A stretch of 64,000 nt of DNA from the NCBI GenBank assembly GCA_017473265.1, contig JAFULQ010000023.1:1-64000 (forward strand), written 5' to 3'. Every line of letters starts with the position of its first letter. The stretch's first letter is position 1. Below the pieces are notes generated by a model. The model saw only the letters and a program-made list of their open reading frames with translations, made no database searches and was not told the origin of the DNA. Shown piece by piece: positions 1 to 64,000 of the stretch. The stretch is from Erysipelotrichaceae bacterium. Its GTDB lineage: Bacteria; Bacillota_I; Bacilli_A; Erysipelotrichales; Erysipelotrichaceae. The position numbers and the translations under genes were made by a program.

Positions 1-358
1 CTGTTTGTGCTACTAGTACTTTGTCACATACTGAACAGTGACTTCCTTCTGTTAATCCTGTGTCTTCACATGTTGGCGCCACTGCTTTATCAATAACTTC
101 TGTATGGCCTAATGCATTTACTACTGTTTGTTCAACTAATACTTCATTACATACTGAGCAGTGTTTTCCTTCTGTTAATCCTGTGTCTTCACATGTTGGT
201 GCTACTGCTTCATCAATAACTTCTATATGGCCTAGTGCATCTACCACTGTTTGTTCAACTAATACTTCATTACATACTGAACAGTGTTTTCCTTCTGTTA
301 ATCCTGTGTCTTCACATGTTGGTGCCACAGCTTCATCAATAACTTCTGTATGAGGAAC
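1..358 (-). repeat. 123-bp tandem coding repeat array (41 aa unit)
   Basis: The phrase encoding [11 protein letters not shown] recurs at about 45, 168 and 291, exactly 123 bp apart, with very few base changes between copies. Each unit contains one Cys, then a CxxC pair, and ends in ALGH. Four more diverged units lie between about 359 and 840. The array continues past the left edge. Confidence 0.9.
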
Positions 359-3300
359 TTTACTTATCTCTTCTGTATAAGAATCTGAACATCTTGTACA
401 TGTAAATTTCTTCAATCCAGCTTCAGAACAAGTAGCTTCTTTAGTAATTTCGGCTTTATAATCATGGCCTAAAGGAGCAATATCATAATAATTTGGATTA
501 TCGTATCCGTCGTTACATCTTTCACAAAGTAAGTATCCTTGACCCGCATCTTCACATGATGCTGGAATAGATATCATTTCTTTATAGGCATGTCCCAATG
601 CAGGCACTGCAGTTGGTGTTGTAGAATAGTCACATCTTGTACACTTTTCAGCCGCAGTATATCCTACTTCTGTACAGCTTGGTGCTTCTGCTTCTTTTAC
701 TATTTCTATATTATGCCCTAATGCTGAAGTTTCATCAATTTGAACTTCACCACAACCAGTACATGGAGTATACGTTATATAACCTGCTTCTGTACATGTT
801 GCTGGCGTGTCACTATCCACTTCATTATTATGTTGACATTGCCATTTTCCATCTCTATATACTATTGTACCAGTCGTAGATGAAACAAGAGTTTCTACAC
901 CACTTGCATCTGTTGATGTCTTTGCAGACGCAAAATAAGTACCATCACCATTTTTTAATTGGATAGGCGTAATAGGTATATTATCATATGTTTTAGTTGT
1001 TTGCTTAAATTGATAAGCTACCGTCTCAGAGCCTGGATTACCTACTTTTACACTTCCTTGTGCTGTACTATGGATATTTGCTCCGCTTTTCGTAGTGTAC
1101 AAATATCCAGCACTAGCATCCATTAACCCATTAACTTTTATTGCTGCATCTTTTAAATCTGCAGTTGTTCGGTCATAATTCATCCCAGGAGCATATACTA
1201 CAGGAAGAATCTCAAAATCTGAGCCTCGGAAAGCATATGTACTCCATTCATCGCGATCATAAACATATACATTAACTCCTGATTGTATTGTTCCCATTGC
1301 TCCTTCTTCAATGTTTATTTCCACACCTGGAAGAATAGCAACATCTTGACCAATTGTTAAAGTTGATCCTTGGTTCGCAGTTAATGATATATTGCTATTG
1401 ATTGGCAATTCATAATCTTTGGAGTTGATTGAACTTGTCCCTACAGGCATAGTAATTGATGATAATGTTACACTACCAGAAACATCAACTAGCAAACGAT
1501 CCTTTTGTCCATCGTATTTTTTGACTACTGATCCACTTGTCAAATTAAACATCGCACCAGAGCCTGAAACAAATTTAACTGAAGATGTAAATTTAGTGCT
1601 TGACATATAAATTGTTGTTACACAATGTACATTTGCACCAGAGTTTATAGTCATAGGAACTTCAACATTTTGAATATAATATTGAGATAATGGGAAAACT
1701 CCATTATCCATATCTGTAGATTGAGATCCACCACGAAAATCCATAAACTGGAAGTTTTCATATACATTGGATCCTGAATTTGCAGTTATACTTCCACTGC
1801 CAGTGATAAAACCATACGCGTATAGTGAACCACCATTATTAACAGTAATGTTACTATTGCCTGCCATTTTAATAACACTAACATTTTCAGCTGGAGAACC
1901 GCCCGCATGCTTACTTCCTTGAGCATAATAATGCTTAGCAGACAAACTAATAGCTCCATTAACTACAATATTAGTTCCACTTGATAAATTTAAAGTTCTA
2001 TAATGGTTAGGGTCTTTGTATGCTTCATTACTTGCAAGTTCTATACTTTGAGCTTGTGTAGTATACATTGTATTTGCTTCATCAAAAGGTATTAACAAAG
2101 TTACACCACTAGGAATAGTATAATTACCAACCGGCAATGTTCCATCATTTAAAAGAATTACTACCTTATTAGAAGCATCCGAATCAGCAAATGATGTTGC
2201 AGTATTTAAATCATCAAAAATATACGCTTTTCCTACTGTATAATAATACAGTTTAGTCGACCCTAAAATTCCTGTACTTTCACTATTCTGAGAAGAACTT
2301 CCCACAGCAAAATAAGGATTTGAATCACTTCCAACAAAAATAGCCTTTACTGTCATGTCATTCACTGGCGTTAATTGATACGTTGTAGAAGTAGATAAAA
2401 TAACATTATTACCATTCGCCCATCCTAAAAATCTCGCTCCAGATACAGGTGTAGCTACTAATGATATTGGAGTACTACCACTAAGCTCTTTTATCGTTCC
2501 TGATGTAGTGGCTTCTCCACCTACTGTAATTGAACCATATCTATTATCAAAATCAAAAGTTACATTTGATTTGTCAGCAACTGGAGTCAAAACAAAATTA
2601 GATAATGTTAAAGTTGCAGTTGTATTTGAAAATCCATTATTTGATACAATAGTAATTTTTAGAGATCCACCTGCATCTAGAACTACACTATAGTTGCCAC
2701 TCGCATTTACAGTTGCGTCAGCAATCGTAAAAGAATTGTATGTTGATGCGCTATAACTAAAGCTCAATTGGGCTTTAGTTCCACTTTCATTAGTAATCGT
2801 TACATTATTGGTTTTTTTACTAATAAGACCACCAGAAGCTTTTATGGTTACAGTTCCATTAGATACCGTATTACTATTAGCAGAATCTGCGATAGAAATT
2901 TGTCCATCTAAAACATTAACTGTTGTATACACCGCAGGTGTAAATGTTAACTCCAAGAAATTATAAAAATACCCAAGAGTATTTAAACTATCTTGATTTA
3001 ATCCACTTAATTGTTCTTCAGATAAACCTTCAGCCATCTTCTCAAAATCTTGGATTTCAGCATATGCATCTTGCATAGTGAACCAATCCATATTGACACA
3101 AATGTCAATAACTTCATCCTCAGATAGGTTTGTACTTCCCAAATATTTCATTAGGATTCTATCCATCTCAGTTTGAACAGCTTCTACAGTTACATTTGTA
3201 GAAGTTTCACTAGACGTACTCTCTTGTTGCTCTTCAACAACAACAGTTTCCTCTGATTGTTCATTCTGATTTTGAACAACCACTTCTTCAGTTGTATGAA

Positions 3301-3415
3301 CATGTTCATGGTCATGAGTCTCAGACTCAAAAGCATAAAGATAATCTGTTGGTACAGATGTAAATAATACAAATGCTACCAAAACAACCTTTAGAAGTTT
3401 TTTCAAATTCTTCAT
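1..3415 (-). CDS. Giant secreted Cys-repeat surface protein, N-terminal part (gene runs off left edge)
   Basis: The reading frame is open from an ATG at 3415 to the window edge, about 1138 codons with no stop. The start follows GGGAGGAA at a good distance. Residues 1-28 form a signal peptide (Lys-rich, then hydrophobic, ending near LYAFES), followed by a His-rich patch (HDHEHVH) and an acidic low-complexity linker. Around residue 330 is an InlB/Flg_new-like B repeat (GWANGN, then AIF). Residues 400-700 are rich in Asn-Gly-Ser turns, like parallel beta-helix surface proteins. From about residue 858 come Cys-containing units of about 41 residues ([19 protein letters not shown]); the last three are nearly identical. 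The protein is probably exported and wall-associated, perhaps an adhesin, but no enzyme domain is visible. The anchor is not seen because the C terminus is missing. Confidence 0.85.
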
Positions 3416-3730
3416 ATTATGTTCCTCCCTAATATATTGTTACGTAGATATAAAGAAACAACTGAAATAGTAATTTCAGATAATTATCATTACAATGTAC
3501 TTTTAATGTACAATCATTTCTTCATTTCACGAAACTGTCCAATCATATTATACAATTTTAATTGATGAAAACAACCCAAAAAAGTAATAATTATATTTAC
3601 ATTAATTTTCAAATTAATATGATAAATTTTTCATTTCAAGACAAACGGATAATATCTAACAACTATTATTTTCATAAATTCAAATATACACATCACAAAG
3701 ATATATTCAACTACTTACATATCCCACCAA
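3416..3730. other. Intergenic region, 5' region of the giant surface gene
   Basis: No convincing gene is seen. On the minus strand a TGTAC/GTACA inverted repeat and a TGATAAT-type -10 candidate lie around 3480-3520. A 7-bp hairpin (CTGAAAT / ATTTCAG, 3462-3479) sits in the probable 5' UTR of the surface-protein gene. A short plus-strand open frame here looks like chance: it has no ribosome site and a skewed AT-rich composition. Confidence 0.4.
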
Positions 3731-3760
3731 AAAAAAAGAGGATTTTAATAAATCCTCTTT
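3731..3760 (-). terminator. Rho-independent terminator of first CWB2 gene
   Basis: Perfect 11-bp stem AAAGAGGATTT / AAATCCTCTTT (3735-3745 with 3750-3760), followed on the minus strand by a T run. It lies directly after the stop codon at 3767. Confidence 0.9.
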
Positions 3761-3766
3761 CTTTCA

Positions 3767-6274
3767 TTACTTACTTTGAATTTCTTGATTACTAGGCAAT
3801 CCCAAAATACTACGAACCGCTTCATCCGTAACCAAACCACTTCCACCTAAAACAAATCCACTATTAATCTTCTTACTAACTGTATATTTACTTGTAACAC
3901 TATAACTATTACCATCAGTTAACAACAATGGAGCCTTCAATGAATAAGCCAATGCACCACCACTTAATCCATCAGGATAATTCTTAGCATATGCCATTAC
4001 AGCCTTTTTCGCATCAGGTAAAAACTCCTTAGCTACTAATGTACTTGTTTCATAACGACTCGCACCTGCAATACGAATAATTTCCGCACTAATATCTTCC
4101 CACTTTCCAGCAATTTGAATACTTCTTGAAGGAAGTGCATCATCAACTTGTTTCTCAAGTTTCTTACTTACAGCTGCTGTGCCACCAATGATATACACAT
4201 TAGAAATACTTTGTCTTGCAATAAAATCTCTTTGTTCTTCAGTTAAACTATTTCCAACTAACATAATTGGTAATCCTGTAGCACTAACACTTAAACTATC
4301 CGCAAAATTCGTAGCTGTACAAATCAATAATTCATCATCATATTTACCAGTAATAACTTCATTAATAATTTTCATATTTGTTTCATAACGATTCTTACCA
4401 GCCAAACGTTTTACATTATAGTTACTCAATGCTTTGTCTACATTTTCACTAACCGCAGCAGTACCACCTAATACATAAACCGTACCACCAGCAGTTAAAT
4501 TCTTATTAATATATGCTACTAGGTTGTCAATATTCTTTTGCTTCATATCAGTCATAAGAATTGGAGCTTCTCTTTGAGCAGATAAATAACTACCAGCTAA
4601 CGCATCCGCAAAACCAGTACCACTAGCAACAATTACATAACTAAACTTATCTTTCTTTAATTGCGCTTTTAATGCGTCCGCAACTTTAAATGCTGTTTCA
4701 TATCGACTATCACCAAAAATACGAGTAGCACCTTCAGATACATTAATCGTAATACTATCTGAAAGACCATTAATACTTGTAGCTGTTATTACACAAGTAC
4801 CGCTTGCCACACCTGTAATTGCACCGCTTTGATCCACAGTCGCAATTGTTTCATCACTAGTAGTCCAAACTACTGTTTCATCAAAACTAGTATTCGTTGG
4901 TTTTACAGTAGCATAACAATAATATGTTTCACCAACAAACACTTCTGCAACAGCAGGCACAATTTCAACCTCTGTAATTGGAATTTGAGCATGAACAGTT
5001 ACACTATATGACCCTCTTACACCATTTGTCGCCTCAGCAAAAATATAAACTTCACCACTAGAAATACAAGTCAATACACCATTTTCATCAACAGTCGCAA
5101 TCGTTTCATCACTAGTACTCCAAGTTAACGTTCTATCATGATTCGTATTTGTTGGATAAATAGTAGTTACTGTAGAGTAATCAAAGCTATCCCCAACATA
5201 TAGAACCTTATTTGCTGACCCAATATGAATACTAGTAATAGGAGCATCAACATTAATAGTTGCTGTTGCACTTAGACCATTAGGAAGTGTCGCAGTTACA
5301 GTAGTTGTGCCAGGACCCAATGGTCTAAACTGATTCATATCGTCAGTTGATGGAGTACCACTAAAACCAACAATACTTTTATCTTCAATTTCCCATCGTA
5401 CATTATTCATATCTGCAGCATCTTCACTTGGAGTCATATTCAACCTCAAAATAAAGACATCACCACTAATTGTATTAAGAAGACTCTCCGCAAATTCCAT
5501 ACTAACAACAGGATCTTTAACAGTTACTACACAACTATCTTCTTTTCCATTTTTAGAAGTAGCAGTAATAGTAGCACTACCATAAGCTACACCAGTCATC
5601 ACACCATTTGCATCAATTTTTACTACATCCTCATTATCACTAGACCAAACAACCGTTTTATCCTCAGTTGTATTTGAAGGATAAATTTTAGCAACCAACG
5701 TATCTGTTTGCCCCAATCCAACATCCTCTGTCTCAGGTAAACGAACTTCAGTTAGTGGCACATATACATATGGATTCGCCACTTTAATCTTAGCAAAATC
5801 TTTATAATTAGTTTCTGGATCAAAAATACCAACATAAAAATACAAGAACTCATGATTATATTGATCAATATTAAATTGGAATGCACACACCCCAAGATCA
5901 GTACTCTTCACATCACAAACAATTTCTTCCGAAGGCTTTACTGTTCCATTTGAAAAATGAGTAAAGGCATCAATAACAAAATAAGGAGCCTTATTATCCA
6001 CAACATCAGAACCATACACAAAATAAAGAACAGCATCTCCTGCCGTTTCAGCATCTTCAAAACCACCTAATGCAAAAGCATGAGTAGCACCATATTCATC
6101 AACAGTTTCAAACACACTTTCCAAAGCAGTCTCTTCAAAATTACTCTTATTATAAACAAGGTTCGTATCAGCCACAAAAACATACGCCTCAGCTTTTACT
6201 TGTTGTACAGGCACAAGAGTAACCATCATAGCCATTACAAGTATAGACACAAATACTTTCATTATCTTTTTCAT
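3767..6274 (-). CDS. Big_2 / CWB2 cell-wall surface protein A
   Basis: An 835-residue secreted protein. A signal peptide (MKKIMKVFVS to VKA) leads to a unique N-terminal region of about 140 residues. Four bacterial Ig-like (Big_2) domains follow at about 170-515 (recurring WSSDNEDV / TSDETIATVD and GVMTGVA motifs). Three cell-wall-binding repeat 2 (CWB2, PF04122) units fill 517-830 (RYETA, ASGTGFADALAGSYL, LGGTAAVS motifs). In clostridial CWB2 proteins this triplet binds an anionic wall polymer non-covalently; here it should display the N-terminal region. An in-frame ATG two codons upstream (6280) is possible. The 6274 start is preferred because it is the one conserved in all three paralogues, of which this is the third in tandem. 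Ligand unknown. Confidence 0.92.
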   Translation of the reverse strand: MKKIMKVFVSILVMAMMVTLVPVQQVKAEAYVFVADTNLVYNKSNFEETALESVFETVDEYGATHAFALGGFEDAETAGDAVLYFVYGSDVVDNKAPYFVIDAFTHFSNGTVKPSEEIVCDVKSTDLGVCAFQFNIDQYNHEFLYFYVGIFDPETNYKDFAKIKVANPYVYVPLTEVRLPETEDVGLGQTDTLVAKIYPSNTTEDKTVVWSSDNEDVVKIDANGVMTGVAYGSATITATSKNGKEDSCVVTVKDPVVSMEFAESLLNTISGDVFILRLNMTPSEDAADMNNVRWEIEDKSIVGFSGTPSTDDMNQFRPLGPGTTTVTATLPNGLSATATINVDAPITSIHIGSANKVLYVGDSFDYSTVTTIYPTNTNHDRTLTWSTSDETIATVDENGVLTCISSGEVYIFAEATNGVRGSYSVTVHAQIPITEVEIVPAVAEVFVGETYYCYATVKPTNTSFDETVVWTTSDETIATVDQSGAITGVASGTCVITATSINGLSDSITINVSEGATRIFGDSRYETAFKVADALKAQLKKDKFSYVIVASGTGFADALAGSYLSAQREAPILMTDMKQKNIDNLVAYINKNLTAGGTVYVLGGTAAVSENVDKALSNYNVKRLAGKNRYETNMKIINEVITGKYDDELLICTATNFADSLSVSATGLPIMLVGNSLTEEQRDFIARQSISNVYIIGGTAAVSKKLEKQVDDALPSRSIQIAGKWEDISAEIIRIAGASRYETSTLVAKEFLPDAKKAVMAYAKNYPDGLSGGALAYSLKAPLLLTDGNSYSVTSKYTVSKKINSGFVLGGSGLVTDEAVRSILGLPSNQEIQSK

Positions 6275-6441
6275 AGTCATAAATCTCCTATCTTTAATTT
6301 GATTTTATCATGTAAATAATTACTCATAAAGAATAATACACAAAAAAAATACACATTTTGCAAACATTTAACACAATATGCACAAAGTACAGTTTACCCG
6401 CACTTTATATTAAATATTTCCAAACTATATAAAAAAAAGAA

Positions 6442-6467
6442 AACTAAGTGTTTTTCAACACTTAGTT
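6442..6467 (-). terminator. Terminator of second CWB2 gene
   Basis: Perfect 11-bp stem AACTAAGTGTT / AACACTTAGTT with a 4-nt loop, followed on the minus strand by T-rich sequence. It lies just past the stop at 6474. Confidence 0.88.
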
Positions 6468-6473
6468 CATGTA

Positions 6474-9014
6474 TTATTTACTATTTCCAAAAATACTTCT
6501 AACAGCATCATCTGTAACTAATGTATTACCACCCAAAACATATCCATTACGAATCTTATTTTTAATAGTATGTTTACTAGTAATACTATAATTAATACCA
6601 TCTGTTAATAATAATGGAGCTTTTATAGCATTCGCTAATGCACCACCACTCAATCCATCCGGATAATTCTTAGCATAAGCCAATACAGCTTTATCTGCAT
6701 CAGGGAAAAACTTCTCAGCCACTTTCATACTCGTCTCATAACGATTATCACCTGCAATACGTTCTACCTTTGCAGTAATATCATAACTATCACCATTACC
6801 AAAATTCAAACTACTCTTAGGTAATGCATCTTTGATCGCATTTTCAATCTTTTTGCTAACGGCAGAAGTACCACCAACAATGTAAATATGATCCGTATTC
6901 GCACTCACAGCTTGTCTACTAATTAATCTACGTTGTTCAGTAGATAATGAACTACCAACCAACAAAATTGGTTTACCAGTTGCTGAAACACTTAGACTAT
7001 CCGCAAAATTTGTACCCGTCGCAACAACTAATTCATCATGAAAATACTCATATCCTGCCGCCTTAAGAATTAATAGATTCGTTTCATAACGATTTTTACC
7101 GGCCAAACGCTTCACTCCATAATTGCTCAAAGCATTATCCACATCTTTACTAACAGCTGCATAACCACCTAAAATATATACTGTACCACCACTAGCAAGA
7201 TTCTCATTAATATATGCAACTAATTTATCAATGTTTACTTGTTTTTTATCTGTCATAAGAATAGGCGCCTTTTTTTCAGCAGCTAAATAACTACCCGCCA
7301 AAGCATCCGCAAAACCAGTTCCACTAGCTACAATAATATTACTAAATTTCTCAACATATAACTGCTTCTTCAATTCATCAGCCGATTTAAATGCTGTATC
7401 ATAACGATTATCACCAAATATACGAACAGCCCCATCAGAAACATTAACCGTAATAGAATCAGAAATCCCATTCACACTAGTAGCAGTAATTACACAACTA
7501 CCACCACCAACTGCATAAATTCTAGCTTCTGCAGTATGTAATGTGACATTAGGCAAAATCGCTTCAACTGTCGCAACACTTTCATCACTACTTGTCCAAG
7601 TTAAATCTTTACTAATTGTAGCATTAGAAGGATCAATATATGCTGTAAAAGAATAAACATCACCAACAAACAACTCTAAAGATTCTTTACTAATATTCAC
7701 ATTTTCAATCATAATATGAGGCTTCACACGAATCTTTTGCTCAGCAAAAACACCATTTTTAGCAGTCGCTTTAACAACAGCTTCACCAACACTTATACCC
7801 GTAATCACGCCATTTTCATCAACAGTAACAATACTCTCATCACTACTTGTCCAAGTCAACGTCTTATCATGATTCGTATTTTCAGGATAAATCTTTACAT
7901 TTGTTCCCAAATCTTTATCATGATCCTGATACACCTCTATATATTCATCATACGAAATGCGAATAGTAGCAATAGGCGCATCCACACTCACCACACAACT
8001 AGCACTCACACCTTGAGGAGTTGTTACTGTAATTATTGTAGAACCAGGATTAACCGTCTCTACGGTCCTTCCACTATCCGTATAATCATATCTATCAAAT
8101 CTAATAATACTCGTATCCTCAATTTCCCATGTTGCATCCTTAAGATCCGCCACACCATCAACAGGATTGGTAGATAGTGAAACTACAAATTCATCATAAT
8201 GATTCACATAATAAACATCTTGTTCAAAGATTAATTCTTCAATTTTATCTCCAACTGTAATTTCACAACTATCACTCTTACCATTCACACTAGTAGCCGT
8301 AATCGTAGCAACACCCTTAGAAACACCAGTCACAACACCATTTTCATCAACAGTAGCAACACTTTCATCACTACTTGTCCAAGTCAACGTTTTATCCATT
8401 GTCACCACTTCTGGAACAATATTAAAAGACAATGCATCTGTATATCCAACAGCAACATCTTCAAATGTTTCCGAAATATTTACAAATTGAATTGGTACAT
8501 CATAAAACGGATTCTTAATCTTAAACTTCACAGAAGCCGTACGACTAGAATACGCATCATACACACCCGCATAATAATACAAATACTCATCATTATATCT
8601 TGCCTTCTCAAAAGTAAACTCCAAAGAAACAGGCTCAGCATTATTACCCCGAACCATTACCTGCTCACAAGCACCAACATATTGATTTGTAGGTCTTAAT
8701 GACTCCAACACATAACTAGTATGTCTATCATCACTATCCGCCTTTTCACTTTCATAAACCAACTTTAAAACAGCATATTCCTCATCAACATTCTCCAACG
8801 AAACAAAGCCAATCGTATGAGTGTTTTCAAAATAATCTGTTACAGAATAAACAATACCTTCACCCATCTCATCAACAAAACTAGTCTTATACTGCAACGT
8901 TGATGAATTCTTAATTAATAAAAAATTCGTCGCCTTCACTTGTTGTACAGGCACAAGAACAACCATCATGGCTACAACAAGCAATGAAACAAATACTTTC
9001 ATCATCTTTTTCAT
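6474..9014 (-). CDS. Big_2 / CWB2 cell-wall surface protein B
   Basis: An 846-residue paralogue of protein A. The start at 9014 is chosen because AAGGAG stands ten bases upstream and the signal peptide then begins MKKMMKVFVS as in its neighbours; the longer frame would add a basic stretch without a ribosome site. Order: signal peptide, unique N-terminal domain of about 140 residues, four Big_2 domains, three CWB2 repeats (RYDTAFKSADEL, LGGYAAVS, RYETNLL, RYETSMKVAEKF). The fourth Big_2 domain carries an insertion of about 20 residues in its core loop (around LPNVTLHTAEARI). Expected to sit on the wall surface, attached through CWB2. It has its own terminator, so each paralogue is probably a separate transcription unit. 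Confidence 0.92.
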   Translation of the reverse strand: MKKMMKVFVSLLVVAMMVVLVPVQQVKATNFLLIKNSSTLQYKTSFVDEMGEGIVYSVTDYFENTHTIGFVSLENVDEEYAVLKLVYESEKADSDDRHTSYVLESLRPTNQYVGACEQVMVRGNNAEPVSLEFTFEKARYNDEYLYYYAGVYDAYSSRTASVKFKIKNPFYDVPIQFVNISETFEDVAVGYTDALSFNIVPEVVTMDKTLTWTSSDESVATVDENGVVTGVSKGVATITATSVNGKSDSCEITVGDKIEELIFEQDVYYVNHYDEFVVSLSTNPVDGVADLKDATWEIEDTSIIRFDRYDYTDSGRTVETVNPGSTIITVTTPQGVSASCVVSVDAPIATIRISYDEYIEVYQDHDKDLGTNVKIYPENTNHDKTLTWTSSDESIVTVDENGVITGISVGEAVVKATAKNGVFAEQKIRVKPHIMIENVNISKESLELFVGDVYSFTAYIDPSNATISKDLTWTSSDESVATVEAILPNVTLHTAEARIYAVGGGSCVITATSVNGISDSITVNVSDGAVRIFGDNRYDTAFKSADELKKQLYVEKFSNIIVASGTGFADALAGSYLAAEKKAPILMTDKKQVNIDKLVAYINENLASGGTVYILGGYAAVSKDVDNALSNYGVKRLAGKNRYETNLLILKAAGYEYFHDELVVATGTNFADSLSVSATGKPILLVGSSLSTEQRRLISRQAVSANTDHIYIVGGTSAVSKKIENAIKDALPKSSLNFGNGDSYDITAKVERIAGDNRYETSMKVAEKFFPDADKAVLAYAKNYPDGLSGGALANAIKAPLLLTDGINYSITSKHTIKNKIRNGYVLGGNTLVTDDAVRSIFGNSK

Positions 9015-9090
9015 AGTCAAAAGTCTCCTTCTTTTTTTAAATTTTACCATGTTACATTTATTTATTAAATAGTTATGCTCCTAAAAATAA

Positions 9091-9112
9091 AGAAGGTGCA
9101 TACACACCTTCC
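9091..9112 (-). terminator. Probable terminator of third CWB2 gene
   Basis: GAAGGTG / CACCTTC stem with a 6-nt loop directly after the stop at 9120, followed on the minus strand by TTTATTTTT. Confidence 0.65.
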
Positions 9113-9119
9113 TATCACA

Positions 9120-11345
9120 CTATTCAAATCTAACAACAGGATCACTACCATCCAATTGCTTACCCAATATACGATTCACCGTATAATCCGTAATCAACTT
9201 AGGACCACCCAAACAAACACCAGAATACACCACACTACCGGAAATTTCCAAATAATCCTCAAGCGTATATCCAGTATTACTATCAACAATAACACCACCA
9301 CTAGCAACCAATAACAACGGAGCATCCAAAGCATACGCAATCGGTCCACCACTCAAACCATCAGGATAATTCTTCGCATACGCAAAAACTCTAATTTTAT
9401 TATTATTACCCCTAAAGAAATAATTTGAAATCTCTGCAGACGTTAAATAACGATTCTTACCAGCAATACGAGTCACATTACCAGAACCATATGCTTTTAA
9501 TGCTACATCATAATTAGAATTAACAGCACTCGAACCACCAACAATAACAAAATTATTATTGCTCAAACCATTTAAGAACTCTTTTTGACTACCATTCAAA
9601 GACTGATCAACCAACAAAATCGGCAACCCCGTAGCACTCGCACTCAAACTATCAGCAAAATTCGTACCCGTCGCAACAATAATATCCTCCGTAGTAACAC
9701 CCACTTCATTTAGAATTGCTAAATTGGTTTCATAACGATTCTTGCCAGCTAATCGTCTAACCGTATATTTATCTAAGCCCACTTCAACATTTGCACTAAC
9801 AGCACTCGTACCACCAAGAATATATACCGTTCCGCCATCAATCAAATTATTTTTAATATAATTATGTACATCTTTAACATTTTTACCATTCGTCATAATG
9901 ATAGGAGCACTCTTATTAGCCGCCAAATAACTACCAGCTAACGCATCCGCAAAACCAGTACCACTAGCCACAATAATCGCATCAAACTTCTCAACACCAA
10001 GCACCATTTTTAAATACTTCGCAGCCAAAAATGCCGTTTCATAACGATCATCACCATAAATTCTTGGAGTACCACCTATTACCTTTACATTACAACTATC
10101 TGACAAACCATTAGAAGCAGTAGCCGTTATAACAGCTGTCCCAAAATTCTTACCTACAATAATACCATTTTCATCAACACTAGCCACTTCAGGCCTACTA
10201 CTCGTCCATGTAATCGTCTTATCATAATTTGTCTCATTTGGAGTAATCGTAGCATAATTTTCAAACGAACTACCCTTCAATATTTTCAAATCTTTTCTAC
10301 CAATACTCACTTTTTTAATTGGTGCATCAACAATCACCTTACAACTAGCACTCGCACCACTTGGAGCAGTAACCGTAACAATAGCTTCCCCCGGTCCCAC
10401 AGAACTCAAATTACAAGATGAACTAACGCAACCATTCGCATTCACAGCAGACATATTTGTACTTGTCCACACTAACTCATTATAATCTGCAACATCTTCA
10501 GGATTATACGAAACTTTCAATTGATTATTCATTGCACTAAAATCAAACTCATACACTTCTTTATCAAAAGAAAGATTCTCAATCGTTTTACGAACATATA
10601 TCTTTTTATCATCAACTATACCAGAAGTAGACTCACAGCGAATAACAGCACTACCCAAAGACACACCCGTCATAACACCATTCTCATCCACTGTTAAAAC
10701 ACTTTCATCACTAGAAATCCAAGAAAGTTCTACCTCTTCTTCAGCATTATATGGATACGTTTGATATTCTATCTTCTTACTTCTACCAACACCAACTTCA
10801 CTACTATAAATTTGAATCCCCTCAATAGCAATATATGTATACGGATTAACAACATTAACCTTTTCAAAATTCACAGTATTTGTAGACGAATCAAAAACAC
10901 CAACCATAAAATTAATATAGTAATGATTATATTTTCGAATATCAAAATCAAAATATAGAGAAGCATTCATCTCATTCAATACATCCCATTCATAATGCTT
11001 ATCAGCCACCAAACTCTTTGAATTCTTAGACTCTAGATACAAAGTTTCAACCACAAAAACATCCGCTTTATCTCCAATTGCATCACTAGTATAATCAAAA
11101 GAAATTCTTCCAATCTCATCACCAATCTTTTCAAAACCACGAATCGTAAAAGTATGTGATACTTCATACGCGTCCATAACCGTATATACTCCCGGTTCTG
11201 TTAATGGCTTAAAATTATAATTATAATATTGTGTACTTGTATCAATAAATACATACTCCTCAGCACTTACTTGTTGTACAGGCACAAGAGTAACCATCAT
11301 AGCCATTACAAGTATAGACACAAATACTTTCATTATCTTTTTCAT
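9120..11345 (-). CDS. Big_2 / CWB2 cell-wall surface protein C
   Basis: A 741-residue paralogue of A and B. A signal peptide identical to that of A, except near the cleavage site (QQVSAEE), is followed by a unique region of about 140 residues, three Big_2 domains (one fewer than A and B) and three CWB2 repeats (RYETAFLAAKYL, ASGTGFADALAGSYL, LGGTSAVS, RYETNLAILNE, RYLTSAEISN). The second Big_2 domain contains a possible disulfide pair (NGCVSSSCN). It should be exported and held on the wall polymer. The 93 bases covering the ribosome site and signal peptide are identical to those of gene A, although the mature parts have diverged strongly. An ATG at 11351 is an alternative start. Confidence 0.92.
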   Translation of the reverse strand: MKKIMKVFVSILVMAMMVTLVPVQQVSAEEYVFIDTSTQYYNYNFKPLTEPGVYTVMDAYEVSHTFTIRGFEKIGDEIGRISFDYTSDAIGDKADVFVVETLYLESKNSKSLVADKHYEWDVLNEMNASLYFDFDIRKYNHYYINFMVGVFDSSTNTVNFEKVNVVNPYTYIAIEGIQIYSSEVGVGRSKKIEYQTYPYNAEEEVELSWISSDESVLTVDENGVMTGVSLGSAVIRCESTSGIVDDKKIYVRKTIENLSFDKEVYEFDFSAMNNQLKVSYNPEDVADYNELVWTSTNMSAVNANGCVSSSCNLSSVGPGEAIVTVTAPSGASASCKVIVDAPIKKVSIGRKDLKILKGSSFENYATITPNETNYDKTITWTSSRPEVASVDENGIIVGKNFGTAVITATASNGLSDSCNVKVIGGTPRIYGDDRYETAFLAAKYLKMVLGVEKFDAIIVASGTGFADALAGSYLAANKSAPIIMTNGKNVKDVHNYIKNNLIDGGTVYILGGTSAVSANVEVGLDKYTVRRLAGKNRYETNLAILNEVGVTTEDIIVATGTNFADSLSASATGLPILLVDQSLNGSQKEFLNGLSNNNFVIVGGSSAVNSNYDVALKAYGSGNVTRIAGKNRYLTSAEISNYFFRGNNNKIRVFAYAKNYPDGLSGGPIAYALDAPLLLVASGGVIVDSNTGYTLEDYLEISGSVVYSGVCLGGPKLITDYTVNRILGKQLDGSDPVVRFE

Positions 11346-11416
11346 AGTCATAAATCTCCCTCTTTTTTTAATTGTACCATGTAATATTTAATATGAAAAT
11401 AAATATACTCATAAAA

Positions 11417-11443
11417 CAAAAAGAAGATGCTACGCACCTTCTA
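11417..11443 (-). terminator. Terminator of Rpn-family gene
   Basis: AGAAGGTGC / GCATCTTCT stem (one G-U pair) with a 3-nt loop, then TTTTTG on the minus strand. The stem begins inside the stop codon. Confidence 0.75.
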
Positions 11444-12466
11444 CAAACCAACTATCTTGTTTATTTCATTAATACTATATCCTGTACATAAAGCAACATC
11501 TTCAATCTTCATACCATTACTTAGCATTTTACTGATTATTTCATTTTTTCCTTCTTTAATTCCTTCTTTAATTCCTTCTTTAATTCCTTCTTTTATCCCC
11601 TCTTTAATTCCTTCTTCTCTTCCCTCATTTCTACCATATTCTTCCGCCCACTTTACACGTTTTTCCTTATCACACTCTTCAACAAAATTCTTAAGCATAC
11701 TCATACTTCCAATATTTTCTAATATAAACTCATTCTTCATATTTATCATATTCTTGAGCACCTCATTCTTCTTCTCTAACACTTTTATTATATCATGCTT
11801 ATTTTCCACATGAGCATACTTCAACACATATCCAACCTGTTCCATTTCATCCCATGATTCATATGTATTCATTTCTAAATTCTTTAGCTTCTCTAATTCA
11901 ACGATCACAATATTCATTCGATTCTCTGGTAATAAATAATTCGTTGTGTCTTCCCTATGTCTAAATCTATGTACAAACATATCGTCTTTAATAAACATCA
12001 CACGATCTAATATCATTACTTGATACACTTCATTGAATTCATACTTATGATTCCCTACCTGCACTTGATTTGTCACTAATCGACTTTCATATAACTGTGC
12101 ACGTAAAGAGATGGAATCTATACTTCCATACTTTTGTATCTCAAGGTTCACATTATACGGATATCCATGACTATCTATACAACTAACTGTTACATCCATA
12201 CGTATTCCCTTATAAAGAATTTGATCTTTCTCTGGTTCACAATTATTAACAATCACATCTACAACTTCTTTTTCTAGGATTAAACTTGTAAGATATTTAA
12301 TATTTTGTTTAGAGCGAACATCTTTAGATGAAAACAATTTTCTAAATACATCATTATTTGTAAGAGATACTTCCTTCATTGTTTGTACCACTGCTTCTTT
12401 CACAAGATGATACTTATCAAACTCTTCTTGTGAATATTCATTTATTTTATTTATTACTTTTTGCAT
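11441..12466 (-). CDS. Rpn/PD-(D/E)XK nuclease family transposase-like protein
   Basis: 341 residues matching the layout of PF12784 (PD-(D/E)XK nuclease family transposase, the YhgA/Rpn group). Residues 30-60 carry the typical NNDVFRKLFSSKDVRSK segment. The nuclease core is visible as GIRMDVTVSCID and NLEIQK, that is, an Asp followed by E-x-Q on the next strand. Members of this group are DNA endonucleases linked to RecA-independent recombination. The C-terminal part has an EGIKEGIKEG run coded by 12-bp tandem repeats, followed by a short helical tail. The start has AGGAGG seven bases upstream. It lies alone between the CWB2 genes and the Sel1 gene. Whether it is mobile is not shown here: no terminal repeats are seen. 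Confidence 0.8.
   Translation of the reverse strand: MQKVINKINEYSQEEFDKYHLVKEAVVQTMKEVSLTNNDVFRKLFSSKDVRSKQNIKYLTSLILEKEVVDVIVNNCEPEKDQILYKGIRMDVTVSCIDSHGYPYNVNLEIQKYGSIDSISLRAQLYESRLVTNQVQVGNHKYEFNEVYQVMILDRVMFIKDDMFVHRFRHREDTTNYLLPENRMNIVIVELEKLKNLEMNTYESWDEMEQVGYVLKYAHVENKHDIIKVLEKKNEVLKNMINMKNEFILENIGSMSMLKNFVEECDKEKRVKWAEEYGRNEGREEGIKEGIKEGIKEGIKEGIKEGKNEIISKMLSNGMKIEDVALCTGYSINEINKIVGL
11549..11617 (-). repeat. 12-bp in-frame tandem repeats (IKEG)
   Basis: Five to six consecutive 12-bp units encoding Ile-Lys-Glu-Gly, some identical at the DNA level. They form a charged helical linker in the C-terminal part of the Rpn-family protein. Copy number could change by slippage without breaking the frame. 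Confidence 0.85.
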
Positions 12467-12549
12467 AGCGAATCCTCCTACTTACTTATACGCAAAAAAT
12501 AATAAAAACTCCTACTAAAAATCTTAAATAATATAAAAAAGATAAACAA

Positions 12550-12577
12550 AACTCAGTGTTCACCAACACTGAGTTTT
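12550..12577 (-). terminator. Terminator of Sel1-repeat gene
   Basis: Perfect ACTCAGTGTT / AACACTGAGT stem with a 4-nt loop and T-rich flanks on both sides, between the Sel1 gene stop and the start of the Rpn-family gene. Confidence 0.85.
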
Positions 12578-12590
12578 TCATATACTATAA

Positions 12591-15404
12591 TTAATCTTTA
12601 AATATATCTTTCAATGCAGAAGGAGAAGGTCCTTCATTAATCGTATACTTAATATTTTTACCAACCAACTCTAATTGATCCTTCAATTCTCTATCTGTAT
12701 ACTTATTATGATTTTCAACTACATTCTCTAAATGCGTCAATTGCTTACGCAACTCATCTGCACGATTGCTAAGCTCAGCCTGCGCATTATAATTACCTTT
12801 TCTAGCAGCAGATTTCAATAAGCTAAATCTTTCATCGTCATCCAACTCAAGACCATATTCCTCAGGATAATGTGCAGCATTATACAATGCATCTGCATCT
12901 CCTCTATCATAGGTAACCATATTCCATTCCTGCATCTTATCAAGATTCTTACCATAATAGAAATGCGCAATTTTATAGGCTGCCTTCTTATTTCCTTCTT
13001 CATGTTCTCTCTTCCATAAATTCACAGAATGACATTCTAAAGCTAAAACCACAGGTTGCACATCATCTCTAGACATACCATACGCCGACCAATTCAAATG
13101 CACGCAAAAACTCAAATTATCTAAAGCTTCAACATTTTGTTTTTTCATATAGTCGTTATACGCATCTTTTATTTTCACACTAGAAGAATCCATGCCAACT
13201 TCAATAAACTTCATTGCTAATTTGTAATTACTATATGTATTATCATCAGGAAGATTCGAAACATCAGCCTGTACTAATGCTAAATAACGACAAATCGTTT
13301 GTAACAACAATTTTGGATAACTATTCAACTCATCCATCCATAATGCTTTCTTATACAGTCTACTAGCATTATGATATTTACCCATAGATACATATGCATC
13401 CGCCATACCTAAATATCCAATATAATAATCCTGAATAGCTGCACAACGATAATACTCAAAAGCCTTATTTATATCTCTACTAAACAATACACCCGCTTGT
13501 TCACACAAACATGCTGGATCTTTATTCACACCATCTAAATGCCATTTACAACTTTGAATACGACTTATTGCAGGATTATAAGTTGTAAGATCACTCTCAG
13601 AAATAGAATCCCCATAAATCACTTCATCATCAAATAACACCAAACTCAATAAGTCTCCTACCTTCATTGACTTTGGCAACAAGGCATCTTCAAAAGACAC
13701 ATACCTCACCAACGTATACGGATTCATAAACACCTTACGTCCATGATCTTCTTCATAATAACAACCAATAACTTCTGTACTCGTTGAACACAAATCCTCA
13801 ACAGCGACACTTGGACGAACACGATCCGTAAACGTATCAAAATAATAATCACGAAGCTCTACTAAATCATCCGCAAGATATGTTTTCTCCGCAACTAACT
13901 TCTTCGAAAAATCATAAGCACGATAAATATCTTCAAGCTCACTACCAAAATCACCATTCTTCACACGTTCAATTAACTCTTTAAACGCACGATTATTCGA
14001 ATCCGCATCAATAGCCTTCTTCAAGACTTCAAAAGCCTTATCTTCATCTTTTTCTACATACTTACCCTTCATTAAAAGACTTACATAATACAAATAGGCT
14101 CCCACCATATTCTCATCCATAGCTTGTTGCAAATACATCATTCCTTTATCAATATCTTTATTTACATACTGACCCTCAAAATGCATTTCCGCTAAATGAT
14201 ATTTCGAATAACTACTACCTCTTTTCACACCTTCAGTAAAGTATTCAAAAGCCTTTTTATAATCTACTTCACATCCTTTACCCTGTAAATACAAATAACC
14301 TAAATTATTATAGCCATAATGCTCATTTGGAAAATACTCAATATATTTTCTATAACACTCATGCGCCTTCACATAATCCTGCTCAACACCAAGACCATTT
14401 TCATATGCATACGCCAAATTGTTATATCCCCTATTATTACCAGCTTCAACTGCCTTCTTCATACAAAAAAAATACGCATTATACTTCTCTAATTGATGCT
14501 CAAGCAATGCTAAATCACCATAATAGATAGGATTTACCTCAATAGCCTTCACATAATACTTTCTCGACAAATCATAATCACGATGATTATTTAAACGATA
14601 ATAATCACCCAATAAACTATAAAAACGAGCATCATTAATACCTTTGCAATACGTATAACAAGTATCAAAATCCTTCATTTCTTTACTAATAAACGCCACC
14701 ATATAACGCGCATCCAAATAATTAGAATTAGCTTTCAATGACTTCAAAGCATATTCTCTAGCTACTTCATGATTCACATCACCAACTAAACCATAAAGCT
14801 CAAGCAAACACAAATTATAATATGCAATAGAATTCTTCCACTCTGCTGCCAATTGATAACACACCTGAGCCAATACATATTTTTTCGCATTATAGTAACT
14901 ATTCCCAACACCTACAAAACAATCAGAATAAAACTTAGGGTTATAATCCGCACAAAAAGCCGCTCTATAATACTTTTTACCTTCTTCAATATTCTTTTCA
15001 ACACCATCACCATATACATATTTATGACCCAAATTCAAATACTTCTCACGAATTTCAACAATCTTACGTACATGAACTAATGCATCATCATCAATTGTTG
15101 AAACCTCTTTGCTATCATCATAAAATACCAAATACGTTTTACTACCACTCTTTTCAATTCTCTTGATAGCATATAATGCAACACGATACTTAGATGAATA
15201 ATAATAATTCGGAGTCAAAATATAACTATTAAGATTTAAAAAAGACTTTTTATAAGCTAAAGCATTCTTATAATATCCTCCATCTGCCAAATCATACTTT
15301 TTTAAAATGGAATTAAGACTCCCCTTCTCATTTTCCAAATTATTAGCACCTGTGATTATATTTGGTTGATTTTCAAAATAATGTTGTAATTCTTGTTTAA
15401 ACAT
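12591..15404 (-). CDS. Large Sel1-like (TPR-related) repeat protein
   Basis: 937 residues. An ATG at 15404 with GGGAGAG six bases upstream is preferred over one 32 codons earlier (15500), which has no ribosome site. Many Sel1-like repeats are visible (YGDGVEKNIEEGKKYYRAA, AYENGLGVEQDYVKAHECY, YLQGKGCEVDYKKAFEYF, FEGQYVNKDIDKGMMYL), mainly in residues 115-480 and again in about 630-690 and 790-880. The middle (about 500-620) lacks clear repeats. Sel1 repeats form alpha-solenoids used for protein contacts. No signal peptide or membrane segment is seen, so it is probably cytoplasmic. Its partner is unknown. Its position beside the polymer-export operon may be coincidence, since both have their own terminators. 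Confidence 0.8.
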   Translation of the reverse strand: MFKQELQHYFENQPNIITGANNLENEKGSLNSILKKYDLADGGYYKNALAYKKSFLNLNSYILTPNYYYSSKYRVALYAIKRIEKSGSKTYLVFYDDSKEVSTIDDDALVHVRKIVEIREKYLNLGHKYVYGDGVEKNIEEGKKYYRAAFCADYNPKFYSDCFVGVGNSYYNAKKYVLAQVCYQLAAEWKNSIAYYNLCLLELYGLVGDVNHEVAREYALKSLKANSNYLDARYMVAFISKEMKDFDTCYTYCKGINDARFYSLLGDYYRLNNHRDYDLSRKYYVKAIEVNPIYYGDLALLEHQLEKYNAYFFCMKKAVEAGNNRGYNNLAYAYENGLGVEQDYVKAHECYRKYIEYFPNEHYGYNNLGYLYLQGKGCEVDYKKAFEYFTEGVKRGSSYSKYHLAEMHFEGQYVNKDIDKGMMYLQQAMDENMVGAYLYYVSLLMKGKYVEKDEDKAFEVLKKAIDADSNNRAFKELIERVKNGDFGSELEDIYRAYDFSKKLVAEKTYLADDLVELRDYYFDTFTDRVRPSVAVEDLCSTSTEVIGCYYEEDHGRKVFMNPYTLVRYVSFEDALLPKSMKVGDLLSLVLFDDEVIYGDSISESDLTTYNPAISRIQSCKWHLDGVNKDPACLCEQAGVLFSRDINKAFEYYRCAAIQDYYIGYLGMADAYVSMGKYHNASRLYKKALWMDELNSYPKLLLQTICRYLALVQADVSNLPDDNTYSNYKLAMKFIEVGMDSSSVKIKDAYNDYMKKQNVEALDNLSFCVHLNWSAYGMSRDDVQPVVLALECHSVNLWKREHEEGNKKAAYKIAHFYYGKNLDKMQEWNMVTYDRGDADALYNAAHYPEEYGLELDDDERFSLLKSAARKGNYNAQAELSNRADELRKQLTHLENVVENHNKYTDRELKDQLELVGKNIKYTINEGPSPSALKDIFKD

Positions 15405-15498
15405 ACTATACTCTCCCGTTATTTCTAGTAATTTAATTATACAATTCTCATTATAAAAAAGCGACTTTGTGTCTATGAAATTATTTATAATTTTGCAC

Positions 15499-15527
15499 AA
15501 AAAAAGCCATCACTTCCTGTGATGACT
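15499..15527 (-). terminator. Terminator of the surface-polymer operon
   Basis: GTCATCAC / GTGATGGC stem with a 5-nt loop, followed on the minus strand by seven Ts. It lies directly after the ABC ATPase stop at 15534. Confidence 0.9.
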
Positions 15528-15533
15528 TTCTAT

Positions 15534-16454
15534 TTATTTTTGCATATGTTCTTCTACAAGCTCATGTAATGACTGTAAAGATGCATCATCTAATGTTTCC
15601 ACTAATTTAAACAATTTTTCTTGTTCTAATTTTTTCTTACGATTTTGAATACGCGCAACACGAACATCATTTTTCTTAGCCAAATCTTCAATATCTTCAA
15701 TAGAAGAAGGCAATTTCTTGGTAATCAAAAATTCTTCATATGCTTTTGTAACAGCTTCAACATCATCCGAAAAACAAATTTGTTGTCCCTTATTTAACCA
15801 CAAGACTTTATTACACAACTCTCTTACTTGTTTCATCGTATGAGAAACTAAAATACCCGTAACACCACCAGATAAAACTTCTTTCATCTTGTTACCACTT
15901 TTCTCTTTAAATCCACCATCACCAACAGACAACACTTCATCTAAGATGATAACATCCGGATTCACTAAACAAGCAATAGAGAAAGCCAAACGACTCTTCA
16001 TACCACTCGATAATTGTTTAAATGGTCGATCTTGGAAATCTTCCAACTCCGCAAAAGCAATAATTTTATCATACATGCTATCCATAAATTCACGTGTATA
16101 GCCAAGCATTGCTCCACGCAAATAGGTATTTTCATATACCGTCAACTCACCATCAAATCCACTCGCAAGTTCTAGCAAAGCCGCAACATTGCCCTCAACT
16201 TCTACAGAACCTTCCGTAGGACGCATAACTCCAGAAATACATTTTAATAAAGTAGATTTACCAGCACCATTGGTACCAATAATACCTAACATATCTCCTT
16301 TTTCCAAAGTAAAAGAAACATGACGATCTGCCCAAAACTCCGTTATTTTATAATTCCCTTTAAGTTTCTTAATCACATAATCCTTGATTCCAATATCTCT
16401 AAAGTCACCTCTCATATAGCGAATGGAAACATCATCAACTTTAATTACTGACAT
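15534..16454 (-). CDS. ABC transporter ATPase for polysaccharide/teichoic-type polymer export
   Basis: 306 residues. Walker A is GTNGAGKST (around residue 62), the signature is LSSGMKSRL (about 149) and Walker B with its Glu is VIILDE (about 170), followed by a switch His in LVSHT. The N terminus (YMRGDFRDIGIKDYVIKKLKG) has the pre-NBD segment typical of TagH/Wzt-type exporters rather than of importers. The C-terminal 60 residues are a charged helix, not a Wzt-type glycan-binding domain, so chain-end recognition by this subunit is not expected. GGGGGA precedes the start. It lies 16 bases after the permease gene, as the last gene of the operon. Confidence 0.9.
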   Translation of the reverse strand: MSVIKVDDVSIRYMRGDFRDIGIKDYVIKKLKGNYKITEFWADRHVSFTLEKGDMLGIIGTNGAGKSTLLKCISGVMRPTEGSVEVEGNVAALLELASGFDGELTVYENTYLRGAMLGYTREFMDSMYDKIIAFAELEDFQDRPFKQLSSGMKSRLAFSIACLVNPDVIILDEVLSVGDGGFKEKSGNKMKEVLSGGVTGILVSHTMKQVRELCNKVLWLNKGQQICFSDDVEAVTKAYEEFLITKKLPSSIEDIEDLAKKNDVRVARIQNRKKKLEQEKLFKLVETLDDASLQSLHELVEEHMQK

Positions 16455-16470
16455 CTAAATTCCCCCATTC

Positions 16471-17238
16471 CTATAAATAATACACAAACTTATGACCCAT
16501 CTTCTTATATGTAATACAACCAAGTATTAATAACAATGCTGCATAACCAATACACAATGCATGCAACCCCAAAGAAGGAATCATACCATCAACAACAATG
16601 ACTCTAAAATACTTAATAAAACAGAACACCGGATTCAAATAGAAACAATTTTGTAAATTCAGTGGCAAAATATCCACAGTATAGAAAATTGCTGACATAT
16701 ACATTAATAACATTGTAAAAATATCATACAAATAACTAACATCTTTAAACACACAATAGAACGCCGATAAAATCATCCCTACACCAATATTAAATATCAC
16801 TAAACATACAACAGGAATAATCAATAAGGTAAATGACCACTTAAAACAAATGCCATCAACTAAACAAAATACAAAAAACACACCAATATTAATTAAAAAA
16901 TTAATTAATGAAGAAATATTCTTCGACAATAAGAAAATATACTTCGGAACATTAATCTTGGTAATAATCGCTTTATTCATCACCAAAGAATTCATACCAC
17001 CCTTAGTCGCTTCCTTAAAATAACCATACAACAAATTCCCACAAAATAGATAAATGGTATAATGCTCCATATTACGACCAAAGAAATGCTTAAACACCAA
17101 ACTAAGAACAAGCAACTGCAAAAGAGGTGACAAAATACTCCACCCCATGCCAAGCACCGAACGCTTATACTTTTTCTTAAAGTCTCTTTTTGTTAATTCT
17201 TCAAAAAGAAACATATGTTGCTTAAATGAATTAAACAT
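16471..17238 (-). CDS. ABC-2 type permease for polysaccharide/teichoic-type export
   Basis: 255 residues, the usual length of TagG/Wzm/KpsM permeases. A short amphipathic N terminus (ELTKRDFKKKYKRSVLGMGWSILSPLL) is the hallmark of this family, and about six hydrophobic segments follow. It should pair with the ATPase encoded 16 bases downstream to carry a lipid-linked polymer across the cytoplasmic membrane. AGGGG stands a few bases before the ATG. It begins 9 bases after the two-domain ATP-grasp gene, in keeping with one transcript. Confidence 0.9.
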   Translation of the reverse strand: MFNSFKQHMFLFEELTKRDFKKKYKRSVLGMGWSILSPLLQLLVLSLVFKHFFGRNMEHYTIYLFCGNLLYGYFKEATKGGMNSLVMNKAIITKINVPKYIFLLSKNISSLINFLINIGVFFVFCLVDGICFKWSFTLLIIPVVCLVIFNIGVGMILSAFYCVFKDVSYLYDIFTMLLMYMSAIFYTVDILPLNLQNCFYLNPVFCFIKYFRVIVVDGMIPSLGLHALCIGYAALLLILGCITYKKMGHKFVYYL

Positions 17239-17247
17239 AAAATACCC

Positions 17248-19323
17248 CTATTCTACTTCTGGCAACTCTAAATAATCTCCCAATTTTCTATCCCATAATC
17301 TACTAGAAAAACGCAAGAACATACCTGGAGTAAATGTCATTTCCCCAACAAACACTTGCCCATTTACATCATAAAAATCAATACGAACAAATGGGAAACC
17401 TTTTGCTAGTTCTCTACTTAATTCTAACATCTTATCCAATGTTTCCGGTTTTTCTACAGACCTTGCTCTACGCATACCCGCTCTACTAACTGGTAACACA
17501 TTCCAATCCATATCTACAAACGAACGTCTTTGATCATCTGTACCTCTTCCAGATACAACCAACGCAAACTTAGGTTCACCATTACAACAATAAATCTTAT
17601 AATCCTCAATTGGAGCACCAGAACCATCATCTAAATACTCTTCAATAACAATCGCAGCATCTTCCATTTTTTCATCTGTAATACACATATTGAAATAATA
17701 ATAATTCTTCCAAGGATACAACCAACTAGATAAAATCGCTTTTGTCTTATTAATATTCAACAACGACTTATCTTTTACAATCATAACCTCATTCATACCC
17801 CAACCATCATTTAGTTTAGCTACAAATTGATTTGGTAATGCATCAAAATCAATATCATTGACATCCGTATACACCCCAATTAATGGCACAACATGTTCAT
17901 ATCCAACACGACTACCAATCCACTCTTTAGCTTTCCCCTTATCAGCAGCCACTTTAATATGTTCATTTTTATAATATAATGCCAACCAAATAATTTTTTC
18001 ATTTAAAGTTTTAGGCTCCTTAAGATTTGGAAAATACCCCAATTGCTTATACGCCTTTTGTTCACAATGCACACGACGCATTTGTGGTGTAATCTTCTCT
18101 TCCATTTGGAAATTCATAATTTCATTTGTACAAGAATATTCATATGGAATATCTGAATTTATAGGTTCCTCTGGATATGAAGTCTTAATTTTAAATTCAA
18201 CACCAAAAATACGCAAATACTTCTCAATACGATCTTTATATTCTTCTTCATGCGTATAATATGGAATTCTCAAGAAATTAAAGAAAACAATATATCCCTG
18301 CTCCTCATACACTTTTCTTTTAATAATACGTCTACGGATTTTCTTAACAAACTTCTTCGCTTTACGCTTTGTTACAAAAACAGCTGCTTTAATCGCTAAT
18401 GCAATACCCTCTTTATCCGTAATTTTCTTATTCGGTAAATTGATTTTACTACCAAAATAATAATCCCAATCCACAGGATGGAAAGGTTTTAATCCACCAG
18501 CTGGATAGAATGTCATTTCACCTAAAAATACTTGATCACCCATTTCATAGAAATCCACACGTACAAATGGGAATGGTTTCGCTAATTTCTCAGCCAACTC
18601 TACCATTTTATCCCAATTACGAGGTTTGCTAGGTGTTTCAACTGCACGTTTTAATTCACCATAAGTTACTGGTAATAAATTAAAATCTTTATCAAAGAAA
18701 TCATGTGTCAATTCATCATCATTGGCTCTATCTGTCGCAATCAACATAAACTCCAACTTACCATCACACATAAAGAACTTATAGTCATACACTTGACCAT
18801 CAAATTGCTCTAAATATTCTTCAGCATATACCACAGGTTTCATATGTTTGAAACCCCAGTTAAAATATTGATAATACGCATTACGATCTGGTTGCATCCA
18901 TCTCTTTAACTTCGCAATTGTTTGTGGTTTATTCAATTTACTTTTATCTTTAACAATAATATTGTATCCACTAGACCAGTTTACTTTTAATACAAATTGA
19001 TCTGGTAATTGATCAAAATCTATATCCTCAGGATTATTCCAAGATGCAATTGTTTTCACTGCATATTGTTCCCCAATGGTTTCTTTAACATACTCTTTTA
19101 CAGCATATTTATCTGCACACTTAGTAATCAAAGGATCTTGATAATACAACTTCATCCACATAATTTTCTCATTCATCGTTTGTGGATTATCAAAATTTAG
19201 TTCATATCCAACACGGTTAAGAAATGTTTTTTCTAATATTTCTTTTTTCTTTTTTTCATTTAATAATGGACCCAATCTATAATGAATTTTCTTCACATCT
19301 CTAGTACCATGATATTTTGCCAT
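17248..19323 (-). CDS. Two-domain TupA-like ATP-grasp protein
   Basis: 691 residues made of two tandem TupA-like ATP-grasp modules (PF14305 type), about 1-320 and 350-691. Each repeats the family's landmarks: LNEKIMWMKLYYQD / LNEKIIWLALYYKN, CADKYAVKEYV / AADKGKAKEWI, DQFVLKVNWSSGYNIIV / NQFVAKLNDGWGMNEVM, EEYLEQFDGQVYDYKFFMCDG / EEYLDDGSGAPIEDYKIYCCNG and FPFVRVDFYE..LGEMTF / FPFVRIDFYD..VGEMTF. TupA was named from teichuronopeptide synthesis in an alkaliphilic Bacillus; ATP-grasp enzymes join a carboxylate to an amine. A basic linker joins the modules. Substrate unknown; it may add amino acids or peptides to the exported polymer. AAAGGAGG precedes the ATG. Confidence 0.85.
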   Translation of the reverse strand: MAKYHGTRDVKKIHYRLGPLLNEKKKKEILEKTFLNRVGYELNFDNPQTMNEKIMWMKLYYQDPLITKCADKYAVKEYVKETIGEQYAVKTIASWNNPEDIDFDQLPDQFVLKVNWSSGYNIIVKDKSKLNKPQTIAKLKRWMQPDRNAYYQYFNWGFKHMKPVVYAEEYLEQFDGQVYDYKFFMCDGKLEFMLIATDRANDDELTHDFFDKDFNLLPVTYGELKRAVETPSKPRNWDKMVELAEKLAKPFPFVRVDFYEMGDQVFLGEMTFYPAGGLKPFHPVDWDYYFGSKINLPNKKITDKEGIALAIKAAVFVTKRKAKKFVKKIRRRIIKRKVYEEQGYIVFFNFLRIPYYTHEEEYKDRIEKYLRIFGVEFKIKTSYPEEPINSDIPYEYSCTNEIMNFQMEEKITPQMRRVHCEQKAYKQLGYFPNLKEPKTLNEKIIWLALYYKNEHIKVAADKGKAKEWIGSRVGYEHVVPLIGVYTDVNDIDFDALPNQFVAKLNDGWGMNEVMIVKDKSLLNINKTKAILSSWLYPWKNYYYFNMCITDEKMEDAAIVIEEYLDDGSGAPIEDYKIYCCNGEPKFALVVSGRGTDDQRRSFVDMDWNVLPVSRAGMRRARSVEKPETLDKMLELSRELAKGFPFVRIDFYDVNGQVFVGEMTFTPGMFLRFSSRLWDRKLGDYLELPEVE

Positions 19324-19335
19324 ACATATCCTCCT

Positions 19336-20394
19336 TTATTCTATATGAATCTTACGACCCAATCGCAAATCCCACTCTTGAGGAGTAAACTTCAAAGTTC
19401 CACCACCAGAATAGAATGTCATCTCACCCAAATAAATCTTTCCACGATCCGTTTCATAAAAATCCACACGAACAAATGGAAAATCACTTGCTAAAACTTT
19501 TGCTAGTGCAATCATCTGTTGCACACCACTAGGCATAGCAGGAATTGGACTCGCATTTGGTTTCTTTCCATATGTAAATGGTAACAACTCTAAATTCTCA
19601 TCAAAGAAGGTATACGTTAATCCATCAGCACGATCTGTCGCAATAAACATATAGATAAACTCACCTTTACTAAAATAGAACTTATAATCATATACTTGCC
19701 CATCACATTGCTCAATATATTCCTCCGCAAAAATAACAGGCTTCATATGTTTATAACCCCAGTTAAAGGTATCATAATAACTATTCGCAGAATCATTCAT
19801 CCACGAAGACAACTTCAACTTCACATCTTTAAGATCTAATGCATTTTTATCTTTAACAATAATATTAAACCCGCTAGACCAATTTACTTTTAATACAAAC
19901 TGATTAGGTAAACTTTCAAAATCAATTTCATCCACACAATTCCAACTACCAATTGTTGGAACAATATACTTTTCACCAATCAATTCTTTTGCATAATTCT
20001 TCACCGCAAACTTATCAGCACAAACCGTAACTCTAGGATCATGGTAATGCAACTTCAACCAATTAATCTTTTCATTAAAAGTTCTCGGATTTTTTAAATC
20101 CATTGTATATCCTACATGCGGTGATATTTCCTTAACCAATAACTTTTCACAATTCTCTAAAGACAAACGATCCCTCATAGCATAATGACGCATTCTTCTA
20201 GATTTATGAAAATACACTCTCTTATTCAAAACTTTAATATACTTTTCTTTACTAACAACATCACGAAAATAAGTAAAAGAAAACCCAAGAAGCTTAATTT
20301 TACGTGCATCATAACACACTTCCACCTCATATGGAATTTCCAGCTTCCCTAATTGAATATAGCGCTTTTGATCCTTTACTATTTTCTTAATCAT
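19336..20394 (-). CDS. TupA-like ATP-grasp protein
   Basis: 352 residues with one TupA-like ATP-grasp module (about 85-350): FNEKINWLKLHYHD, CADKFAVKNYAKELIG, NQFVLKVNWSSGFNIIVKD, EEYIEQCDGQVYDYKFYFSKG, FPFVRVDFYET and LGEMTFYSGGG. It is most like the first module of the downstream protein. An N-terminal extension of about 80 residues is basic and unassigned. The ATG at 20394 is chosen over a GTG at 20400 because AAGGA then has normal spacing. It is separated by 11 bases from the previous gene and by 12 from the next. The likely role is ATP-dependent ligation on a surface polymer precursor; the substrate is unknown. Confidence 0.83.
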   Translation of the reverse strand: MIKKIVKDQKRYIQLGKLEIPYEVEVCYDARKIKLLGFSFTYFRDVVSKEKYIKVLNKRVYFHKSRRMRHYAMRDRLSLENCEKLLVKEISPHVGYTMDLKNPRTFNEKINWLKLHYHDPRVTVCADKFAVKNYAKELIGEKYIVPTIGSWNCVDEIDFESLPNQFVLKVNWSSGFNIIVKDKNALDLKDVKLKLSSWMNDSANSYYDTFNWGYKHMKPVIFAEEYIEQCDGQVYDYKFYFSKGEFIYMFIATDRADGLTYTFFDENLELLPFTYGKKPNASPIPAMPSGVQQMIALAKVLASDFPFVRVDFYETDRGKIYLGEMTFYSGGGTLKFTPQEWDLRLGRKIHIE

Positions 20395-20405
20395 GCACAC
20401 ATTCC

Positions 20406-21266
20406 TTACTTCTTAATATGTAAATATTCTCCCATCGGCTTACCATGAATTTTTGTTTCCGAAGGAGAAACACCTGCAGCAGGAGTAAACGTCAACTCCC
20501 CAAATACAGGCTTACCATTTGACTCATATAAATCAACACGAACAAATGGAAAAGGCTTTGATAACTTTCTAGCAATTTCCAACATTTCATCTAGACAATC
20601 TGGTTTTTTATGCATAATCCCCATTTTATATTTCGCACGGACATCAGACATAAACTCCCATTCAGGAGACATAAACAAAGCCGTTTTTGTCTTATTTCGA
20701 GTCATAACTAAAATAGCTAAAACTTCTCCATGAAAACAATACAATTTATAGTCCACCAAACCATCGACACTATTGGCATCAATATACTTTTCACATAACA
20801 AATATTTTTCTTTAACTTTATAATGCAGTTCAGCATAAAACAAATGATACAACTGACGTTTCCAACACTTCAACCAATGCTTTGTTTCATCCCAATTCTG
20901 CGTTTTTTTATCGCTTACAATAATATTGTAACCACAGCCAAAATTCCATTTTAAAACAAAAGAATCTGGCAATTCATCTATATTAATTTCCTCAACATTT
21001 TTGTAAACACCCAACAAATCATTTAAATACTCACCACAACCACACGCAGTAACATATTCTCTAACACGATACTTATCCGCACATTGATTCACCAACGGAT
21101 TATTCGCATAATCATATAACTTTAAATAATTTATCTTTTCACTAAAAGATTTCGGATTCTTTAAGTCACAAAACTTACCCATCTTTTTCCAATAGCGCAA
21201 CTGTGTATTCAATTTTGGAGAAATTATAGACATTAAACAAAATAAAACTTTTCTTGATAATCTCAT
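20406..21266 (-). CDS. TupA-like ATP-grasp protein (short form)
   Basis: 286 residues, a single TupA-like module almost without extension: FSEKINYLKLYDY, CADKYRVREYVTACG, DSFVLKWNFGCGYNIIVSDK, EKYIDANSVDGLVDYKLYCFHG, FPFVRVDLYESNGKPVFGELTFTPAAG. The ATG at 21266 has AAAGTGG upstream; a GTG at 21278 is the alternative. The family landmarks are complete, so it is probably active. It follows the glycosyltransferase gene by 35 bases in the same operon. Confidence 0.82.
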   Translation of the reverse strand: MRLSRKVLFCLMSIISPKLNTQLRYWKKMGKFCDLKNPKSFSEKINYLKLYDYANNPLVNQCADKYRVREYVTACGCGEYLNDLLGVYKNVEEINIDELPDSFVLKWNFGCGYNIIVSDKKTQNWDETKHWLKCWKRQLYHLFYAELHYKVKEKYLLCEKYIDANSVDGLVDYKLYCFHGEVLAILVMTRNKTKTALFMSPEWEFMSDVRAKYKMGIMHKKPDCLDEMLEIARKLSKPFPFVRVDLYESNGKPVFGELTFTPAAGVSPSETKIHGKPMGEYLHIKK

Positions 21267-21301
21267 ACTATAATCCACTTTCTACAACTCAACAAAATAT
21301 G

Positions 21302-22717
21302 TTACTTTCTTTTCTTATTTAACAATGCCTTAAGTCCTCCAGAACGTCTGAATTTTCTAAATTTTGAACGAATCTTTTTCGGAATATACATCATAAAACG
21401 CGCCAATCGATATGCTTTTGAACGCTTAATCTTTTTCAATTCCAATTCAGTCTTCTCAAGTTGTTGCTGAATCTTTATTGATGGATCTTTACAACCCAAC
21501 AATCCATATTGATTTTCATTAACCAAATCAATACCCATCACACAACTTTCTTTAGAATACTGATCTACAAAAACATTCTTTAGATATTCGCCATTCTCAT
21601 CATACATATCCAATATCTTTTTCAATTGCGTATCATTCGCATCCTGATACACATTGGTATTTTGTAAAGCAACTTCTTGCGTACCCTCAACAACACGTAA
21701 CTTTTCATTCTCACGAACCAAGACTGTAGGTGTCCCCTTACGCAACTGCATAATCTTCAACCACAAATCATCCGCATTCAAAGACAACTGCTGAATTCGT
21801 TCCATATTAAACACTTCCAAATCCATACATCTTGGAGGATACAAAGTACCCGCACCACTTGTAGAAAACAACTGCATAGAAGGCGTTGCTACAACACCAG
21901 AAAACTCTTTAATCCATTTCGCATAAGAAACAATCTTTCCATCTTCTTCTAACATCAAATGACTTCGAACAGAAGATACAGCATAAGGAAAATGCAAATA
22001 TGATACAAATAATGTTTCCAACATATATGGATCATATGTCAAATCATCATCAATCGTCACAATTAAAGCATCCGGAAATTCTTGCATTACATAATAATAC
22101 TTTTTATGTGGACGAATATCTTCATCCACCCAACGAATTTCCAATCCTAATTTTTTATAGGCCAATAAAGACTCTGGTAAATCCGCATCTAAATTAGGAA
22201 ATTGAGGTTTCGCTAACCACAAAATTACTTTATCAGGCAACATCGTTTGTTCATAAATCGAACTCAATGTTTTATAAACTACATGAATTCGTGCTGGAAA
22301 AGAAGTAAATGAAACAATCATTTTTGGAGCATAACGAAAATCCTTTTTCAACAATGCCTTATTACGACAACTAGCATACCACTCATATAAACCAGCATCT
22401 TGCAAATCATTTTCTTTTACATTTAAAAACAAAGGATGCGCAAAAAACAACGCACATACTTGATCCATAAATAACTTACTATCTGCTAAATCATTATCTA
22501 GAACATACTTTTGTACAATACTCTTTAAATTACTTACAATAAATTTACGAATCGAATTACAAACATCATCAAAATCATTAGACTTCACCGTTTCATCCGC
22601 AATTTTAACCATTACATCCATCATTTGATCAAACGATGTATGATTTAATGTATCTGTATATCCACTCAACAACAAATTTACTTGACCATTCGAAATCGTC
22701 TTTGTTTCATTATTCAT
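21302..22717 (-). CDS. Glycosyltransferase-like protein with DDD motif
   Basis: 471 residues starting at 22717, with GGAG upstream; an in-frame TTG seven codons earlier has no ribosome site. Residues 130-270 look like a GT-A glycosyltransferase core: MIVSFTSFPARIHVVYKTLSSIYEQT, KVILWLAKPQFP, ALIVTIDDDLTYDPYMLETL (the Asp cluster that would bind metal and nucleotide-sugar), then DDLWLKIMQLRKG. Residues 1-120 are helical and unassigned. The C terminus ends in a very basic tail (KKIRSKFRKFRR), probably membrane-facing. It is the first gene of the polymer operon. Sugar donor and acceptor cannot be read from sequence. Confidence 0.78.
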   Translation of the reverse strand: MNNETKTISNGQVNLLLSGYTDTLNHTSFDQMMDVMVKIADETVKSNDFDDVCNSIRKFIVSNLKSIVQKYVLDNDLADSKLFMDQVCALFFAHPLFLNVKENDLQDAGLYEWYASCRNKALLKKDFRYAPKMIVSFTSFPARIHVVYKTLSSIYEQTMLPDKVILWLAKPQFPNLDADLPESLLAYKKLGLEIRWVDEDIRPHKKYYYVMQEFPDALIVTIDDDLTYDPYMLETLFVSYLHFPYAVSSVRSHLMLEEDGKIVSYAKWIKEFSGVVATPSMQLFSTSGAGTLYPPRCMDLEVFNMERIQQLSLNADDLWLKIMQLRKGTPTVLVRENEKLRVVEGTQEVALQNTNVYQDANDTQLKKILDMYDENGEYLKNVFVDQYSKESCVMGIDLVNENQYGLLGCKDPSIKIQQQLEKTELELKKIKRSKAYRLARFMMYIPKKIRSKFRKFRRSGGLKALLNKKRK

Positions 22718-22752
22718 ATATTTCACTCCAACTTTCAAACTCTTACTATTTT

Positions 22753-22758
22753 ATTATA
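22753..22758 (-). promoter_or_regulatory. Probable -10 of the surface-polymer operon
   Basis: TATAAT on the minus strand about 35 bases before the glycosyltransferase start. The -35 is weak (TTTTCT at a 16-base spacing is the best I see). Confidence 0.5.
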
Positions 22759-22782
22759 CTCTATAAATGATAATAGAAAACA

Positions 22783-22818
22783 AAAAAATAGCAATCCCTC
22801 AACGAAAGGATTGCTAAA
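22783..22818 (-). terminator. Terminator after flippase gene
   Basis: AGCAATCC / GGATTGCT stem just past the stop at 22824, followed on the minus strand by ATTTTTTTG. Confidence 0.85.
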
Positions 22819-22823
22819 TAATA

Positions 22824-24383
22824 TTAAACATTTGTAATATAACGTTTTAAAGGCTTAATCTTACCACCAGTCATACGATTTACAATAACTAGCATACCTT
22901 TAAAATCATCACTTCTACCATAGATACATAAGAACACAATATTTGGAACAATACCACAAATCAATAGTTTTACAAACAATTCTATATACGCATCAAATGG
23001 CACAAACTCACATACAAAATATGTAACCGCACATGCAATACCAGTCATAACTACACTCTTACATAAAATCCAAACATATTCTTTAATTTGTTTTGTATCA
23101 AAGATAAAGCTAAAGACATTATGAATCAACCATGGTATACCAATCACTAATAATGATAATACTGTAGACAACAAGACTGCATATAGACCAATAAACTTAA
23201 TCAATGCCAAATTCATAATTAAATTTGCTACCGCACAAATTAATGGTCTAAAGCGATCCTCATGCCAAATACCAGCCGCATCTTTATAAATATTAATAAC
23301 TGTAAAAATTTCATAGATAAAGAAATAAATACTAAATAAAAGAACATAACTAAAATCAAGCATTAACTCTTTACCCATCCAAAGTTCCATAAACGGTTGA
23401 TACAAACATACAAAACAAGCAAAACATACACCACTTAACCAACAAACAATAAAGGTAAACTTCTTAAAGTTAGCGTAATTATGCTCTTTCGTTTCAACTA
23501 CCAAACTATTACCAATTCCCGCCATACAAGAATATAAAACCGTCTTCATAATTCCAATCACCGCTTTTACCATATAGAAATAGTTTTGATAAATAGCTAA
23601 AGTCGTTAAACCTAAAAACGCAGAAACAATAACAGTATCCAAATTTTCATTTACTACAACACCTAATTTAGAAGTAAATAAATCCTTAATACGTTGATTA
23701 ATCTTATCCACATTTTCTTTTGGTAATTTTCCTTTTGCATGGAATTGAGGATACATACGATCCGCAATCCTTGAAATAATAATATTCGTTAACGCTCTAG
23801 TTACTAAATTAGCCATAACATATAAATAATAATTATGGAAAATAGCCAACACTGAAATTTGTGTCACATACATAATTGTATCCGTCACAAAATGTACTTT
23901 ACTAGAAATATCCGAACGTTGATGTGCAGATAAAATACAGTTCTTATAAGCAAACAACCAATATGTTAATACCGTTGCCATTAAATTCATAACATATAGT
24001 ACATAGATATTGATATCTGCTGGCACATCACTGGCAATTAAATTAGGAATAAATGGTAATAAACACAATCCCATCGATAAAATAACAATACCAATGATAC
24101 GATAATAAATCTTATACAAACGCATCAAAGCACAAATGGTTACTTCATCATTTTCAGCAATTGGCTTATACATTGAGAAAGTCATTGCTGAACCAACACC
24201 CAATTCAGCCAAGTTTAAAACTTGCAAAACAGATGTAAATAAACCATTTAAACCTAAATATTGAACACCCAATAAATAAATCATTGCCGTTCTCATTAAG
24301 AATGGTACTAATAAGTGATATAACTTTAAAAGTAATCCGAACACCATATTACGGGTCGCATTCTTTGTACGATTTCCCTTCAT
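22824..24383 (-). CDS. Wzx/MviN-like polysaccharide flippase
   Basis: 519 residues with about 12-14 hydrophobic segments in the MOP/PST flippase layout. The N terminus is NATRNMVFGLLLKLYHLLVPFLMRTAMIYLLGVQYLGLNGLFTSVLQVLNLAELGVGSA (shown in family form: arginines before helix 1, then LGxxYLGLNGLF and LAELGVGSA). Such proteins turn lipid-linked glycans from the inner to the outer leaflet. The ATG at 24383 follows AAAGGAG by nine bases and is preferred over one at 24404. It stands alone, terminated on both sides, between the CWB2 protein gene and the polymer operon. It might serve a second glycan pathway, since the operon has its own ABC exporter. Confidence 0.88.
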   Translation of the reverse strand: MKGNRTKNATRNMVFGLLLKLYHLLVPFLMRTAMIYLLGVQYLGLNGLFTSVLQVLNLAELGVGSAMTFSMYKPIAENDEVTICALMRLYKIYYRIIGIVILSMGLCLLPFIPNLIASDVPADINIYVLYVMNLMATVLTYWLFAYKNCILSAHQRSDISSKVHFVTDTIMYVTQISVLAIFHNYYLYVMANLVTRALTNIIISRIADRMYPQFHAKGKLPKENVDKINQRIKDLFTSKLGVVVNENLDTVIVSAFLGLTTLAIYQNYFYMVKAVIGIMKTVLYSCMAGIGNSLVVETKEHNYANFKKFTFIVCWLSGVCFACFVCLYQPFMELWMGKELMLDFSYVLLFSIYFFIYEIFTVINIYKDAAGIWHEDRFRPLICAVANLIMNLALIKFIGLYAVLLSTVLSLLVIGIPWLIHNVFSFIFDTKQIKEYVWILCKSVVMTGIACAVTYFVCEFVPFDAYIELFVKLLICGIVPNIVFLCIYGRSDDFKGMLVIVNRMTGGKIKPLKRYITNV

Positions 24384-24442
24384 GAAAAACAACTCCTTTA
24401 ACATGCATATGTATTATACTCTATTCTTCATTTTTTACAATG

Positions 24443-24472
24443 AAAAAAGAGATTCAACCATTTGAATCCCTT
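24443..24472 (-). terminator. Terminator of fourth CWB2 gene
   Basis: GGGATTCAA / TTGAATCTC stem with a 4-nt loop and a T6 tail on the minus strand, ten bases after the stop at 24483. Confidence 0.85.
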
Positions 24473-24482
24473 TAGTCTTTTA

Positions 24483-26258
24483 CTAATAAATTACTTTTTT
24501 AGTATATCCTTCATCTTCTAAATTCTTTACAAACTCTGAATACACAATATGCGTAGGTACTACATCATCATCCTTTGCCATCAACTTATTCTTAACCAAT
24601 TCTTCAAAATCAGCTTTCGAATAATCAATAAATGTAGTTTCTTTATAATACGATCCATAACGATTATAAATATAATCATAACGAAACTTAACAGCATACA
24701 CAGCATTTAAGCGATCATATTTTCTACGCAAATCATAATCAGTAGGAACATCCTTATGATCATAATTCATAGTTCTTACTTCATTGATAGAAATCACTAA
24801 ATCATCACTTTGTACAATATATAAATCCGTAGTAATACCATTTTCTTCATTCGAATAAACAGTCATGGTATTTGGCTCTGAATTAAAAATATTTTTAACC
24901 GTTTCTGATGAAATAAGTGTTGGGCCACCTAAAACAGCACCACGTACAATACCTTTTTCTTGTACAAAATCTGCTGCATATTGCCAATTATCATTATCTG
25001 TTAATAATAAAGGTCCTTTATGCAAATATGCTAAAGGTCCACCACTCAATCCATCTGGGAAATTTTTAGCATATGCCAAAACTGCATAATCCGGATGTTC
25101 AAAAAATCTTTCAGCTACTAAAACAGAAGTCTCATAACGATTTACGCCAGCCAAACGTTCTACTTCACCATACTTGCGCAATTGATTTTCAACATTTGTA
25201 CTTACGGCACTAGTTCCACCAATAATAATCATTGGATTCCCATTTAATTGTTTTAAGAATTCTTTTTGTTTCGCACTCAACGTTTGATTAACTAATAAAA
25301 TAGGATATCCAACTGCACTAGCACTTAAACTATCCGCAAAACCATTTCCTGTAGCCACTAGAATTGGCTCATCATCAATACCAGCTTCTTTTAATATTTC
25401 TAAATTCGTTTCATAACGATTCTTTCCAGCTAAACGAATTGCAGACATTTCATAACTTTTAAAATGAGTCTCAAATATTTTACGAACTGCACTAGTACCA
25501 CCTAAAATATATGGTTTACAATTCAATGATTGCCATTTATGGTAATGCATTGCTACATCCATATCCTTATTATTGTTAGCCATCAAAATTGGTGCATTCT
25601 TCTTTGCTGAGAGATAACTTCCTGCTAAAGCATCCGCATAATTAGTTCCACTTGCTATAATTAAATTTGGATAGCCACGCAAAAATTGATCTTTTAAATA
25701 TACCTCAGCAACTTCAAATGCAGTTTCATAACGGTCATCACCATAAATACGTTCAATCTCATCTATTTGATCATATTTTGATTCATAAACATGTACTGGG
25801 CAACGAACAACCACACCATTTGTACTAGTTACCGTAAGGGTTGCTGTTCCTGGTGCTACAGCATGAATTAAACCACTTTGCTCCACAATCGCAATCTCTG
25901 GATTTTCACTAAACCACTGAACATGATCATCATCAGCTGCATATCTTGGACTAGTTCTTGCATAATTATCTACATGTGTTCCAACGCGCATATTTACTTC
26001 TGGATAGTCTAATACAATGGCATTAATATGTGTAGATCCTATTGGAATATTTTTAATTCTACTTTCATCTATTGCATCACACTTTTGACAATGCACTGAC
26101 TTTTGTCCAAATGTTGAATCGGTAGACATTTCATCCGTCGTATAATAATTTTCCCATACGTGTTCACAATCATCATTTGCATGAATATCATGTTTTGTAA
26201 TGCTCATAAAACACATCATCATACAAACAACCACTAAAATGTTTAGTCCCTTTTTCAT
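24483..26258 (-). CDS. CWB2 cell-wall protein with one Big_2 domain and a DUF1307/YehR-like C-terminal domain
   Basis: 591 residues. The signal peptide is followed by a short Cys segment (CEHVW..CQKC) recalling the giant protein's Cys repeats. One Big_2-like domain spans about 80-160 and three CWB2 repeats about 170-455 (RYETAFEVAEVYL, ASGTNYADALAGSYLSA, RYETNLEILKEAG, RYETSVLVAERFF). Residues 465-591 do not belong to CWB2: NEENGITTDLYIV, then FIDYSKADFEELVKNKL and FVKNLEDEGYTKK. This pattern resembles DUF1307 (YehR-like) lipoproteins, though the match is by eye only. In paralogues A-C the CWB2 block is C-terminal, so this one displays a domain on the other side. A TGGAGGTGG ribosome site precedes the ATG. 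Confidence 0.88.
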   Translation of the reverse strand: MKKGLNILVVVCMMMCFMSITKHDIHANDDCEHVWENYYTTDEMSTDSTFGQKSVHCQKCDAIDESRIKNIPIGSTHINAIVLDYPEVNMRVGTHVDNYARTSPRYAADDDHVQWFSENPEIAIVEQSGLIHAVAPGTATLTVTSTNGVVVRCPVHVYESKYDQIDEIERIYGDDRYETAFEVAEVYLKDQFLRGYPNLIIASGTNYADALAGSYLSAKKNAPILMANNNKDMDVAMHYHKWQSLNCKPYILGGTSAVRKIFETHFKSYEMSAIRLAGKNRYETNLEILKEAGIDDEPILVATGNGFADSLSASAVGYPILLVNQTLSAKQKEFLKQLNGNPMIIIGGTSAVSTNVENQLRKYGEVERLAGVNRYETSVLVAERFFEHPDYAVLAYAKNFPDGLSGGPLAYLHKGPLLLTDNDNWQYAADFVQEKGIVRGAVLGGPTLISSETVKNIFNSEPNTMTVYSNEENGITTDLYIVQSDDLVISINEVRTMNYDHKDVPTDYDLRRKYDRLNAVYAVKFRYDYIYNRYGSYYKETTFIDYSKADFEELVKNKLMAKDDDVVPTHIVYSEFVKNLEDEGYTKKVIY

Positions 26259-26325
26259 AGGCCACCTCCAAAATATGGTTAAATTATATCATGCATAAAA
26301 GCATGACCACAATCGCATTGACCAC

Positions 26326-26356
26326 AAAAAAAGTAATTGGTATTTCTACCAATTAC
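26326..26356 (-). terminator. Terminator overlapping stop codon of M18 aminopeptidase gene
   Basis: Perfect 10-bp stem GTAATTGGTA / TACCAATTAC with a TTTC loop; the right arm contains the TAA stop. A T7 tail follows on the minus strand. Confidence 0.9.
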
Positions 26357-27726
26357 ATTTCTTCTAAGAATGCTTTATAACCACGATATGTTTCATAAAC
26401 ATCCGCTTGGCTAGTTACTTCCCAAGGCGCATGCATACTCAATACCGCAACACCTGCATCAATTACATTCATATTATATTGAGCCATAATGTAAGCGATT
26501 GTTCCGCCTCCACCACAGTCAACTCTACCTAATTCAGCTGTTTGGAATGTAACATCATGCTTTTCAAATGCAGCACGAATTCTAGCAATGAATTCAGGAT
26601 TTGCATCATTACATCCACCTTTTCCACCGCTTCCAGTATACTTATTTAAGCACATACCTCCACCGATATAAGCACTATTCATTGGTTCATTTACACCAGG
26701 GAATGTTGGATCATAACCAGCAGAAACATCACTAGATAACATATCTGTATTGTTATATAAACGACGTAATTTCAATTCACTGAAACCACCAGCTAATTCT
26801 AATAATTCAACTAATGCATTTTCAAAGAAAATAGAATGCATACCTGTAGCACCAATACTACCAACTTCTTCTTTATCTACTAATAAAGCACAAGTTGTTT
26901 TCTTTTGTGTTGGAGTATCTAATAAAGCCATTAATGATGTATAAGCACAAACTCTATCATCTTGACCATATCCCATAACCATACCACGATCTAAACCATA
27001 ATCTCTTGCTTTACCAGCAGGTACGATTTCAATTTCAGCAGACATAAAGTCATCTTCTTCAATACCATAACGATCCTTCAACATCTTCATGATATTTGCT
27101 TTAACAGGTTCTTTTTCTTCATCTTTTAGAGGAATACTACCAAATGTAATATTTAACTCTTCACCTTCAATAATCTTAGGTGCAGGTTTTTCCATTTGAC
27201 CTCTAGCTAAGTGTGGTAATAAATCTGTAATACCTAATACTGGATCATTTTCATCTTCACCAATTACGATATTTACACTTGTACCATCTTTTTTACAAAC
27301 TACACCATGCATAGCTAATGGAGTAGTTACCCATTGATACTTTTTAATTCCACCATAATAATGTGTTTTTAATAAACATAAGTTTTTATCTTCATAAATA
27401 GGATGTTGTTTTAAATCAATTCTAGGAGAATCAATATGTGCACCTAAAATGTTCATACCATTTTCTAATGGTTCTTCACCAATATGGAATAAAATTAAAG
27501 ATTTACCCATATTGTTGTAATATACTTTATCTCCTGTTTTAACTGCAGTTTGACTAGCAATTAAATCTTTTAAATTCTTATAACCATATTCTTCCGCAAT
27601 ACGAATAGATTCAACTACACATTCACGTTCAGTTTTACAATCAGAAATATATTTCTTATATCCTTGATTGAATTCTTTTACAGCTTCCATTTGTTGTTCA
27701 TTATATTTTTCCCAAACTGTTTTCAT
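26353..27726 (-). CDS. M18 family metallo-aminopeptidase
   Basis: 457 residues, full length for bacterial M18 (aspartyl aminopeptidase-like) enzymes. Metal and catalytic motifs are present: GAHIDSPR (His and Asp), GQDDRVCAY (Asp), LLVDKEEVGSIG (Glu pair), SSDVSAGYDP (Asp) and SMHAPWEVTS (His near the C terminus). These enzymes remove N-terminal residues from peptides in the cytoplasm using a dinuclear metal site. GAGGTAG stands before the ATG. It follows the DUF1836 gene by 44 bases in the same direction, and the pair may be one transcript. It fits with the other peptide and amino-acid genes in the window (M20 peptidase, liv system). Confidence 0.92.
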   Translation of the reverse strand: MKTVWEKYNEQQMEAVKEFNQGYKKYISDCKTERECVVESIRIAEEYGYKNLKDLIASQTAVKTGDKVYYNNMGKSLILFHIGEEPLENGMNILGAHIDSPRIDLKQHPIYEDKNLCLLKTHYYGGIKKYQWVTTPLAMHGVVCKKDGTSVNIVIGEDENDPVLGITDLLPHLARGQMEKPAPKIIEGEELNITFGSIPLKDEEKEPVKANIMKMLKDRYGIEEDDFMSAEIEIVPAGKARDYGLDRGMVMGYGQDDRVCAYTSLMALLDTPTQKKTTCALLVDKEEVGSIGATGMHSIFFENALVELLELAGGFSELKLRRLYNNTDMLSSDVSAGYDPTFPGVNEPMNSAYIGGGMCLNKYTGSGGKGGCNDANPEFIARIRAAFEKHDVTFQTAELGRVDCGGGGTIAYIMAQYNMNVIDAGVAVLSMHAPWEVTSQADVYETYRGYKAFLEEM

Positions 27727-27770
27727 AATACTACCTCTTTCTATTGTTTATTATTGTACATCAATCTTTA

Positions 27771-28331
27771 CTATTTTGCATCCTTTGATGCACGAAAACG
27801 TTCATCAATTAGTTTATAAGCTATTTTCTGTAATTGATTCGAAACAGTGCACAAACACAATAAAGTAACCAAATCATCTTCCTTATTTCCAACTAAGTCA
27901 TCTTCTAACATCGAAACTAATGCATTGGGTAATACTTCTTTTCCTTTTTCCTTAAAATGCATCAAACGTTCATAACAACGCAAAAAACCAGCTTCATCCA
28001 ATTGTTCATCTAAATACATGGTTTGCATAACTTGTTTCATTTCCTGCATCGTTAAACAATTCTTCATATTATACACCATCAACAATTGTATCAATTGTTC
28101 TTTAGGATAGGTTTTACCCTTAATTGGTCGAATAATCTTTTCTTTAGAATAATTGTTAATCATCGTCTTAGTCATAATTTTATCATCTTCATTACGTTTA
28201 TTATCACTCAACATTTGATCCATCATCATCAATACTTGATCCATATATAAAGGAATAGAAGGAACTTGATGTGCGAATACATCACTCTCATTCACAACCT
28301 CATTCGCATATTGTTTAATCAACTCTTTCAT
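27771..28331 (-). CDS. DUF1836 family protein (MerR-like HTH)
   Basis: 186 residues. The segment KIMTKTMINNYSKEKIIRPIKGKTYPKEQLIQLLMVYNMKNCLTMQEMKQVM is typical of DUF1836 (a MerR-like wing-helix in which the I-x-NY-x-K and R/Y-x-x-x-QL positions are conserved). Function is not established; DNA binding is inferred from the fold. The start has GGTGATG upstream. It diverges from the hemolysin-III gene across 129 bases and is followed by the M18 gene. Confidence 0.8.
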   Translation of the reverse strand: MKELIKQYANEVVNESDVFAHQVPSIPLYMDQVLMMMDQMLSDNKRNEDDKIMTKTMINNYSKEKIIRPIKGKTYPKEQLIQLLMVYNMKNCLTMQEMKQVMQTMYLDEQLDEAGFLRCYERLMHFKEKGKEVLPNALVSMLEDDLVGNKEDDLVTLLCLCTVSNQLQKIAYKLIDERFRASKDAK

Positions 28332-28385
28332 ATCATCACCATAAACTATTTTATTCGAAATATGATAATTTGTGAATAGAAATAG

Positions 28386-28413
28386 TTGTAATAACTAAAA
28401 AAAGTGATAAGAT
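28386..28413 (+). promoter_or_regulatory. Promoter of hemolysin-III-like gene
   Basis: TTGTAA (28386) and TAAGAT (28408) with a 16-base spacer, followed by a strong AAGGAGG ribosome site at 28444. Confidence 0.6.
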
Positions 28414-28460
28414 ATATACATGATGTAGTATTAATTACTATATAAGGAGGTATTACAAAT

Positions 28461-29102
28461 ATGTATAAAACTTATTTTAAGTATATTCAAGACCCTATTA
28501 GCAGTTACACTCATTTTCTAGGAGCTGTTATTTCTTTCTTCATATGTTTATTATGGATACTCTTTGGTTATATCCAACATACACCTTTGATAACCATGAT
28601 ATCCATCTTAGCATTTGGTATTGCCCTTATTGCACTATATTCTGCTAGTAGTTTTTATCATACATTAGCACTAACCCATAAACGTCATACCCTATATAGA
28701 AAACTAGATCATTCTATGATTTATATACTCATTGTCGGTTCCTATACTCCATTTATTATGATGTACAATAGTGATGCAATTATCGCAGTAATTGTTATGT
28801 GGTTACTTGCTTTCTTAGGAATTATTATCAAAGTCTTTTGGCTACAAGCACCAAGATGGTTATATACCTCTTTGTATATTTTATTAGGTTGGTCCATTGT
28901 TTTTATGCCATCTATGTTTGTAAATATGCCTTTAGGATGTATCGTACTATTAGCACTAGGAGGAATTGCCTATACATTGGGAGGAATTATCTATATTGTG
29001 AAAAAACCAAACTTAAAATGGAATTTCCACGATATCTTTCATATCTTTATTTTAGTAGGATCCTTCTTCCATATCCTTGCGGTTACCTTCTTTATCCTAT
29101 AA
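28461..29102 (+). CDS. Hemolysin III / YqfA-TrhA family membrane protein
   Basis: 213 residues with seven hydrophobic segments. The PAQR-superfamily residues are present: DPISSYTHFLG at the N terminus, ASSFYHT (Ser and His in helix 2), LDHSMIYILIVGSYTPF (Asp-His in helix 3) and FHDIFHIFILVGSFFHILAV (His pair in helix 7). In PAQR proteins these polar residues bind a metal. The bacterial members help set membrane energy state or fluidity; cytolysis is doubtful. It has its own promoter and a bidirectional terminator shared with the convergent ugd gene. Confidence 0.9.
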   Translation: MYKTYFKYIQDPISSYTHFLGAVISFFICLLWILFGYIQHTPLITMISILAFGIALIALYSASSFYHTLALTHKRHTLYRKLDHSMIYILIVGSYTPFIMMYNSDAIIAVIVMWLLAFLGIIIKVFWLQAPRWLYTSLYILLGWSIVFMPSMFVNMPLGCIVLLALGGIAYTLGGIIYIVKKPNLKWNFHDIFHIFILVGSFFHILAVTFFIL

Positions 29103-29107
29103 AAAAC

Positions 29108-29131
29108 ACTGCTAGATTTACATCTAGCAGT
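29108..29131. terminator. Bidirectional terminator between hemolysin-III and ugd genes
   Basis: Perfect ACTGCTAGAT / ATCTAGCAGT stem with a 4-nt loop. A T-rich tract follows on the plus strand (TTATTTTTT) and T6 on the minus strand. Confidence 0.9.
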
Positions 29132-29137
29132 TATTTT

Positions 29138-30304
29138 TTAGTCTCTCATAAATAAATCTCTTGTATATACTTTATCTAATACATCTTGTAATTCATCATT
29201 CATACGATTTACCACAATACTATCACTAATTGTCTTAAATAATTTCAAATCATGAATCACTTCATATCCTTCAAAAGTATTGTCCTTCAATGTTGGTTCA
29301 TAGATAACTACTTGTACACCTTGTTGTACTAAACGTTTCATTACCCCTTGAATAGCACTCGCTCTAAAGTTATCAGAATTACTCTTCATTGTTAAACGAT
29401 AGATTCCTACAATCTTTGGTTCACGATTCATAATTTCACTTGCAATATGATCCTTACGTGTACTATTAGATTGTACAATTGCACTAATTAAATTTTCAGG
29501 CACATCCTTATAATTGGCTTTTAATTGCTTTGTATCCTTAGGTAAACAATATCCACCATATCCAAAAGATGGATTGTTATAATGATTACCAATACGAGGA
29601 TCTAAACAAACACCTTCAATAATTTGTTTCGTATTTAACCCCTTCATTTCAGCATATGTATCCAATTCATTAAAATATGATACGCGTAATGCTAAATAGG
29701 TATTTGCGAATAACTTAATCGCTTCAGCTTCTGTACTATCTGTAAACAACACTGGTACATCTTCTTTATATGCCGCATTCTTTAATAAGTCCGCAAACAC
29801 TTTTGCTCGTTCACTATTTTCTCCAACCACAATGCGAGATGGATACAAATTATCATACAATGCTTTTCCTTCTCTTAAAAACTCTGGAGAGAAGATAATA
29901 CGATCTGTATTAAACATTTCATTCACATGCTTTGTATATCCCACAGGAATTGTTGACTTAATAACAATTGTCGCATCTTCATTATATTTCATCGCTAATG
30001 AAATAACCGCCTCTACTGCGCTTGTATCAAATTGATTCGTTTCATCATCATAGTTTGTTGGTGCAGCCACTACAATATAATCCGCATTTTCATATGCACT
30101 TTTCGCATCTGTTGTAGCAGTTAATTGTAATTGTTTATTTTGAAGGAAATCTTCAATTTCTACATCCTTAATTGGAGAAATTCCCTTATTAATTAAATCT
30201 ACTTTTTCTTGAATAATATCAATAGCCACAACTTCATTATGTTGTGCTAATAATGTCGCAATGCTTAAACCTACATATCCAGTTCCAGTAACTGTAATTT
30301 TCAT
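29138..30304 (-). CDS. ugd: UDP-glucose 6-dehydrogenase
   Basis: 388 residues, the compact size of HasB/Ugd-type enzymes. The N-terminal NAD site is [11 protein letters not shown], the substrate loop is FSPEFLREG, the Lys-Asn helix is [22 protein letters not shown] and the catalytic Cys lies in [11 protein letters not shown]. It oxidises UDP-glucose twice to UDP-glucuronate in the cytoplasm, supplying uronic acid for surface polysaccharide. GAGGGAG precedes the ATG. It lies 56 bases after the GT2 gene and may share its transcript. UDP-glucuronate would be a natural precursor for a teichuronic-type polymer like that suggested by the TupA genes, but the link is inferred. Confidence 0.93.
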
Positions 30305-30360
30305 AATACTCCCTCACTTTTATCACAAATAGTATATCATACTAGATAAATATTCGTTAC

Positions 30361-31464
30361 TTATTTATTTTTTCTACGGAAGTTTGCTACTAATGATTTA
30401 GGAAGCACCTTTTTAATCATACGCTTCACAAAGCGAACAACACTTCTTTTCACACATTTACGCTTATTATAAGCGACTTGCAATTCTTCTTCTGTCATAT
30501 CATCCATTTGTTTCGCAACCTTCATCGCTTCACTTACAACTCGTAAATCATTCTTACGCAAATACACTGCATCTTCATGACCTAAAAGATCTAAAGCTTG
30601 CACTTCATCAGTAAGCATAATCTTTAATATTTGACGATAAATATCAATAGTAGCTGCTTGACGAAGATTATGCGCAAAACCTAATAAAGCCGCATTCATA
30701 TATGCGTATTTAACTTCTTCAAAAATACCACGCTTTTGTAATTCATTATATACAGCCGTTAATGCTTCCACAAAACACAATGGCTTCTTAACTTTTACAG
30801 ACTGCAAATTCGTTGTCATACCAATGCGATAATTCACTAATACTTTATCAACAAAAGTAATTCTTTCAGCTAAACTCATTGCCATCAAACAAAAATACAC
30901 ATCATTTGTATTTTGTAATGCTTGATATTCCAACTCTTCTTTCACAACAAACTCTCTTTTAAAACATTTTGTCCATGGACTTTGTCCCGTCAATAACAAT
31001 AATGCTGTTGGATAATCCTTACGATTAAACACTTCCAAATCTTTTAAATACTGTCTTCCAAAATAAGTTGGTGCTTCAATGTATGTTTTGCTTTGTTCAT
31101 CATATTTTTGAATATCAAAGAACACAACATCCGCATTTGTTTTTTTACCTTGGTTATAACAATCTTCAAATAAAGTTGGCTCAAAGAAATCATCTGAATC
31201 TAAAAAGAATACATACTCTCCTTGGGCAACCTTTAAACCATTATTTCTAGCTACACCTGCATATTTATTTTGTTGTGTTAACACTTTAACACGATCATCT
31301 TTTTGTTGATATTCTTGTAAAATAGCTAATGAGGCATCTTTCGAACCATCATCCACACAAATAATTTCAAACTCTTGTAATGTTTGATTTAACAAACTAT
31401 CTAAACACTGTCTCAAATACTTTTCTACATTGTAAACAGGCATAATAACTGATACTTTTACCAT
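30361..31464 (-). CDS. GT2 family glycosyltransferase
   Basis: 367 residues. The GT-A fold of family 2 is clear: VSVIMPVYNVEKYLRQCLDSLLNQTLQEFEIICVDDGSKD (shown as key motifs: PVYNVE, DDGS), then NGLKVAQGEYVFFLDSDD (DSD metal site) and PWTKCFKREFV. The C-terminal 60 residues are basic and may touch the membrane. The ATG at 31464 with GGGGGA seven bases upstream is preferred over one five codons earlier. It is followed by ugd, so it may use a glucuronate-containing acceptor or donor; the sugar is not predictable. Confidence 0.88.
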   Translation of the reverse strand: MVKVSVIMPVYNVEKYLRQCLDSLLNQTLQEFEIICVDDGSKDASLAILQEYQQKDDRVKVLTQQNKYAGVARNNGLKVAQGEYVFFLDSDDFFEPTLFEDCYNQGKKTNADVVFFDIQKYDEQSKTYIEAPTYFGRQYLKDLEVFNRKDYPTALLLLTGQSPWTKCFKREFVVKEELEYQALQNTNDVYFCLMAMSLAERITFVDKVLVNYRIGMTTNLQSVKVKKPLCFVEALTAVYNELQKRGIFEEVKYAYMNAALLGFAHNLRQAATIDIYRQILKIMLTDEVQALDLLGHEDAVYLRKNDLRVVSEAMKVAKQMDDMTEEELQVAYNKRKCVKRSVVRFVKRMIKKVLPKSLVANFRRKNK

Positions 31465-31493
31465 GAGATATTCCCCCATTCCACCCTATATTA

Positions 31494-31523
31494 TAAAAAA
31501 AGTATTCCTAAAAAGGAATACTT
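31494..31523 (-). terminator. Terminator of nrdD-nrdG operon
   Basis: AAGTATTCC / GGAATACTT stem with a 5-nt loop and a T7 tail on the minus strand, three bases after the nrdG stop. Confidence 0.9.
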
Positions 31524-31525
31524 AA

Positions 31526-32068
31526 TTATAGTTTATGTGATGCATACAATGGATGATCCACCCATTCAATTGCACAACCATTTTTAATTGATTCTTTTAC
31601 ATCCAATAATCTTTGATTACGACTGCCTCTAAAGCGAAGACTAATATCATACAAATCTTGAATAAATGGTCCATCAACCAAAACATCAAGATACGATAAC
31701 AATTCATCCGTCACTTCATAATGCGCATGTCCACTTGCCAACTCTTCCCAAGTATTTCCAGAAAAAGCCCAAATACTCTTATTTGGATACAACTCTTTCA
31801 CTTTGCGAATAAACGGTAATAACCCTCTTTGATTTTCAGGTTCAAAAGGTTCACCACCTAGTAATGTAATCCCTTGGATATAACTCTTTGATAATTGTTC
31901 CAAAATTTGTTGTTCAACCGTTTCATCAAACAACTTACCAGCATTAAAATCCCATGCGCTTTGATTAAAACAATTCTTACAACCTCTTCGACATCCACTA
32001 ACAAATAGACTAATACGCACACCAGGTCCATTTGCGATATCATAATACTTAATCTCTGCGTAATTCAT
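31526..32068 (-). CDS. nrdG: Anaerobic ribonucleotide reductase activating protein (radical SAM)
   Basis: 180 residues. The radical-SAM cluster is seen as CRRGCKNC (C-x3-C-x2-C) after GPGVRISLFVSG, and GGEPF lies further on. It reduces S-adenosylmethionine to place a glycyl radical on NrdD. The ATG at 32068 follows the nrdD stop by one base, so translation is probably coupled; the longer open frame would run back into nrdD and is rejected. Confidence 0.95.
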   Translation of the reverse strand: MNYAEIKYYDIANGPGVRISLFVSGCRRGCKNCFNQSAWDFNAGKLFDETVEQQILEQLSKSYIQGITLLGGEPFEPENQRGLLPFIRKVKELYPNKSIWAFSGNTWEELASGHAHYEVTDELLSYLDVLVDGPFIQDLYDISLRFRGSRNQRLLDVKESIKNGCAIEWVDHPLYASHKL

Positions 32069-32069
32069 A

Positions 32070-34244
32070 CTATAAATGCAATACTCTGTCCTTAATTTCT
32101 TCAGTTCTACCTTGATTCCAATATTGAGTACCAATATAACCACAAGTACGACGAGCTACATTCATCTTCGTTTGATCACGGTTCTTACAATTTGGACATT
32201 CCCAAACTAACTTACCATCATCCTCAATAATTTGAATTTCCCCATCATAACCACAACATTGACAATAATCGCTCTTAGTATTCAATTCTGCATACATAAT
32301 GTTGTCATAGATAAAACGCATAACTTCAATAACAGCTTGTAAATTATCTTGCATATTTGGAACTTCAATATAACTGATTGCTCCTCCTGGAGACAATTTT
32401 TGGAACTTACTTTCAAACGCTAATTTTTCAAAAGCATTGATTTCTTCTTGAACATGAACATGATAACTGTTAGTAATATATCCATGGTCCGTAACACCCT
32501 CTACAATACCAAAACGTTTTTGTAAACATTTTGCGAATTTATAAGTTGTCGATTCAAGTGGTGTACCATACAAACTAAAGTCCATATTGTTTTCTTTCTT
32601 CCACTTAGCACAAGCATCATTTAACTTTTGCATAACCGCCAAAGCAAATGGAGTTGCCTCAGGATCCGTATGAGACTTCCCAGTCATATACTTACAACAT
32701 TCATATAATCCAGCATATCCTAAAGAAATTGTAGAATAACCACCATATAATAATTTATCAATCACTTCGCCCTTTTTCAAACGAGCCAATGCACCATATT
32801 GCCATAAAATAGGAGCCGCATCAGAAGTAGTTCCCTTCAAACGATTATGACGACACATCAATGCTTGATAACACAACTCTAAACGCTCATCCAAAATCTT
32901 CCAAAAATCTTCATGATTTTGTTTACTACTTAAAGCTACATCAACCAAGTTAAGAGTTACTACACCTTGATTAAAACGACCATAGTATTTAGGTTGATTA
33001 TTTGCATCCACATAAGGAGTCAAGAAACTACGACATCCCATACATGTATAACAATGTCCTTCACCATTTTTATCTACTTTATCTCTTAACATAATCTTTT
33101 CAGAAATGTAGTCAGGAACCATACGTTTTGCCGTACACTTCGCAGCCAATTGTGTTAAATAGAAATATGGAGAATCTTCATGAATATTATCTTCTTCTAA
33201 TACATACACCAATTTAGGGAATGCTGGAGTAATCCATACACCCGCCTCATTTTTTACACCTTCATAACGTTGACGTAATGTTTCTTCAATAATAACTGCT
33301 AAATCTTTCTTTTCTTGTTCATTACGAGCTTCATTCAAATACATAAATACTGTAATAAATGGCGCTTGTCCGTTAGTCGTCATCAAAGTCACCACTTGAT
33401 ACTGAATTGTTTGCACTCCACGACGAATTTCATCACGCAAACGAGTTTCTACAATTTTATTTACCTTTTCATCACCAGGCCAAATACCCAATAACGTCAT
33501 TTCCTCTTCCACTTGTTTACGGATTTTACGACGAGATACATCCACAAAAGGAGCTAAGTGTGTCAAAGAAATACTTTGACCACCATATTGGTTAGAAGCA
33601 ACTTGAGCAATAATTTGTGTCGCAATATTACAAGCAGTAGAAAAACTATGAGGTTTTTCAATTAATGTACCAGAAATAACAGTACCATTTTGTAACATAT
33701 CTTCTAAATTAACTAAATCACAATTGTGCATATGTTGAGCAAAATAATCCGCATCATGGAAATGGATAATTCCTTCTTCATGTGCTTTAACAATCTCTTG
33801 TGGCAACAACAAACGCATAGTTAAGTCTTTAGAAACTTCCCCTGCCATATAGTCTCTTTGTACACTATTTACAGTCGGATTCTTATTCGCATTTTCTTGT
33901 TTTACTTCTTCATTACTACATTCAATCAAAGACAAAATACGATCATCTGTAGTATTGGAAGTACGTTTCAAGTTTTGCACATAACGATACGTAATGTATT
34001 TACGAGCTACTTCATATGCTCGATGCTCCATAATTTGGTTTTCCACTAAGTCTTGAATCTCCTCAACACTCATCGCATGTTTACGCGCTTCACAATAGTC
34101 TTCTACCCATTTCGCAATTTCCTTAATTGCTTCTTCAGATAATCTATGATCCGCCTCTACAACAGCATTCGCTTTAGATATCGCAGTTTCAATTTTCTTA
34201 CGGTCAAATACTGCTTCCGAACCATTTCTTTTGATAATTTTCAT
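32070..34244 (-). CDS. nrdD: Anaerobic ribonucleoside-triphosphate reductase (class III)
   Basis: 724 residues. An ATP-cone occupies residues 1-90 (KRNGSEAVFDRKKIETAI). Active-site cysteines lie in the catalytic barrel (GHCYTCMGCRSFLTPY). A C-terminal Zn site is CQCCGYDG with CPNC, and the glycyl radical site is RRTCGYIGTQYWNQGR. It makes deoxyribonucleotides without oxygen using formate as reductant, which fits a strict anaerobe. The ATG at 34244 follows GGGAGG. The upstream region, shared with a divergent Nudix gene, carries a repeated TTTACA motif but no clear NrdR box. Confidence 0.96.
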   Translation of the reverse strand: MKIIKRNGSEAVFDRKKIETAISKANAVVEADHRLSEEAIKEIAKWVEDYCEARKHAMSVEEIQDLVENQIMEHRAYEVARKYITYRYVQNLKRTSNTTDDRILSLIECSNEEVKQENANKNPTVNSVQRDYMAGEVSKDLTMRLLLPQEIVKAHEEGIIHFHDADYFAQHMHNCDLVNLEDMLQNGTVISGTLIEKPHSFSTACNIATQIIAQVASNQYGGQSISLTHLAPFVDVSRRKIRKQVEEEMTLLGIWPGDEKVNKIVETRLRDEIRRGVQTIQYQVVTLMTTNGQAPFITVFMYLNEARNEQEKKDLAVIIEETLRQRYEGVKNEAGVWITPAFPKLVYVLEEDNIHEDSPYFYLTQLAAKCTAKRMVPDYISEKIMLRDKVDKNGEGHCYTCMGCRSFLTPYVDANNQPKYYGRFNQGVVTLNLVDVALSSKQNHEDFWKILDERLELCYQALMCRHNRLKGTTSDAAPILWQYGALARLKKGEVIDKLLYGGYSTISLGYAGLYECCKYMTGKSHTDPEATPFALAVMQKLNDACAKWKKENNMDFSLYGTPLESTTYKFAKCLQKRFGIVEGVTDHGYITNSYHVHVQEEINAFEKLAFESKFQKLSPGGAISYIEVPNMQDNLQAVIEVMRFIYDNIMYAELNTKSDYCQCCGYDGEIQIIEDDGKLVWECPNCKNRDQTKMNVARRTCGYIGTQYWNQGRTEEIKDRVLHL

Positions 34245-34363
34245 ACTTTGCCTCCCTATATGATAAATAAAGGACAGAAAAAAGGATTTTTCCGTCACAT
34301 ATATTATTAGTTCATTGAAAAGATAGATTAATCATAAAACTTTATGAATTAGAAATCAACCAT

Positions 34364-34387
34364 TTTACACAATGTAAACAATTTACA
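34364..34387. promoter_or_regulatory. Triple half-site between nrdD and Nudix gene
   Basis: TTTACA (34364), TGTAAA (34373) and TTTACA (34382) follow each other, each separated by CAA. They form two overlapping palindromes with a 9-base period, in a divergent intergenic region. This could be an operator; the regulator is unknown. Confidence 0.4.
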
Positions 34388-34462
34388 TTTTTGTATCCAT
34401 TTTCATAAACTTCTTTGATTAAACTCATGTATAATTCTTTATATATAGAGGAGAAAAGTGCA

Positions 34463-34990
34463 ATGGAAATTTGGGATATTTATGACAACAATCGACAAAA
34501 AACCAATAGAACAATGGTACGTGGCACCCCTTTTAAAACAGGAGACTATATTACCGTTATTCATGGTTGTATTTTCAATCATAAAAATGAAATGCTTATC
34601 CAACAAAGACAATCCACTAAAAATGGTTGGCCAAATTTATGGGATGTTACCGTAGGAGGAAGTGCTATACACAATGAAACTAGTTCTGAAGCTTTTGTAC
34701 GAGAATTATATGAAGAACTAGGAATTACCATAGAAAATAATAACTTACGTCCTCACATTACCATTAACTTTGAAAATGGCTTTGATGATTTCTACTTAAT
34801 CGATCAAGAAGTCAATTTAGAAGACATTAAATTACAATATGAAGAAGTACAAGCCGTAAAATGGGCAACCCAAGAAGAAATTCTAGAATTGTTAGAGAAT
34901 AACAAATTTGTACCTTATCAAACCCATTTTATTCCCTTCCTATTTGTCTTAAGAAACCAAAAAAATATCTTTGAAACGTTAAAGAAGTAG
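34463..34990 (+). CDS. Nudix hydrolase (IDI/YfcD-like)
   Basis: 175 residues with a complete Nudix box: GSAIHNETSSEAFVRELYEELGI, that is, G-x5-E-x7-RE-x2-EE-x-G-hydrophobic. The N terminus (EIWDIYDNNRQKTNRTMVRG) resembles the YfcD/isopentenyl-isomerase-like Nudix group. These enzymes hydrolyse nucleoside-diphosphate-linked compounds; the substrate here is unknown. GAGGAG stands before the ATG at 34463; an earlier in-frame ATG at 34415 lacks a ribosome site. The acyltransferase-like gene follows after 11 bases, probably on the same transcript. Confidence 0.88.
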   Translation: MEIWDIYDNNRQKTNRTMVRGTPFKTGDYITVIHGCIFNHKNEMLIQQRQSTKNGWPNLWDVTVGGSAIHNETSSEAFVRELYEELGITIENNNLRPHITINFENGFDDFYLIDQEVNLEDIKLQYEEVQAVKWATQEEILELLENNKFVPYQTHFIPFLFVLRNQKNIFETLKK

Positions 34991-35001
34991 AAAGGACTAC
35001 C

Positions 35002-36213
35002 ATGAAACAACATTTAGATAGTTCCGCATTATTCCATTTAGCTATGATGAATGAAGATTGGTTAAACACCTATCGTTTTAGTATTACTCTAAAAAACAAA
35101 GTAGAGCCTGCAAAATTACAACAATGTGTCGATGCATTGCTTTCAAAGTATCCAATGATATGTTGTAAAATCAAACACAACTTTTTTCATCATTATACCG
35201 AACCTTTAACAAATTTAACCATCCAAGAAGATAAACAACCATTACTACGTTCTGTCAATTATCCAAACATTCATAATCAAGCAATAACCATTCTATATGA
35301 TGAAAAGACCATTATTCTTGAAGCGTTTCATGCAATTACTGATGGTTATGGTGCTACTACCTTTTTAAAAGAATTATTACACTTATATACTGTAGATACT
35401 TTAGATACACAAACAACACAGCCAAAAATCTCTTTTACCTATGATAGTTTCCAACAACATAAACATCATTCCAAAACAAGGAAAGTTTATACAAATGAAC
35501 AAGGAAAATTCTTTAAATTTCATAAAAGAGATAACCAACATCCAATTCTAGCCACAACCTTAGAAATGGATGTTCAACAAATAAAACAAGTAGCCAAACA
35601 ATATCAATGTGGAATCAATGATTTAATTATCACACTTTTTTATCGTGCCATTTTAAATGCTTATGATACCCAAAAGAAAACAATTTCTATTCAAATTCCA
35701 GTGAATCTAAGAAATTATTTTCCATCGGATTCTTTATTAAACTTTACATTGTGTTTTATTACCAAATTACAACATACATATAAAAATTTATCATTACCAG
35801 AAATGATTCAACACATTCAAACACAAACAAAACAATTCAATACCAAAGAATACTTTGAAAAAGAGATTACAAAAGTAACGAAACCACAAAGTAATGCCTT
35901 CATAAAATATTTTCCATTAAAAATGAAAACATCATTTGTAAAATATTATTATTTATTAGCCAAAGAACCATCTTGTTTAACCATAACCAATTTAGGAAAA
36001 ATGGATTTCTTAGACAAACGAACCAATGAACAAATAGAACACATGGATGTTATTTTAAGTCCACGCTATCATACCCCTTATAATTGTGGTGTTATTTCCA
36101 TTAATGATATCTTACATATTAATATTACACATGATCAAAATGATAAATTAATTGAAGAAATAAAAAAACAATTCATGGAATTAGGCATTTCCACAAATTG
36201 TTATCGTTATTAA
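35002..36213 (+). CDS. Condensation/alcohol acetyltransferase-like protein
   Basis: 403 residues of the chloramphenicol-acetyltransferase-like superfamily shared by NRPS condensation domains and alcohol acetyltransferases. The catalytic motif HxxxDG is present as HAITDGYG (about residue 112), and the second-lobe segment INDLIITLFYRAI and LTITNLGKMD match the usual pattern. It likely transfers an acyl group from CoA or a carrier to an alcohol or amine. No carrier or NRPS gene is nearby. It follows the Nudix gene by 11 bases. Its stop overlaps the end of the convergent second Nudix gene by four bases, with no terminator between. Confidence 0.78.
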   Translation: MKQHLDSSALFHLAMMNEDWLNTYRFSITLKNKVEPAKLQQCVDALLSKYPMICCKIKHNFFHHYTEPLTNLTIQEDKQPLLRSVNYPNIHNQAITILYDEKTIILEAFHAITDGYGATTFLKELLHLYTVDTLDTQTTQPKISFTYDSFQQHKHHSKTRKVYTNEQGKFFKFHKRDNQHPILATTLEMDVQQIKQVAKQYQCGINDLIITLFYRAILNAYDTQKKTISIQIPVNLRNYFPSDSLLNFTLCFITKLQHTYKNLSLPEMIQHIQTQTKQFNTKEYFEKEITKVTKPQSNAFIKYFPLKMKTSFVKYYYLLAKEPSCLTITNLGKMDFLDKRTNEQIEHMDVILSPRYHTPYNCGVISINDILHINITHDQNDKLIEEIKKQFMELGISTNCYRY

Positions 36214-36692
36214 ATAATTGCCTCTTTTACTAATTGATAGGCAATACTTCCTTCTTTCATATTGGTTAATACTTCATCATATGAAAACCATTTTACACTA
36301 TCAACCTCAGCGGATAATTGAAAATCCGCTTTTTTTACATTTGCTTTAAATCCAAGCATTAACATTTCTTTTTTCATAAATGGATAACTAGCAATATATT
36401 GTAAAGAAACTACATCCAATCCAATTTCTTCTTTCACTTCACGAATTACACATTCTTCAGCTGTTTCATTTAGTTTCATAATGCCTGCTACACAAATATA
36501 ATTGGTAGAAACATATCCTTGTTTAATTAAAGCTACTTCCCTTTCTTCATTACAAACAGCACAAATGATACTGGTGGTAAACATATCCCATAAAGGAATT
36601 TGACAATGATCACAATAAGGTATCAATCCTTCATCTCCAATTTCCTTTAATCCCAATTTATTTCCACAATGTGGACAATAAGTAAAACGCAT
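36210..36692 (-). CDS. Zinc-ribbon Nudix hydrolase (NudC-like)
   Basis: 160 residues. An N-terminal zinc ribbon (CPHCGNKL, then CDHCQ) precedes a Nudix domain whose box GIMKLNETAEECVIREVKEEIGL is complete. The pattern resembles NADH pyrophosphatase (NudC) and related hydrolases, which act on NAD(H) or other dinucleotides, but the long N-terminal domain of NudC is missing, so the substrate is open. It is convergent with, and overlaps by four bases, the acyltransferase-like gene. Confidence 0.85.
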   Translation of the reverse strand: MRFTYCPHCGNKLGLKEIGDEGLIPYCDHCQIPLWDMFTTSIICAVCNEEREVALIKQGYVSTNYICVAGIMKLNETAEECVIREVKEEIGLDVVSLQYIASYPFMKKEMLMLGFKANVKKADFQLSAEVDSVKWFSYDEVLTNMKEGSIAYQLVKEAII

Positions 36693-36778
36693 AATTCCAC
36701 AACCTTTCCTTTTTTTTAGTATAACATAATCATTATTTCATGATATGATATTAAAAATGAATTAAAGGGGTCATAAAT

Positions 36779-37711
36779 ATGAGTATTGTTGTTATTGGTG
36801 CTGCTTTTGTAGACATTAAAGGGTTTCCGCAAGATATGTACATTCCAGATGGTCGTAATGTAGGTCGTATTGAATACATTCATGGTGGAGTTGCTAGAAA
36901 TGTAGTTGAAGATATTGCGAATGTGGAATTACGTCCAACTTATGTTGGTATTGTGGATGATACACCATTAGGAGAAGCAGTTTTACAAAAACTACGAAAT
37001 CATAAAGTAAATACCGATTATGTATTAACCATTCCTGATGGTATGGGAACATGGTTAGCCGTATTTGATAATCATGGAGATGTGGCTGGATCCATTTCTA
37101 AGCGTCCAAATTTAATGCCTCTATTAGATGTATTAAATGAAAAAGGTGATGAAATTTTTGAAAAGGCAACCAGTGTAGTTATTGAAATTGATATCAATAA
37201 AGAAATCGTAAAGAAAGTATTAGAACTGTCTAAAAAGCATAAGACGAAATTATTTGGTTTAGTATCCAATATGAGTATAGCGGCTCAAAGAAGAGATTTC
37301 TTACAACACTTTGATTATTTCATTTGTAATCGTCAAGAATTTGGTATTTTATTCTCTGATGATTATAGTACGATTCCCGCAGAAAATTTGGTGGAATTAT
37401 TATCTAGCAAAGTTATGAAAGCACAAATTCCTGCCATGGTAGTAACTATGGGAGCTGAAGGTGCTATTTATGCAGATAAATATGGTAATAAAGGAATTTG
37501 TCCAGCTAGAAGAGTGCAAGTAAAAGATACAACTGGTGCTGGAGATGCCTTCTGTGCTGGTGTTTCTATTGGCTTAACTTATGGTAAAACAATGCCAGAA
37601 GCCATTGAAATCGGTTCATACTTAGCCGCATCAGTTATTACTTCAAGTGAAAATGTTTGTCCTCGATTCTTACCAGAAGAGTTGGGATTAGAAATTAGTA
37701 GTAAATTATAA
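36779..37711 (+). CDS. PfkB family carbohydrate/nucleoside kinase
   Basis: 310 residues. Family landmarks are VVIGAAFVDIKG at the start, GGVARNVVEDIA (substrate Gly-Gly and Asn) and the ATP/anion-hole motif DTTGAGDAFCAG near residue 250, with the catalytic Asp. The first motif and GGVARN resemble pseudouridine kinase-type members, but ribokinase-like sugars are equally possible. AAAGGGG precedes the ATG. It stands alone with a bidirectional terminator after it. A shrunken copy of its 3' end lies about 700 bases downstream. Confidence 0.88.
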   Translation: MSIVVIGAAFVDIKGFPQDMYIPDGRNVGRIEYIHGGVARNVVEDIANVELRPTYVGIVDDTPLGEAVLQKLRNHKVNTDYVLTIPDGMGTWLAVFDNHGDVAGSISKRPNLMPLLDVLNEKGDEIFEKATSVVIEIDINKEIVKKVLELSKKHKTKLFGLVSNMSIAAQRRDFLQHFDYFICNRQEFGILFSDDYSTIPAENLVELLSSKVMKAQIPAMVVTMGAEGAIYADKYGNKGICPARRVQVKDTTGAGDAFCAGVSIGLTYGKTMPEAIEIGSYLAASVITSSENVCPRFLPEELGLEISSKL

Positions 37712-37736
37712 TAGGAGCCTAAATAGGTTCCTATTA
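37710..37736. terminator. Bidirectional terminator of pfkB-type gene and XRE regulator
   Basis: AATAGGAGCC / GGTTCCTATT stem (one G-T wobble) starting in the stop codon of the kinase gene and ending beside the stop of the convergent regulator gene. Confidence 0.85.
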
Positions 37737-38264
37737 TTTTATGTCATACTTAGATGCAAATTTAATAATGATATCCTTATACTTATCTTCCTTCATATTC
37801 TTTCTAACATCACTCAAATCAATATACGCACCATTTTGTAAATTTTGTAAAATAGCCTCACAAACAAAAACTTCTTGAATATGATCATCTGTAAAAGCCA
37901 ATTCAATATTGGTATTCATTTTTGAATTAATTCCTTCAATAGCACTTTGGTAAATCATATTATTTTTCCCCAACAACTCACCACAACGTTGCAAACAAAG
38001 AATACCTTCTCTCATTTCATGAACAGTTATTCTACCCTTATAATTCAAAACTTTATTACTACCATTTAATATATGATCTACACTTGTTTCCAAGATATTC
38101 GCTAAATCAAGTAAAATGGCTACTTCTGGTAAAGTTTCTCCTCTTTCCCATTTACTAACTGCCTGAAAAGAAATTCCTAATCTTTCACCAAGTTCATTTT
38201 GTGTTAATCCTTTGTTTTTGCGCAAATAACTAATATATTCACCTACATTTTTTACATCAATCAT
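37734..38264 (-). CDS. XRE-family transcriptional regulator
   Basis: 176 residues. A Cro/C1-type helix-turn-helix fills residues 7-62 (ISYLRKNKGLTQNELGERLGISFQAVSKWERGETLPEVAILLDLANIL; key segment LGISFQAVSKWERG). The C-terminal 100 residues are helical and unassigned, a common layout for free-standing regulators with an effector or dimerisation domain. It has a strong AAGGAGAAC ribosome site. Upstream is a TAGTA / TACTA inverted repeat (38295-38314) that could be its own operator. Confidence 0.87.
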   Translation of the reverse strand: MIDVKNVGEYISYLRKNKGLTQNELGERLGISFQAVSKWERGETLPEVAILLDLANILETSVDHILNGSNKVLNYKGRITVHEMREGILCLQRCGELLGKNNMIYQSAIEGINSKMNTNIELAFTDDHIQEVFVCEAILQNLQNGAYIDLSDVRKNMKEDKYKDIIIKFASKYDIK

Positions 38265-38294
38265 ACAAGTTCTCCTTTGAATGTTTCTTACTTA

Positions 38295-38314
38295 TAGTAT
38301 AGAAAGTATTACTA
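38295..38314. promoter_or_regulatory. Possible operator of XRE regulator
   Basis: Inverted repeat TAGTA-10 bases-TACTA, about 30 bases upstream of the regulator start. Simple and short, so weak evidence. Confidence 0.25.
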
Positions 38315-38385
38315 AAAGTACAATAACTAGATAATTGAGAATTTATATATTTTTTTCAACTATGAATAGAATACTATGTAGCGTA

Positions 38386-38490
38386 ATGGTAGTAACTATA
38401 GAAGCTGAAGTTATTATTTGCGCAGATAATGTTTTTTGTCCTAAATGCTTATCAGAAGAATCGATTTTAAAAATTAGTAATAAACTTTAG
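38386..38490 (+). pseudogene. Shrunken relic of the pfkB-type gene 3' end
   Basis: Translating from 38386 gives MVVTIEAEVIICADN, then VFCPKCLSEESI and KISNKL with a stop. The intact kinase gene reads MVVTMGAEGAIYAD at 37436 and ends NVCPRFLPEELGLEISSKL. So the relic joins two parts of the kinase 3' region with about 65 codons removed between them, and keeps the original frame and stop position. No ribosome site is visible. It is best read as a decayed tandem duplicate; expression as a 34-residue peptide is unlikely. Confidence 0.75.
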
Positions 38491-38522
38491 GAAGCTTTTA
38501 AGATTCTACATCGCTAAATACA

Positions 38523-38551
38523 TTGATAAATTTATCGATATATTTTATAAT
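38523..38551 (+). promoter_or_regulatory. Promoter and operator of toxin-antitoxin module
   Basis: TTGATA (38523) and TATAAT (38546) with a 17-base spacer. The perfect palindrome GATAAATTTATC (38525-38536) overlaps the -35. This is the expected place for autorepression by the antitoxin or complex. Confidence 0.7.
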
Positions 38552-38571
38552 ATCATCAGGAGGCGATACTA

Positions 38572-38886
38572 ATGATTTCTCAAATTATAAAATCTATTAT
38601 ACCTATTAGTCGTTTTAATAAAGGTGAAGCAAACAAAATTTTTGAAGAAGTTTCAGTAAGTGGAACAAAAATTGTAGTTAAAAACAATGTTCCTACTTGT
38701 GTATTAATGTCTGTAGAAAAATATGAAGAATTAATGGAAATTGTTGAAGATTATCATTTACTGGTAGAAACAAATAAAAGAATAGAAACTTTCAATAAAG
38801 ATAATTGTATATCTCATCAAGACATCATGGCAAATCTTGGAATCACTCAAAAAGAATTGGATGCTATTGAAGTAGAAATTGAGTAA
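38572..38886 (+). CDS. Type II antitoxin, Phd/YefM-like
   Basis: 104 residues. The N-terminal half has the Phd/YefM pattern: a short basic helix (ISRFNKGEANKIFEEV), beta strands (GTKIVVKNNVPTCVLMSVEKYEELME) and a long C-terminal arm that would bind the toxin. AGGAGG lies eight bases before the ATG. It is followed by the toxin gene after four bases. The promoter-proximal palindrome supports autoregulation. Confidence 0.85.
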   Translation: MISQIIKSIIPISRFNKGEANKIFEEVSVSGTKIVVKNNVPTCVLMSVEKYEELMEIVEDYHLLVETNKRIETFNKDNCISHQDIMANLGITQKELDAIEVEIE

Positions 38887-38890
38887 ATTA

Positions 38891-39259
38891 ATGACTTGGA
38901 CAATTTCTTATACACCAAAGGCGGAAAAAGATTTAAAGAAATTAGATCCTTATAATCGAAGATTGATTCTAAAAGCCATTGAAAAAGTTTCTAAAAGACC
39001 TCTTCCTCCTCCATTAGGAATAGGAAAACCTTTAGGAAATCACTCACAAACACATTTAAATGGTTATTACAAAATTAAACTTAAAGATTTAGGTTATAGA
39101 ATTGTTTATCAATTAGATTTAGAATGTCAAACAATGACAATTATCATTATATCCACTAGAGATCATGACGATTGTTATTTAGAAGCAGAAAGAAGAATAT
39201 CAAACTCGTTACACATATCTGAGGATTCTTTGGATTACAACTTTGACTATAATAATTAA
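38891..39259 (+). CDS. Type II toxin, RelE/ParE superfamily
   Basis: 122 residues. WTISYTPKAEKDLKKLD at the N terminus, LGNHSQTHLNGYYKIKLKDLGYRIVYQL in the middle (the strand carrying the basic R/K residues) and IIIISTRDHDDCYLEA at the end match RelE-type toxins, which usually cut mRNA at the ribosome; a ParE-like gyrase action cannot be excluded by eye. The ATG at 38891 is preferred over a TTG at 38879 that would overlap the antitoxin stop. A C-terminal tail of about 25 residues (SNSLHISEDSLDYNFDYNN) is longer than usual. Confidence 0.82.
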   Translation: MTWTISYTPKAEKDLKKLDPYNRRLILKAIEKVSKRPLPPPLGIGKPLGNHSQTHLNGYYKIKLKDLGYRIVYQLDLECQTMTIIIISTRDHDDCYLEAERRISNSLHISEDSLDYNFDYNN

Positions 39260-39287
39260 GGTATGGATTACTCCATACCTTTTTCAT
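39258..39287 (+). terminator. Terminator of toxin-antitoxin operon
   Basis: AAGGTATGGA / TCCATACCTT stem with a 4-nt loop and T5 on the plus strand. It overlaps the C-terminal end of the facing AGCS relic. Confidence 0.85.
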
Positions 39288-39649
39288 AATCATGTAAACA
39301 CTGTATTGCTTCTTTGGACATTGGAAGAATAACTAAGATATTAAATATTGTCATCAAAGCAACACCAATATCTCCTAATTCCCATACCTACACGTGTTGC
39401 AGTAGATACAATCAATGCTTGTACACCCGTTATCGCTCCTTCATTCGATTCTTCTTTCTTTTCTACCGCAATTCTTACCATTTCCTTAAACATACGAATA
39501 GGGAAAAACTTCGTTTTCACCGAAAAAAAGATACCCGACGGAATAAGAATTAGCACCAATAGAGAAATGCCAATCGTGTTTCCACCAGGTAACGGTATAG
39601 TAAATAAATCTCCCCAAAAGAGATTATAAATATCATGTATAAAATCCAT
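39268..39649 (-). pseudogene. Internally deleted Na+/alanine (AGCS) symporter
   Basis: From an ATG at 39649 with AGGAG upstream, about 90 codons encode the N terminus of an AGCS symporter (FWGDLFTIPLPGG, SGIFFSVKTKFFPI, VQALIVSTATRVGMG). At about 39381 the frame shifts and a second frame gives the family's extreme C terminus (ELGDIGVALMTIFNIL, then MSKEAIQCLHDYE) ending at 39268. The central few hundred residues of a normal ~450-residue protein are gone. The start, ribosome site and C-terminal stop are preserved, so one large deletion with a frame change explains the gene. It diverges from the LysR gene, which may once have controlled it. Confidence 0.85.
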
Positions 39650-39757
39650 TAAATACTCCTCTTGACACACTTCCCACCAAGTATATAATACAATCATAGC
39701 ATTTGTACAATTTATAGTTTTTGTACATATTATAAATATTTTTAATGGGAGGTTATT

Positions 39758-40651
39758 ATGGATTTACGCAATTTATATACATTTATTCAAGTAGCTGAAT
39801 TATCTAGTTTTACAAAAGCTGCAGATAAATTAGGTTATTCTCAACCTACTATCTCCTTTCAAATCAAACAATTAGAACAAGAATTACAAACTCCATTATT
39901 CGAAAGAATAGGACATACTGTTTCTTTAACTAATAAGGGAAAAGAACTATTACACTATGCCCAAAGAATTTATCAACTCATGGAAGAAATGAATACCTCT
40001 AATCAAAAAGATGAAGTCTTACAAGGGAACCTACGCATAGGAATGGCTGACTCCTTATGTCATCCAATCATCGTAAAAAACTTTGCGAACTTCAAAGAAC
40101 AATATCCAAATATTTCATTAACCATTTCTACCGCCAGTACAACAGAATTATATAAATTATTAGATCGTAATGAAGTAGATGTTATTTGTACTATGGACCA
40201 AAGAGTTTATAATACTAACTACAAAGTGATTAGCGAAGAAAAAATGCATGCGCATTTAGTATGTTCAATTGACCATAACTTTGCGAATAAAGCTTCTATC
40301 TCTTTCGAAGAACTATTAAATGAACCTTTCTTACTAACAGAAAAAGGTGTTAGTTATCGAAGAATTTTTGATGAAGCATTAGCCAAAGAAAACTATGAAA
40401 TTCAACCTATCTTAGAAATTAGTAATCCTGACTATATTTGCCAGTTAATTGAAAGTAATATGGGATTATCCTTTTTACCAGATTATGTAACACAGGATGC
40501 TATTAAAAATAAAAAAGTTGTTCAATTACCTTTGAACAACGTTAATGCTGAATTATGGAAACTGATTGTCATCCATAAAGACAAATGGGTTTCACCACAA
40601 TTACAAGTATTATTAGATCACTTAGCTAAGATTTCACTAATGGAAGCATAG
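39758..40651 (+). CDS. LysR-family transcriptional regulator
   Basis: 297 residues. An N-terminal winged helix-turn-helix (LRNLYTFIQVAELSSFTKAADKLGYSQPTISFQIKQLE; core AADKLGYSQPTISFQI) is followed by a periplasmic-binding-like effector domain (about 90-295). GGGAGG precedes the ATG. LysR genes usually control the divergent neighbour; here that neighbour is a deleted AGCS symporter relic across 108 bases, so the regulator may have lost its main target. Its last 26 bases overlap the 3' end of the convergent flavodoxin gene. Confidence 0.9.
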   Translation: MDLRNLYTFIQVAELSSFTKAADKLGYSQPTISFQIKQLEQELQTPLFERIGHTVSLTNKGKELLHYAQRIYQLMEEMNTSNQKDEVLQGNLRIGMADSLCHPIIVKNFANFKEQYPNISLTISTASTTELYKLLDRNEVDVICTMDQRVYNTNYKVISEEKMHAHLVCSIDHNFANKASISFEELLNEPFLLTEKGVSYRRIFDEALAKENYEIQPILEISNPDYICQLIESNMGLSFLPDYVTQDAIKNKKVVQLPLNNVNAELWKLIVIHKDKWVSPQLQVLLDHLAKISLMEA

Positions 40652-41069
40652 CTAAAGCTTCACCCATATGGCGACACGCTTCTAACGTTTCACCATCCGG
40701 TGTTTCTACACAAATCACATAATCATGGACAACATCAGCACCATGTGATAAACAAGTTTCTTCCCAATCGCGCATCCATTGTCCATCACCCCAACCATAG
40801 GAGCCAAATAATGAAATATGTTTGGCTTTTAATTTTGGCAAACACTCTTTAAACATTGGTTCAAACTCTATAACTTCCAATTGTTCCACTCCACTAGCTG
40901 GACAACCAAAGGCAAAAGCATCATATGTATCCATCATAGACACATCAAACTCTTTAGCTGTAAAAATATCCGCAATAGCCCCTCTATTACTAGCACCATC
41001 CGCAATACTTTCTGCCATTAACTCCGTATTACCTGTGCCACTATAATAAACAATCGCAATCTTTTTCAT
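40626..41069 (-). CDS. Short-chain flavodoxin
   Basis: 147 residues. The FMN phosphate loop is YYSGTGNTELMA, the 50s/60s loop is FGCPASGVEQLE, and the 90s loop is FGSYGWGDGQWMRDWE. Flavodoxins carry one or two electrons at low potential and often replace ferredoxin when iron is scarce. The GAGGAAGT ribosome site is normal. A 34-residue ORF with a stronger ribosome site and a DtxR-like box lies just upstream, which suggests iron control. The C-terminal codons overlap the end of the facing LysR gene. Confidence 0.92.
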   Translation of the reverse strand: MKKIAIVYYSGTGNTELMAESIADGASNRGAIADIFTAKEFDVSMMDTYDAFAFGCPASGVEQLEVIEFEPMFKECLPKLKAKHISLFGSYGWGDGQWMRDWEETCLSHGADVVHDYVICVETPDGETLEACRHMGEALAMLPLVKS

Positions 41070-41081
41070 ACTTCCTCTATT

Positions 41082-41186
41082 TTATTGTGCTAAAAATGCT
41101 TTGCACATTCTTTTTACATATATATTCATATAAATCATTCCTAATGATACGCTCATAACAACCACACTATTTAAAATATATTCCAT
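41082..41186 (-). CDS. Small hydrophobic protein upstream of flavodoxin
   Basis: 34 residues (starts MEYILNSVVVMSVSLGMIYM, ends MCKAFLAQ). A single hydrophobic segment is followed by a basic cytoplasmic tail, so it is probably a single-pass membrane peptide. AGGAGGT lies five bases before the ATG, one of the best ribosome sites in the area, and the flavodoxin gene follows 12 bases after the stop. No family is recognised. It could be a translated leader as well as a functional peptide. Confidence 0.55.
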   Translation of the reverse strand: MEYILNSVVVMSVSLGMIYMNIYVKRMCKAFLAQ

Positions 41187-41196
41187 AAGTTACCTC

Positions 41197-41215
41197 CTAA
41201 GTTAGCCTTAACTAA
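41197..41215 (-). promoter_or_regulatory. DtxR/IdeR-like operator candidate
   Basis: On the minus strand the 19-mer TTAGTTAAGGCTAACTTAG agrees with the DtxR/IdeR consensus TTAGGTTAGGCTAACCTAA at 15 of 19 positions. It lies at the start of the transcript for the small ORF and flavodoxin gene, ending next to the ribosome site. The judgement is by eye; the regulator gene is not in this window. Confidence 0.5.
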
Positions 41216-41277
41216 CTACATCTATAATATATAGAATAATTCATATATTCGCAACTATAATGCTCATAGTGCAGAAT

Positions 41278-41324
41278 TTGTCGAACGTATTTTCTTCTCT
41301 TATGTAGTCAACCATAGTATGGTT
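41278..41324 (+). promoter_or_regulatory. Promoter with palindromic operator upstream of ABC exporter
   Basis: TTGTCG (41278) and TATGTA (41301) with a 17-base spacer, followed by the perfect palindrome AACCATAGTATGGTT (41310-41324) at the transcription start. This position suggests repression by a dimeric regulator of unknown identity. Confidence 0.55.
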
Positions 41325-41344
41325 AAACAAAGCGAGGTTTTACA

Positions 41345-42184
41345 ATGACATATGCAATCACTGTTGACAATTTATATAAAAGTTATGATCAACATCCAGT
41401 CTTAAAAGGAATTAGTTTTACCATCAATAAAGGAGAAATCTTTGCCTTATTAGGTATGAATGGTGCAGGAAAAACAACAACCCTAGAATGTATCGAAGGC
41501 TTGTTAAAAATAGACAAAGGAAGAGTTCTCATTCATGGTACTTGTGGAGTACAACTACAAAACTCCTCTTTACCCAAAAATATGAAAGTTATAGAAGCCT
41601 TACAATATTTTGCCAAATGGGCCAATACCACATTAAATAAAGATTTATTACACCAATTAGATATTCATCACTTTATGAATAAACAATACTATCAATTATC
41701 CACAGGTCAAAAAAGAAAACTACATCTAGCCATTTCCTTATTAAATAATCCTGATATTCTTATTCTTGATGAACCTACTAGTGGATTAGATGTAGAAGGA
41801 AGAATTTTAATACACAAAGAAATCAAAAAATTAAAAGAACTAAATAAAACTATTATATTAGCATCCCATGATTTACAAGAAGTACAAGAACTATGTGATC
41901 GTGTAGCCATTATAAAAGATGGAGAAATTGCATTTTTAGATACTTGTGACAAATTAATCAATGACCAACAATATCATTTATCCATTCAATTTTCTTCATT
42001 ACCAACTATAAGAAATATACAATACCAAATGCATAATCATACATTCCAATTCACAACATCAAACATTGAAGATACATTACAACTCATTCTTGAACAAGTA
42101 TATCCACAACAAATATCTATTATAAATATCAAATTAGAATCTGATATCCAAAGTCGATTCTTAGATTATGCAAAAGGAGAATAA
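41345..42184 (+). CDS. ABC exporter ATP-binding protein
   Basis: 279 residues. Walker A is GMNGAGKTTT, the signature is LSTGQKRKL, Walker B is ILILDEPTSGLD and the switch His is in ILASHD. The layout (DRA/bacitracin-type exporter, single NBD with a C-terminal 70-residue extension) fits drug or peptide export or ABC-2 systems such as YtrB and CcmA-like proteins. It sits one base before the permease gene start and should form a complex with it. A palindrome lies over the promoter, consistent with control by substrate or drug. Confidence 0.9.
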   Translation: MTYAITVDNLYKSYDQHPVLKGISFTINKGEIFALLGMNGAGKTTTLECIEGLLKIDKGRVLIHGTCGVQLQNSSLPKNMKVIEALQYFAKWANTTLNKDLLHQLDIHHFMNKQYYQLSTGQKRKLHLAISLLNNPDILILDEPTSGLDVEGRILIHKEIKKLKELNKTIILASHDLQEVQELCDRVAIIKDGEIAFLDTCDKLINDQQYHLSIQFSSLPTIRNIQYQMHNHTFQFTTSNIEDTLQLILEQVYPQQISIINIKLESDIQSRFLDYAKGE

Positions 42185-42185
42185 C

Positions 42186-42899
42186 ATGAAACCTTTTCTA
42201 TATGGTTTACTGCTTCAATGGAAAATGAATCTTAGAAATAAAGATATCGTTGTTTTCTATTATCTAGTTCCCCTATTGTTTTATCTATTTATGAGTACTG
42301 TATTTATTGCTATTATGCCCAATGTTCAACAAACACTGATTGCATCTATGACTATCTTTGGAATTACTATGGGAGGTATCTTAGGTTCTCCTTACCCTCT
42401 TATAGAACTCTTTAGTTATGATATCCGTAAAAGTTATCAAGTAGCTAATATTCCACTTTATACTTTAGTGCTTAGCAATTTCTTATCGGCATTTATCCAT
42501 TTATTAATTATGAGTCTAATCATATTCATCAGTGCACCAATTCTTTTTCAAGCTACTTTACCAACAGATATCCTACACTATCTACTCTCGTTAATTCTAA
42601 TACTATGTACAACTTTATCTATAGGCACTATATTTGGACTTTATGTAAAAAGTTCAGCAAAATTAGCTATGTATACCCAAATCATATTTTTACCATCCAT
42701 TGTTTTATCAGGCATCATGTTTCCATTGGATTTATTACCATCATTTCTACAAATCTGTAGTTTTCTTTTACCAGCAACCTGGGGATATCAATTACTAGCT
42801 GAAATTCCATCCAGTCCCTTTCCATTATTTTTGCTAAGTGGTATTTGTTTATATTGTATCTATAAACGCTTAATCACATATAAAAAAACCACCCAATAA
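42186..42899 (+). CDS. ABC-2 family permease
   Basis: 237 residues with six hydrophobic segments. The pattern YYLVPLLFYLFMSTVF (helix 1), SYQVANIPLYTLVLSNF, LSLILILCTTLSIGTIFGLYVKSSAKLAMYTQIIFLPSIVLSGIMFPLDLLPSF (helices 4-5 with the typical SGIMFPLDLLP loop) is that of ABC-2 exporters. The ATG at 42186 has AAAGGAG upstream. It partners with the preceding ATPase. Substrate unknown; an antimicrobial peptide or drug is plausible. Confidence 0.87.
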   Translation: MKPFLYGLLLQWKMNLRNKDIVVFYYLVPLLFYLFMSTVFIAIMPNVQQTLIASMTIFGITMGGILGSPYPLIELFSYDIRKSYQVANIPLYTLVLSNFLSAFIHLLIMSLIIFISAPILFQATLPTDILHYLLSLILILCTTLSIGTIFGLYVKSSAKLAMYTQIIFLPSIVLSGIMFPLDLLPSFLQICSFLLPATWGYQLLAEIPSSPFPLFLLSGICLYCIYKRLITYKKTTQ

Positions 42900-42909
42900 T
42901 AGGTGGTTA
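42882..42909 (-). terminator. Terminator of tRNA-Thr, overlapping the permease gene end
   Basis: AACCACC / GGTGGTT stem with an 8-nt loop and T7 tail on the minus strand. The same hairpin lies over the stop codon of the plus-strand permease gene. Confidence 0.8.
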
Positions 42910-42917
42910 TATGTAAA

Positions 42918-42992
42918 TGGTGCCGGTGATAGGATTTGAACCTACGACCTAATCATTACGAATGATTTGCACTACCCCTGTGCTACACCGGC
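42918..42992 (-). tRNA. tRNA-Thr (CGT)
   Basis: 75 bases including an encoded CCA. The acceptor GCCGGTG pairs with CACCGGC. The anticodon arm AATCA-TTCGTAA-TGATT gives anticodon CGT, reading ACG. The T-loop TTCAAAT and D-arm are normal. Confidence 0.93.
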
Positions 42993-43062
42993 ATTGCACA
43001 TAGTATTTTAGCACAATCATAGTACAAATACCACCATTTTTAAAGTTTAAAATAAAAACCAG

Positions 43063-43090
43063 TTGCAAACATTAAATATCATGCTATAAT
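43063..43090 (+). promoter_or_regulatory. Promoter of tRNA-Leu
   Basis: TTGCAA (43063) and TATAAT (43085) with a 16-base spacer, about 24 bases before the mature tRNA. Confidence 0.8.
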
Positions 43091-43113
43091 AATTAGGCAA
43101 AAGATTTTTGCAT

Positions 43114-43196
43114 GCGCGTGTGGCGAAATTGGCAGACGCACCAGACTTAGGATCTGGCGGGCAACCGTGGGGGTTCGAGTCCCTTCACGCGCACCA
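43114..43196 (+). tRNA. tRNA-Leu (TAG)
   Basis: 83 bases with an encoded CCA. The acceptor GCGCGTG pairs with CACGCGC. The anticodon arm CCAGA-CTTAGGA-TCTGG gives TAG. A long variable arm (CGGGCAACCG) confirms a class II tRNA. Confidence 0.94.
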
Positions 43197-43206
43197 TATT
43201 GAAAAT

Positions 43207-43238
43207 GAAGATGCTTGTAATAAGCATCTTTTTTTGTA
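43207..43238 (+). terminator. Terminator of tRNA-Leu
   Basis: AAGATGCTT / AAGCATCTT stem with a 5-nt loop and T7. Confidence 0.92.
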
Positions 43239-43594
43239 TAAAAATACAAGTAATACTTCTAAAAGAATATTTATGAATCAACAACGTATTACAACCACTC
43301 AACAAATCATGGAAAACATGAAACCTACGTATTTACAAAGAAAAGAAAAGTGCAAAATATCATTAGTTTTATACGCTTGTACAAGCTAAATATTCAATAT
43401 GAAGATGTACTAGGATATTATGACTTTAGATGAGTTAAAAACAGCTATGGAAGATTATATTAGATACTATAATGAAGAAAGAATAAACACCAAAAGAAAA
43501 GGTTTAACGCCATTACAATACAGGCATCAAACCTTATCTATTACAATTTAATTTTTAGTCCAACTTTTTGGGTTCAGGACAGATTATTCTCCTT
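43239..43594. other. Relic-bearing intergenic region
   Basis: Between the tRNA-Leu terminator and the TetR gene. The first 170 bases hold a short plus-strand open frame from an ATG near 43273 without ribosome site or recognisable family. The rest is an IS3-family 3' end. Confidence 0.6.
43420..43583 (+). mobile_element. 3' remnant of an IS3-family (IS150-group) insertion sequence
   Basis: Codons 43420-43551 encode the last 43 residues of an IS3 transposase OrfB: YIRYYNEERINTKRKGLTP followed by QYR, the family's classical C-terminal motif. Directly after comes the right terminal inverted repeat, TAGTCCAACTTTTTGGG and TTCAGGACA (about 43556-43581). A stop lies just upstream in frame, and neither the remaining transposase nor a left end is found nearby, so this is a dead fragment. 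Confidence 0.85.
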
Positions 43595-44110
43595 TTATTT
43601 ACTTAATAATCGACAAATTTGTTTCGTAAATTGTTCTTCAGTTACATCTTCACGATTGGCATATTCCAAAAACAAACCACCCAAACCATAGGTTAGAAAA
43701 TGCAATCCAATTTCAAATTCCGCATCCATTACTAAATCAGGTCTTTTATATTTAATCATTTGTGCTACATACTTATGTAGTGCATTCATTGCCATTTTTT
43801 CAAAATGTTCTCTACTTTTAGAAGTTAATAATTTATTCCAAATTATTTTATGAGAAAAGAAAAAAGATACCGCTTGTCGAACACTTTCTTCTTGTGTTTT
43901 CGCTTTCAAGCTTTGAACAATCATTGTTTGAATTTCACGATTCGCCGTCCATTCTACTACATCAAGAATATCTTGGAAATGATAATAGAATGTTTGTCGA
44001 GAAATACCACATATTTCCACAATATCTTTAACAGTAATCTTATCAATATGTTTTGTTAATGTTAACTTCCAAAAGGTATCTGCAATTCTATTTTTAACAT
44101 TCATTGGCAT
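43595..44110 (-). CDS. TetR-family transcriptional regulator
   Basis: 171 residues. The N-terminal HTH is KITVKDIVEICGISRQTFYYHFQDILDVVEW, in which GISRQTFYYHF is the TetR recognition-helix signature. The C-terminal domain (about 60-171) is helical and would bind an unknown effector. The ATG at 44110 follows GAGGTG; the longer frame has no ribosome site. A TTGTAAA / TTTACAA inverted repeat lies 45-70 bases upstream at the probable -35, which suggests autorepression. It begins 71 bases after aroD. Confidence 0.88.
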   Translation of the reverse strand: MPMNVKNRIADTFWKLTLTKHIDKITVKDIVEICGISRQTFYYHFQDILDVVEWTANREIQTMIVQSLKAKTQEESVRQAVSFFFSHKIIWNKLLTSKSREHFEKMAMNALHKYVAQMIKYKRPDLVMDAEFEIGLHFLTYGLGGLFLEYANREDVTEEQFTKQICRLLSK

Positions 44111-44153
44111 AAAATTCACCTCGAGTAGCAATATACCACAATTTAACAAAAAA

Positions 44154-44180
44154 TTGTAAATCGTGTGATATTTTTTACAA
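44154..44180. promoter_or_regulatory. Inverted repeat at the TetR promoter
   Basis: Perfect 7-bp arms TTGTAAA / TTTACAA separated by 13 bases, between aroD and the TetR gene. On the minus strand the downstream arm supplies a TTTACA -35-like hexamer ahead of TATATT. Confidence 0.45.
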
Positions 44181-44915
44181 TTACATTTGATGCAATAGCA
44201 TCAAAATTTCTTTTAATTGTTCATGAGCAACTTGTCCTGGCGCACTAGATTGTATAGCCTTACCAAAAGTCATACAACAACCCATAAAATCCACACACAT
44301 ACGTGTGATAATTCCAAATTTTCCCATAGATAATAAAATATAAGGAGTATCTATTTGTTTTTTCAAATGATTAGAAGTTTGTAAAACATTGATTACATCT
44401 TCTTCATTTTTAGGCATAACTGCAATTTTACACATATCTGCATTTAATCTTTGCATATTACGCATATGTGCAAATATTTCTTTCTCTTGTGGTGTATAAC
44501 TAAAATTATGATAAGACAACACAACTTTTACATCATGAGTATGGGCATATTCAACTAATTCTTTTACTACTTCTTCTCTTTGATATTCTACATCAATCAT
44601 ATCTACAACTTGATGATCGATTAATAACTTATACAATTGTACATACTCTTTCAAAGAAAGCCCTTTTGTTCCACCTTCAAAAGTTGTACGAAAGGTAGCT
44701 AATACTGGATATTCACTAGACAGTTTTCTAGCAATTTCAACTGCTTGTTGTAAATCATCACACATATCCATACGCCATTCTATAATATCCACACTATCCC
44801 ATGATAATTGATCTAGTTCTTCATATAATTCTTCTTTTGTTTTACCTACTAAAGGTACACATATTTTAGGTAACCCTTCATTGAATACGATATCTTTTAC
44901 TACTAATTTCTTCAT
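44181..44915 (-). CDS. aroD: 3-dehydroquinate dehydratase, type I
   Basis: 244 residues, normal for type I AroD. IEWRMDMCDD (substrate-binding Arg and Glu), the catalytic His in LSYHNFSYTP, the Schiff-base Lys in DMCKIAVMP and the C-terminal SSAPGQV loop are all present. It converts 3-dehydroquinate to 3-dehydroshikimate in the shikimate pathway. No other shikimate gene is in the window, so its role here may be catabolic or it may be a scattered pathway gene. It diverges from an SDR gene across 75 bases. Confidence 0.95.
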   Translation of the reverse strand: MKKLVVKDIVFNEGLPKICVPLVGKTKEELYEELDQLSWDSVDIIEWRMDMCDDLQQAVEIARKLSSEYPVLATFRTTFEGGTKGLSLKEYVQLYKLLIDHQVVDMIDVEYQREEVVKELVEYAHTHDVKVVLSYHNFSYTPQEKEIFAHMRNMQRLNADMCKIAVMPKNEEDVINVLQTSNHLKKQIDTPYILLSMGKFGIITRMCVDFMGCCMTFGKAIQSSAPGQVAHEQLKEILMLLHQM

Positions 44916-44990
44916 ACTACCACCTTTTTTATTATACTATTTACTAACCAAAAGAAAAACCGTAAACTATACTTACAAGAAGGTGAAACA

Positions 44991-45701
44991 ATGGAATTTC
45001 AAAATAAAGTTGTATTGTTAACTGGTTCTTATATGGGAATTGGCAAAACAATTAAAGAAGAATTTATCAAACAAGGAGCTATTGTTTGTGATATTGATAT
45101 TTGTGAAGGCGGATATTATACAGGAGATATTAGCAAACAAGATGTTTTAGAAAATTTTGTGAATAAGGTAATTACTGACTATGGTAGAGTGGATATTATT
45201 GTTAATAATGCTCCTCCACTATTCAAAGGAATTGATGAATGTAGCTATGAAGAATTTATGTACGCTTTACAAGTAGGAGTTACCGCACCATTTTATCTAA
45301 CGAAATTATGTATGCCATATCTACAAAAAGATGCGTGTATCATTAACATTTCTAGTTCTCGTGATCGTATGAGTCAACCACAAACTGAAAGTTATACCGC
45401 AAGTAAAGGTGGTATTCATGCTCTGACACATGCACTAGCGGTTTCTTTAGCTGGTAAAGCACGTGTAAACAGTATTTCTCCTGGTTGGATTGATACCCAA
45501 AATCAAGAATATAGTGGACCTGATGCGACACAACATTTAGTTCATAGAGTAGGGAATCCTGCAGATATTGCGAATATGGTACTTTTCCTATGCTCTAGTA
45601 AAGCTTCATTTATCACTGGTGAAAACATTTGTATTGATGGTGGAATGACCAAACTAATGATTTATCATAATGACTATGATTGGAGTTACAATAAGCGATA
45701 G
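44991..45701 (+). CDS. Short-chain dehydrogenase/reductase
   Basis: 236 residues. The N-terminal cofactor motif is LLTGSYMGIGKTI (TGxxxGxG) and NNAPP replaces the usual NNAG. The catalytic set is Ser in NISSS, YTASKGG (Tyr-x3-Lys), followed by ISPGWIDT. GENICIDGGMTK is the C-terminal signature. The substrate is unknown; the cofactor preference (an Asp, CDIDICE, at the end of strand 2) points to NAD. AAGGTG precedes the ATG. It diverges from aroD and might be linked to shikimate-type metabolism. Confidence 0.88.
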   Translation: MEFQNKVVLLTGSYMGIGKTIKEEFIKQGAIVCDIDICEGGYYTGDISKQDVLENFVNKVITDYGRVDIIVNNAPPLFKGIDECSYEEFMYALQVGVTAPFYLTKLCMPYLQKDACIINISSSRDRMSQPQTESYTASKGGIHALTHALAVSLAGKARVNSISPGWIDTQNQEYSGPDATQHLVHRVGNPADIANMVLFLCSSKASFITGENICIDGGMTKLMIYHNDYDWSYNKR

Positions 45702-45717
45702 TATTATCGCTTTTTTC
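45692..45717 (+). terminator. Terminator of SDR gene
   Basis: AAGCGATA / TATCGCTT stem over the stop codon, then T6. Confidence 0.85.
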
Positions 45718-45773
45718 TTTGTCATAATGCTATTTGTAATTTATAATTGTTCTATAAGTAAAGGAGATTTTGT

Positions 45774-46352
45774 ATGAATATTGGAATTGATATTGATGGT
45801 GTAATCATGGATGATGATACCTATCGTTTAGCACATATGAGTAAATTCTGTTATGAACATAATTTACCTCCACTAGAATATCCTTATGGTTATGAAACAA
45901 AAGGAAATTGGGATGCCAAAACAAGTGCATTATATCGACAAGAATATTTCTTAGATTATGTACAACATGGCCCAGCTCATTTATTTGTATCTGAAATAAC
46001 GCACAAACTACATGAAGAAGGACATAATCTTGTGATTATTACAAGTCGCCATAAAACAACACATAATACACCAGAAGGAGAACGAATGCGTCAATTAACC
46101 ATTCAATGGTTAAAAGAACATAATGTATACTATGATAAAATTTGTTTTGCGATTTGGCCAAAAGTTGAAGATATTCAAGAAAACAAGATTGATATTATGA
46201 TTGAGGATTGTGTAGAAGCCATTATTGCTCAATCTAAATATACAAAGCATTTTTGTTATGATACTCGCTACAATCGTGATTTTACTTTAAAAGGTACAAA
46301 ACGCGTATTTAGTTGGTATGATATCTATCGCAACATTAAAGAAATGGAGTAG
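45774..46352 (+). CDS. HAD-family 5'-nucleotidase-like phosphatase
   Basis: 192 residues. The HAD nucleophile motif is GIDIDGVIMDDD (DxD at about residues 5-7), the Thr/Ser motif is VIITSRH, the Lys is in WLKEHN and the final acid motif is IDIMIEDCVE. The short form without a large cap resembles the NT5C/YqfW (deoxy)nucleotidase group. It should dephosphorylate a small phospho-compound in the cytoplasm. AAAGGAG precedes the ATG. It begins a three-gene operon with the two MBL-fold genes, the first of which follows after five bases. Confidence 0.85.
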   Translation: MNIGIDIDGVIMDDDTYRLAHMSKFCYEHNLPPLEYPYGYETKGNWDAKTSALYRQEYFLDYVQHGPAHLFVSEITHKLHEEGHNLVIITSRHKTTHNTPEGERMRQLTIQWLKEHNVYYDKICFAIWPKVEDIQENKIDIMIEDCVEAIIAQSKYTKHFCYDTRYNRDFTLKGTKRVFSWYDIYRNIKEME

Positions 46353-46357
46353 ATGCT

Positions 46358-47761
46358 ATGAAAACAGAAATCAAGTTTTATGGTGGACTCAATACCATTG
46401 GCGGTGTTGTTATGTCCCTTATCTATGGTAAAGAACGAATTTTAATGGAAATCGGTACTGCCTTTGATCCAGCCAAGGAAGTTATTGATCCTACAATGAT
46501 AAGACGAAATGAACACTATTTATATGACGAATTAAGTATTGGTAGAGTTCCATTAGTTGAAGGATTATATTCTAGAAAACATTTATTAGACTTTGATTTA
46601 TTAGCAAGCGAAGATTGTGATTTACATACTTCTATCTTTATTACACACCTACATTTAGATCATATGTCATGTATGGGACTTGTGGACGATAAAGTAGATA
46701 TTTATGTAACAGAACCTCTTCAAAGAATTGAACAAGCATTAGAAACCGTTAATAAAGGTGTACCAACATTAAGAACTGTTGGGTACAAAATATTAGATCC
46801 AACAAAAGAATACACAATTGGCGAAATCACCATTAAACCATTTGTACTAAATACGAAAAGCTATCAAGACTTATCCTTCTATGTAAAAACACCGGATATG
46901 AAATTACATTATACTGGTGATGTGGTTTTACATGGTGATTATGTTGAAGCTGTATGGAAAGAAATGGAATACATTAAGAATGAAAAAATTGATGTATTAG
47001 TATGTGAAACTACATCATTAATGGATTCTACTATGGAAATGTTCTATGGTGATAAGGATGCGGAAATTATTGGATATCCTGAATTACCTGAAGGTATGTT
47101 AGATGCCGATATGGTAGATGAAAAACTATTGGCTATTCTAAAAGAAAAAGAAGGATTATGTGTTTTCCATCACTATGAAAGAGAAATGGATGCTGTACAA
47201 ACCTTTATGAATATGGCCAAAGAAACCAATCGTATTATTGCCTATGAACCAGAAACAGCCTATATCATTTGGAAATTCTTCGAAAAACCAATTCATGTCT
47301 ATGTACCTGATTACAAGTATGATGAACCTTGGTTTGAAGAATTATTGAAAAACAATCCAGTTGTAACTAAAGAAGAAATTCATAGAAATCCAAAAGGATA
47401 CTTAATTCAAAATACCTATGAACATATTATGGAATTATTTGATTTACCAAATGCAAATTCTTGTTATCTACATTCTGGAGGAATTCCTTCAGGAGCCTAT
47501 GATCCAAGATATCATAATTTACACAAAATCCTTGGCTTGGCTGGATTTGAACATGTGAACTTCTTTATGAGCAATTACTTTACACATGCGTATCCACCAC
47601 AATTAAAATATTATTGTGATCAAATTGATGCGAAAGTATTAATTCCATGTCATGGTAAAAATCCATATCGCTTAAAAGCAAGCAACGGAAGACAACAGCT
47701 TCTTCCAAAAAAATATCAAACATACGTTTTAGAAAACGATCAATTAGTGGAGGTAGAATAA
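46358..47761 (+). CDS. MBL-fold hydrolase paralogue 1 (RNase J/beta-CASP-like; active-site His missing)
   Basis: 467 residues. The metallo-beta-lactamase fold is shown by FITHLHLDHMS (HxHxDH, about residue 97), LHYTGDV (the bridging Asp) and a C-terminal VLIPCHGKNP resembling the H-x-x-x-P motif of RNase J-type proteins. Compared with the next gene, the segment that should carry the third metal-ligand His reads FVLNTKSYQDLSFYV, with no His, so activity may be weak or lost. Its neighbour starts directly after the stop, and both have the same length, so they look like a tandem duplication that may act as a heteromer. Substrate unknown; RNA is possible but unproved. Confidence 0.82.
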   Translation: MKTEIKFYGGLNTIGGVVMSLIYGKERILMEIGTAFDPAKEVIDPTMIRRNEHYLYDELSIGRVPLVEGLYSRKHLLDFDLLASEDCDLHTSIFITHLHLDHMSCMGLVDDKVDIYVTEPLQRIEQALETVNKGVPTLRTVGYKILDPTKEYTIGEITIKPFVLNTKSYQDLSFYVKTPDMKLHYTGDVVLHGDYVEAVWKEMEYIKNEKIDVLVCETTSLMDSTMEMFYGDKDAEIIGYPELPEGMLDADMVDEKLLAILKEKEGLCVFHHYEREMDAVQTFMNMAKETNRIIAYEPETAYIIWKFFEKPIHVYVPDYKYDEPWFEELLKNNPVVTKEEIHRNPKGYLIQNTYEHIMELFDLPNANSCYLHSGGIPSGAYDPRYHNLHKILGLAGFEHVNFFMSNYFTHAYPPQLKYYCDQIDAKVLIPCHGKNPYRLKASNGRQQLLPKKYQTYVLENDQLVEVE

Positions 47762-49147
47762 ATGAAAACAGAATTACGCGTACATGAAGGCTTAAAAGGT
47801 AGTGGTGTTGTATGTAGTTTAACTTATGATAAACACCGCATCTTATTTGACTTTGGAGCGCCATTTAGACCGGATTTAAATGCTTATGATGGTTATGTAT
47901 TACATAGAGAAAAAAGTGCTTTACTAGACGCATTACGTTTAAAAGAAACACCACCAGTAGATGGTATTTATAACAAAAAAGATTTAACATTATTTGATGG
48001 TTCTATTTACCAAAATATTCAACCATATGAAGAATCAGATATTACATCATGTGTAATTATTTCACATTTACACTTAGACCACATGGCAAACATTAAATAT
48101 CTACACAAAGATATTCCAGTGTATATGCACAAAAATGGTAAAAAACTATTAGATGTATTAGAAGATATCAACGAAGGAACTTACCATGAAACAGTTGTAG
48201 GTGTAGAATATGAAGAACCATTTATGCATGGTCCATTCAAAATTACACCACACTTCAATGACCATCCTTGCCATGGTTCAACAAGTTATTATATTGAAGC
48301 ACCAGATGGTAAATTCTTATATACAGGAGACATTCGTTTCCATGGTTTATCAAGAGAAAGAGCTTTTGAAGAAATTGAAAAATTAGGACAAAAAGAAATT
48401 GATGTAGCTATCGTAGATGGTACATCTTACTCTCCTTCTAAGTTCATTCATAATCCAGATAAGATTAAAGAATTATCACAACCAAGTAAAGGTATGTTAG
48501 AAGGCATGTTCCTAGAACAAAAAATCTATGATGATATCCGCACACAATTACATGATTATCCACATTTAGGATTATTCAACATCTATCATAGAGATATGCA
48601 ATTAATCAATGCATTAGATACATTAGGAAGAACCGTTGTTTATGAAGTAGAAACAGCTTATGTTATAAACAAGACTTTAGATAAGAAAGTATCTTTCTAT
48701 GTACAAGATGTGAATACAGATGAAGCTATCTTAAATTATGTAAAAGAACATAATGAAGAAGTATCATTTGAAGAATTACATGCACATCCAGAAAAATACT
48801 TTGTACAAGTATCTTATAAGAATATTTTACATGTATTCTCTTTACCAGCAAAAGATGGTATCTATTTCCACTTATTTGGTGATCCATTTGGTAAAGCAGG
48901 ATGCGATAACTTAGCTAAAATCTTAAATATGACAGGCACAAAATATGTTGGTTATTCAAATGTATATTCATTCAACCATGCGTTCCCAAATCATTTAAGT
49001 TGGATGATTCAAACATTAGCTCCAAAGAATGTAGTATGTGTACACTCAAACTGTCCAGAAAAATTAAATGCGATGGGCGCTAATCATGTATTACCTGAAC
49101 AAAATGAACCATATATCTATGAAGATGGTTTATTAATTAAGAAATAA
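47762..49147 (+). CDS. MBL-fold hydrolase paralogue 2 (RNase J/beta-CASP-like)
   Basis: 461 residues, homologous along its whole length to the preceding protein. All metal motifs are present: IISHLHLDHMA, HFNDHPCHGSTSYYIE (His retained), FLYTGDI and VVCVHSNCPE. It should bind two Zn or Mn ions and hydrolyse a phosphodiester or ester. GGAGG lies inside the end of the upstream gene and the ATG abuts its stop codon, so translation is coupled. The downstream terminator closes the operon. Specific function is unknown. Confidence 0.85.
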   Translation: MKTELRVHEGLKGSGVVCSLTYDKHRILFDFGAPFRPDLNAYDGYVLHREKSALLDALRLKETPPVDGIYNKKDLTLFDGSIYQNIQPYEESDITSCVIISHLHLDHMANIKYLHKDIPVYMHKNGKKLLDVLEDINEGTYHETVVGVEYEEPFMHGPFKITPHFNDHPCHGSTSYYIEAPDGKFLYTGDIRFHGLSRERAFEEIEKLGQKEIDVAIVDGTSYSPSKFIHNPDKIKELSQPSKGMLEGMFLEQKIYDDIRTQLHDYPHLGLFNIYHRDMQLINALDTLGRTVVYEVETAYVINKTLDKKVSFYVQDVNTDEAILNYVKEHNEEVSFEELHAHPEKYFVQVSYKNILHVFSLPAKDGIYFHLFGDPFGKAGCDNLAKILNMTGTKYVGYSNVYSFNHAFPNHLSWMIQTLAPKNVVCVHSNCPEKLNAMGANHVLPEQNEPYIYEDGLLIKK

Positions 49148-49171
49148 GAGTTCTCAATTGAGAACTCTTTT
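49146..49171. terminator. Bidirectional terminator after MBL operon
   Basis: AAGAGTTCTC / GAGAACTCTT palindrome with an AATT loop, shared by the convergent membrane-protein gene. Confidence 0.88.
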
Positions 49172-49979
49172 ATTCTTTCATATCTATTTGTTTTGGATTT
49201 TCTAACATGAAGTACTTCTGTTCTTGTATCGGTATTGGTATTTCAAAAATAATTTTAGATATCCACAAGAAGAAAATAATCACTAAAATCGGTATCACAC
49301 AACTAGTCACAATCATAACCGCTACCGATTCAATAAAATTACTTAACATCGTTTCAGCTTTATTGATGGTTGTTGTAATACCATCTTTAATACCAGAAAA
49401 TAAGCCTAATAATCCTTTCTGTTCTTTAGCAGAAGCATCTTCAATCGTTTGTGTGGTTTGTGTAGCCATTTCCAATGTTTCATTTATACTACTTTCATAG
49501 GTAGCTTCAATAATGTTCGTTATCTTTACACTGGTTGGAATAATTAAAGATACAACCATTCCAAATACAAATAATTTACCAGCAATCACTTTCCATAATT
49601 TCTTTTTAGTAAGAATTCCAACTACATATGTTAAACAAGCTCCAGGAACTAAAAAATAACAAGTCGCATATCCCATGATAGTCACTAAATACTTTTCTAA
49701 GAAAATGGCTGTTGTAATCAATAAGAAATAGGTACTTAAATCCGCTAATTCATTCGCAATTGGTGTGGCACCATCACCAGGAATTAACGTAATCGCTGTT
49801 GAAGCCGCTGTACTAGCCGCAGTTAATGCCATAACTGTATCTTGTTTTGCGTCCAATGAAGCAATTGTCTCTGCATGAAATTCTACAGATGTTAATGTTT
49901 TAGAAACCATAAAAACAGACACAAAAGCAATAACTATCGCAATTGTAATCTTTATCCATTCTTTTTTATTTAATTTCAT
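49170..49979 (-). CDS. Integral membrane protein of unknown function
   Basis: 269 residues. Helix 1 (ITIAIVIAFVSVFMVSKTL) is followed by an Ala/Thr-rich outside loop (TAASTAASTAITLIPGDGATPIANELADLSTY), helices near 90-140 and 145-165, an amphipathic coiled region (about 170-220) and a final helix (VAVMIVTSCVIPILVIIFFLWI). I do not recognise the family. The ATG at 49979 is preferred to a GTG at 49988. It may share a transcript with the lipoprotein gene upstream, although a hairpin lies between them. Confidence 0.7.
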   Translation of the reverse strand: MKLNKKEWIKITIAIVIAFVSVFMVSKTLTSVEFHAETIASLDAKQDTVMALTAASTAASTAITLIPGDGATPIANELADLSTYFLLITTAIFLEKYLVTIMGYATCYFLVPGACLTYVVGILTKKKLWKVIAGKLFVFGMVVSLIIPTSVKITNIIEATYESSINETLEMATQTTQTIEDASAKEQKGLLGLFSGIKDGITTTINKAETMLSNFIESVAVMIVTSCVIPILVIIFFLWISKIIFEIPIPIQEQKYFMLENPKQIDMKE

Positions 49980-50032
49980 AAATATCACATCCTATCTTAA
50001 TTAAAGTTTACATCATGCAATAAAAAAAGAAA

Positions 50033-50052
50033 ACAAGAATTACTTCTTGTTC
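50033..50052 (-). terminator. Terminator of small lipoprotein gene
   Basis: AACAAGAA / TTCTTGTT stem with a 4-nt loop over the stop codon, then TTTTTTT within the next bases on the minus strand. Confidence 0.8.
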
Positions 50053-50444
50053 TCATAAACCTCTTTTATATAATTATAAACTCCATCATCATATTTCACA
50101 TAGTTTCTAAATGCTAATCCATCTGGTTCCTCTTCATTATCAGAAATCATACCATAGCCATTAGAATCCACACTAAAACTATAAGTTACATCATATAAGG
50201 TAAATATTACATCTAGGCGTTGATTCAAATTGATTAAATCTACATGACTTTGATATTCATCTTCCGTTACAACCACATGATCTTGAAGATTATCTACTAC
50301 ATTTTGTATGATGTCATCATCTGTTATTTCATCTCTAACAGAGTCAAACATACGATAGACATTAATGATAGATGGATATTCCTTCTTCTCAAATGAACAT
50401 CCCACAAGTAAGAATAAACACAAAACAATTATCAATTTTTTCAT
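50040..50444 (-). CDS. Small lipoprotein of unknown function
   Basis: 134 residues. The signal peptide MKKLIIVLCLFLLVGCS ends in a lipobox (LVGC), so the mature protein is anchored by lipid to the outer face of the membrane. The rest is acidic (DEITDDDIIQ, EDEYQS, DNEEEPD) with no recognised domain. AAGGTG precedes the ATG at 50444. Confidence 0.78.
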   Translation of the reverse strand: MKKLIIVLCLFLLVGCSFEKKEYPSIINVYRMFDSVRDEITDDDIIQNVVDNLQDHVVVTEDEYQSHVDLINLNQRLDVIFTLYDVTYSFSVDSNGYGMISDNEEEPDGLAFRNYVKYDDGVYNYIKEVYENKK

Positions 50445-50497
50445 ATGTATCACCTTACTTATAGTATACTACAAAAAAGATAACAGGTAATTACCTG

Positions 50498-51931
50498 CTA
50501 TCTACTTTTTCTAATAATTGTTTTATAAAAATCTACACCCATTGGTAATGCACCTTGGTAAATGTTTTCATTTAAGCCATGGATAGAACCATATTGTTGT
50601 TGATCAATATACAAAGGCGCAAAACGAATACAGTTTTCAGATACAATACTATAGAATTTCGCATCTGTTCCACCTGTCATAACATATGGACATACACCAA
50701 TACCTGGATATACTTCATTGATCGTTTCTTCTACCATTTTAAAGACATCACCCTTAAAATCAACAATTGGACAAGGTTCATCTTGGCAAATTACTTCAGA
50801 TTCTAAATCATATTTCTTCGCAATATCACTAATAATACGAATACTTTCCTTATTATCTTGATGATGAATAAAACGCATATTCGCTACTACAGAAGCTTCT
50901 TGTGGTAAGACATTTGAACCATCTGCCCCTTTAGCCATCGTAAATGCACATGTTGTTCTAAGCATTGCAGCAGCCGCAGAACTTACTGCAGGTAATAGTT
51001 TTACAATTAAACCTTTAAATAACCAAGTATTCGCAAATAAGAATTTCATACCAAAATTCATATTTGGCGCCATACGTGTAAACATTTCTTTAACAACTGG
51101 TGTAAATTCGGATCTAAATGGATAATGTTTTTCAACATCCACCATAAACTTACCTAAACGTACAAGTGGTGAATTATTCTTAGGAGCTGAAGCATGTCCT
51201 CCATTACTTTTCGCAATAAATTTCACATCTCCATATCCCTTTTCAACAATACCAACCATACCATAAGTACCCTTAACACCACCAACTGGTTCTTCAATAA
51301 TCATGCCACCTTCATCAAGCAATAATTTAATTTTCACTCCTTGATCTTTTAGATATTGAGCCGTCATCGGTGCACCATCACCACTAATTTCTTCAGTACA
51401 ACTACTAGCAATATATACATCTTGATTTGGAATGTAACCTTCTTTTATTAACTCTTCTAAAGCCGTAAAGATACAGAATAAACTTGCTTTGGTATCAACC
51501 GTTCCTCTACCCCAAACTCTACCTAATTCATCAATATCTCCACTAAAAGGTTCATGTTCCCAAGTACCATTAGCCTCAACAACATCTTGATGACTCATTA
51601 ACAAAATTGGCTCTTTATCACTTTTACCAGTCCATTTATATAATAGACTGCCATCAAATACATGTTTTTCACAAGTTTGGTGCACATTAGGGAATAATTC
51701 TTCTAATGTTTTGTGGAACTCTAAAAACTTAGTTTTATCTGTTTCACTTCTTGAAGAAATGGTTTCACATTGAATCATTTTCGCTAATTGCTTACCATAT
51801 TCTACTGAACGTTCACTTGTATCTAAAGTTACTTTCGCTTCTTTTGCACTTGTTGGCTTTAATAGTAATGCTTTAACCAAAGCAATAACTAATAATCCAA
51901 CAATAATTCCTAATACATATACTATAATCAT
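50498..51931 (-). CDS. Membrane-tethered M20-family peptidase
   Basis: 477 residues. An N-terminal transmembrane helix (YVLGIIVGLLVIALVKALLL) precedes an M20 peptidase. The metal and catalytic motifs are LLMSHQDVV (His, Asp), WGRGTVDTKAS (Asp, metal), SCTEEISG (catalytic Glu pair), LLLDEGG and the C-terminal SIHGLNE (His). The dimerisation-domain His is in KSNGGHASAPKN. It should remove amino acids from peptides or N-acyl amino acids. AGGAGG precedes the start. It lies eight bases after a membrane-protein gene in a three-gene cluster with DUF5058, suggesting it acts on material moved by those proteins. Confidence 0.92.
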   Translation of the reverse strand: MIIVYVLGIIVGLLVIALVKALLLKPTSAKEAKVTLDTSERSVEYGKQLAKMIQCETISSRSETDKTKFLEFHKTLEELFPNVHQTCEKHVFDGSLLYKWTGKSDKEPILLMSHQDVVEANGTWEHEPFSGDIDELGRVWGRGTVDTKASLFCIFTALEELIKEGYIPNQDVYIASSCTEEISGDGAPMTAQYLKDQGVKIKLLLDEGGMIIEEPVGGVKGTYGMVGIVEKGYGDVKFIAKSNGGHASAPKNNSPLVRLGKFMVDVEKHYPFRSEFTPVVKEMFTRMAPNMNFGMKFLFANTWLFKGLIVKLLPAVSSAAAAMLRTTCAFTMAKGADGSNVLPQEASVVANMRFIHHQDNKESIRIISDIAKKYDLESEVICQDEPCPIVDFKGDVFKMVEETINEVYPGIGVCPYVMTGGTDAKFYSIVSENCIRFAPLYIDQQQYGSIHGLNENIYQGALPMGVDFYKTIIRKSR

Positions 51932-51939
51932 AAAACCTC

Positions 51940-52614
51940 CTATAGTTTATTCTTCTTAAACAAATAGAATCCAATACCAAGTGCTAAAGCACCACTTGGA
52001 ATCATTAAAATACTTGTTTGATTAATCATACTTGGTACAAAAATACACAATGCACTCATTAATAATAATGGAATAGCCGCAATCTTTGGACTCTTTAAGA
52101 AATGTTTAATACCTAAAGCACCAAATAAAGCAGGTACTACATTATTAAATGCTGGCAATAACGCTTCATTTTGTAATACTGGTTGTAAAGGTACTAACAA
52201 AATCACACCAGCTACAATAACTAATGTTGTGATAATTGCACTTGTCGCAACAGAAATTGTAGAAATAATTTCATGTTCAGGTGTACCTGTTTCTGTTTGG
52301 GCAATATCTTTTGCATTCATTACACATGGAATCTTCATATTTGTAACATTCCCAGTAATAAATGATAAATAACTACCACCAACGCCTAACATAGGACTAT
52401 AAACTAAGAATTCTACAATTGCAACTGGAATATAAATAATTCCTACTTTCGCAAAGCCTGCTAAGAAACCTTTAAAATCAATACTTGCATCATTTAACAT
52501 TGCAATAATAAATGGTACTGCAATTAATAATACAGCTCCTAAAATCAGTGTAATACGACCAATACGATGCAATCCATCATTAAACTCTTTTAAAAACTTT
52601 TCCTTATCGTTCAT
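51940..52614 (-). CDS. Membrane protein partner of DUF5058
   Basis: 224 residues with about six hydrophobic segments. The central stretch (YLSFITGNVTNMKIPCVMNAKDIAQTETGTPEHEIISTISVATSAI) holds conserved-looking polar residues within the membrane region (GNVTN, PC, ETGT), as in transporter half-repeats. It follows the DUF5058 gene by 11 bases. The two may be the halves of one small-molecule transporter; the substrate is inferred to be related to the M20 peptidase product or substrate. The family has no firm function known to me. Confidence 0.72.
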   Translation of the reverse strand: MNDKEKFLKEFNDGLHRIGRITLILGAVLLIAVPFIIAMLNDASIDFKGFLAGFAKVGIIYIPVAIVEFLVYSPMLGVGGSYLSFITGNVTNMKIPCVMNAKDIAQTETGTPEHEIISTISVATSAIITTLVIVAGVILLVPLQPVLQNEALLPAFNNVVPALFGALGIKHFLKSPKIAAIPLLLMSALCIFVPSMINQTSILMIPSGALALGIGFYLFKKNKL

Positions 52615-52625
52615 AATTACACCTC

Positions 52626-53372
52626 CTATACTAACATATTCACAATCACTGCCGCACTCATAGCGATTAACATACTAGCTGCTAATGAGAAATTCTCTAA
52701 TGAAGCCATCTTTTTCTTTTGCACAAAATATTCAAAAATACTCATGGCAATTGCAGAAATACCCGCCACAAATAACGGCATCCAATCACTTCCTCCACCT
52801 GGGAAGACTTTACCAATATACGCACCAATATACGCTGCACACAACCCTACAAACATTGCAGTTGTCGCATGTGCACCAAATCCTGGTTTACCACTAGCCT
52901 CTTTTTTAGGCTTACTTTGTAATTTATTCATATATCCCTTTAAGAAGAAAATACAGCAGAATACACCACCTAAAATACCCATGGTCATAACTAACGCAAT
53001 GGTCACAAACGCATTCATATCCAATTGTGATACATTTAATCCACTCAATCCAATGCTTTGTGCCGCAATTTCAGCTACATTTAATTCATATTGTAAAGCC
53101 CCAATGACGGATAAACGCAACCAAGAAAAAGGAACTCCCAAAGTACCACTTAAAGCAATAACCCCTAACAAAATACTAATCGATGGTAATAAGGTAAACG
53201 TAGCACTTGATAAGATGGTTTTCTTTAATAGCTTTTCATCCATTCCAATTTGTAATCCCGCTTTATAACTTTTTACCAAAAAGACTATACACATAATGGT
53301 AATAAACGTTAATACCAAAGCAACAATTGCATAAAACACCCCAGAATTTACTGCATTTATATATTGATTCAT
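52626..53372 (-). CDS. DUF5058 family membrane protein
   Basis: 248 residues with six to seven hydrophobic segments. The N terminus (AVNSGVFYAIVALVLTFITIMCIVFLVKSYKAGLQIGM), TILSSATFTLLPSISILLGVIAL, LGVPFSWLRLSVIGALQYEL and the C-terminal FVGLCAAYIGAYIG segments match the DUF5058 pattern. Function unproved; probably half of a transporter with the following gene. AAAGGAGG precedes the ATG. A liv operon lies upstream, with a terminator between. Confidence 0.78.
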   Translation of the reverse strand: MNQYINAVNSGVFYAIVALVLTFITIMCIVFLVKSYKAGLQIGMDEKLLKKTILSSATFTLLPSISILLGVIALSGTLGVPFSWLRLSVIGALQYELNVAEIAAQSIGLSGLNVSQLDMNAFVTIALVMTMGILGGVFCCIFFLKGYMNKLQSKPKKEASGKPGFGAHATTAMFVGLCAAYIGAYIGKVFPGGGSDWMPLFVAGISAIAMSIFEYFVQKKKMASLENFSLAASMLIAMSAAVIVNMLV

Positions 53373-53396
53373 ACATACCCTCCTTTTAAATATGAA

Positions 53397-53415
53397 AAGG
53401 TGGACTTAGCCACCT
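53397..53415 (-). terminator. Terminator of livJHMGF operon
   Basis: AGGTGG / CCACCT stem with a 6-nt loop over the livF stop, then TTTTC on the minus strand. It is short, so it may be leaky. Confidence 0.65.
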
Positions 53416-54110
53416 AGATAAGCTTTCTTAACTTCTTCACTTTGTGATAATTGTTCACCAGTACCAGATAATACAATCTTACCTGTTTCCATTACATAGC
53501 CACGATCCGCTATCGATAATGCCATACGAGCATTTTGTTCGATTAACAAAATTGTAGTACCAGTCGCATTAATATCTTTAATAATATCAAAGATTTGTTG
53601 AACCAAAATAGGAGCTAACCCCATAGAAGGTTCATCTAATAACAATAACTTAGGTCTAGCCATTAATGCTCTACCCATAGCTAACATTTGTTGTTCACCA
53701 CCACTTAAAGTAGACGCATCTTGACGTAAACGTTCTTTAAGAATTGGAAAACGTTTATAAACACTTTCCAAATCTTGTTGAATACCATCTTTATCCTTAC
53801 GCAAATACGCACCCATCAATAAGTTTTCATAAACTGTCATACCAGGGAAAATATGTCTTCCTTCAGGAACTTGTGTAATCCCACTTTTAACAATATACTT
53901 AGAATCTTTCTTAATGATACTATTGTTTAAAAAGACAACATCACCCTTAGTAGGATGTAATAAGCCAGAAATGGTTTTTAACAGTGTGGATTTACCAGCA
54001 CCATTAGAACCAATCAAAGTCACAATTTCTCCTTGTTTTACATTTAATGTAACACCCTTTAAAGCATGAATCGCACCATAGTGCACATGAATATCTTTAA
54101 CTTCTAACAT
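53406..54110 (-). CDS. livF: Branched-chain amino-acid ABC transporter ATPase
   Basis: 234 residues. Walker A is GSNGAGKST, the signature is LSGGEQQML, Walker B is LLLLDEPSMGLAP and the family-specific VLIEQN is present. The C terminus (SEEVKKAYLGG) is that of LivF. It energises uptake of leucine, isoleucine and valine with LivG. Its first seven bases overlap the end of livG. Confidence 0.95.
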   Translation of the reverse strand: MLEVKDIHVHYGAIHALKGVTLNVKQGEIVTLIGSNGAGKSTLLKTISGLLHPTKGDVVFLNNSIIKKDSKYIVKSGITQVPEGRHIFPGMTVYENLLMGAYLRKDKDGIQQDLESVYKRFPILKERLRQDASTLSGGEQQMLAMGRALMARPKLLLLDEPSMGLAPILVQQIFDIIKDINATGTTILLIEQNARMALSIADRGYVMETGKIVLSGTGEQLSQSEEVKKAYLGG

Positions 54111-54886
54111 TCTGCACCCTCCCCTAGATACGCTTCAATTACGCGTGGATTATTACGAATTTCTTCTGGATTTCCACTCGCAATACACTTACCATAGTCT
54201 AACACATAAATGCGTTCACATAAACTCATAACTAATGACATATCATGTTCAATTAAAATAATTGTCAAACCAAATTGTTTTTGTAAACGACGAATTAATA
54301 CTGTTAAATCCTTTGTTTCCTGTGGATTCATACCAGCAGCAGGTTCATCTAAGAATAAGATCTTAGGTTCAGTAGCCAATGCTCTAGCAATCTCCAAACG
54401 TCTTTGTTCACCATAAGGTAAGTTCTTCGCTAATTCATTTCCTTTTTCAGTTAAATGAACAACTTCTAATAAATCCCAAGCCAATTTATCAATCTTAGCT
54501 TCTTCTTCATAATATTTAGGTAAACGTAAAATTGCAGTTAAAGCACCATATTTAATATTCTTACTCATCGCAATTTTTACATTATCCAATACTGTTAAAT
54601 TCTTAAACAAACGAATATTTTGGAATGTACGAGCCATACCCAATTTGGTAATTGCATATGGAGCCATCCCACCAATACTTTTCATTTTTCCATTAACATT
54701 TAGTTCAATTGTTCCAGCACTTGGTTCATAAACACCCGTTAATAAGTTAAATAATGTTGTTTTACCAGCACCATTAGGTCCAATTAAACCAATCAACTCA
54801 TTTTCATTAATTTCCAAACTCACATCACTAACAGCAGCCAAGCCACCAAAGATACGAGTTAAATTATTTGCTTGTAATAAACTCAT
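54104..54886 (-). CDS. livG: Branched-chain amino-acid ABC transporter ATPase
   Basis: 260 residues. Walker A is GPNGAGKTT, the signature LPYGEQRRL, Walker B ILFLDEPAAGMNP and the end NNPRVIEAYLGEG typical of LivG, with the longer insertion (KNIKYGALTAILRLPKYYEEE) between. It works as the second ATPase with LivF. Four bases overlap livM (ATGA). Confidence 0.95.
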   Translation of the reverse strand: MSLLQANNLTRIFGGLAAVSDVSLEINENELIGLIGPNGAGKTTLFNLLTGVYEPSAGTIELNVNGKMKSIGGMAPYAITKLGMARTFQNIRLFKNLTVLDNVKIAMSKNIKYGALTAILRLPKYYEEEAKIDKLAWDLLEVVHLTEKGNELAKNLPYGEQRRLEIARALATEPKILFLDEPAAGMNPQETKDLTVLIRRLQKQFGLTIILIEHDMSLVMSLCERIYVLDYGKCIASGNPEEIRNNPRVIEAYLGEGAEC

Positions 54887-55848
54887 TTGCTAGCCCCCTT
54901 ACTCGTTAGTTTCTTATATAAGGCACTATAAGAGAATTCTTTTGTACCAAGTAATCCACCAGGTCTAAAAATCATAATACATACTAATGCCAAACCATAC
55001 ACAATCATACGAATATCAGAGAATGATTGTAAGAAAATATTAATAAAACCAATTACGATAGCCGCAATTACACTTCCAGTAATACTTCCCATACCACCAA
55101 ATACCACTAATACCAAAATTTCAATCGATTTATTGAATGTAAACATATCTGGCTTAATTACATAATAACAACCAGCATATAATGATCCAGCAACACTTGC
55201 GAATACAGCACCCAATACAAACGCCATAATCTTATACTTTGTAGTATTGATACCCATCGCTTCAGCAGCCACTTCATCTTCACGAATCGCTAAACAAGCA
55301 CGACCTGGAGCGGAACGTCCAAAGTTCAAAATAACAACCAAAGTAAGTACAACCATTATATAAATCAATGGCCAATCCACTACTTTTTGTAAAACCATAC
55401 CAGCAGCACCATTGGTAATATTCATATTTAAAATAACAATACGAATAATTTCACCAAATCCCAAAGTAGCGATTGCTAAATAGTCACCACGCAAACGTAA
55501 TGTAGGACCAGCAACCAATAAACCAACAACCACACTAATTAAGATACCAATCAACATTCCCAATAACACACCACCAACGCTACTAGAAACATTTTTCATA
55601 ACAACACCAGCCGCATAAGCTCCAATACACATAAAGCCCGCATGCCCCAAAGAGAATTGTCCAGTTAAACCAATAATTAAATTTAAACTAACAGCTAAAA
55701 TAATATTGATACCAATACCCATTAACACTGTTAAATATACTTGATTAATAACACCCGCTGCAATTAAACCAAAAAGCAATCCAAAGATAACTAGAATCGT
55801 AGCCAACCAAAAGGCATTATATTTATTAAAAATTCCACGCTCTTTCAT
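54883..55848 (-). CDS. livM: Branched-chain amino-acid ABC transporter permease
   Basis: 321 residues with about ten hydrophobic segments. SLNLIIGLTGQFSLGHAGFMCIGAYAAG and the loop TLRLRGDYLAIATLGFGEIIRI, followed by GGMGSITGSVIAA, are diagnostic for LivM. AAGGTG precedes the ATG, three bases after the livH stop. Confidence 0.95.
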   Translation of the reverse strand: MKERGIFNKYNAFWLATILVIFGLLFGLIAAGVINQVYLTVLMGIGINIILAVSLNLIIGLTGQFSLGHAGFMCIGAYAAGVVMKNVSSSVGGVLLGMLIGILISVVVGLLVAGPTLRLRGDYLAIATLGFGEIIRIVILNMNITNGAAGMVLQKVVDWPLIYIMVVLTLVVILNFGRSAPGRACLAIREDEVAAEAMGINTTKYKIMAFVLGAVFASVAGSLYAGCYYVIKPDMFTFNKSIEILVLVVFGGMGSITGSVIAAIVIGFINIFLQSFSDIRMIVYGLALVCIMIFRPGGLLGTKEFSYSALYKKLTSKGASK

Positions 55849-55851
55849 AAA

Positions 55852-56730
55852 CTACACCTTTTCCTTCACATTCTTACCTAATAATCCAGCAGGTTTAACA
55901 ATTAAAATGATAATTAAGATAATATATACAACCGCATCCTTATATAAAGAACTACCATAACCAGTAACCAATGTTTCAACAATTCCAATAAAGAAACCAC
56001 CAAACATCGCACCAGGAATAATCCCAATACCACCAAAAACAGCCGCAATAAATGCCTTAATACCAGGAACAAGCCCCATTAAAGGAGAAACTGTATTATA
56101 GTAAATTCCAACCAATACACCAGCTGCACCAGCTAACGCAGATCCAATCGCAAATGTATAAGAAATCGTTGCATTTACATTTACACCCATCAACTGTGCC
56201 GCATCCGCATCCACACTCACTGCACGCATTGCACGACCAATCTTTGTTTTTTGTACTACATATTGTAATAAGAGCATCAATAGAATCGTTACAACAAAGA
56301 TAATAATTTGTTTCATAGAAATAACGACACCTAAAACATTAAATGTTTGTGTACCCAATACATCTGGAAAACTATGAGCACTTGTACCCATAATCTTTTG
56401 TGTACTTGCTTCTAAGAAATAACTAACACCAATTGCAGTAATTAATGCCGCAATACGTGTCGCATTACGTAAAGGTTTATACGCAATCTTTTCAATAACG
56501 ACGCCAATAATCGCACAAGTTACCATTGCGATTATTAATGCAGGAAAAAATCCCAATCCCAATTGTACTGTACAAATAAAACCAACATACGCTCCTAGCA
56601 TATAAATATCACCATGAGCGAAATTGATTAATTTAATAATTCCGTATACCATCGTATACCCTAAAGCAATTAATGCATAAATACTACCTAACGATAGGCC
56701 ATTAACGATTTGTTGCAAAAATTGTACCAT
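55852..56730 (-). CDS. livH: Branched-chain amino-acid ABC transporter permease
   Basis: 292 residues, eight or more hydrophobic segments. NGLSLGSIYALIALGYTMVYGIIKLINFAHGDIYMLGAYVG and AAVFGGIGIIPGAMFGGF are LivH signatures. The ATG at 56730 gives proper spacing to AGGGAGG; an ATG at 56736 is too close. It is separated from livJ by an intergenic hairpin. Confidence 0.95.
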   Translation of the reverse strand: MVQFLQQIVNGLSLGSIYALIALGYTMVYGIIKLINFAHGDIYMLGAYVGFICTVQLGLGFFPALIIAMVTCAIIGVVIEKIAYKPLRNATRIAALITAIGVSYFLEASTQKIMGTSAHSFPDVLGTQTFNVLGVVISMKQIIIFVVTILLMLLLQYVVQKTKIGRAMRAVSVDADAAQLMGVNVNATISYTFAIGSALAGAAGVLVGIYYNTVSPLMGLVPGIKAFIAAVFGGIGIIPGAMFGGFFIGIVETLVTGYGSSLYKDAVVYIILIIILIVKPAGLLGKNVKEKV

Positions 56731-56756
56731 AAACATACCTCCCTACTAATTGGTAA

Positions 56757-56784
56757 AATAGGAGAAAGAAGCCTTTCTCCTATT
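56757..56784 (-). terminator. Hairpin between livJ and livH (leaky terminator or RNA-end stabiliser)
   Basis: Perfect 12-bp stem AATAGGAGAAAG / CTTTCTCCTATT with a 4-nt loop, followed by TTTT on the minus strand. It would allow more binding protein than permease to be made. Confidence 0.75.
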
Positions 56785-56795
56785 TTCATTGATTA

Positions 56796-57956
56796 TTACA
56801 TTTTTGGGCTAACAGATACAGCACTTGCTTGTACGCCATCAACCAATTCAACTACCAATACAGATTTAATTGGAGTGTGAGTCGCATCAAATGAGAAACT
56901 ACCTGTAATGCCATCAAATTCGATATCAACTAATACTTTTTGAATATCCGCAGGATTGTTTGAACCAGCCTTCTCACAAGCTTCCATTAATAAGTTTGTT
57001 GCATCAAATGCTAAAGCAGCGAACATACCAGGTTCTTTATTATATTCAGCTTTATAAGCATCAATGAATGCTTGTAATGCATCACTAGCACCAACCGTTG
57101 TATAAGCAGTAGTGAAATATACATCATTTAATGCTGTAGCACCAGCTAAATCAACTAATGTTGTAGAATCAAATCCATCACCACCAATGATTGGACAATC
57201 AATACCCATAGCTCTAGCTTGCTTAGCAATTAAACCAGCTTCATTATAATAGCCAGGAATATAAAGCGCATCATATGTCATATCTTTAATCTTAGTTAAT
57301 GTACCATTGAAATCTGTATCTTTAGCTACATAATATTCAGTAGCCACAACAGTACCACCCAATTTATGGAATTGATCAGTAAATGCTTGTGTTAAACCTT
57401 TCGCGTAATCTGTAGTAGAGTCACCATAAATAACAACACGTTTTGCATTCAATGTATCATATGCAAATTGTGCCATCGCTGCACCTTGATAAGAATCTTC
57501 AAAACAAATACGGAACACAGAATTATAAACTTCACTATTTTCATCATCAGGATTCTTTTGTGTAACATTATTAGCAGTAGCAGATGGAGAAATTACAGGA
57601 ATTCCAGCACCATCTAAAACTTGATAAGTTGCAGCACTTGCACCACTTGTTGCAGGACCAACAACACCAATTACACCATCTTGTACTAACTTAGTAGAAA
57701 TTGTAACAGCTTCAGTTGTACTAGATGTATTATCATATTCTACTGATTCGTATTTATCTTCGCCTAATTTTTGGTTCATAAGCTTAATAGCTAATTTAGA
57801 ACCTTCTAATTCAGCGTTACCATAATCAGCAACTTCTCCAGTCAATTCATAATGTAGACCAATCTTGTAACCATCGCCAGCAGGATTTCCACCACCGTTG
57901 GAAGAACATCCAGCTAGCATCGCAAATACGAATAATGCAATAACTAACTTTTTCAT
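56796..57956 (-). CDS. livJ: Branched-chain amino-acid ABC transporter substrate-binding lipoprotein
   Basis: 386 residues. The lipoprotein signal ends in MLAGCSSN. The mature protein has the type I periplasmic-binding fold of the Leu/Ile/Val family: YKIGLHYELTGEVADYGNAELEG, VGVVGPATSGA, ISPSATAN, VFRICFEDSYQGAAMAQFA and GPATSGASAA sites. In Gram-positives it is held on the outside of the membrane and delivers amino acids to LivHM. GGGAGGGG precedes the ATG. It opens the operon. Confidence 0.95.
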   Translation of the reverse strand: MKKLVIALFVFAMLAGCSSNGGGNPAGDGYKIGLHYELTGEVADYGNAELEGSKLAIKLMNQKLGEDKYESVEYDNTSSTTEAVTISTKLVQDGVIGVVGPATSGASAATYQVLDGAGIPVISPSATANNVTQKNPDDENSEVYNSVFRICFEDSYQGAAMAQFAYDTLNAKRVVIYGDSTTDYAKGLTQAFTDQFHKLGGTVVATEYYVAKDTDFNGTLTKIKDMTYDALYIPGYYNEAGLIAKQARAMGIDCPIIGGDGFDSTTLVDLAGATALNDVYFTTAYTTVGASDALQAFIDAYKAEYNKEPGMFAALAFDATNLLMEACEKAGSNNPADIQKVLVDIEFDGITGSFSFDATHTPIKSVLVVELVDGVQASAVSVSPKM

Positions 57957-57995
57957 AACTATACCCCTCCCTAATTATGTTATAAATATGTATTC

Positions 57996-58025
57996 ATTAT
58001 ATCGATATCAACAATGAAAACTCAA
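57996..58025 (-). promoter_or_regulatory. Promoter of liv operon
   Basis: On the minus strand TTGAGT (58025-58020) and TATAAT (58001-57996) with an 18-base spacer, about 40 bases before livJ. Confidence 0.6.
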
Positions 58026-58046
58026 CATTTTTTTCTGAAAACTTAT

Positions 58047-58077
58047 GAAAAAAGTGAGTATGTTTCAACTCACTTTC
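58047..58077 (-). terminator. Terminator of amidase gene
   Basis: AAAGTGAGT / ACTCACTTT stem with an 8-nt loop and TTTTTT following on the minus strand. Confidence 0.85.
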
Positions 58078-58092
58078 ATATCTTTACATTTT

Positions 58093-59676
58093 CTATTTTA
58101 CCGGTATATATTCTTTACCTAAAGCTTCAACATATGCTCTAATTTTCGCTTCAGAAACAGTTTTCCAACCATCATTTTTTACATACCATTTATCATCATG
58201 AGCATTATTAATATAAGCACCTTCATAGGTAGTCACTATGACTCCAAAACACTCATATGGATAACGCATATTGCCATACCAAACACGTTCATCTACAAGA
58301 TGACCATCTTCACGATTGGTACGACTTGCCGTATTGTAACTACGAGTAAATACCAACCAATCCGTAGTAATCTTCGGATAAATGGTTTTAAACTCTTCCA
58401 TCAAACGATATTCCACCGCCAATTCATCCTTAGTTGCAGTACCCACAACAATGATTTCAGGTCCACTTGTCGCTCCAATTGTATCTGAATTATGATGATT
58501 ACTATAAGTATATTTACTTACTGCACCATACCATCCTAAAGTATAACTAACATTTTGTAATTCAACCCAATCTTCTTCACCCAACAATTCAGGATAATCT
58601 CTACCTTCACGAATTAACCAAACCTTCAACCCATGTTCTTCATAACGTTTTTTCTCGTATAATGAAACTTCCAAATTCAAATCACGTTCATATACTGATT
58701 TACCAACTGCACCAACATCATTACCACCATGACCAACATCAATCGCAATATCATATACATATGCAAAATCTTCAACTGTTAACGTAATACCATCTTGATA
58801 TGAGAATGATACTAATTTATTACCAATATGGTAACGGCCTAAGCGATATACATCTACAATTGCACCTAATTCATATAATTTTTGATCATCATAATACAAT
58901 TGATATGTACCATTAACCAAATCATCAAATGCAATCTTTGTTTCAAAATACCCTTTTTGCACAGTAGACATAGATTGTACTCCCACATCTACTTTTGACT
59001 GTTCATTTATTAAATATAAGGAAGACAATGTCTCAACATCTTTCGCATATCCACGAATAACCAATTGATCATTAACAACCTTCATTTGATACACACCAGT
59101 TTCTAACTCTTCTGGTAATGTCGATTTATCTACACCATCAAAAGTATCATAAATCGCCAAAGGTTGAAGATAGGTCGCAATATTCCCACTACTATCACTA
59201 GCATTCACAGGCACAAAATGCACACCAATATAATTCATATCTTGTTTAGCCATTGTAAGCGAAGTTGTGACATCACCCTCATAAGCATCATTTGCACTAA
59301 AATAAGGGAAATCTACCTTTTCTTGTTGAAGTGTATATACCACTTTTTCAAATGAAGGAGTAATCACAGGAGCACTTAAGTCCTTAACAGAAACTTTGCG
59401 TTCTACTGATCTTGTTACATTTCCAAAAGAAACTTCATATTTTACAAGATATTCACCTAATACATTTGTATTTACAGAACCATCAACAACTACTTTATCT
59501 GAAATATCAAAACCAAATACAGTTGCTATAGCATTTTCTTCTATATACTCTTGTTGATAATCCAATTCTATTAATTCCTCACCATTAACATGCAATTCCA
59601 ATTGTGGAAAGAAATATACCCAAACACCAATTACTACAGCTAGAATTGGAAAAATTAACCACCAAAACTTTTTCAT
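58093..59676 (-). CDS. Membrane-anchored N-acetylmuramoyl-L-alanine amidase (Amidase_3-like)
   Basis: 527 residues. A single N-terminal transmembrane helix (FWWLIFPILAVVIGVWVYFF) has no signal-peptidase site, so it probably stays as an anchor. Two Ig/HYR-like domains follow (about 30-110 and 105-180; DLSAPVITPSF, VNASDSSGNIA). The catalytic part starts near 310: AIDVGHGGNDVGAVG (Zn His), YERDLNLEVS (Zn Glu), SNHHNSD (Zn His), and a late YEGAYINN region with a Glu. It would cut the amide between muramic acid and the stem peptide of peptidoglycan outside the cell. The spacing between motifs is longer than in classic Amidase_3, so the exact class is less sure. Confidence 0.82.
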   Translation of the reverse strand: MKKFWWLIFPILAVVIGVWVYFFPQLELHVNGEELIELDYQQEYIEENAIATVFGFDISDKVVVDGSVNTNVLGEYLVKYEVSFGNVTRSVERKVSVKDLSAPVITPSFEKVVYTLQQEKVDFPYFSANDAYEGDVTTSLTMAKQDMNYIGVHFVPVNASDSSGNIATYLQPLAIYDTFDGVDKSTLPEELETGVYQMKVVNDQLVIRGYAKDVETLSSLYLINEQSKVDVGVQSMSTVQKGYFETKIAFDDLVNGTYQLYYDDQKLYELGAIVDVYRLGRYHIGNKLVSFSYQDGITLTVEDFAYVYDIAIDVGHGGNDVGAVGKSVYERDLNLEVSLYEKKRYEEHGLKVWLIREGRDYPELLGEEDWVELQNVSYTLGWYGAVSKYTYSNHHNSDTIGATSGPEIIVVGTATKDELAVEYRLMEEFKTIYPKITTDWLVFTRSYNTASRTNREDGHLVDERVWYGNMRYPYECFGVIVTTYEGAYINNAHDDKWYVKNDGWKTVSEAKIRAYVEALGKEYIPVK

Positions 59677-59740
59677 ACGATATCCTCCAAAAAAGACGCT
59701 TCAATTATAACATCTTTTTGATATTTATTAAAAGTTCTTA

Positions 59741-59769
59741 TTGAAATTTAAATTTTACGGTGCTATAAT
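59741..59769 (+). promoter_or_regulatory. Promoter of tRNA-Lys/tRNA-Gly operon
   Basis: TTGAAA (59741) and TATAAT (59764) with a 17-base spacer, about 20 bases before tRNA-Lys. Confidence 0.85.
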
Positions 59770-59788
59770 ACTAAAGCAATTAAGCAAT

Positions 59789-59864
59789 GACTTCTTAGCT
59801 CAGCTGGCAGAGCAACTGACTCTTAATCAGTGGGTCCAGGGTTCGAATCCCTGAGAGGTCACCA
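59789..59864 (+). tRNA. tRNA-Lys (CTT)
   Basis: 76 bases with an encoded CCA. The acceptor GACTTCT pairs with AGAGGTC (one G-T). The anticodon arm ACTGA-CTCTTAA-TCAGT gives CTT. Confidence 0.94.
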
Positions 59865-59867
59865 TTT

Positions 59868-59941
59868 GCGGATGTAGTTCAATGGTAGAACTTCAGCCTT
59901 CCAAGCTGACTACGCGAGTTCGATTCTCGTCATCCGCTCCA
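59868..59941 (+). tRNA. tRNA-Gly (TCC)
   Basis: 74 bases with an encoded CCA, three bases after tRNA-Lys. The acceptor GCGGATG pairs with CATCCGC. The anticodon arm TCAGC-CTTCCAA-GCTGA gives TCC. Confidence 0.94.
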
Positions 59942-59949
59942 TGTAAATT

Positions 59950-59979
59950 GTAGACGTCTCTAATTTGAGACGTTTTTTA
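59950..59979. terminator. Terminator between tRNA operon and trpB
   Basis: ACGTCTC / GAGACGT stem with a 6-nt loop and T6 on the plus strand. It also faces the end of the convergent trpB gene. Confidence 0.88.
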
Positions 59980-61107
59980 TTGTTTCAAAACTAAATCCAT
60001 ATCTTTATCACCACGACCCGATAAGTTAATAATGATACAATCATCCTTACTATATTGTTTCGCAATCTTTAAAGCATAACTGATTGCATGACTACTTTCC
60101 AATGCAGGAATAATTCCCTCCAAACGACACAATAATTTAAATGCCTCAATCGCTTCATTATCCGTAATACTACCATATTGCACACGCTTTGTTTGATACA
60201 AATGTGCATGTTCTGGACCAACACCCGGATAATCCAAACCCGCCGAAATGGAATATGCTTCTTTGTCCATAATGTAAGTTTTCATTCCATGCATAATCCC
60301 AACCTTCGCACTTGCTAGAGCTGAAGCGTGCTTACCAGTACCAATCCCTTTACCAGCCCCTTCAACACCATAGATATCTACATCATCATCTAAAAATGCA
60401 GCAAACAAGCCGATGCTATTACTACCTCCACCAAGACATGCCACTATCGCCTTAGGCAATGTATTTTCTTGTTCAAATAGTTGTTCCTTTGCCTCTTCTC
60501 CTATTATTTTTTGAAAATACTTTACAATTTCAGGATATGGAGTAGGACCAACTGCAGAGCCTATTAAATAAAACACATCTGGATGTTCAACCAAATAATC
60601 AAACGCTTCATCAACAGCATCTTTTAAAGTACCATTTCCTCTTGTTACTGATATAACACTCGCTCCTAATAACTCCATACGAGACACATTAGCCCTTTGG
60701 CGTCGTATATCTTCTTCACCCATAAAAATCGTACACTTCATACCAAATAATGCACAAACCGTTGCAGTCGCCACACCATGTGATCCAGCACCCGTTTCCG
60801 CAATAATATGCTTTTTATTCATTCTTCTAGCTAATAACACTTGCCCTACTGCATTATTAATCTTATGAGCACCCGTATGATTCAAATCTTCACGCTTTAG
60901 ATACAATTTTGCCCCACCAGCATATACACTTAAGTTCTTAGCATAATACAAAGGGCTTGGTCTACCAACAAAGTTTTTTAAATAATACATATACTCTTCT
61001 TTAAATGACACATCTTCTTGAACTTCTCTAAATACTTCCTCAATTTCTTGCAATCTTACTGCTAAATCGTGTGGTACATATCTTCCACCAAATTCTCCAT
61101 AATTCAT
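59977..61107 (-). CDS. trpB: Tryptophan synthase beta chain
   Basis: 376 residues, nearly full length. The N terminus GEFGGRYVP, the PLP lysine in [11 protein letters not shown], the catalytic Glu in [11 protein letters not shown], the phosphate-binding [24 protein letters not shown] and the C-terminal LSGRGDKD are all present, so it should be active. It condenses indole with serine. No trpA or other trp gene is next to it, so the cell may make Trp from salvaged indole or keep the rest elsewhere. Upstream is a Trp leader with a terminator and two Trp-rich ORFs. The start has AGAGG eight bases upstream, inside the second ORF. Confidence 0.96.
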
Positions 61108-61168
61108 TCTTCATTTCCTCTTTCTTTCTAATCAAAACACATTTCCACCAATGCCAATCACTCTTCAT
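61040..61168 (-). CDS. Trp-rich upstream ORF 2, overlapping the trpB start
   Basis: 42 codons from an ATG at 61168, preceded by AAAGGAGGTGG, the strongest ribosome site in the region. It begins [19 protein letters not shown] and then runs across the trpB ribosome site and start in another frame, ending 67 bases inside trpB. Residues 5, 7 and 8 are Trp; three further Trp codons lie in the part shared with trpB. It sits just after the attenuator terminator, so it is present only in readthrough RNA. The Trp cluster and strong start suggest it is translated and senses charged tRNA-Trp. No protein function is proposed. Confidence 0.6.
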
Positions 61169-61191
61169 ATGCACCACCTCCTTTCACAACA

Positions 61192-61239
61192 TAAAAAGCA
61201 CACATATAGGTTCATCCACCAAACCCATACATGTGCTTT
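61192..61239 (-). terminator. trp attenuator terminator
   Basis: Arms 61222-61239 and 61195-61212 form an uninterrupted 18-bp stem counting G-U pairs, with a 9-nt loop, followed by T5 on the minus strand. It lies between leader ORF 1 and ORF 2. Confidence 0.9.
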
Positions 61240-61295
61240 ATTTCTGCTTTAAATAATATGTACACAAAAGCCGTATGGGTCATTTACACCATACG
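61223..61295 (-). promoter_or_regulatory. trp leader: mutually exclusive hairpins
   Basis: CGTATGG (61295-61289, in leader codons 15-17) pairs with CCATACG (61278-61272) to make a pause-type hairpin. ACCCATAC (61280-61273) can instead pair with GTATGGGT (61230-61223), which is part of the terminator stem. So 1:2, 2:3 and 3:4 pairings exclude each other, as in ribosome-mediated attenuation. Confidence 0.82.
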
Positions 61296-61339
61296 CACCA
61301 CCAATGATTCAATTGTGTTTTACTAACAAAATTGTTCAT
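61280..61339 (-). CDS. trpL: trp leader peptide (ORF 1)
   Basis: 19 residues, MNNFVSKTQLNHWWCVWCK, from an ATG at 61339 with GAGGT seven bases upstream. Three Trp codons (13, 14, 17) lie exactly at and before the first hairpin arm, and the stop codon overlaps the second arm. A ribosome stalled at these Trp codons would cover arm 1 and let the antiterminator form. The design is that of an attenuation leader peptide; the peptide itself probably has no role. Confidence 0.85.
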   Translation of the reverse strand: MNNFVSKTQLNHWWCVWCK

Positions 61340-61359
61340 ATATGTACCTCTATATTTTT

Positions 61360-61387
61360 ACTATACTCTTTTATCATACAAAGTCAA
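61360..61387 (-). promoter_or_regulatory. Promoter of the trp leader
   Basis: On the minus strand TTGACT (61387-61382) and TATAGT (61365-61360) with a 16-base spacer, about 20 bases before the leader ATG. Confidence 0.75.
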
Positions 61388-61392
61388 TATGC

Positions 61393-61398
61393 TATAAT
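61393..61398 (+). promoter_or_regulatory. -10 element of DUF1737 gene
   Basis: TATAAT 25 bases before the start; the -35 (TTTATC) is weak. It is back to back with the trp promoter. Confidence 0.5.
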
Positions 61399-61422
61399 TC
61401 CCTTAGAATTGGAGATGACAGC

Positions 61423-61593
61423 ATGGAATACAAAGTTGTAGCAACTAGCAATAAATTAGAATTGTTCGCAAGAAAAGAACTAGAAAACGAAGTTAAGAAA
61501 CTAATAAAAGATGGATACAAACCACAAGGTGGCATTTCTTTCACCAAACAAGAAGATAAATTCTATTTTATACAAGCTATGATAAAAGAATAA
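61423..61593 (+). CDS. DUF1737 family small protein
   Basis: 56 residues: MEYKVVATSNKLEL, VKKLIKDGYKPQGGI and YFIQAMIKE. This beta-alpha-beta arrangement with a Gly-x-x-PQGG turn and a final Gln-Ala-Met is the DUF1737 pattern. Function unknown. GGAGATGA precedes the ATG at 61423; a longer frame from 61342 would start inside the promoter region and is rejected. Confidence 0.82.
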   Translation: MEYKVVATSNKLELFARKELENEVKKLIKDGYKPQGGISFTKQEDKFYFIQAMIKE

Positions 61594-61616
61594 AAGGTCA
61601 TACAGACCTTTTATTT
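61590..61616. terminator. Bidirectional terminator after DUF1737 gene
   Basis: AAAAGGTC / GACCTTTT stem with a 5-nt loop over the stop codon, then ATTTAT; it also ends the facing gene. Confidence 0.8.
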
Positions 61617-62591
61617 ATAATCAAAATTTAATTCTTCATCATCTACATAATTTATAAAAGAAATCGACGATTCTGTATCAATTGTCATATTAAAAATCGT
61701 GATATTCTTTGTACTCCTATCTTGGAAAATAGACACATCATTATTTATGCCACGATAATCCACAACACTCTTTATACCACTCTTCGTGCATTCTACAAAT
61801 TCTAATAATTCTCTAGCCTTTTCTAAACGAAAGACACTATTACTACCTTCATCACACTTTGCTTCACAGTTATGATGTATAAAATGGTTACTATGTGCAT
61901 AATTCTCAATATATTCAACATCCACACCATCACTATGAACTTCAATAGATACTGCTTCCAATGAATGTGTATCTATACCAATCACATGATAACCACTAGC
62001 AACTTTCATTTCTTTACAACGATTTATTAAATCCTCAATTGATTTTGCTTCAGAAATATGGCGTTGTGCAAAATATCTAGGCAATTGTTCTATATTATAA
62101 TTTTCATCATGACAATAATTAATAGTTTTTACCATTCCATAACTATTCCAACTAACTCCATTACCAAATGGCATATTGAACATATCATTGGTCATAAACC
62201 AATGCTGATTATCGATCCAAACTTTTGATAAACAAAAATTATGTTCAACATAAATATCATCTTCATTATGACTCAACACATAATTCCCATTTATCTTTTT
62301 GCATATAACAGTCGTACACTGTTCTTTATGCATTTTAGATAATTCTGGACAAAGAATCGTAAAGTAGTCTACCAAATCCATGTGCAAACCCTCTGCTTTT
62401 CCTCTAACCTCTTCATAATAAATTGGATACTCTTGTTGTAATTGACGCAAAATAGGCAAACAAGTTTCTCGGATTTCCGTATTTACATAACTTTCAATTT
62501 CTTTAACATCCACTTTATTTCTAAAGTATTCACCAGATAATTTACCATTTTCATATGCACTATTTTTCAAATCTAATATTGTTGTTTTCAT
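61611..62591 (-). CDS. C45 peptidase / acyl-CoA:6-APA acyltransferase-like Ntn hydrolase
   Basis: 326 residues. ENGKLSGEYFRNKV, then the likely nucleophile Cys in EQCTTVICKKINGNYVLSHNEDD (about residue 92), GNGVSWNSYGMVKTIN and SNHFIHH match PF03417-type N-terminal nucleophile hydrolases. In that family the Cys becomes N-terminal after self-cleavage and attacks amide bonds of acyl-amino compounds. The substrate is unknown. It overlaps the ComB-like gene by four bases (ATGA), so the two are co-translated and perhaps functionally linked. Confidence 0.8.
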   Translation of the reverse strand: MKTTILDLKNSAYENGKLSGEYFRNKVDVKEIESYVNTEIRETCLPILRQLQQEYPIYYEEVRGKAEGLHMDLVDYFTILCPELSKMHKEQCTTVICKKINGNYVLSHNEDDIYVEHNFCLSKVWIDNQHWFMTNDMFNMPFGNGVSWNSYGMVKTINYCHDENYNIEQLPRYFAQRHISEAKSIEDLINRCKEMKVASGYHVIGIDTHSLEAVSIEVHSDGVDVEYIENYAHSNHFIHHNCEAKCDEGSNSVFRLEKARELLEFVECTKSGIKSVVDYRGINNDVSIFQDRSTKNITIFNMTIDTESSISFINYVDDEELNFDYK

Positions 62592-63274
62592 GCGACATCC
62601 ACCCGTTTCACATATGGTAGCTCATCCTTCACAACTTCTAATACAAAGTTAAAGATATTGAGTTGTGTACAATATGCAAAATCTTCCATAGGAAAATCTA
62701 TTTGTGTTTCATCAAAGAATTTAGCACCAGAAGTATATCGTAATTGTAATATTTCCTTGGAAATATCTAATTCATTCCCTAATAATAAAGACTCTATATA
62801 TTTTGCACACAATGTATCTTCTTCTGTTTCTTCAATACCACCAAGTCCCATACAAACTAACGATACTTCATCAAATTGATTTTTTAAAATATATTGTGCT
62901 ATAGCCTTTGCATTCACTAACGCTCCAGTAATAATTGTATCTGCACCCTTCGCATTCGCAATACCTTGTGTTCCAGCACTTGTCGTATGTAAAATCGTTT
63001 TACCACAAAAATCCACTTGATCCACATCAAATGGCGAATTTCCATAATGAAAACCAGGTAAAATTTTCCCATTACGTTCTCCGATTAACATAACATCCGG
63101 ATGATTTTTTTGATACTTATAAACAAAATCTAAATCTCCAACAGGAATAATTTTACTTGCACGATTTTTCATTAAATATGTTTCTACAGTAAACGCGCGA
63201 AATACATCAATAATAACCGCTACACCAGTGGCTTGTTTAGCACCTTCAATACCTTGCAAAATACGAATCTTCAT
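62588..63274 (-). CDS. 2-phosphosulfolactate phosphatase-like (ComB family)
   Basis: 228 residues. VAVIIDVFRAFT, IGERNGKILPGFHYGNSP, TTSAGTQGI and LVCMGLGG are the landmarks of the ComB fold, an Mg-dependent phosphatase first known from coenzyme M synthesis. In bacteria without coenzyme M the substrate is uncertain. The start is three bases after the upstream stop with no clear ribosome site, so translation is probably coupled to the upstream gene. Confidence 0.87.
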   Translation of the reverse strand: MKIRILQGIEGAKQATGVAVIIDVFRAFTVETYLMKNRASKIIPVGDLDFVYKYQKNHPDVMLIGERNGKILPGFHYGNSPFDVDQVDFCGKTILHTTSAGTQGIANAKGADTIITGALVNAKAIAQYILKNQFDEVSLVCMGLGGIEETEEDTLCAKYIESLLLGNELDISKEILQLRYTSGAKFFDETQIDFPMEDFAYCTQLNIFNFVLEVVKDELPYVKRVDVA

Positions 63275-63277
63275 ATA

Positions 63278-63718
63278 TTAAAATGGTCTCTTTCCACAAA
63301 TCTTACAATACATTGAATCAGAATCAATTAAAGAACCACAATTTTGACATACAATCTTATTTGCTTTTGTTTCATTAGAAAAAGATGCTTTAGAAACATT
63401 CTCATCAGCAAACACATCTTTAATTGCTTGTGCCTTTGCACGCACTTTCTCAGCCTCAATTTCTGCTTCCATTTGCGCTACTTCACGAAATGTATCTCCA
63501 TGTTCTTGATAAATATCATTTTTCATTTCAGCAACATTACCAACGATATCCTTCATATCTTCACCCATGACTTCAGTCATCGCTTTAAGGGTTTTCATAT
63601 TGCGTTGCATCATACGTTTTTGTGTTTTTCCTGTAAAGATACCAATAATGTTAAAAATGGCTATCGCAAAAATAACAACAAAAATAATTTGACTAATTAT
63701 AAACATACTACCAAACAT
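63278..63718 (-). CDS. Membrane protein with coiled coil and zinc ribbon
   Basis: 146 residues. One transmembrane helix (FIISQIIFVVIFAIAIFNIIGIF), then a charged coiled coil (about 35-105; MEAEIEAEKVRAKAQAI) and a C-terminal zinc ribbon (CQNCGSLIDSDSMYCKICG). The topology suggests the ribbon faces the cytoplasm. No family function is known to me. The ATG at 63718 has GGGGAG upstream; the earlier ATG at 63739 does not. First gene of a three-gene cluster with the ComB-like and C45-like genes. Confidence 0.78.
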   Translation of the reverse strand: MFGSMFIISQIIFVVIFAIAIFNIIGIFTGKTQKRMMQRNMKTLKAMTEVMGEDMKDIVGNVAEMKNDIYQEHGDTFREVAQMEAEIEAEKVRAKAQAIKDVFADENVSKASFSNETKANKIVCQNCGSLIDSDSMYCKICGKRPF

Positions 63719-63750
63719 ATCTATCTCCCCTTTTTCCATATTTTATACTA

Positions 63751-63771
63751 AAAAAGGCTACTTGCGTAGCC
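63751..63771 (-). terminator. Terminator of rubrerythrin gene
   Basis: GGCTAC / GTAGCC stem with a 4-nt loop and T6 on the minus strand. Confidence 0.85.
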
Positions 63772-63783
63772 ATTTTCATTATC

Positions 63784-64000
63784 TTAGTAATTTGTTTCGT
63801 TAATACGGAAATATCCACGATCGTGATCACATACAGGACATTTCATAGGAGCTTTTTTAGCAACATGTAAGTGTCCACAGTTTCCACACTTCCATACAAC
63901 TACTTCATCTCTTTCAAATACAATACCATCAGCGATATTTTGAGCTAATTTTAAGTATCTTTCTTCATGAGCTTTTTCAACAGCAGCTACACCTTCAAAT
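63784..64000 (-). CDS. Rubrerythrin, C-terminal part (gene runs off right edge)
   Basis: The last 71 codons are seen. The end of the ferritin-like helix bundle (AAVEKAHEERYLKL, which carries a di-iron Glu and His) is followed by the rubredoxin-like iron site WKCGNCGHLHV and CPVCDHDRGYF. Rubrerythrins reduce hydrogen peroxide in anaerobes. The N terminus is outside the window. Confidence 0.93.
   Translation of the reverse strand, partial: FEGVAAVEKAHEERYLKLAQNIADGIVFERDEVVVWKCGNCGHLHVAKKAPMKCPVCDHDRGYFRINETNY

Follow-up and report, generated by a model that had tools for sequence, protein, structure and literature searches.

A putative two-stage tryptophan-responsive leader of solitary trpB genes, comprising a leader-peptide attenuator and a Trp-codon ORF across the trpB start

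The B. subtilis at operon reportedly senses uncharged tRNA-Trp twice in series, by a T-box and then by rtpLP, in an arrangement involving rtpA (anti-TRAP) that Chen and Yanofsky are said to have described in 2003 and 2004; the rtpLP ORF reportedly ends 5' of the ribosome-binding site (RBS) of rtpA. The 2003 and 2004 papers of Chen and Yanofsky on the at operon are cited in PMC11255114. The enterobacterial trpL leader (E. coli trp operon; RF00513) combines Trp codons at segment 1 with alternative 1:2, 2:3 and 3:4 pairings and a terminator followed by a T-run. The Trp T-box (RF00230), found before trp genes and trpS in Bacillota, likewise responds to uncharged tRNA-Trp by premature termination of transcription, but binds the tRNA directly and needs no ribosome. 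Leader-peptide transcription attenuators replacing T-boxes have been reported from low-GC Gram-positives as well, e.g., for His in Erysipelotrichales, Peptostreptococcaceae and the B. cereus group (PMC9413887) and before hisS paralogues and hisZ in bacilli (PMC2965389), and for Leu in the S. aureus ilv-leu leader (PMC5794164).

The locus considered here belongs to an Erysipelotrichaceae bacterium and lies on the minus strand of the window, i.e., the whole analyzed stretch of 64,000 nt. The original prediction interpreted it as a trp attenuator of the ribosome-mediated type preceding a lone trpB. The predicted promoter, the 19-codon Trp leader and the three competing pairings, the last of them a terminator, were all recovered between positions 61387 and 61195, with trivial corrections to the pair counts: hairpin 1:2 comprises six pairs (plus two) instead of seven, antiterminator 2:3 has a G-U pair in addition to the expected eight, and the terminator, put at 18 pairs, has 18–20 depending on how its A/T ends are counted. 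The predicted interval ended just short of a second Trp-codon ORF (uORF2, 61168–61040), which is a part of the same control region. The following features were distinguished:

61360–61387, minus strand: promoter, −35 TTGACT, 16-nt spacer, −10 TATAGT (from reading the sequence)
61280–61339, minus strand: uORF1, a 19-codon leader ORF with three Trp codons; peptide MNNFVSKTQLNHWWCVWCK followed by a stop, its end being ...HWWCVWCK
61289–61294, minus strand: segment 1, GTATGG, overlapping the VW codons of uORF1 and pairing with segment 2 (hairpin 1:2)
61273–61280, minus strand: segment 2, ACCCATAC, pairing with segment 1 or segment 3
61223–61230, minus strand: segment 3, GTATGGGT, pairing with segment 2 (antiterminator) or with the 3' arm of the terminator
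61195–61239, minus strand: intrinsic terminator stem-loop of 20 pairs including the A-T ends, with a T-run at its end
61175–61184, minus strand: Shine-Dalgarno sequence of uORF2, AAAGGAGGTG, about 7 nt 5' of the uORF2 ATG
61040–61168, minus strand: uORF2, with early Trp codons 5, 7 and 8, crossing the trpB start in another frame and stopping 65 nt inside trpB
61117–61120, minus strand: Shine-Dalgarno sequence of trpB, GAGG
59977–61107, minus strand: solitary trpB, encoding the 376-aa beta chain of tryptophan synthase (TIGR00263, 561 bits, cut-off 392)

The terminator is directly followed by AAAGGAGGTGGTGCATATG and then by uORF2. Folding of 61190–61345 on the minus strand, suggested along with the original prediction, returned hairpin 1:2 together with the terminator at z = −3.9, none of 200 shuffles being equally stable; two terminators were found in the window against a shuffle mean of 0.1. 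Promoter-like matches are no more frequent in the window than in shuffles, and a TTGACA/TATAAT-like pair is likewise present 5' of uORF1 in three relatives (L083, L003 and L180). Since a short ATG-initiated ORF with at least three Trp codons arises in 77 of 5000 shuffles (1.5%), the decisive evidence is conservation across 19 distinct leaders (see below). An Rfam search of the window and the leader matched no known family; specifically, the Trp_leader model RF00513 gave no match in the window at the gathering threshold or at E up to 1, and the T-box model RF00230 gave none at the locus. Near the trpB promoter, a divergent small protein (61420–61593, plus strand) weakly resembles DUF1737 (22.8 bits against a cut-off of 24).

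Like trpL, the leader has Trp codons at segment 1, the same set of alternative pairings, and a terminator with a T-run; unlike trpL, it precedes a lone trpB instead of trpEDCBA and has another Trp ORF 3' of its terminator. Like the at operon, it would contain two serial sensors of uncharged tRNA-Trp, with transcription controlled first and translation initiation controlled second by a Trp-codon leader peptide, and in two relatives (L008 and L183) the first sensor is a T-box, too. Still, the first sensor here is usually a leader-peptide attenuator, and the target is trpB itself, not an anti-repressor gene. Similarly to rtpLP, uORF2 contains Trp codons, is served by a strong RBS of its own, and lies immediately 5' of the target gene and 3' of the transcriptional sensor; unlike rtpLP, it ends inside the target gene in 17 of 21 copies, is in frame with it in three, and ends upstream of it in one (L178). 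The His and Leu leaders sense other amino acids, and the consulted parts of the papers on them describe no second, translational leader. A full copy of the design on a lone trpB had been judged unusual for a low-GC Gram-positive. Leader-peptide attenuators in Bacillota are already on record for His and Leu; the open-access texts searched contained no description of a Bacillota trp leader peptide, on solitary trpB or otherwise, or of an overlapping Trp ORF.

Relatives of trpB (identity of at least about 67%) were collected by scanning contigs of GTDB genomes together with the host family, the host order, and the families of the relatives found on contigs, and identical upstream regions were removed before the leaders were counted. 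This left 19 distinct uORF1 leaders, i.e., that of the window and 18 further ones located 5' of trpB relatives from three families of Bacillota (L083, L182, L004, L006, L003, L170, L180, L168, L169, L172, L177, L007, L005, L002, L181, L176, L178 and L179), L180 and L168 being near-identical; the copies come mostly from metagenome-assembled genomes. The uORF2 set (n = 21) includes these 19 and the two T-box loci, L008 and L183. All 22 trpB genes (those of the 19 leaders, L008, L183 and L112) form one clade in the TrpB tree, with a support of 100/99 applying to the clade, not to its inner branching order, and this clade stands apart from the trpB genes typical of the family and order to which the host belongs.

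Both leaders were absent from the inspected loci of trpB relatives below about 65% identity. In the order, 77 of 316 genomes harbor trpB at E ≤ 1e-100, almost all of them as weaker matches, and the weaker loci inspected lack both leaders and belong to another trpB clade, ruling out a lineage-wide trait. In a phylum sample of 392 genomes, the window genome was the only one to pass the strict cut-off, and a DNA-pattern search for uORF2 in 395 genomes of the class returned nothing beyond the window. The design is, judging by the loci compared, sporadic and tracks a single trpB clade. Two genomes (G786 and G875) each carry two trpB copies (L167/L180 and L168/L181, respectively), all with the attenuator and uORF2; one member of each pair has its uORF2 fused in frame to trpB.

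The relatives offered an opportunity to look for loss of either the Trp codons or the complementarity, and all 19 distinct leaders keep both. The uORF1 core, LNxWWxVW or NNRWQVW, is retained with its Trp codons at the same place, and hairpin 1:2 and the terminator fold in 19/19 cases. The covariation anticipated from the design was also found: compensatory Watson-Crick changes (e.g., C-G to T-A) affect four columns of antiterminator 2:3, and one column of hairpin 1:2 displays such a change. The placement of the Trp codons for stall-driven antitermination, proposed for the window, agrees with the ribosome geometry in all 19 leaders when the downstream edge of the ribosome is assumed to be 12 nt past the first A-site base and the segment 2 core is taken as 7 nt. 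A ribosome whose A site holds a Trp codon of the conserved core covers 0–3 of the 7 core nucleotides, and one at the uORF1 stop covers 5–7 of them (19/19); an extra Trp codon further on in L182 is the sole one whose stall would cover all seven. A predicted leader ORF carrying end-product (Trp) codons, mutually exclusive 1:2/2:3/3:4 pairings backed by covariation, and stall/stop positions of the trpL type were found together. The predicted geometry of this stage is that of classical attenuation, and on comparative grounds it is close to certain that the stage is real.

The attenuator is strongly supported by covariation, Trp codons and geometry, but as an account of the control region the original prediction was incomplete: it missed the second Trp ORF, and the attenuator itself is exchangeable. 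In L008 and L183, its place is taken by a T-box, yet uORF2 is kept. The L008 T-box (RF00230, E = 7e-23) has UGG at the specifier position as read from the alignment, and the L183 leader is near-identical to it in sequence. A third T-box leader before trpB (L112; RF00230 at G258:C69:3903-4115, 98.5 bits, UGG) comes without uORF2. The window genome itself possesses 16 T-boxes, including one with UGG in its specifier region before trpS (recognized by its sequence), so the leader-peptide design is no substitute for a missing T-box system. Between the Trp-type T-box and trpS of this genome (L197:201-1246, G000:C20), there is a small ORF (MQGKQLEKSMYNKKLDGVCAGIAHYLDIDPTVIRL...). Upstream of a Clostridiaceae trpB (L010), a tandem pair of T-box-like antiterminator/terminator elements, AGGTGGCAATATAG and GGGTGGCACCACGG, was noticed by eye.

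All 21 copies of uORF2 possess a strong, near-perfect Shine-Dalgarno sequence and one or more Trp codons within the first ten codons, the ORF mostly starting with M-x-x-D-W-x-W. In 17 of the 21, it crosses the trpB start, trpB being in the +1 frame, and stops 50–77 nt inside trpB. Before trpB, the uORF2 frame is free of stops in 17/17 sequences, the other two frames accumulating 46 stops and 45 stops, respectively; as estimated from shuffles, a single sequence would have an open frame with a chance of about 0.17, and the 17 sequences are related, so a joint figure is not a probability. The distances from uORF2 to the trpB ATG (58, 61, 64, 73, 76, 79, 97 and 145 nt) are all 1 mod 3, all eight of them. 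Taken together, these regularities make a strong comparative case for uORF2 being a translated ORF under selection. The overlap region contains further Trp codons, WRIWW, dictated by YGEFGG of trpB.

The region around uORF2 and the trpB start is mostly less structured than its shuffles (fold z-scores from −1.6 to +2.3, mostly positive). With no structure beyond that of shuffles, an RBS-hiding hairpin acting on trpB, i.e., a translational attenuator of the ermC type, is unlikely and was rejected. From the unstructured character of the region, we infer that ribosome traffic over the trpB start would block trpB when Trp is plentiful and that early stalling would free it.

The reading we regard as quite probable is that a two-stage Trp-responsive cis-regulatory leader, i.e., the attenuator followed by occlusion by uORF2, controls a lone, indole-salvaging trpB. 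When charged tRNA-Trp is scarce, the ribosome would stall at the WW/VW codons of uORF1 and occupy segment 1; segment 2 would then pair with segment 3, the terminator could not form, and RNA polymerase would read on. When Trp suffices, the ribosome reaching the uORF1 stop would cover segment 2 and let the terminator form. On the read-through mRNA, ribosomes would load on uORF2 from its Shine-Dalgarno sequence. Given enough Trp, they would travel across the RBS and the start codon of trpB and terminate 50–77 nt inside it, keeping trpB initiation low; given too little, they would stall at the early DWxW codons, 5' of the trpB Shine-Dalgarno sequence, which would stay free.

Comparison of the loci establishes, at the level of sequence, the anatomy of the leader, its conservation and covariation, the preservation of the frame, the solitary state of trpB, and the exchange with the T-box. 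The direction and the size of the effects of both stages, above all the occlusion in the second one, are what we infer from this anatomy. Somewhat less firmly, but still leaning in favor, we suggest that uORF2 represents a previously undescribed, structure-free translational switch, in which ribosome traffic would block the trpB start at plentiful Trp and upstream stalling would open it; such a module would work autonomously behind either an attenuator or a T-box, forming two successive tRNA-Trp checkpoints.

Several copies do not fit this two-stage scheme easily. In-frame fusion of uORF2 to trpB, making it an N-terminal extension (L002, L181 and L169; distance of 60 instead of 61 nt), should abolish occlusion; in L178, uORF2 is reduced to MKSWRF and a stop 5' of trpB; and in L172 and L178 a single early Trp codon remains. 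In L002, L181, L169 and L178, the second stage has probably been lost or is different. In addition, a ribosome slipping past the first Trp codons would stall at WRIWW, on the trpB start itself.

These exceptions lend some weight to the reading that only the first stage works, uORF2 being a short ORF present by chance or what is left of a former N-terminal extension: the attenuator alone would explain control by Trp, and a frame that is fused in three copies and shrunk to six codons in one is not essential everywhere. Against it, uORF2 is conserved as well as uORF1, its frame is stop-free in all the overlapping copies, the overlap lengths vary in multiples of three, and it persists behind the T-box in L008 and L183, so we consider this reading rather unlikely.

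A positive role of uORF2, e.g., in mRNA protection or in termination/re-initiation coupling, with stalling lowering trpB expression, would agree with its very strong RBS and its position abutting trpB, and translational coupling is common in bacterial operons. Nevertheless, the usual layout for coupling, in which uORF2 would end at the ATGA that starts trpB, is found in none of the copies, the 50–77 nt from the uORF2 stop back to the trpB start are far for ordinary re-initiation, and coupling would make trpB fall as Trp falls. The odds are clearly against such a role.

It is very improbable that uORF2 is translated to yield a longer TrpB, by a +1 frameshift or in-frame fusion, with Trp sensed inside the TrpB frame. 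The frame of trpB relative to uORF2 is indeed +1 or 0, never +2, and three copies are outright fusions; still, in 16 of the 17 overlapping copies the trpB frame is closed by a stop after the Trp codons and before the trpB ATG, ruling out in these a fusion by a shift at the Trp codons, and trpB keeps its own Shine-Dalgarno sequence and ATG in all copies, the fused ones included. Finally, an ordinary terminator with chance complementarity and no sensing of tRNA-Trp, as AT-rich intergenic DNA and the three-Trp ORFs of shuffles might suggest, is hardly credible in view of the compensatory double changes, the Trp codons and spacing kept over 19 copies, and the Trp T-box at the same place in two relatives.

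The solitary state of trpB, a part of the original prediction, holds. In the nine genomes that carry the uORF1 leader or its T-box variant (G000, G070, G786–G792), TrpA (PF00290) had no match in 9/9 and indole-3-glycerol-phosphate (IGP) synthase (PF00218) had no match above the cut-off. TrpA was present in G258, the genome with the L112 T-box, and both enzymes were present in 14 control genomes. Some of the nine genomes are incomplete, but joint absence of trpA and trpC as a sampling gap is unlikely; thus, with neither gene detectable, trpB is solitary. Since TrpA and IGP synthase are missing, the lone TrpB, as judged by gene content, most likely uses external indole to make Trp. Such synthesis of Trp is reported for gut Bifidobacterium (PMC11085991). 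The conserved active-site motif reads ETGAGSH in TrpB of the window, L083 and L112 vs. ETGAGQH in the other trpB sequences inspected; the variant is perhaps linked to working without TrpA.

From a regulatory point of view, the locus shows that transcriptional front ends, T-box or leader peptide, have been exchanged before a constant translational module. It is also a compact system in which the blocking of a start codon by an overlapping ORF can be tested, and it would extend the two-tier tRNA-Trp sensing of the B. subtilis at operon to the gene of a biosynthetic enzyme and to other families of Bacillota. The organisms with this leader appear, from their gene content, to make Trp only from scavenged or supplied indole, i.e., from the indole of others; hence, the leader likely decides whether the cell takes up Trp or scavenges indole in the gut.
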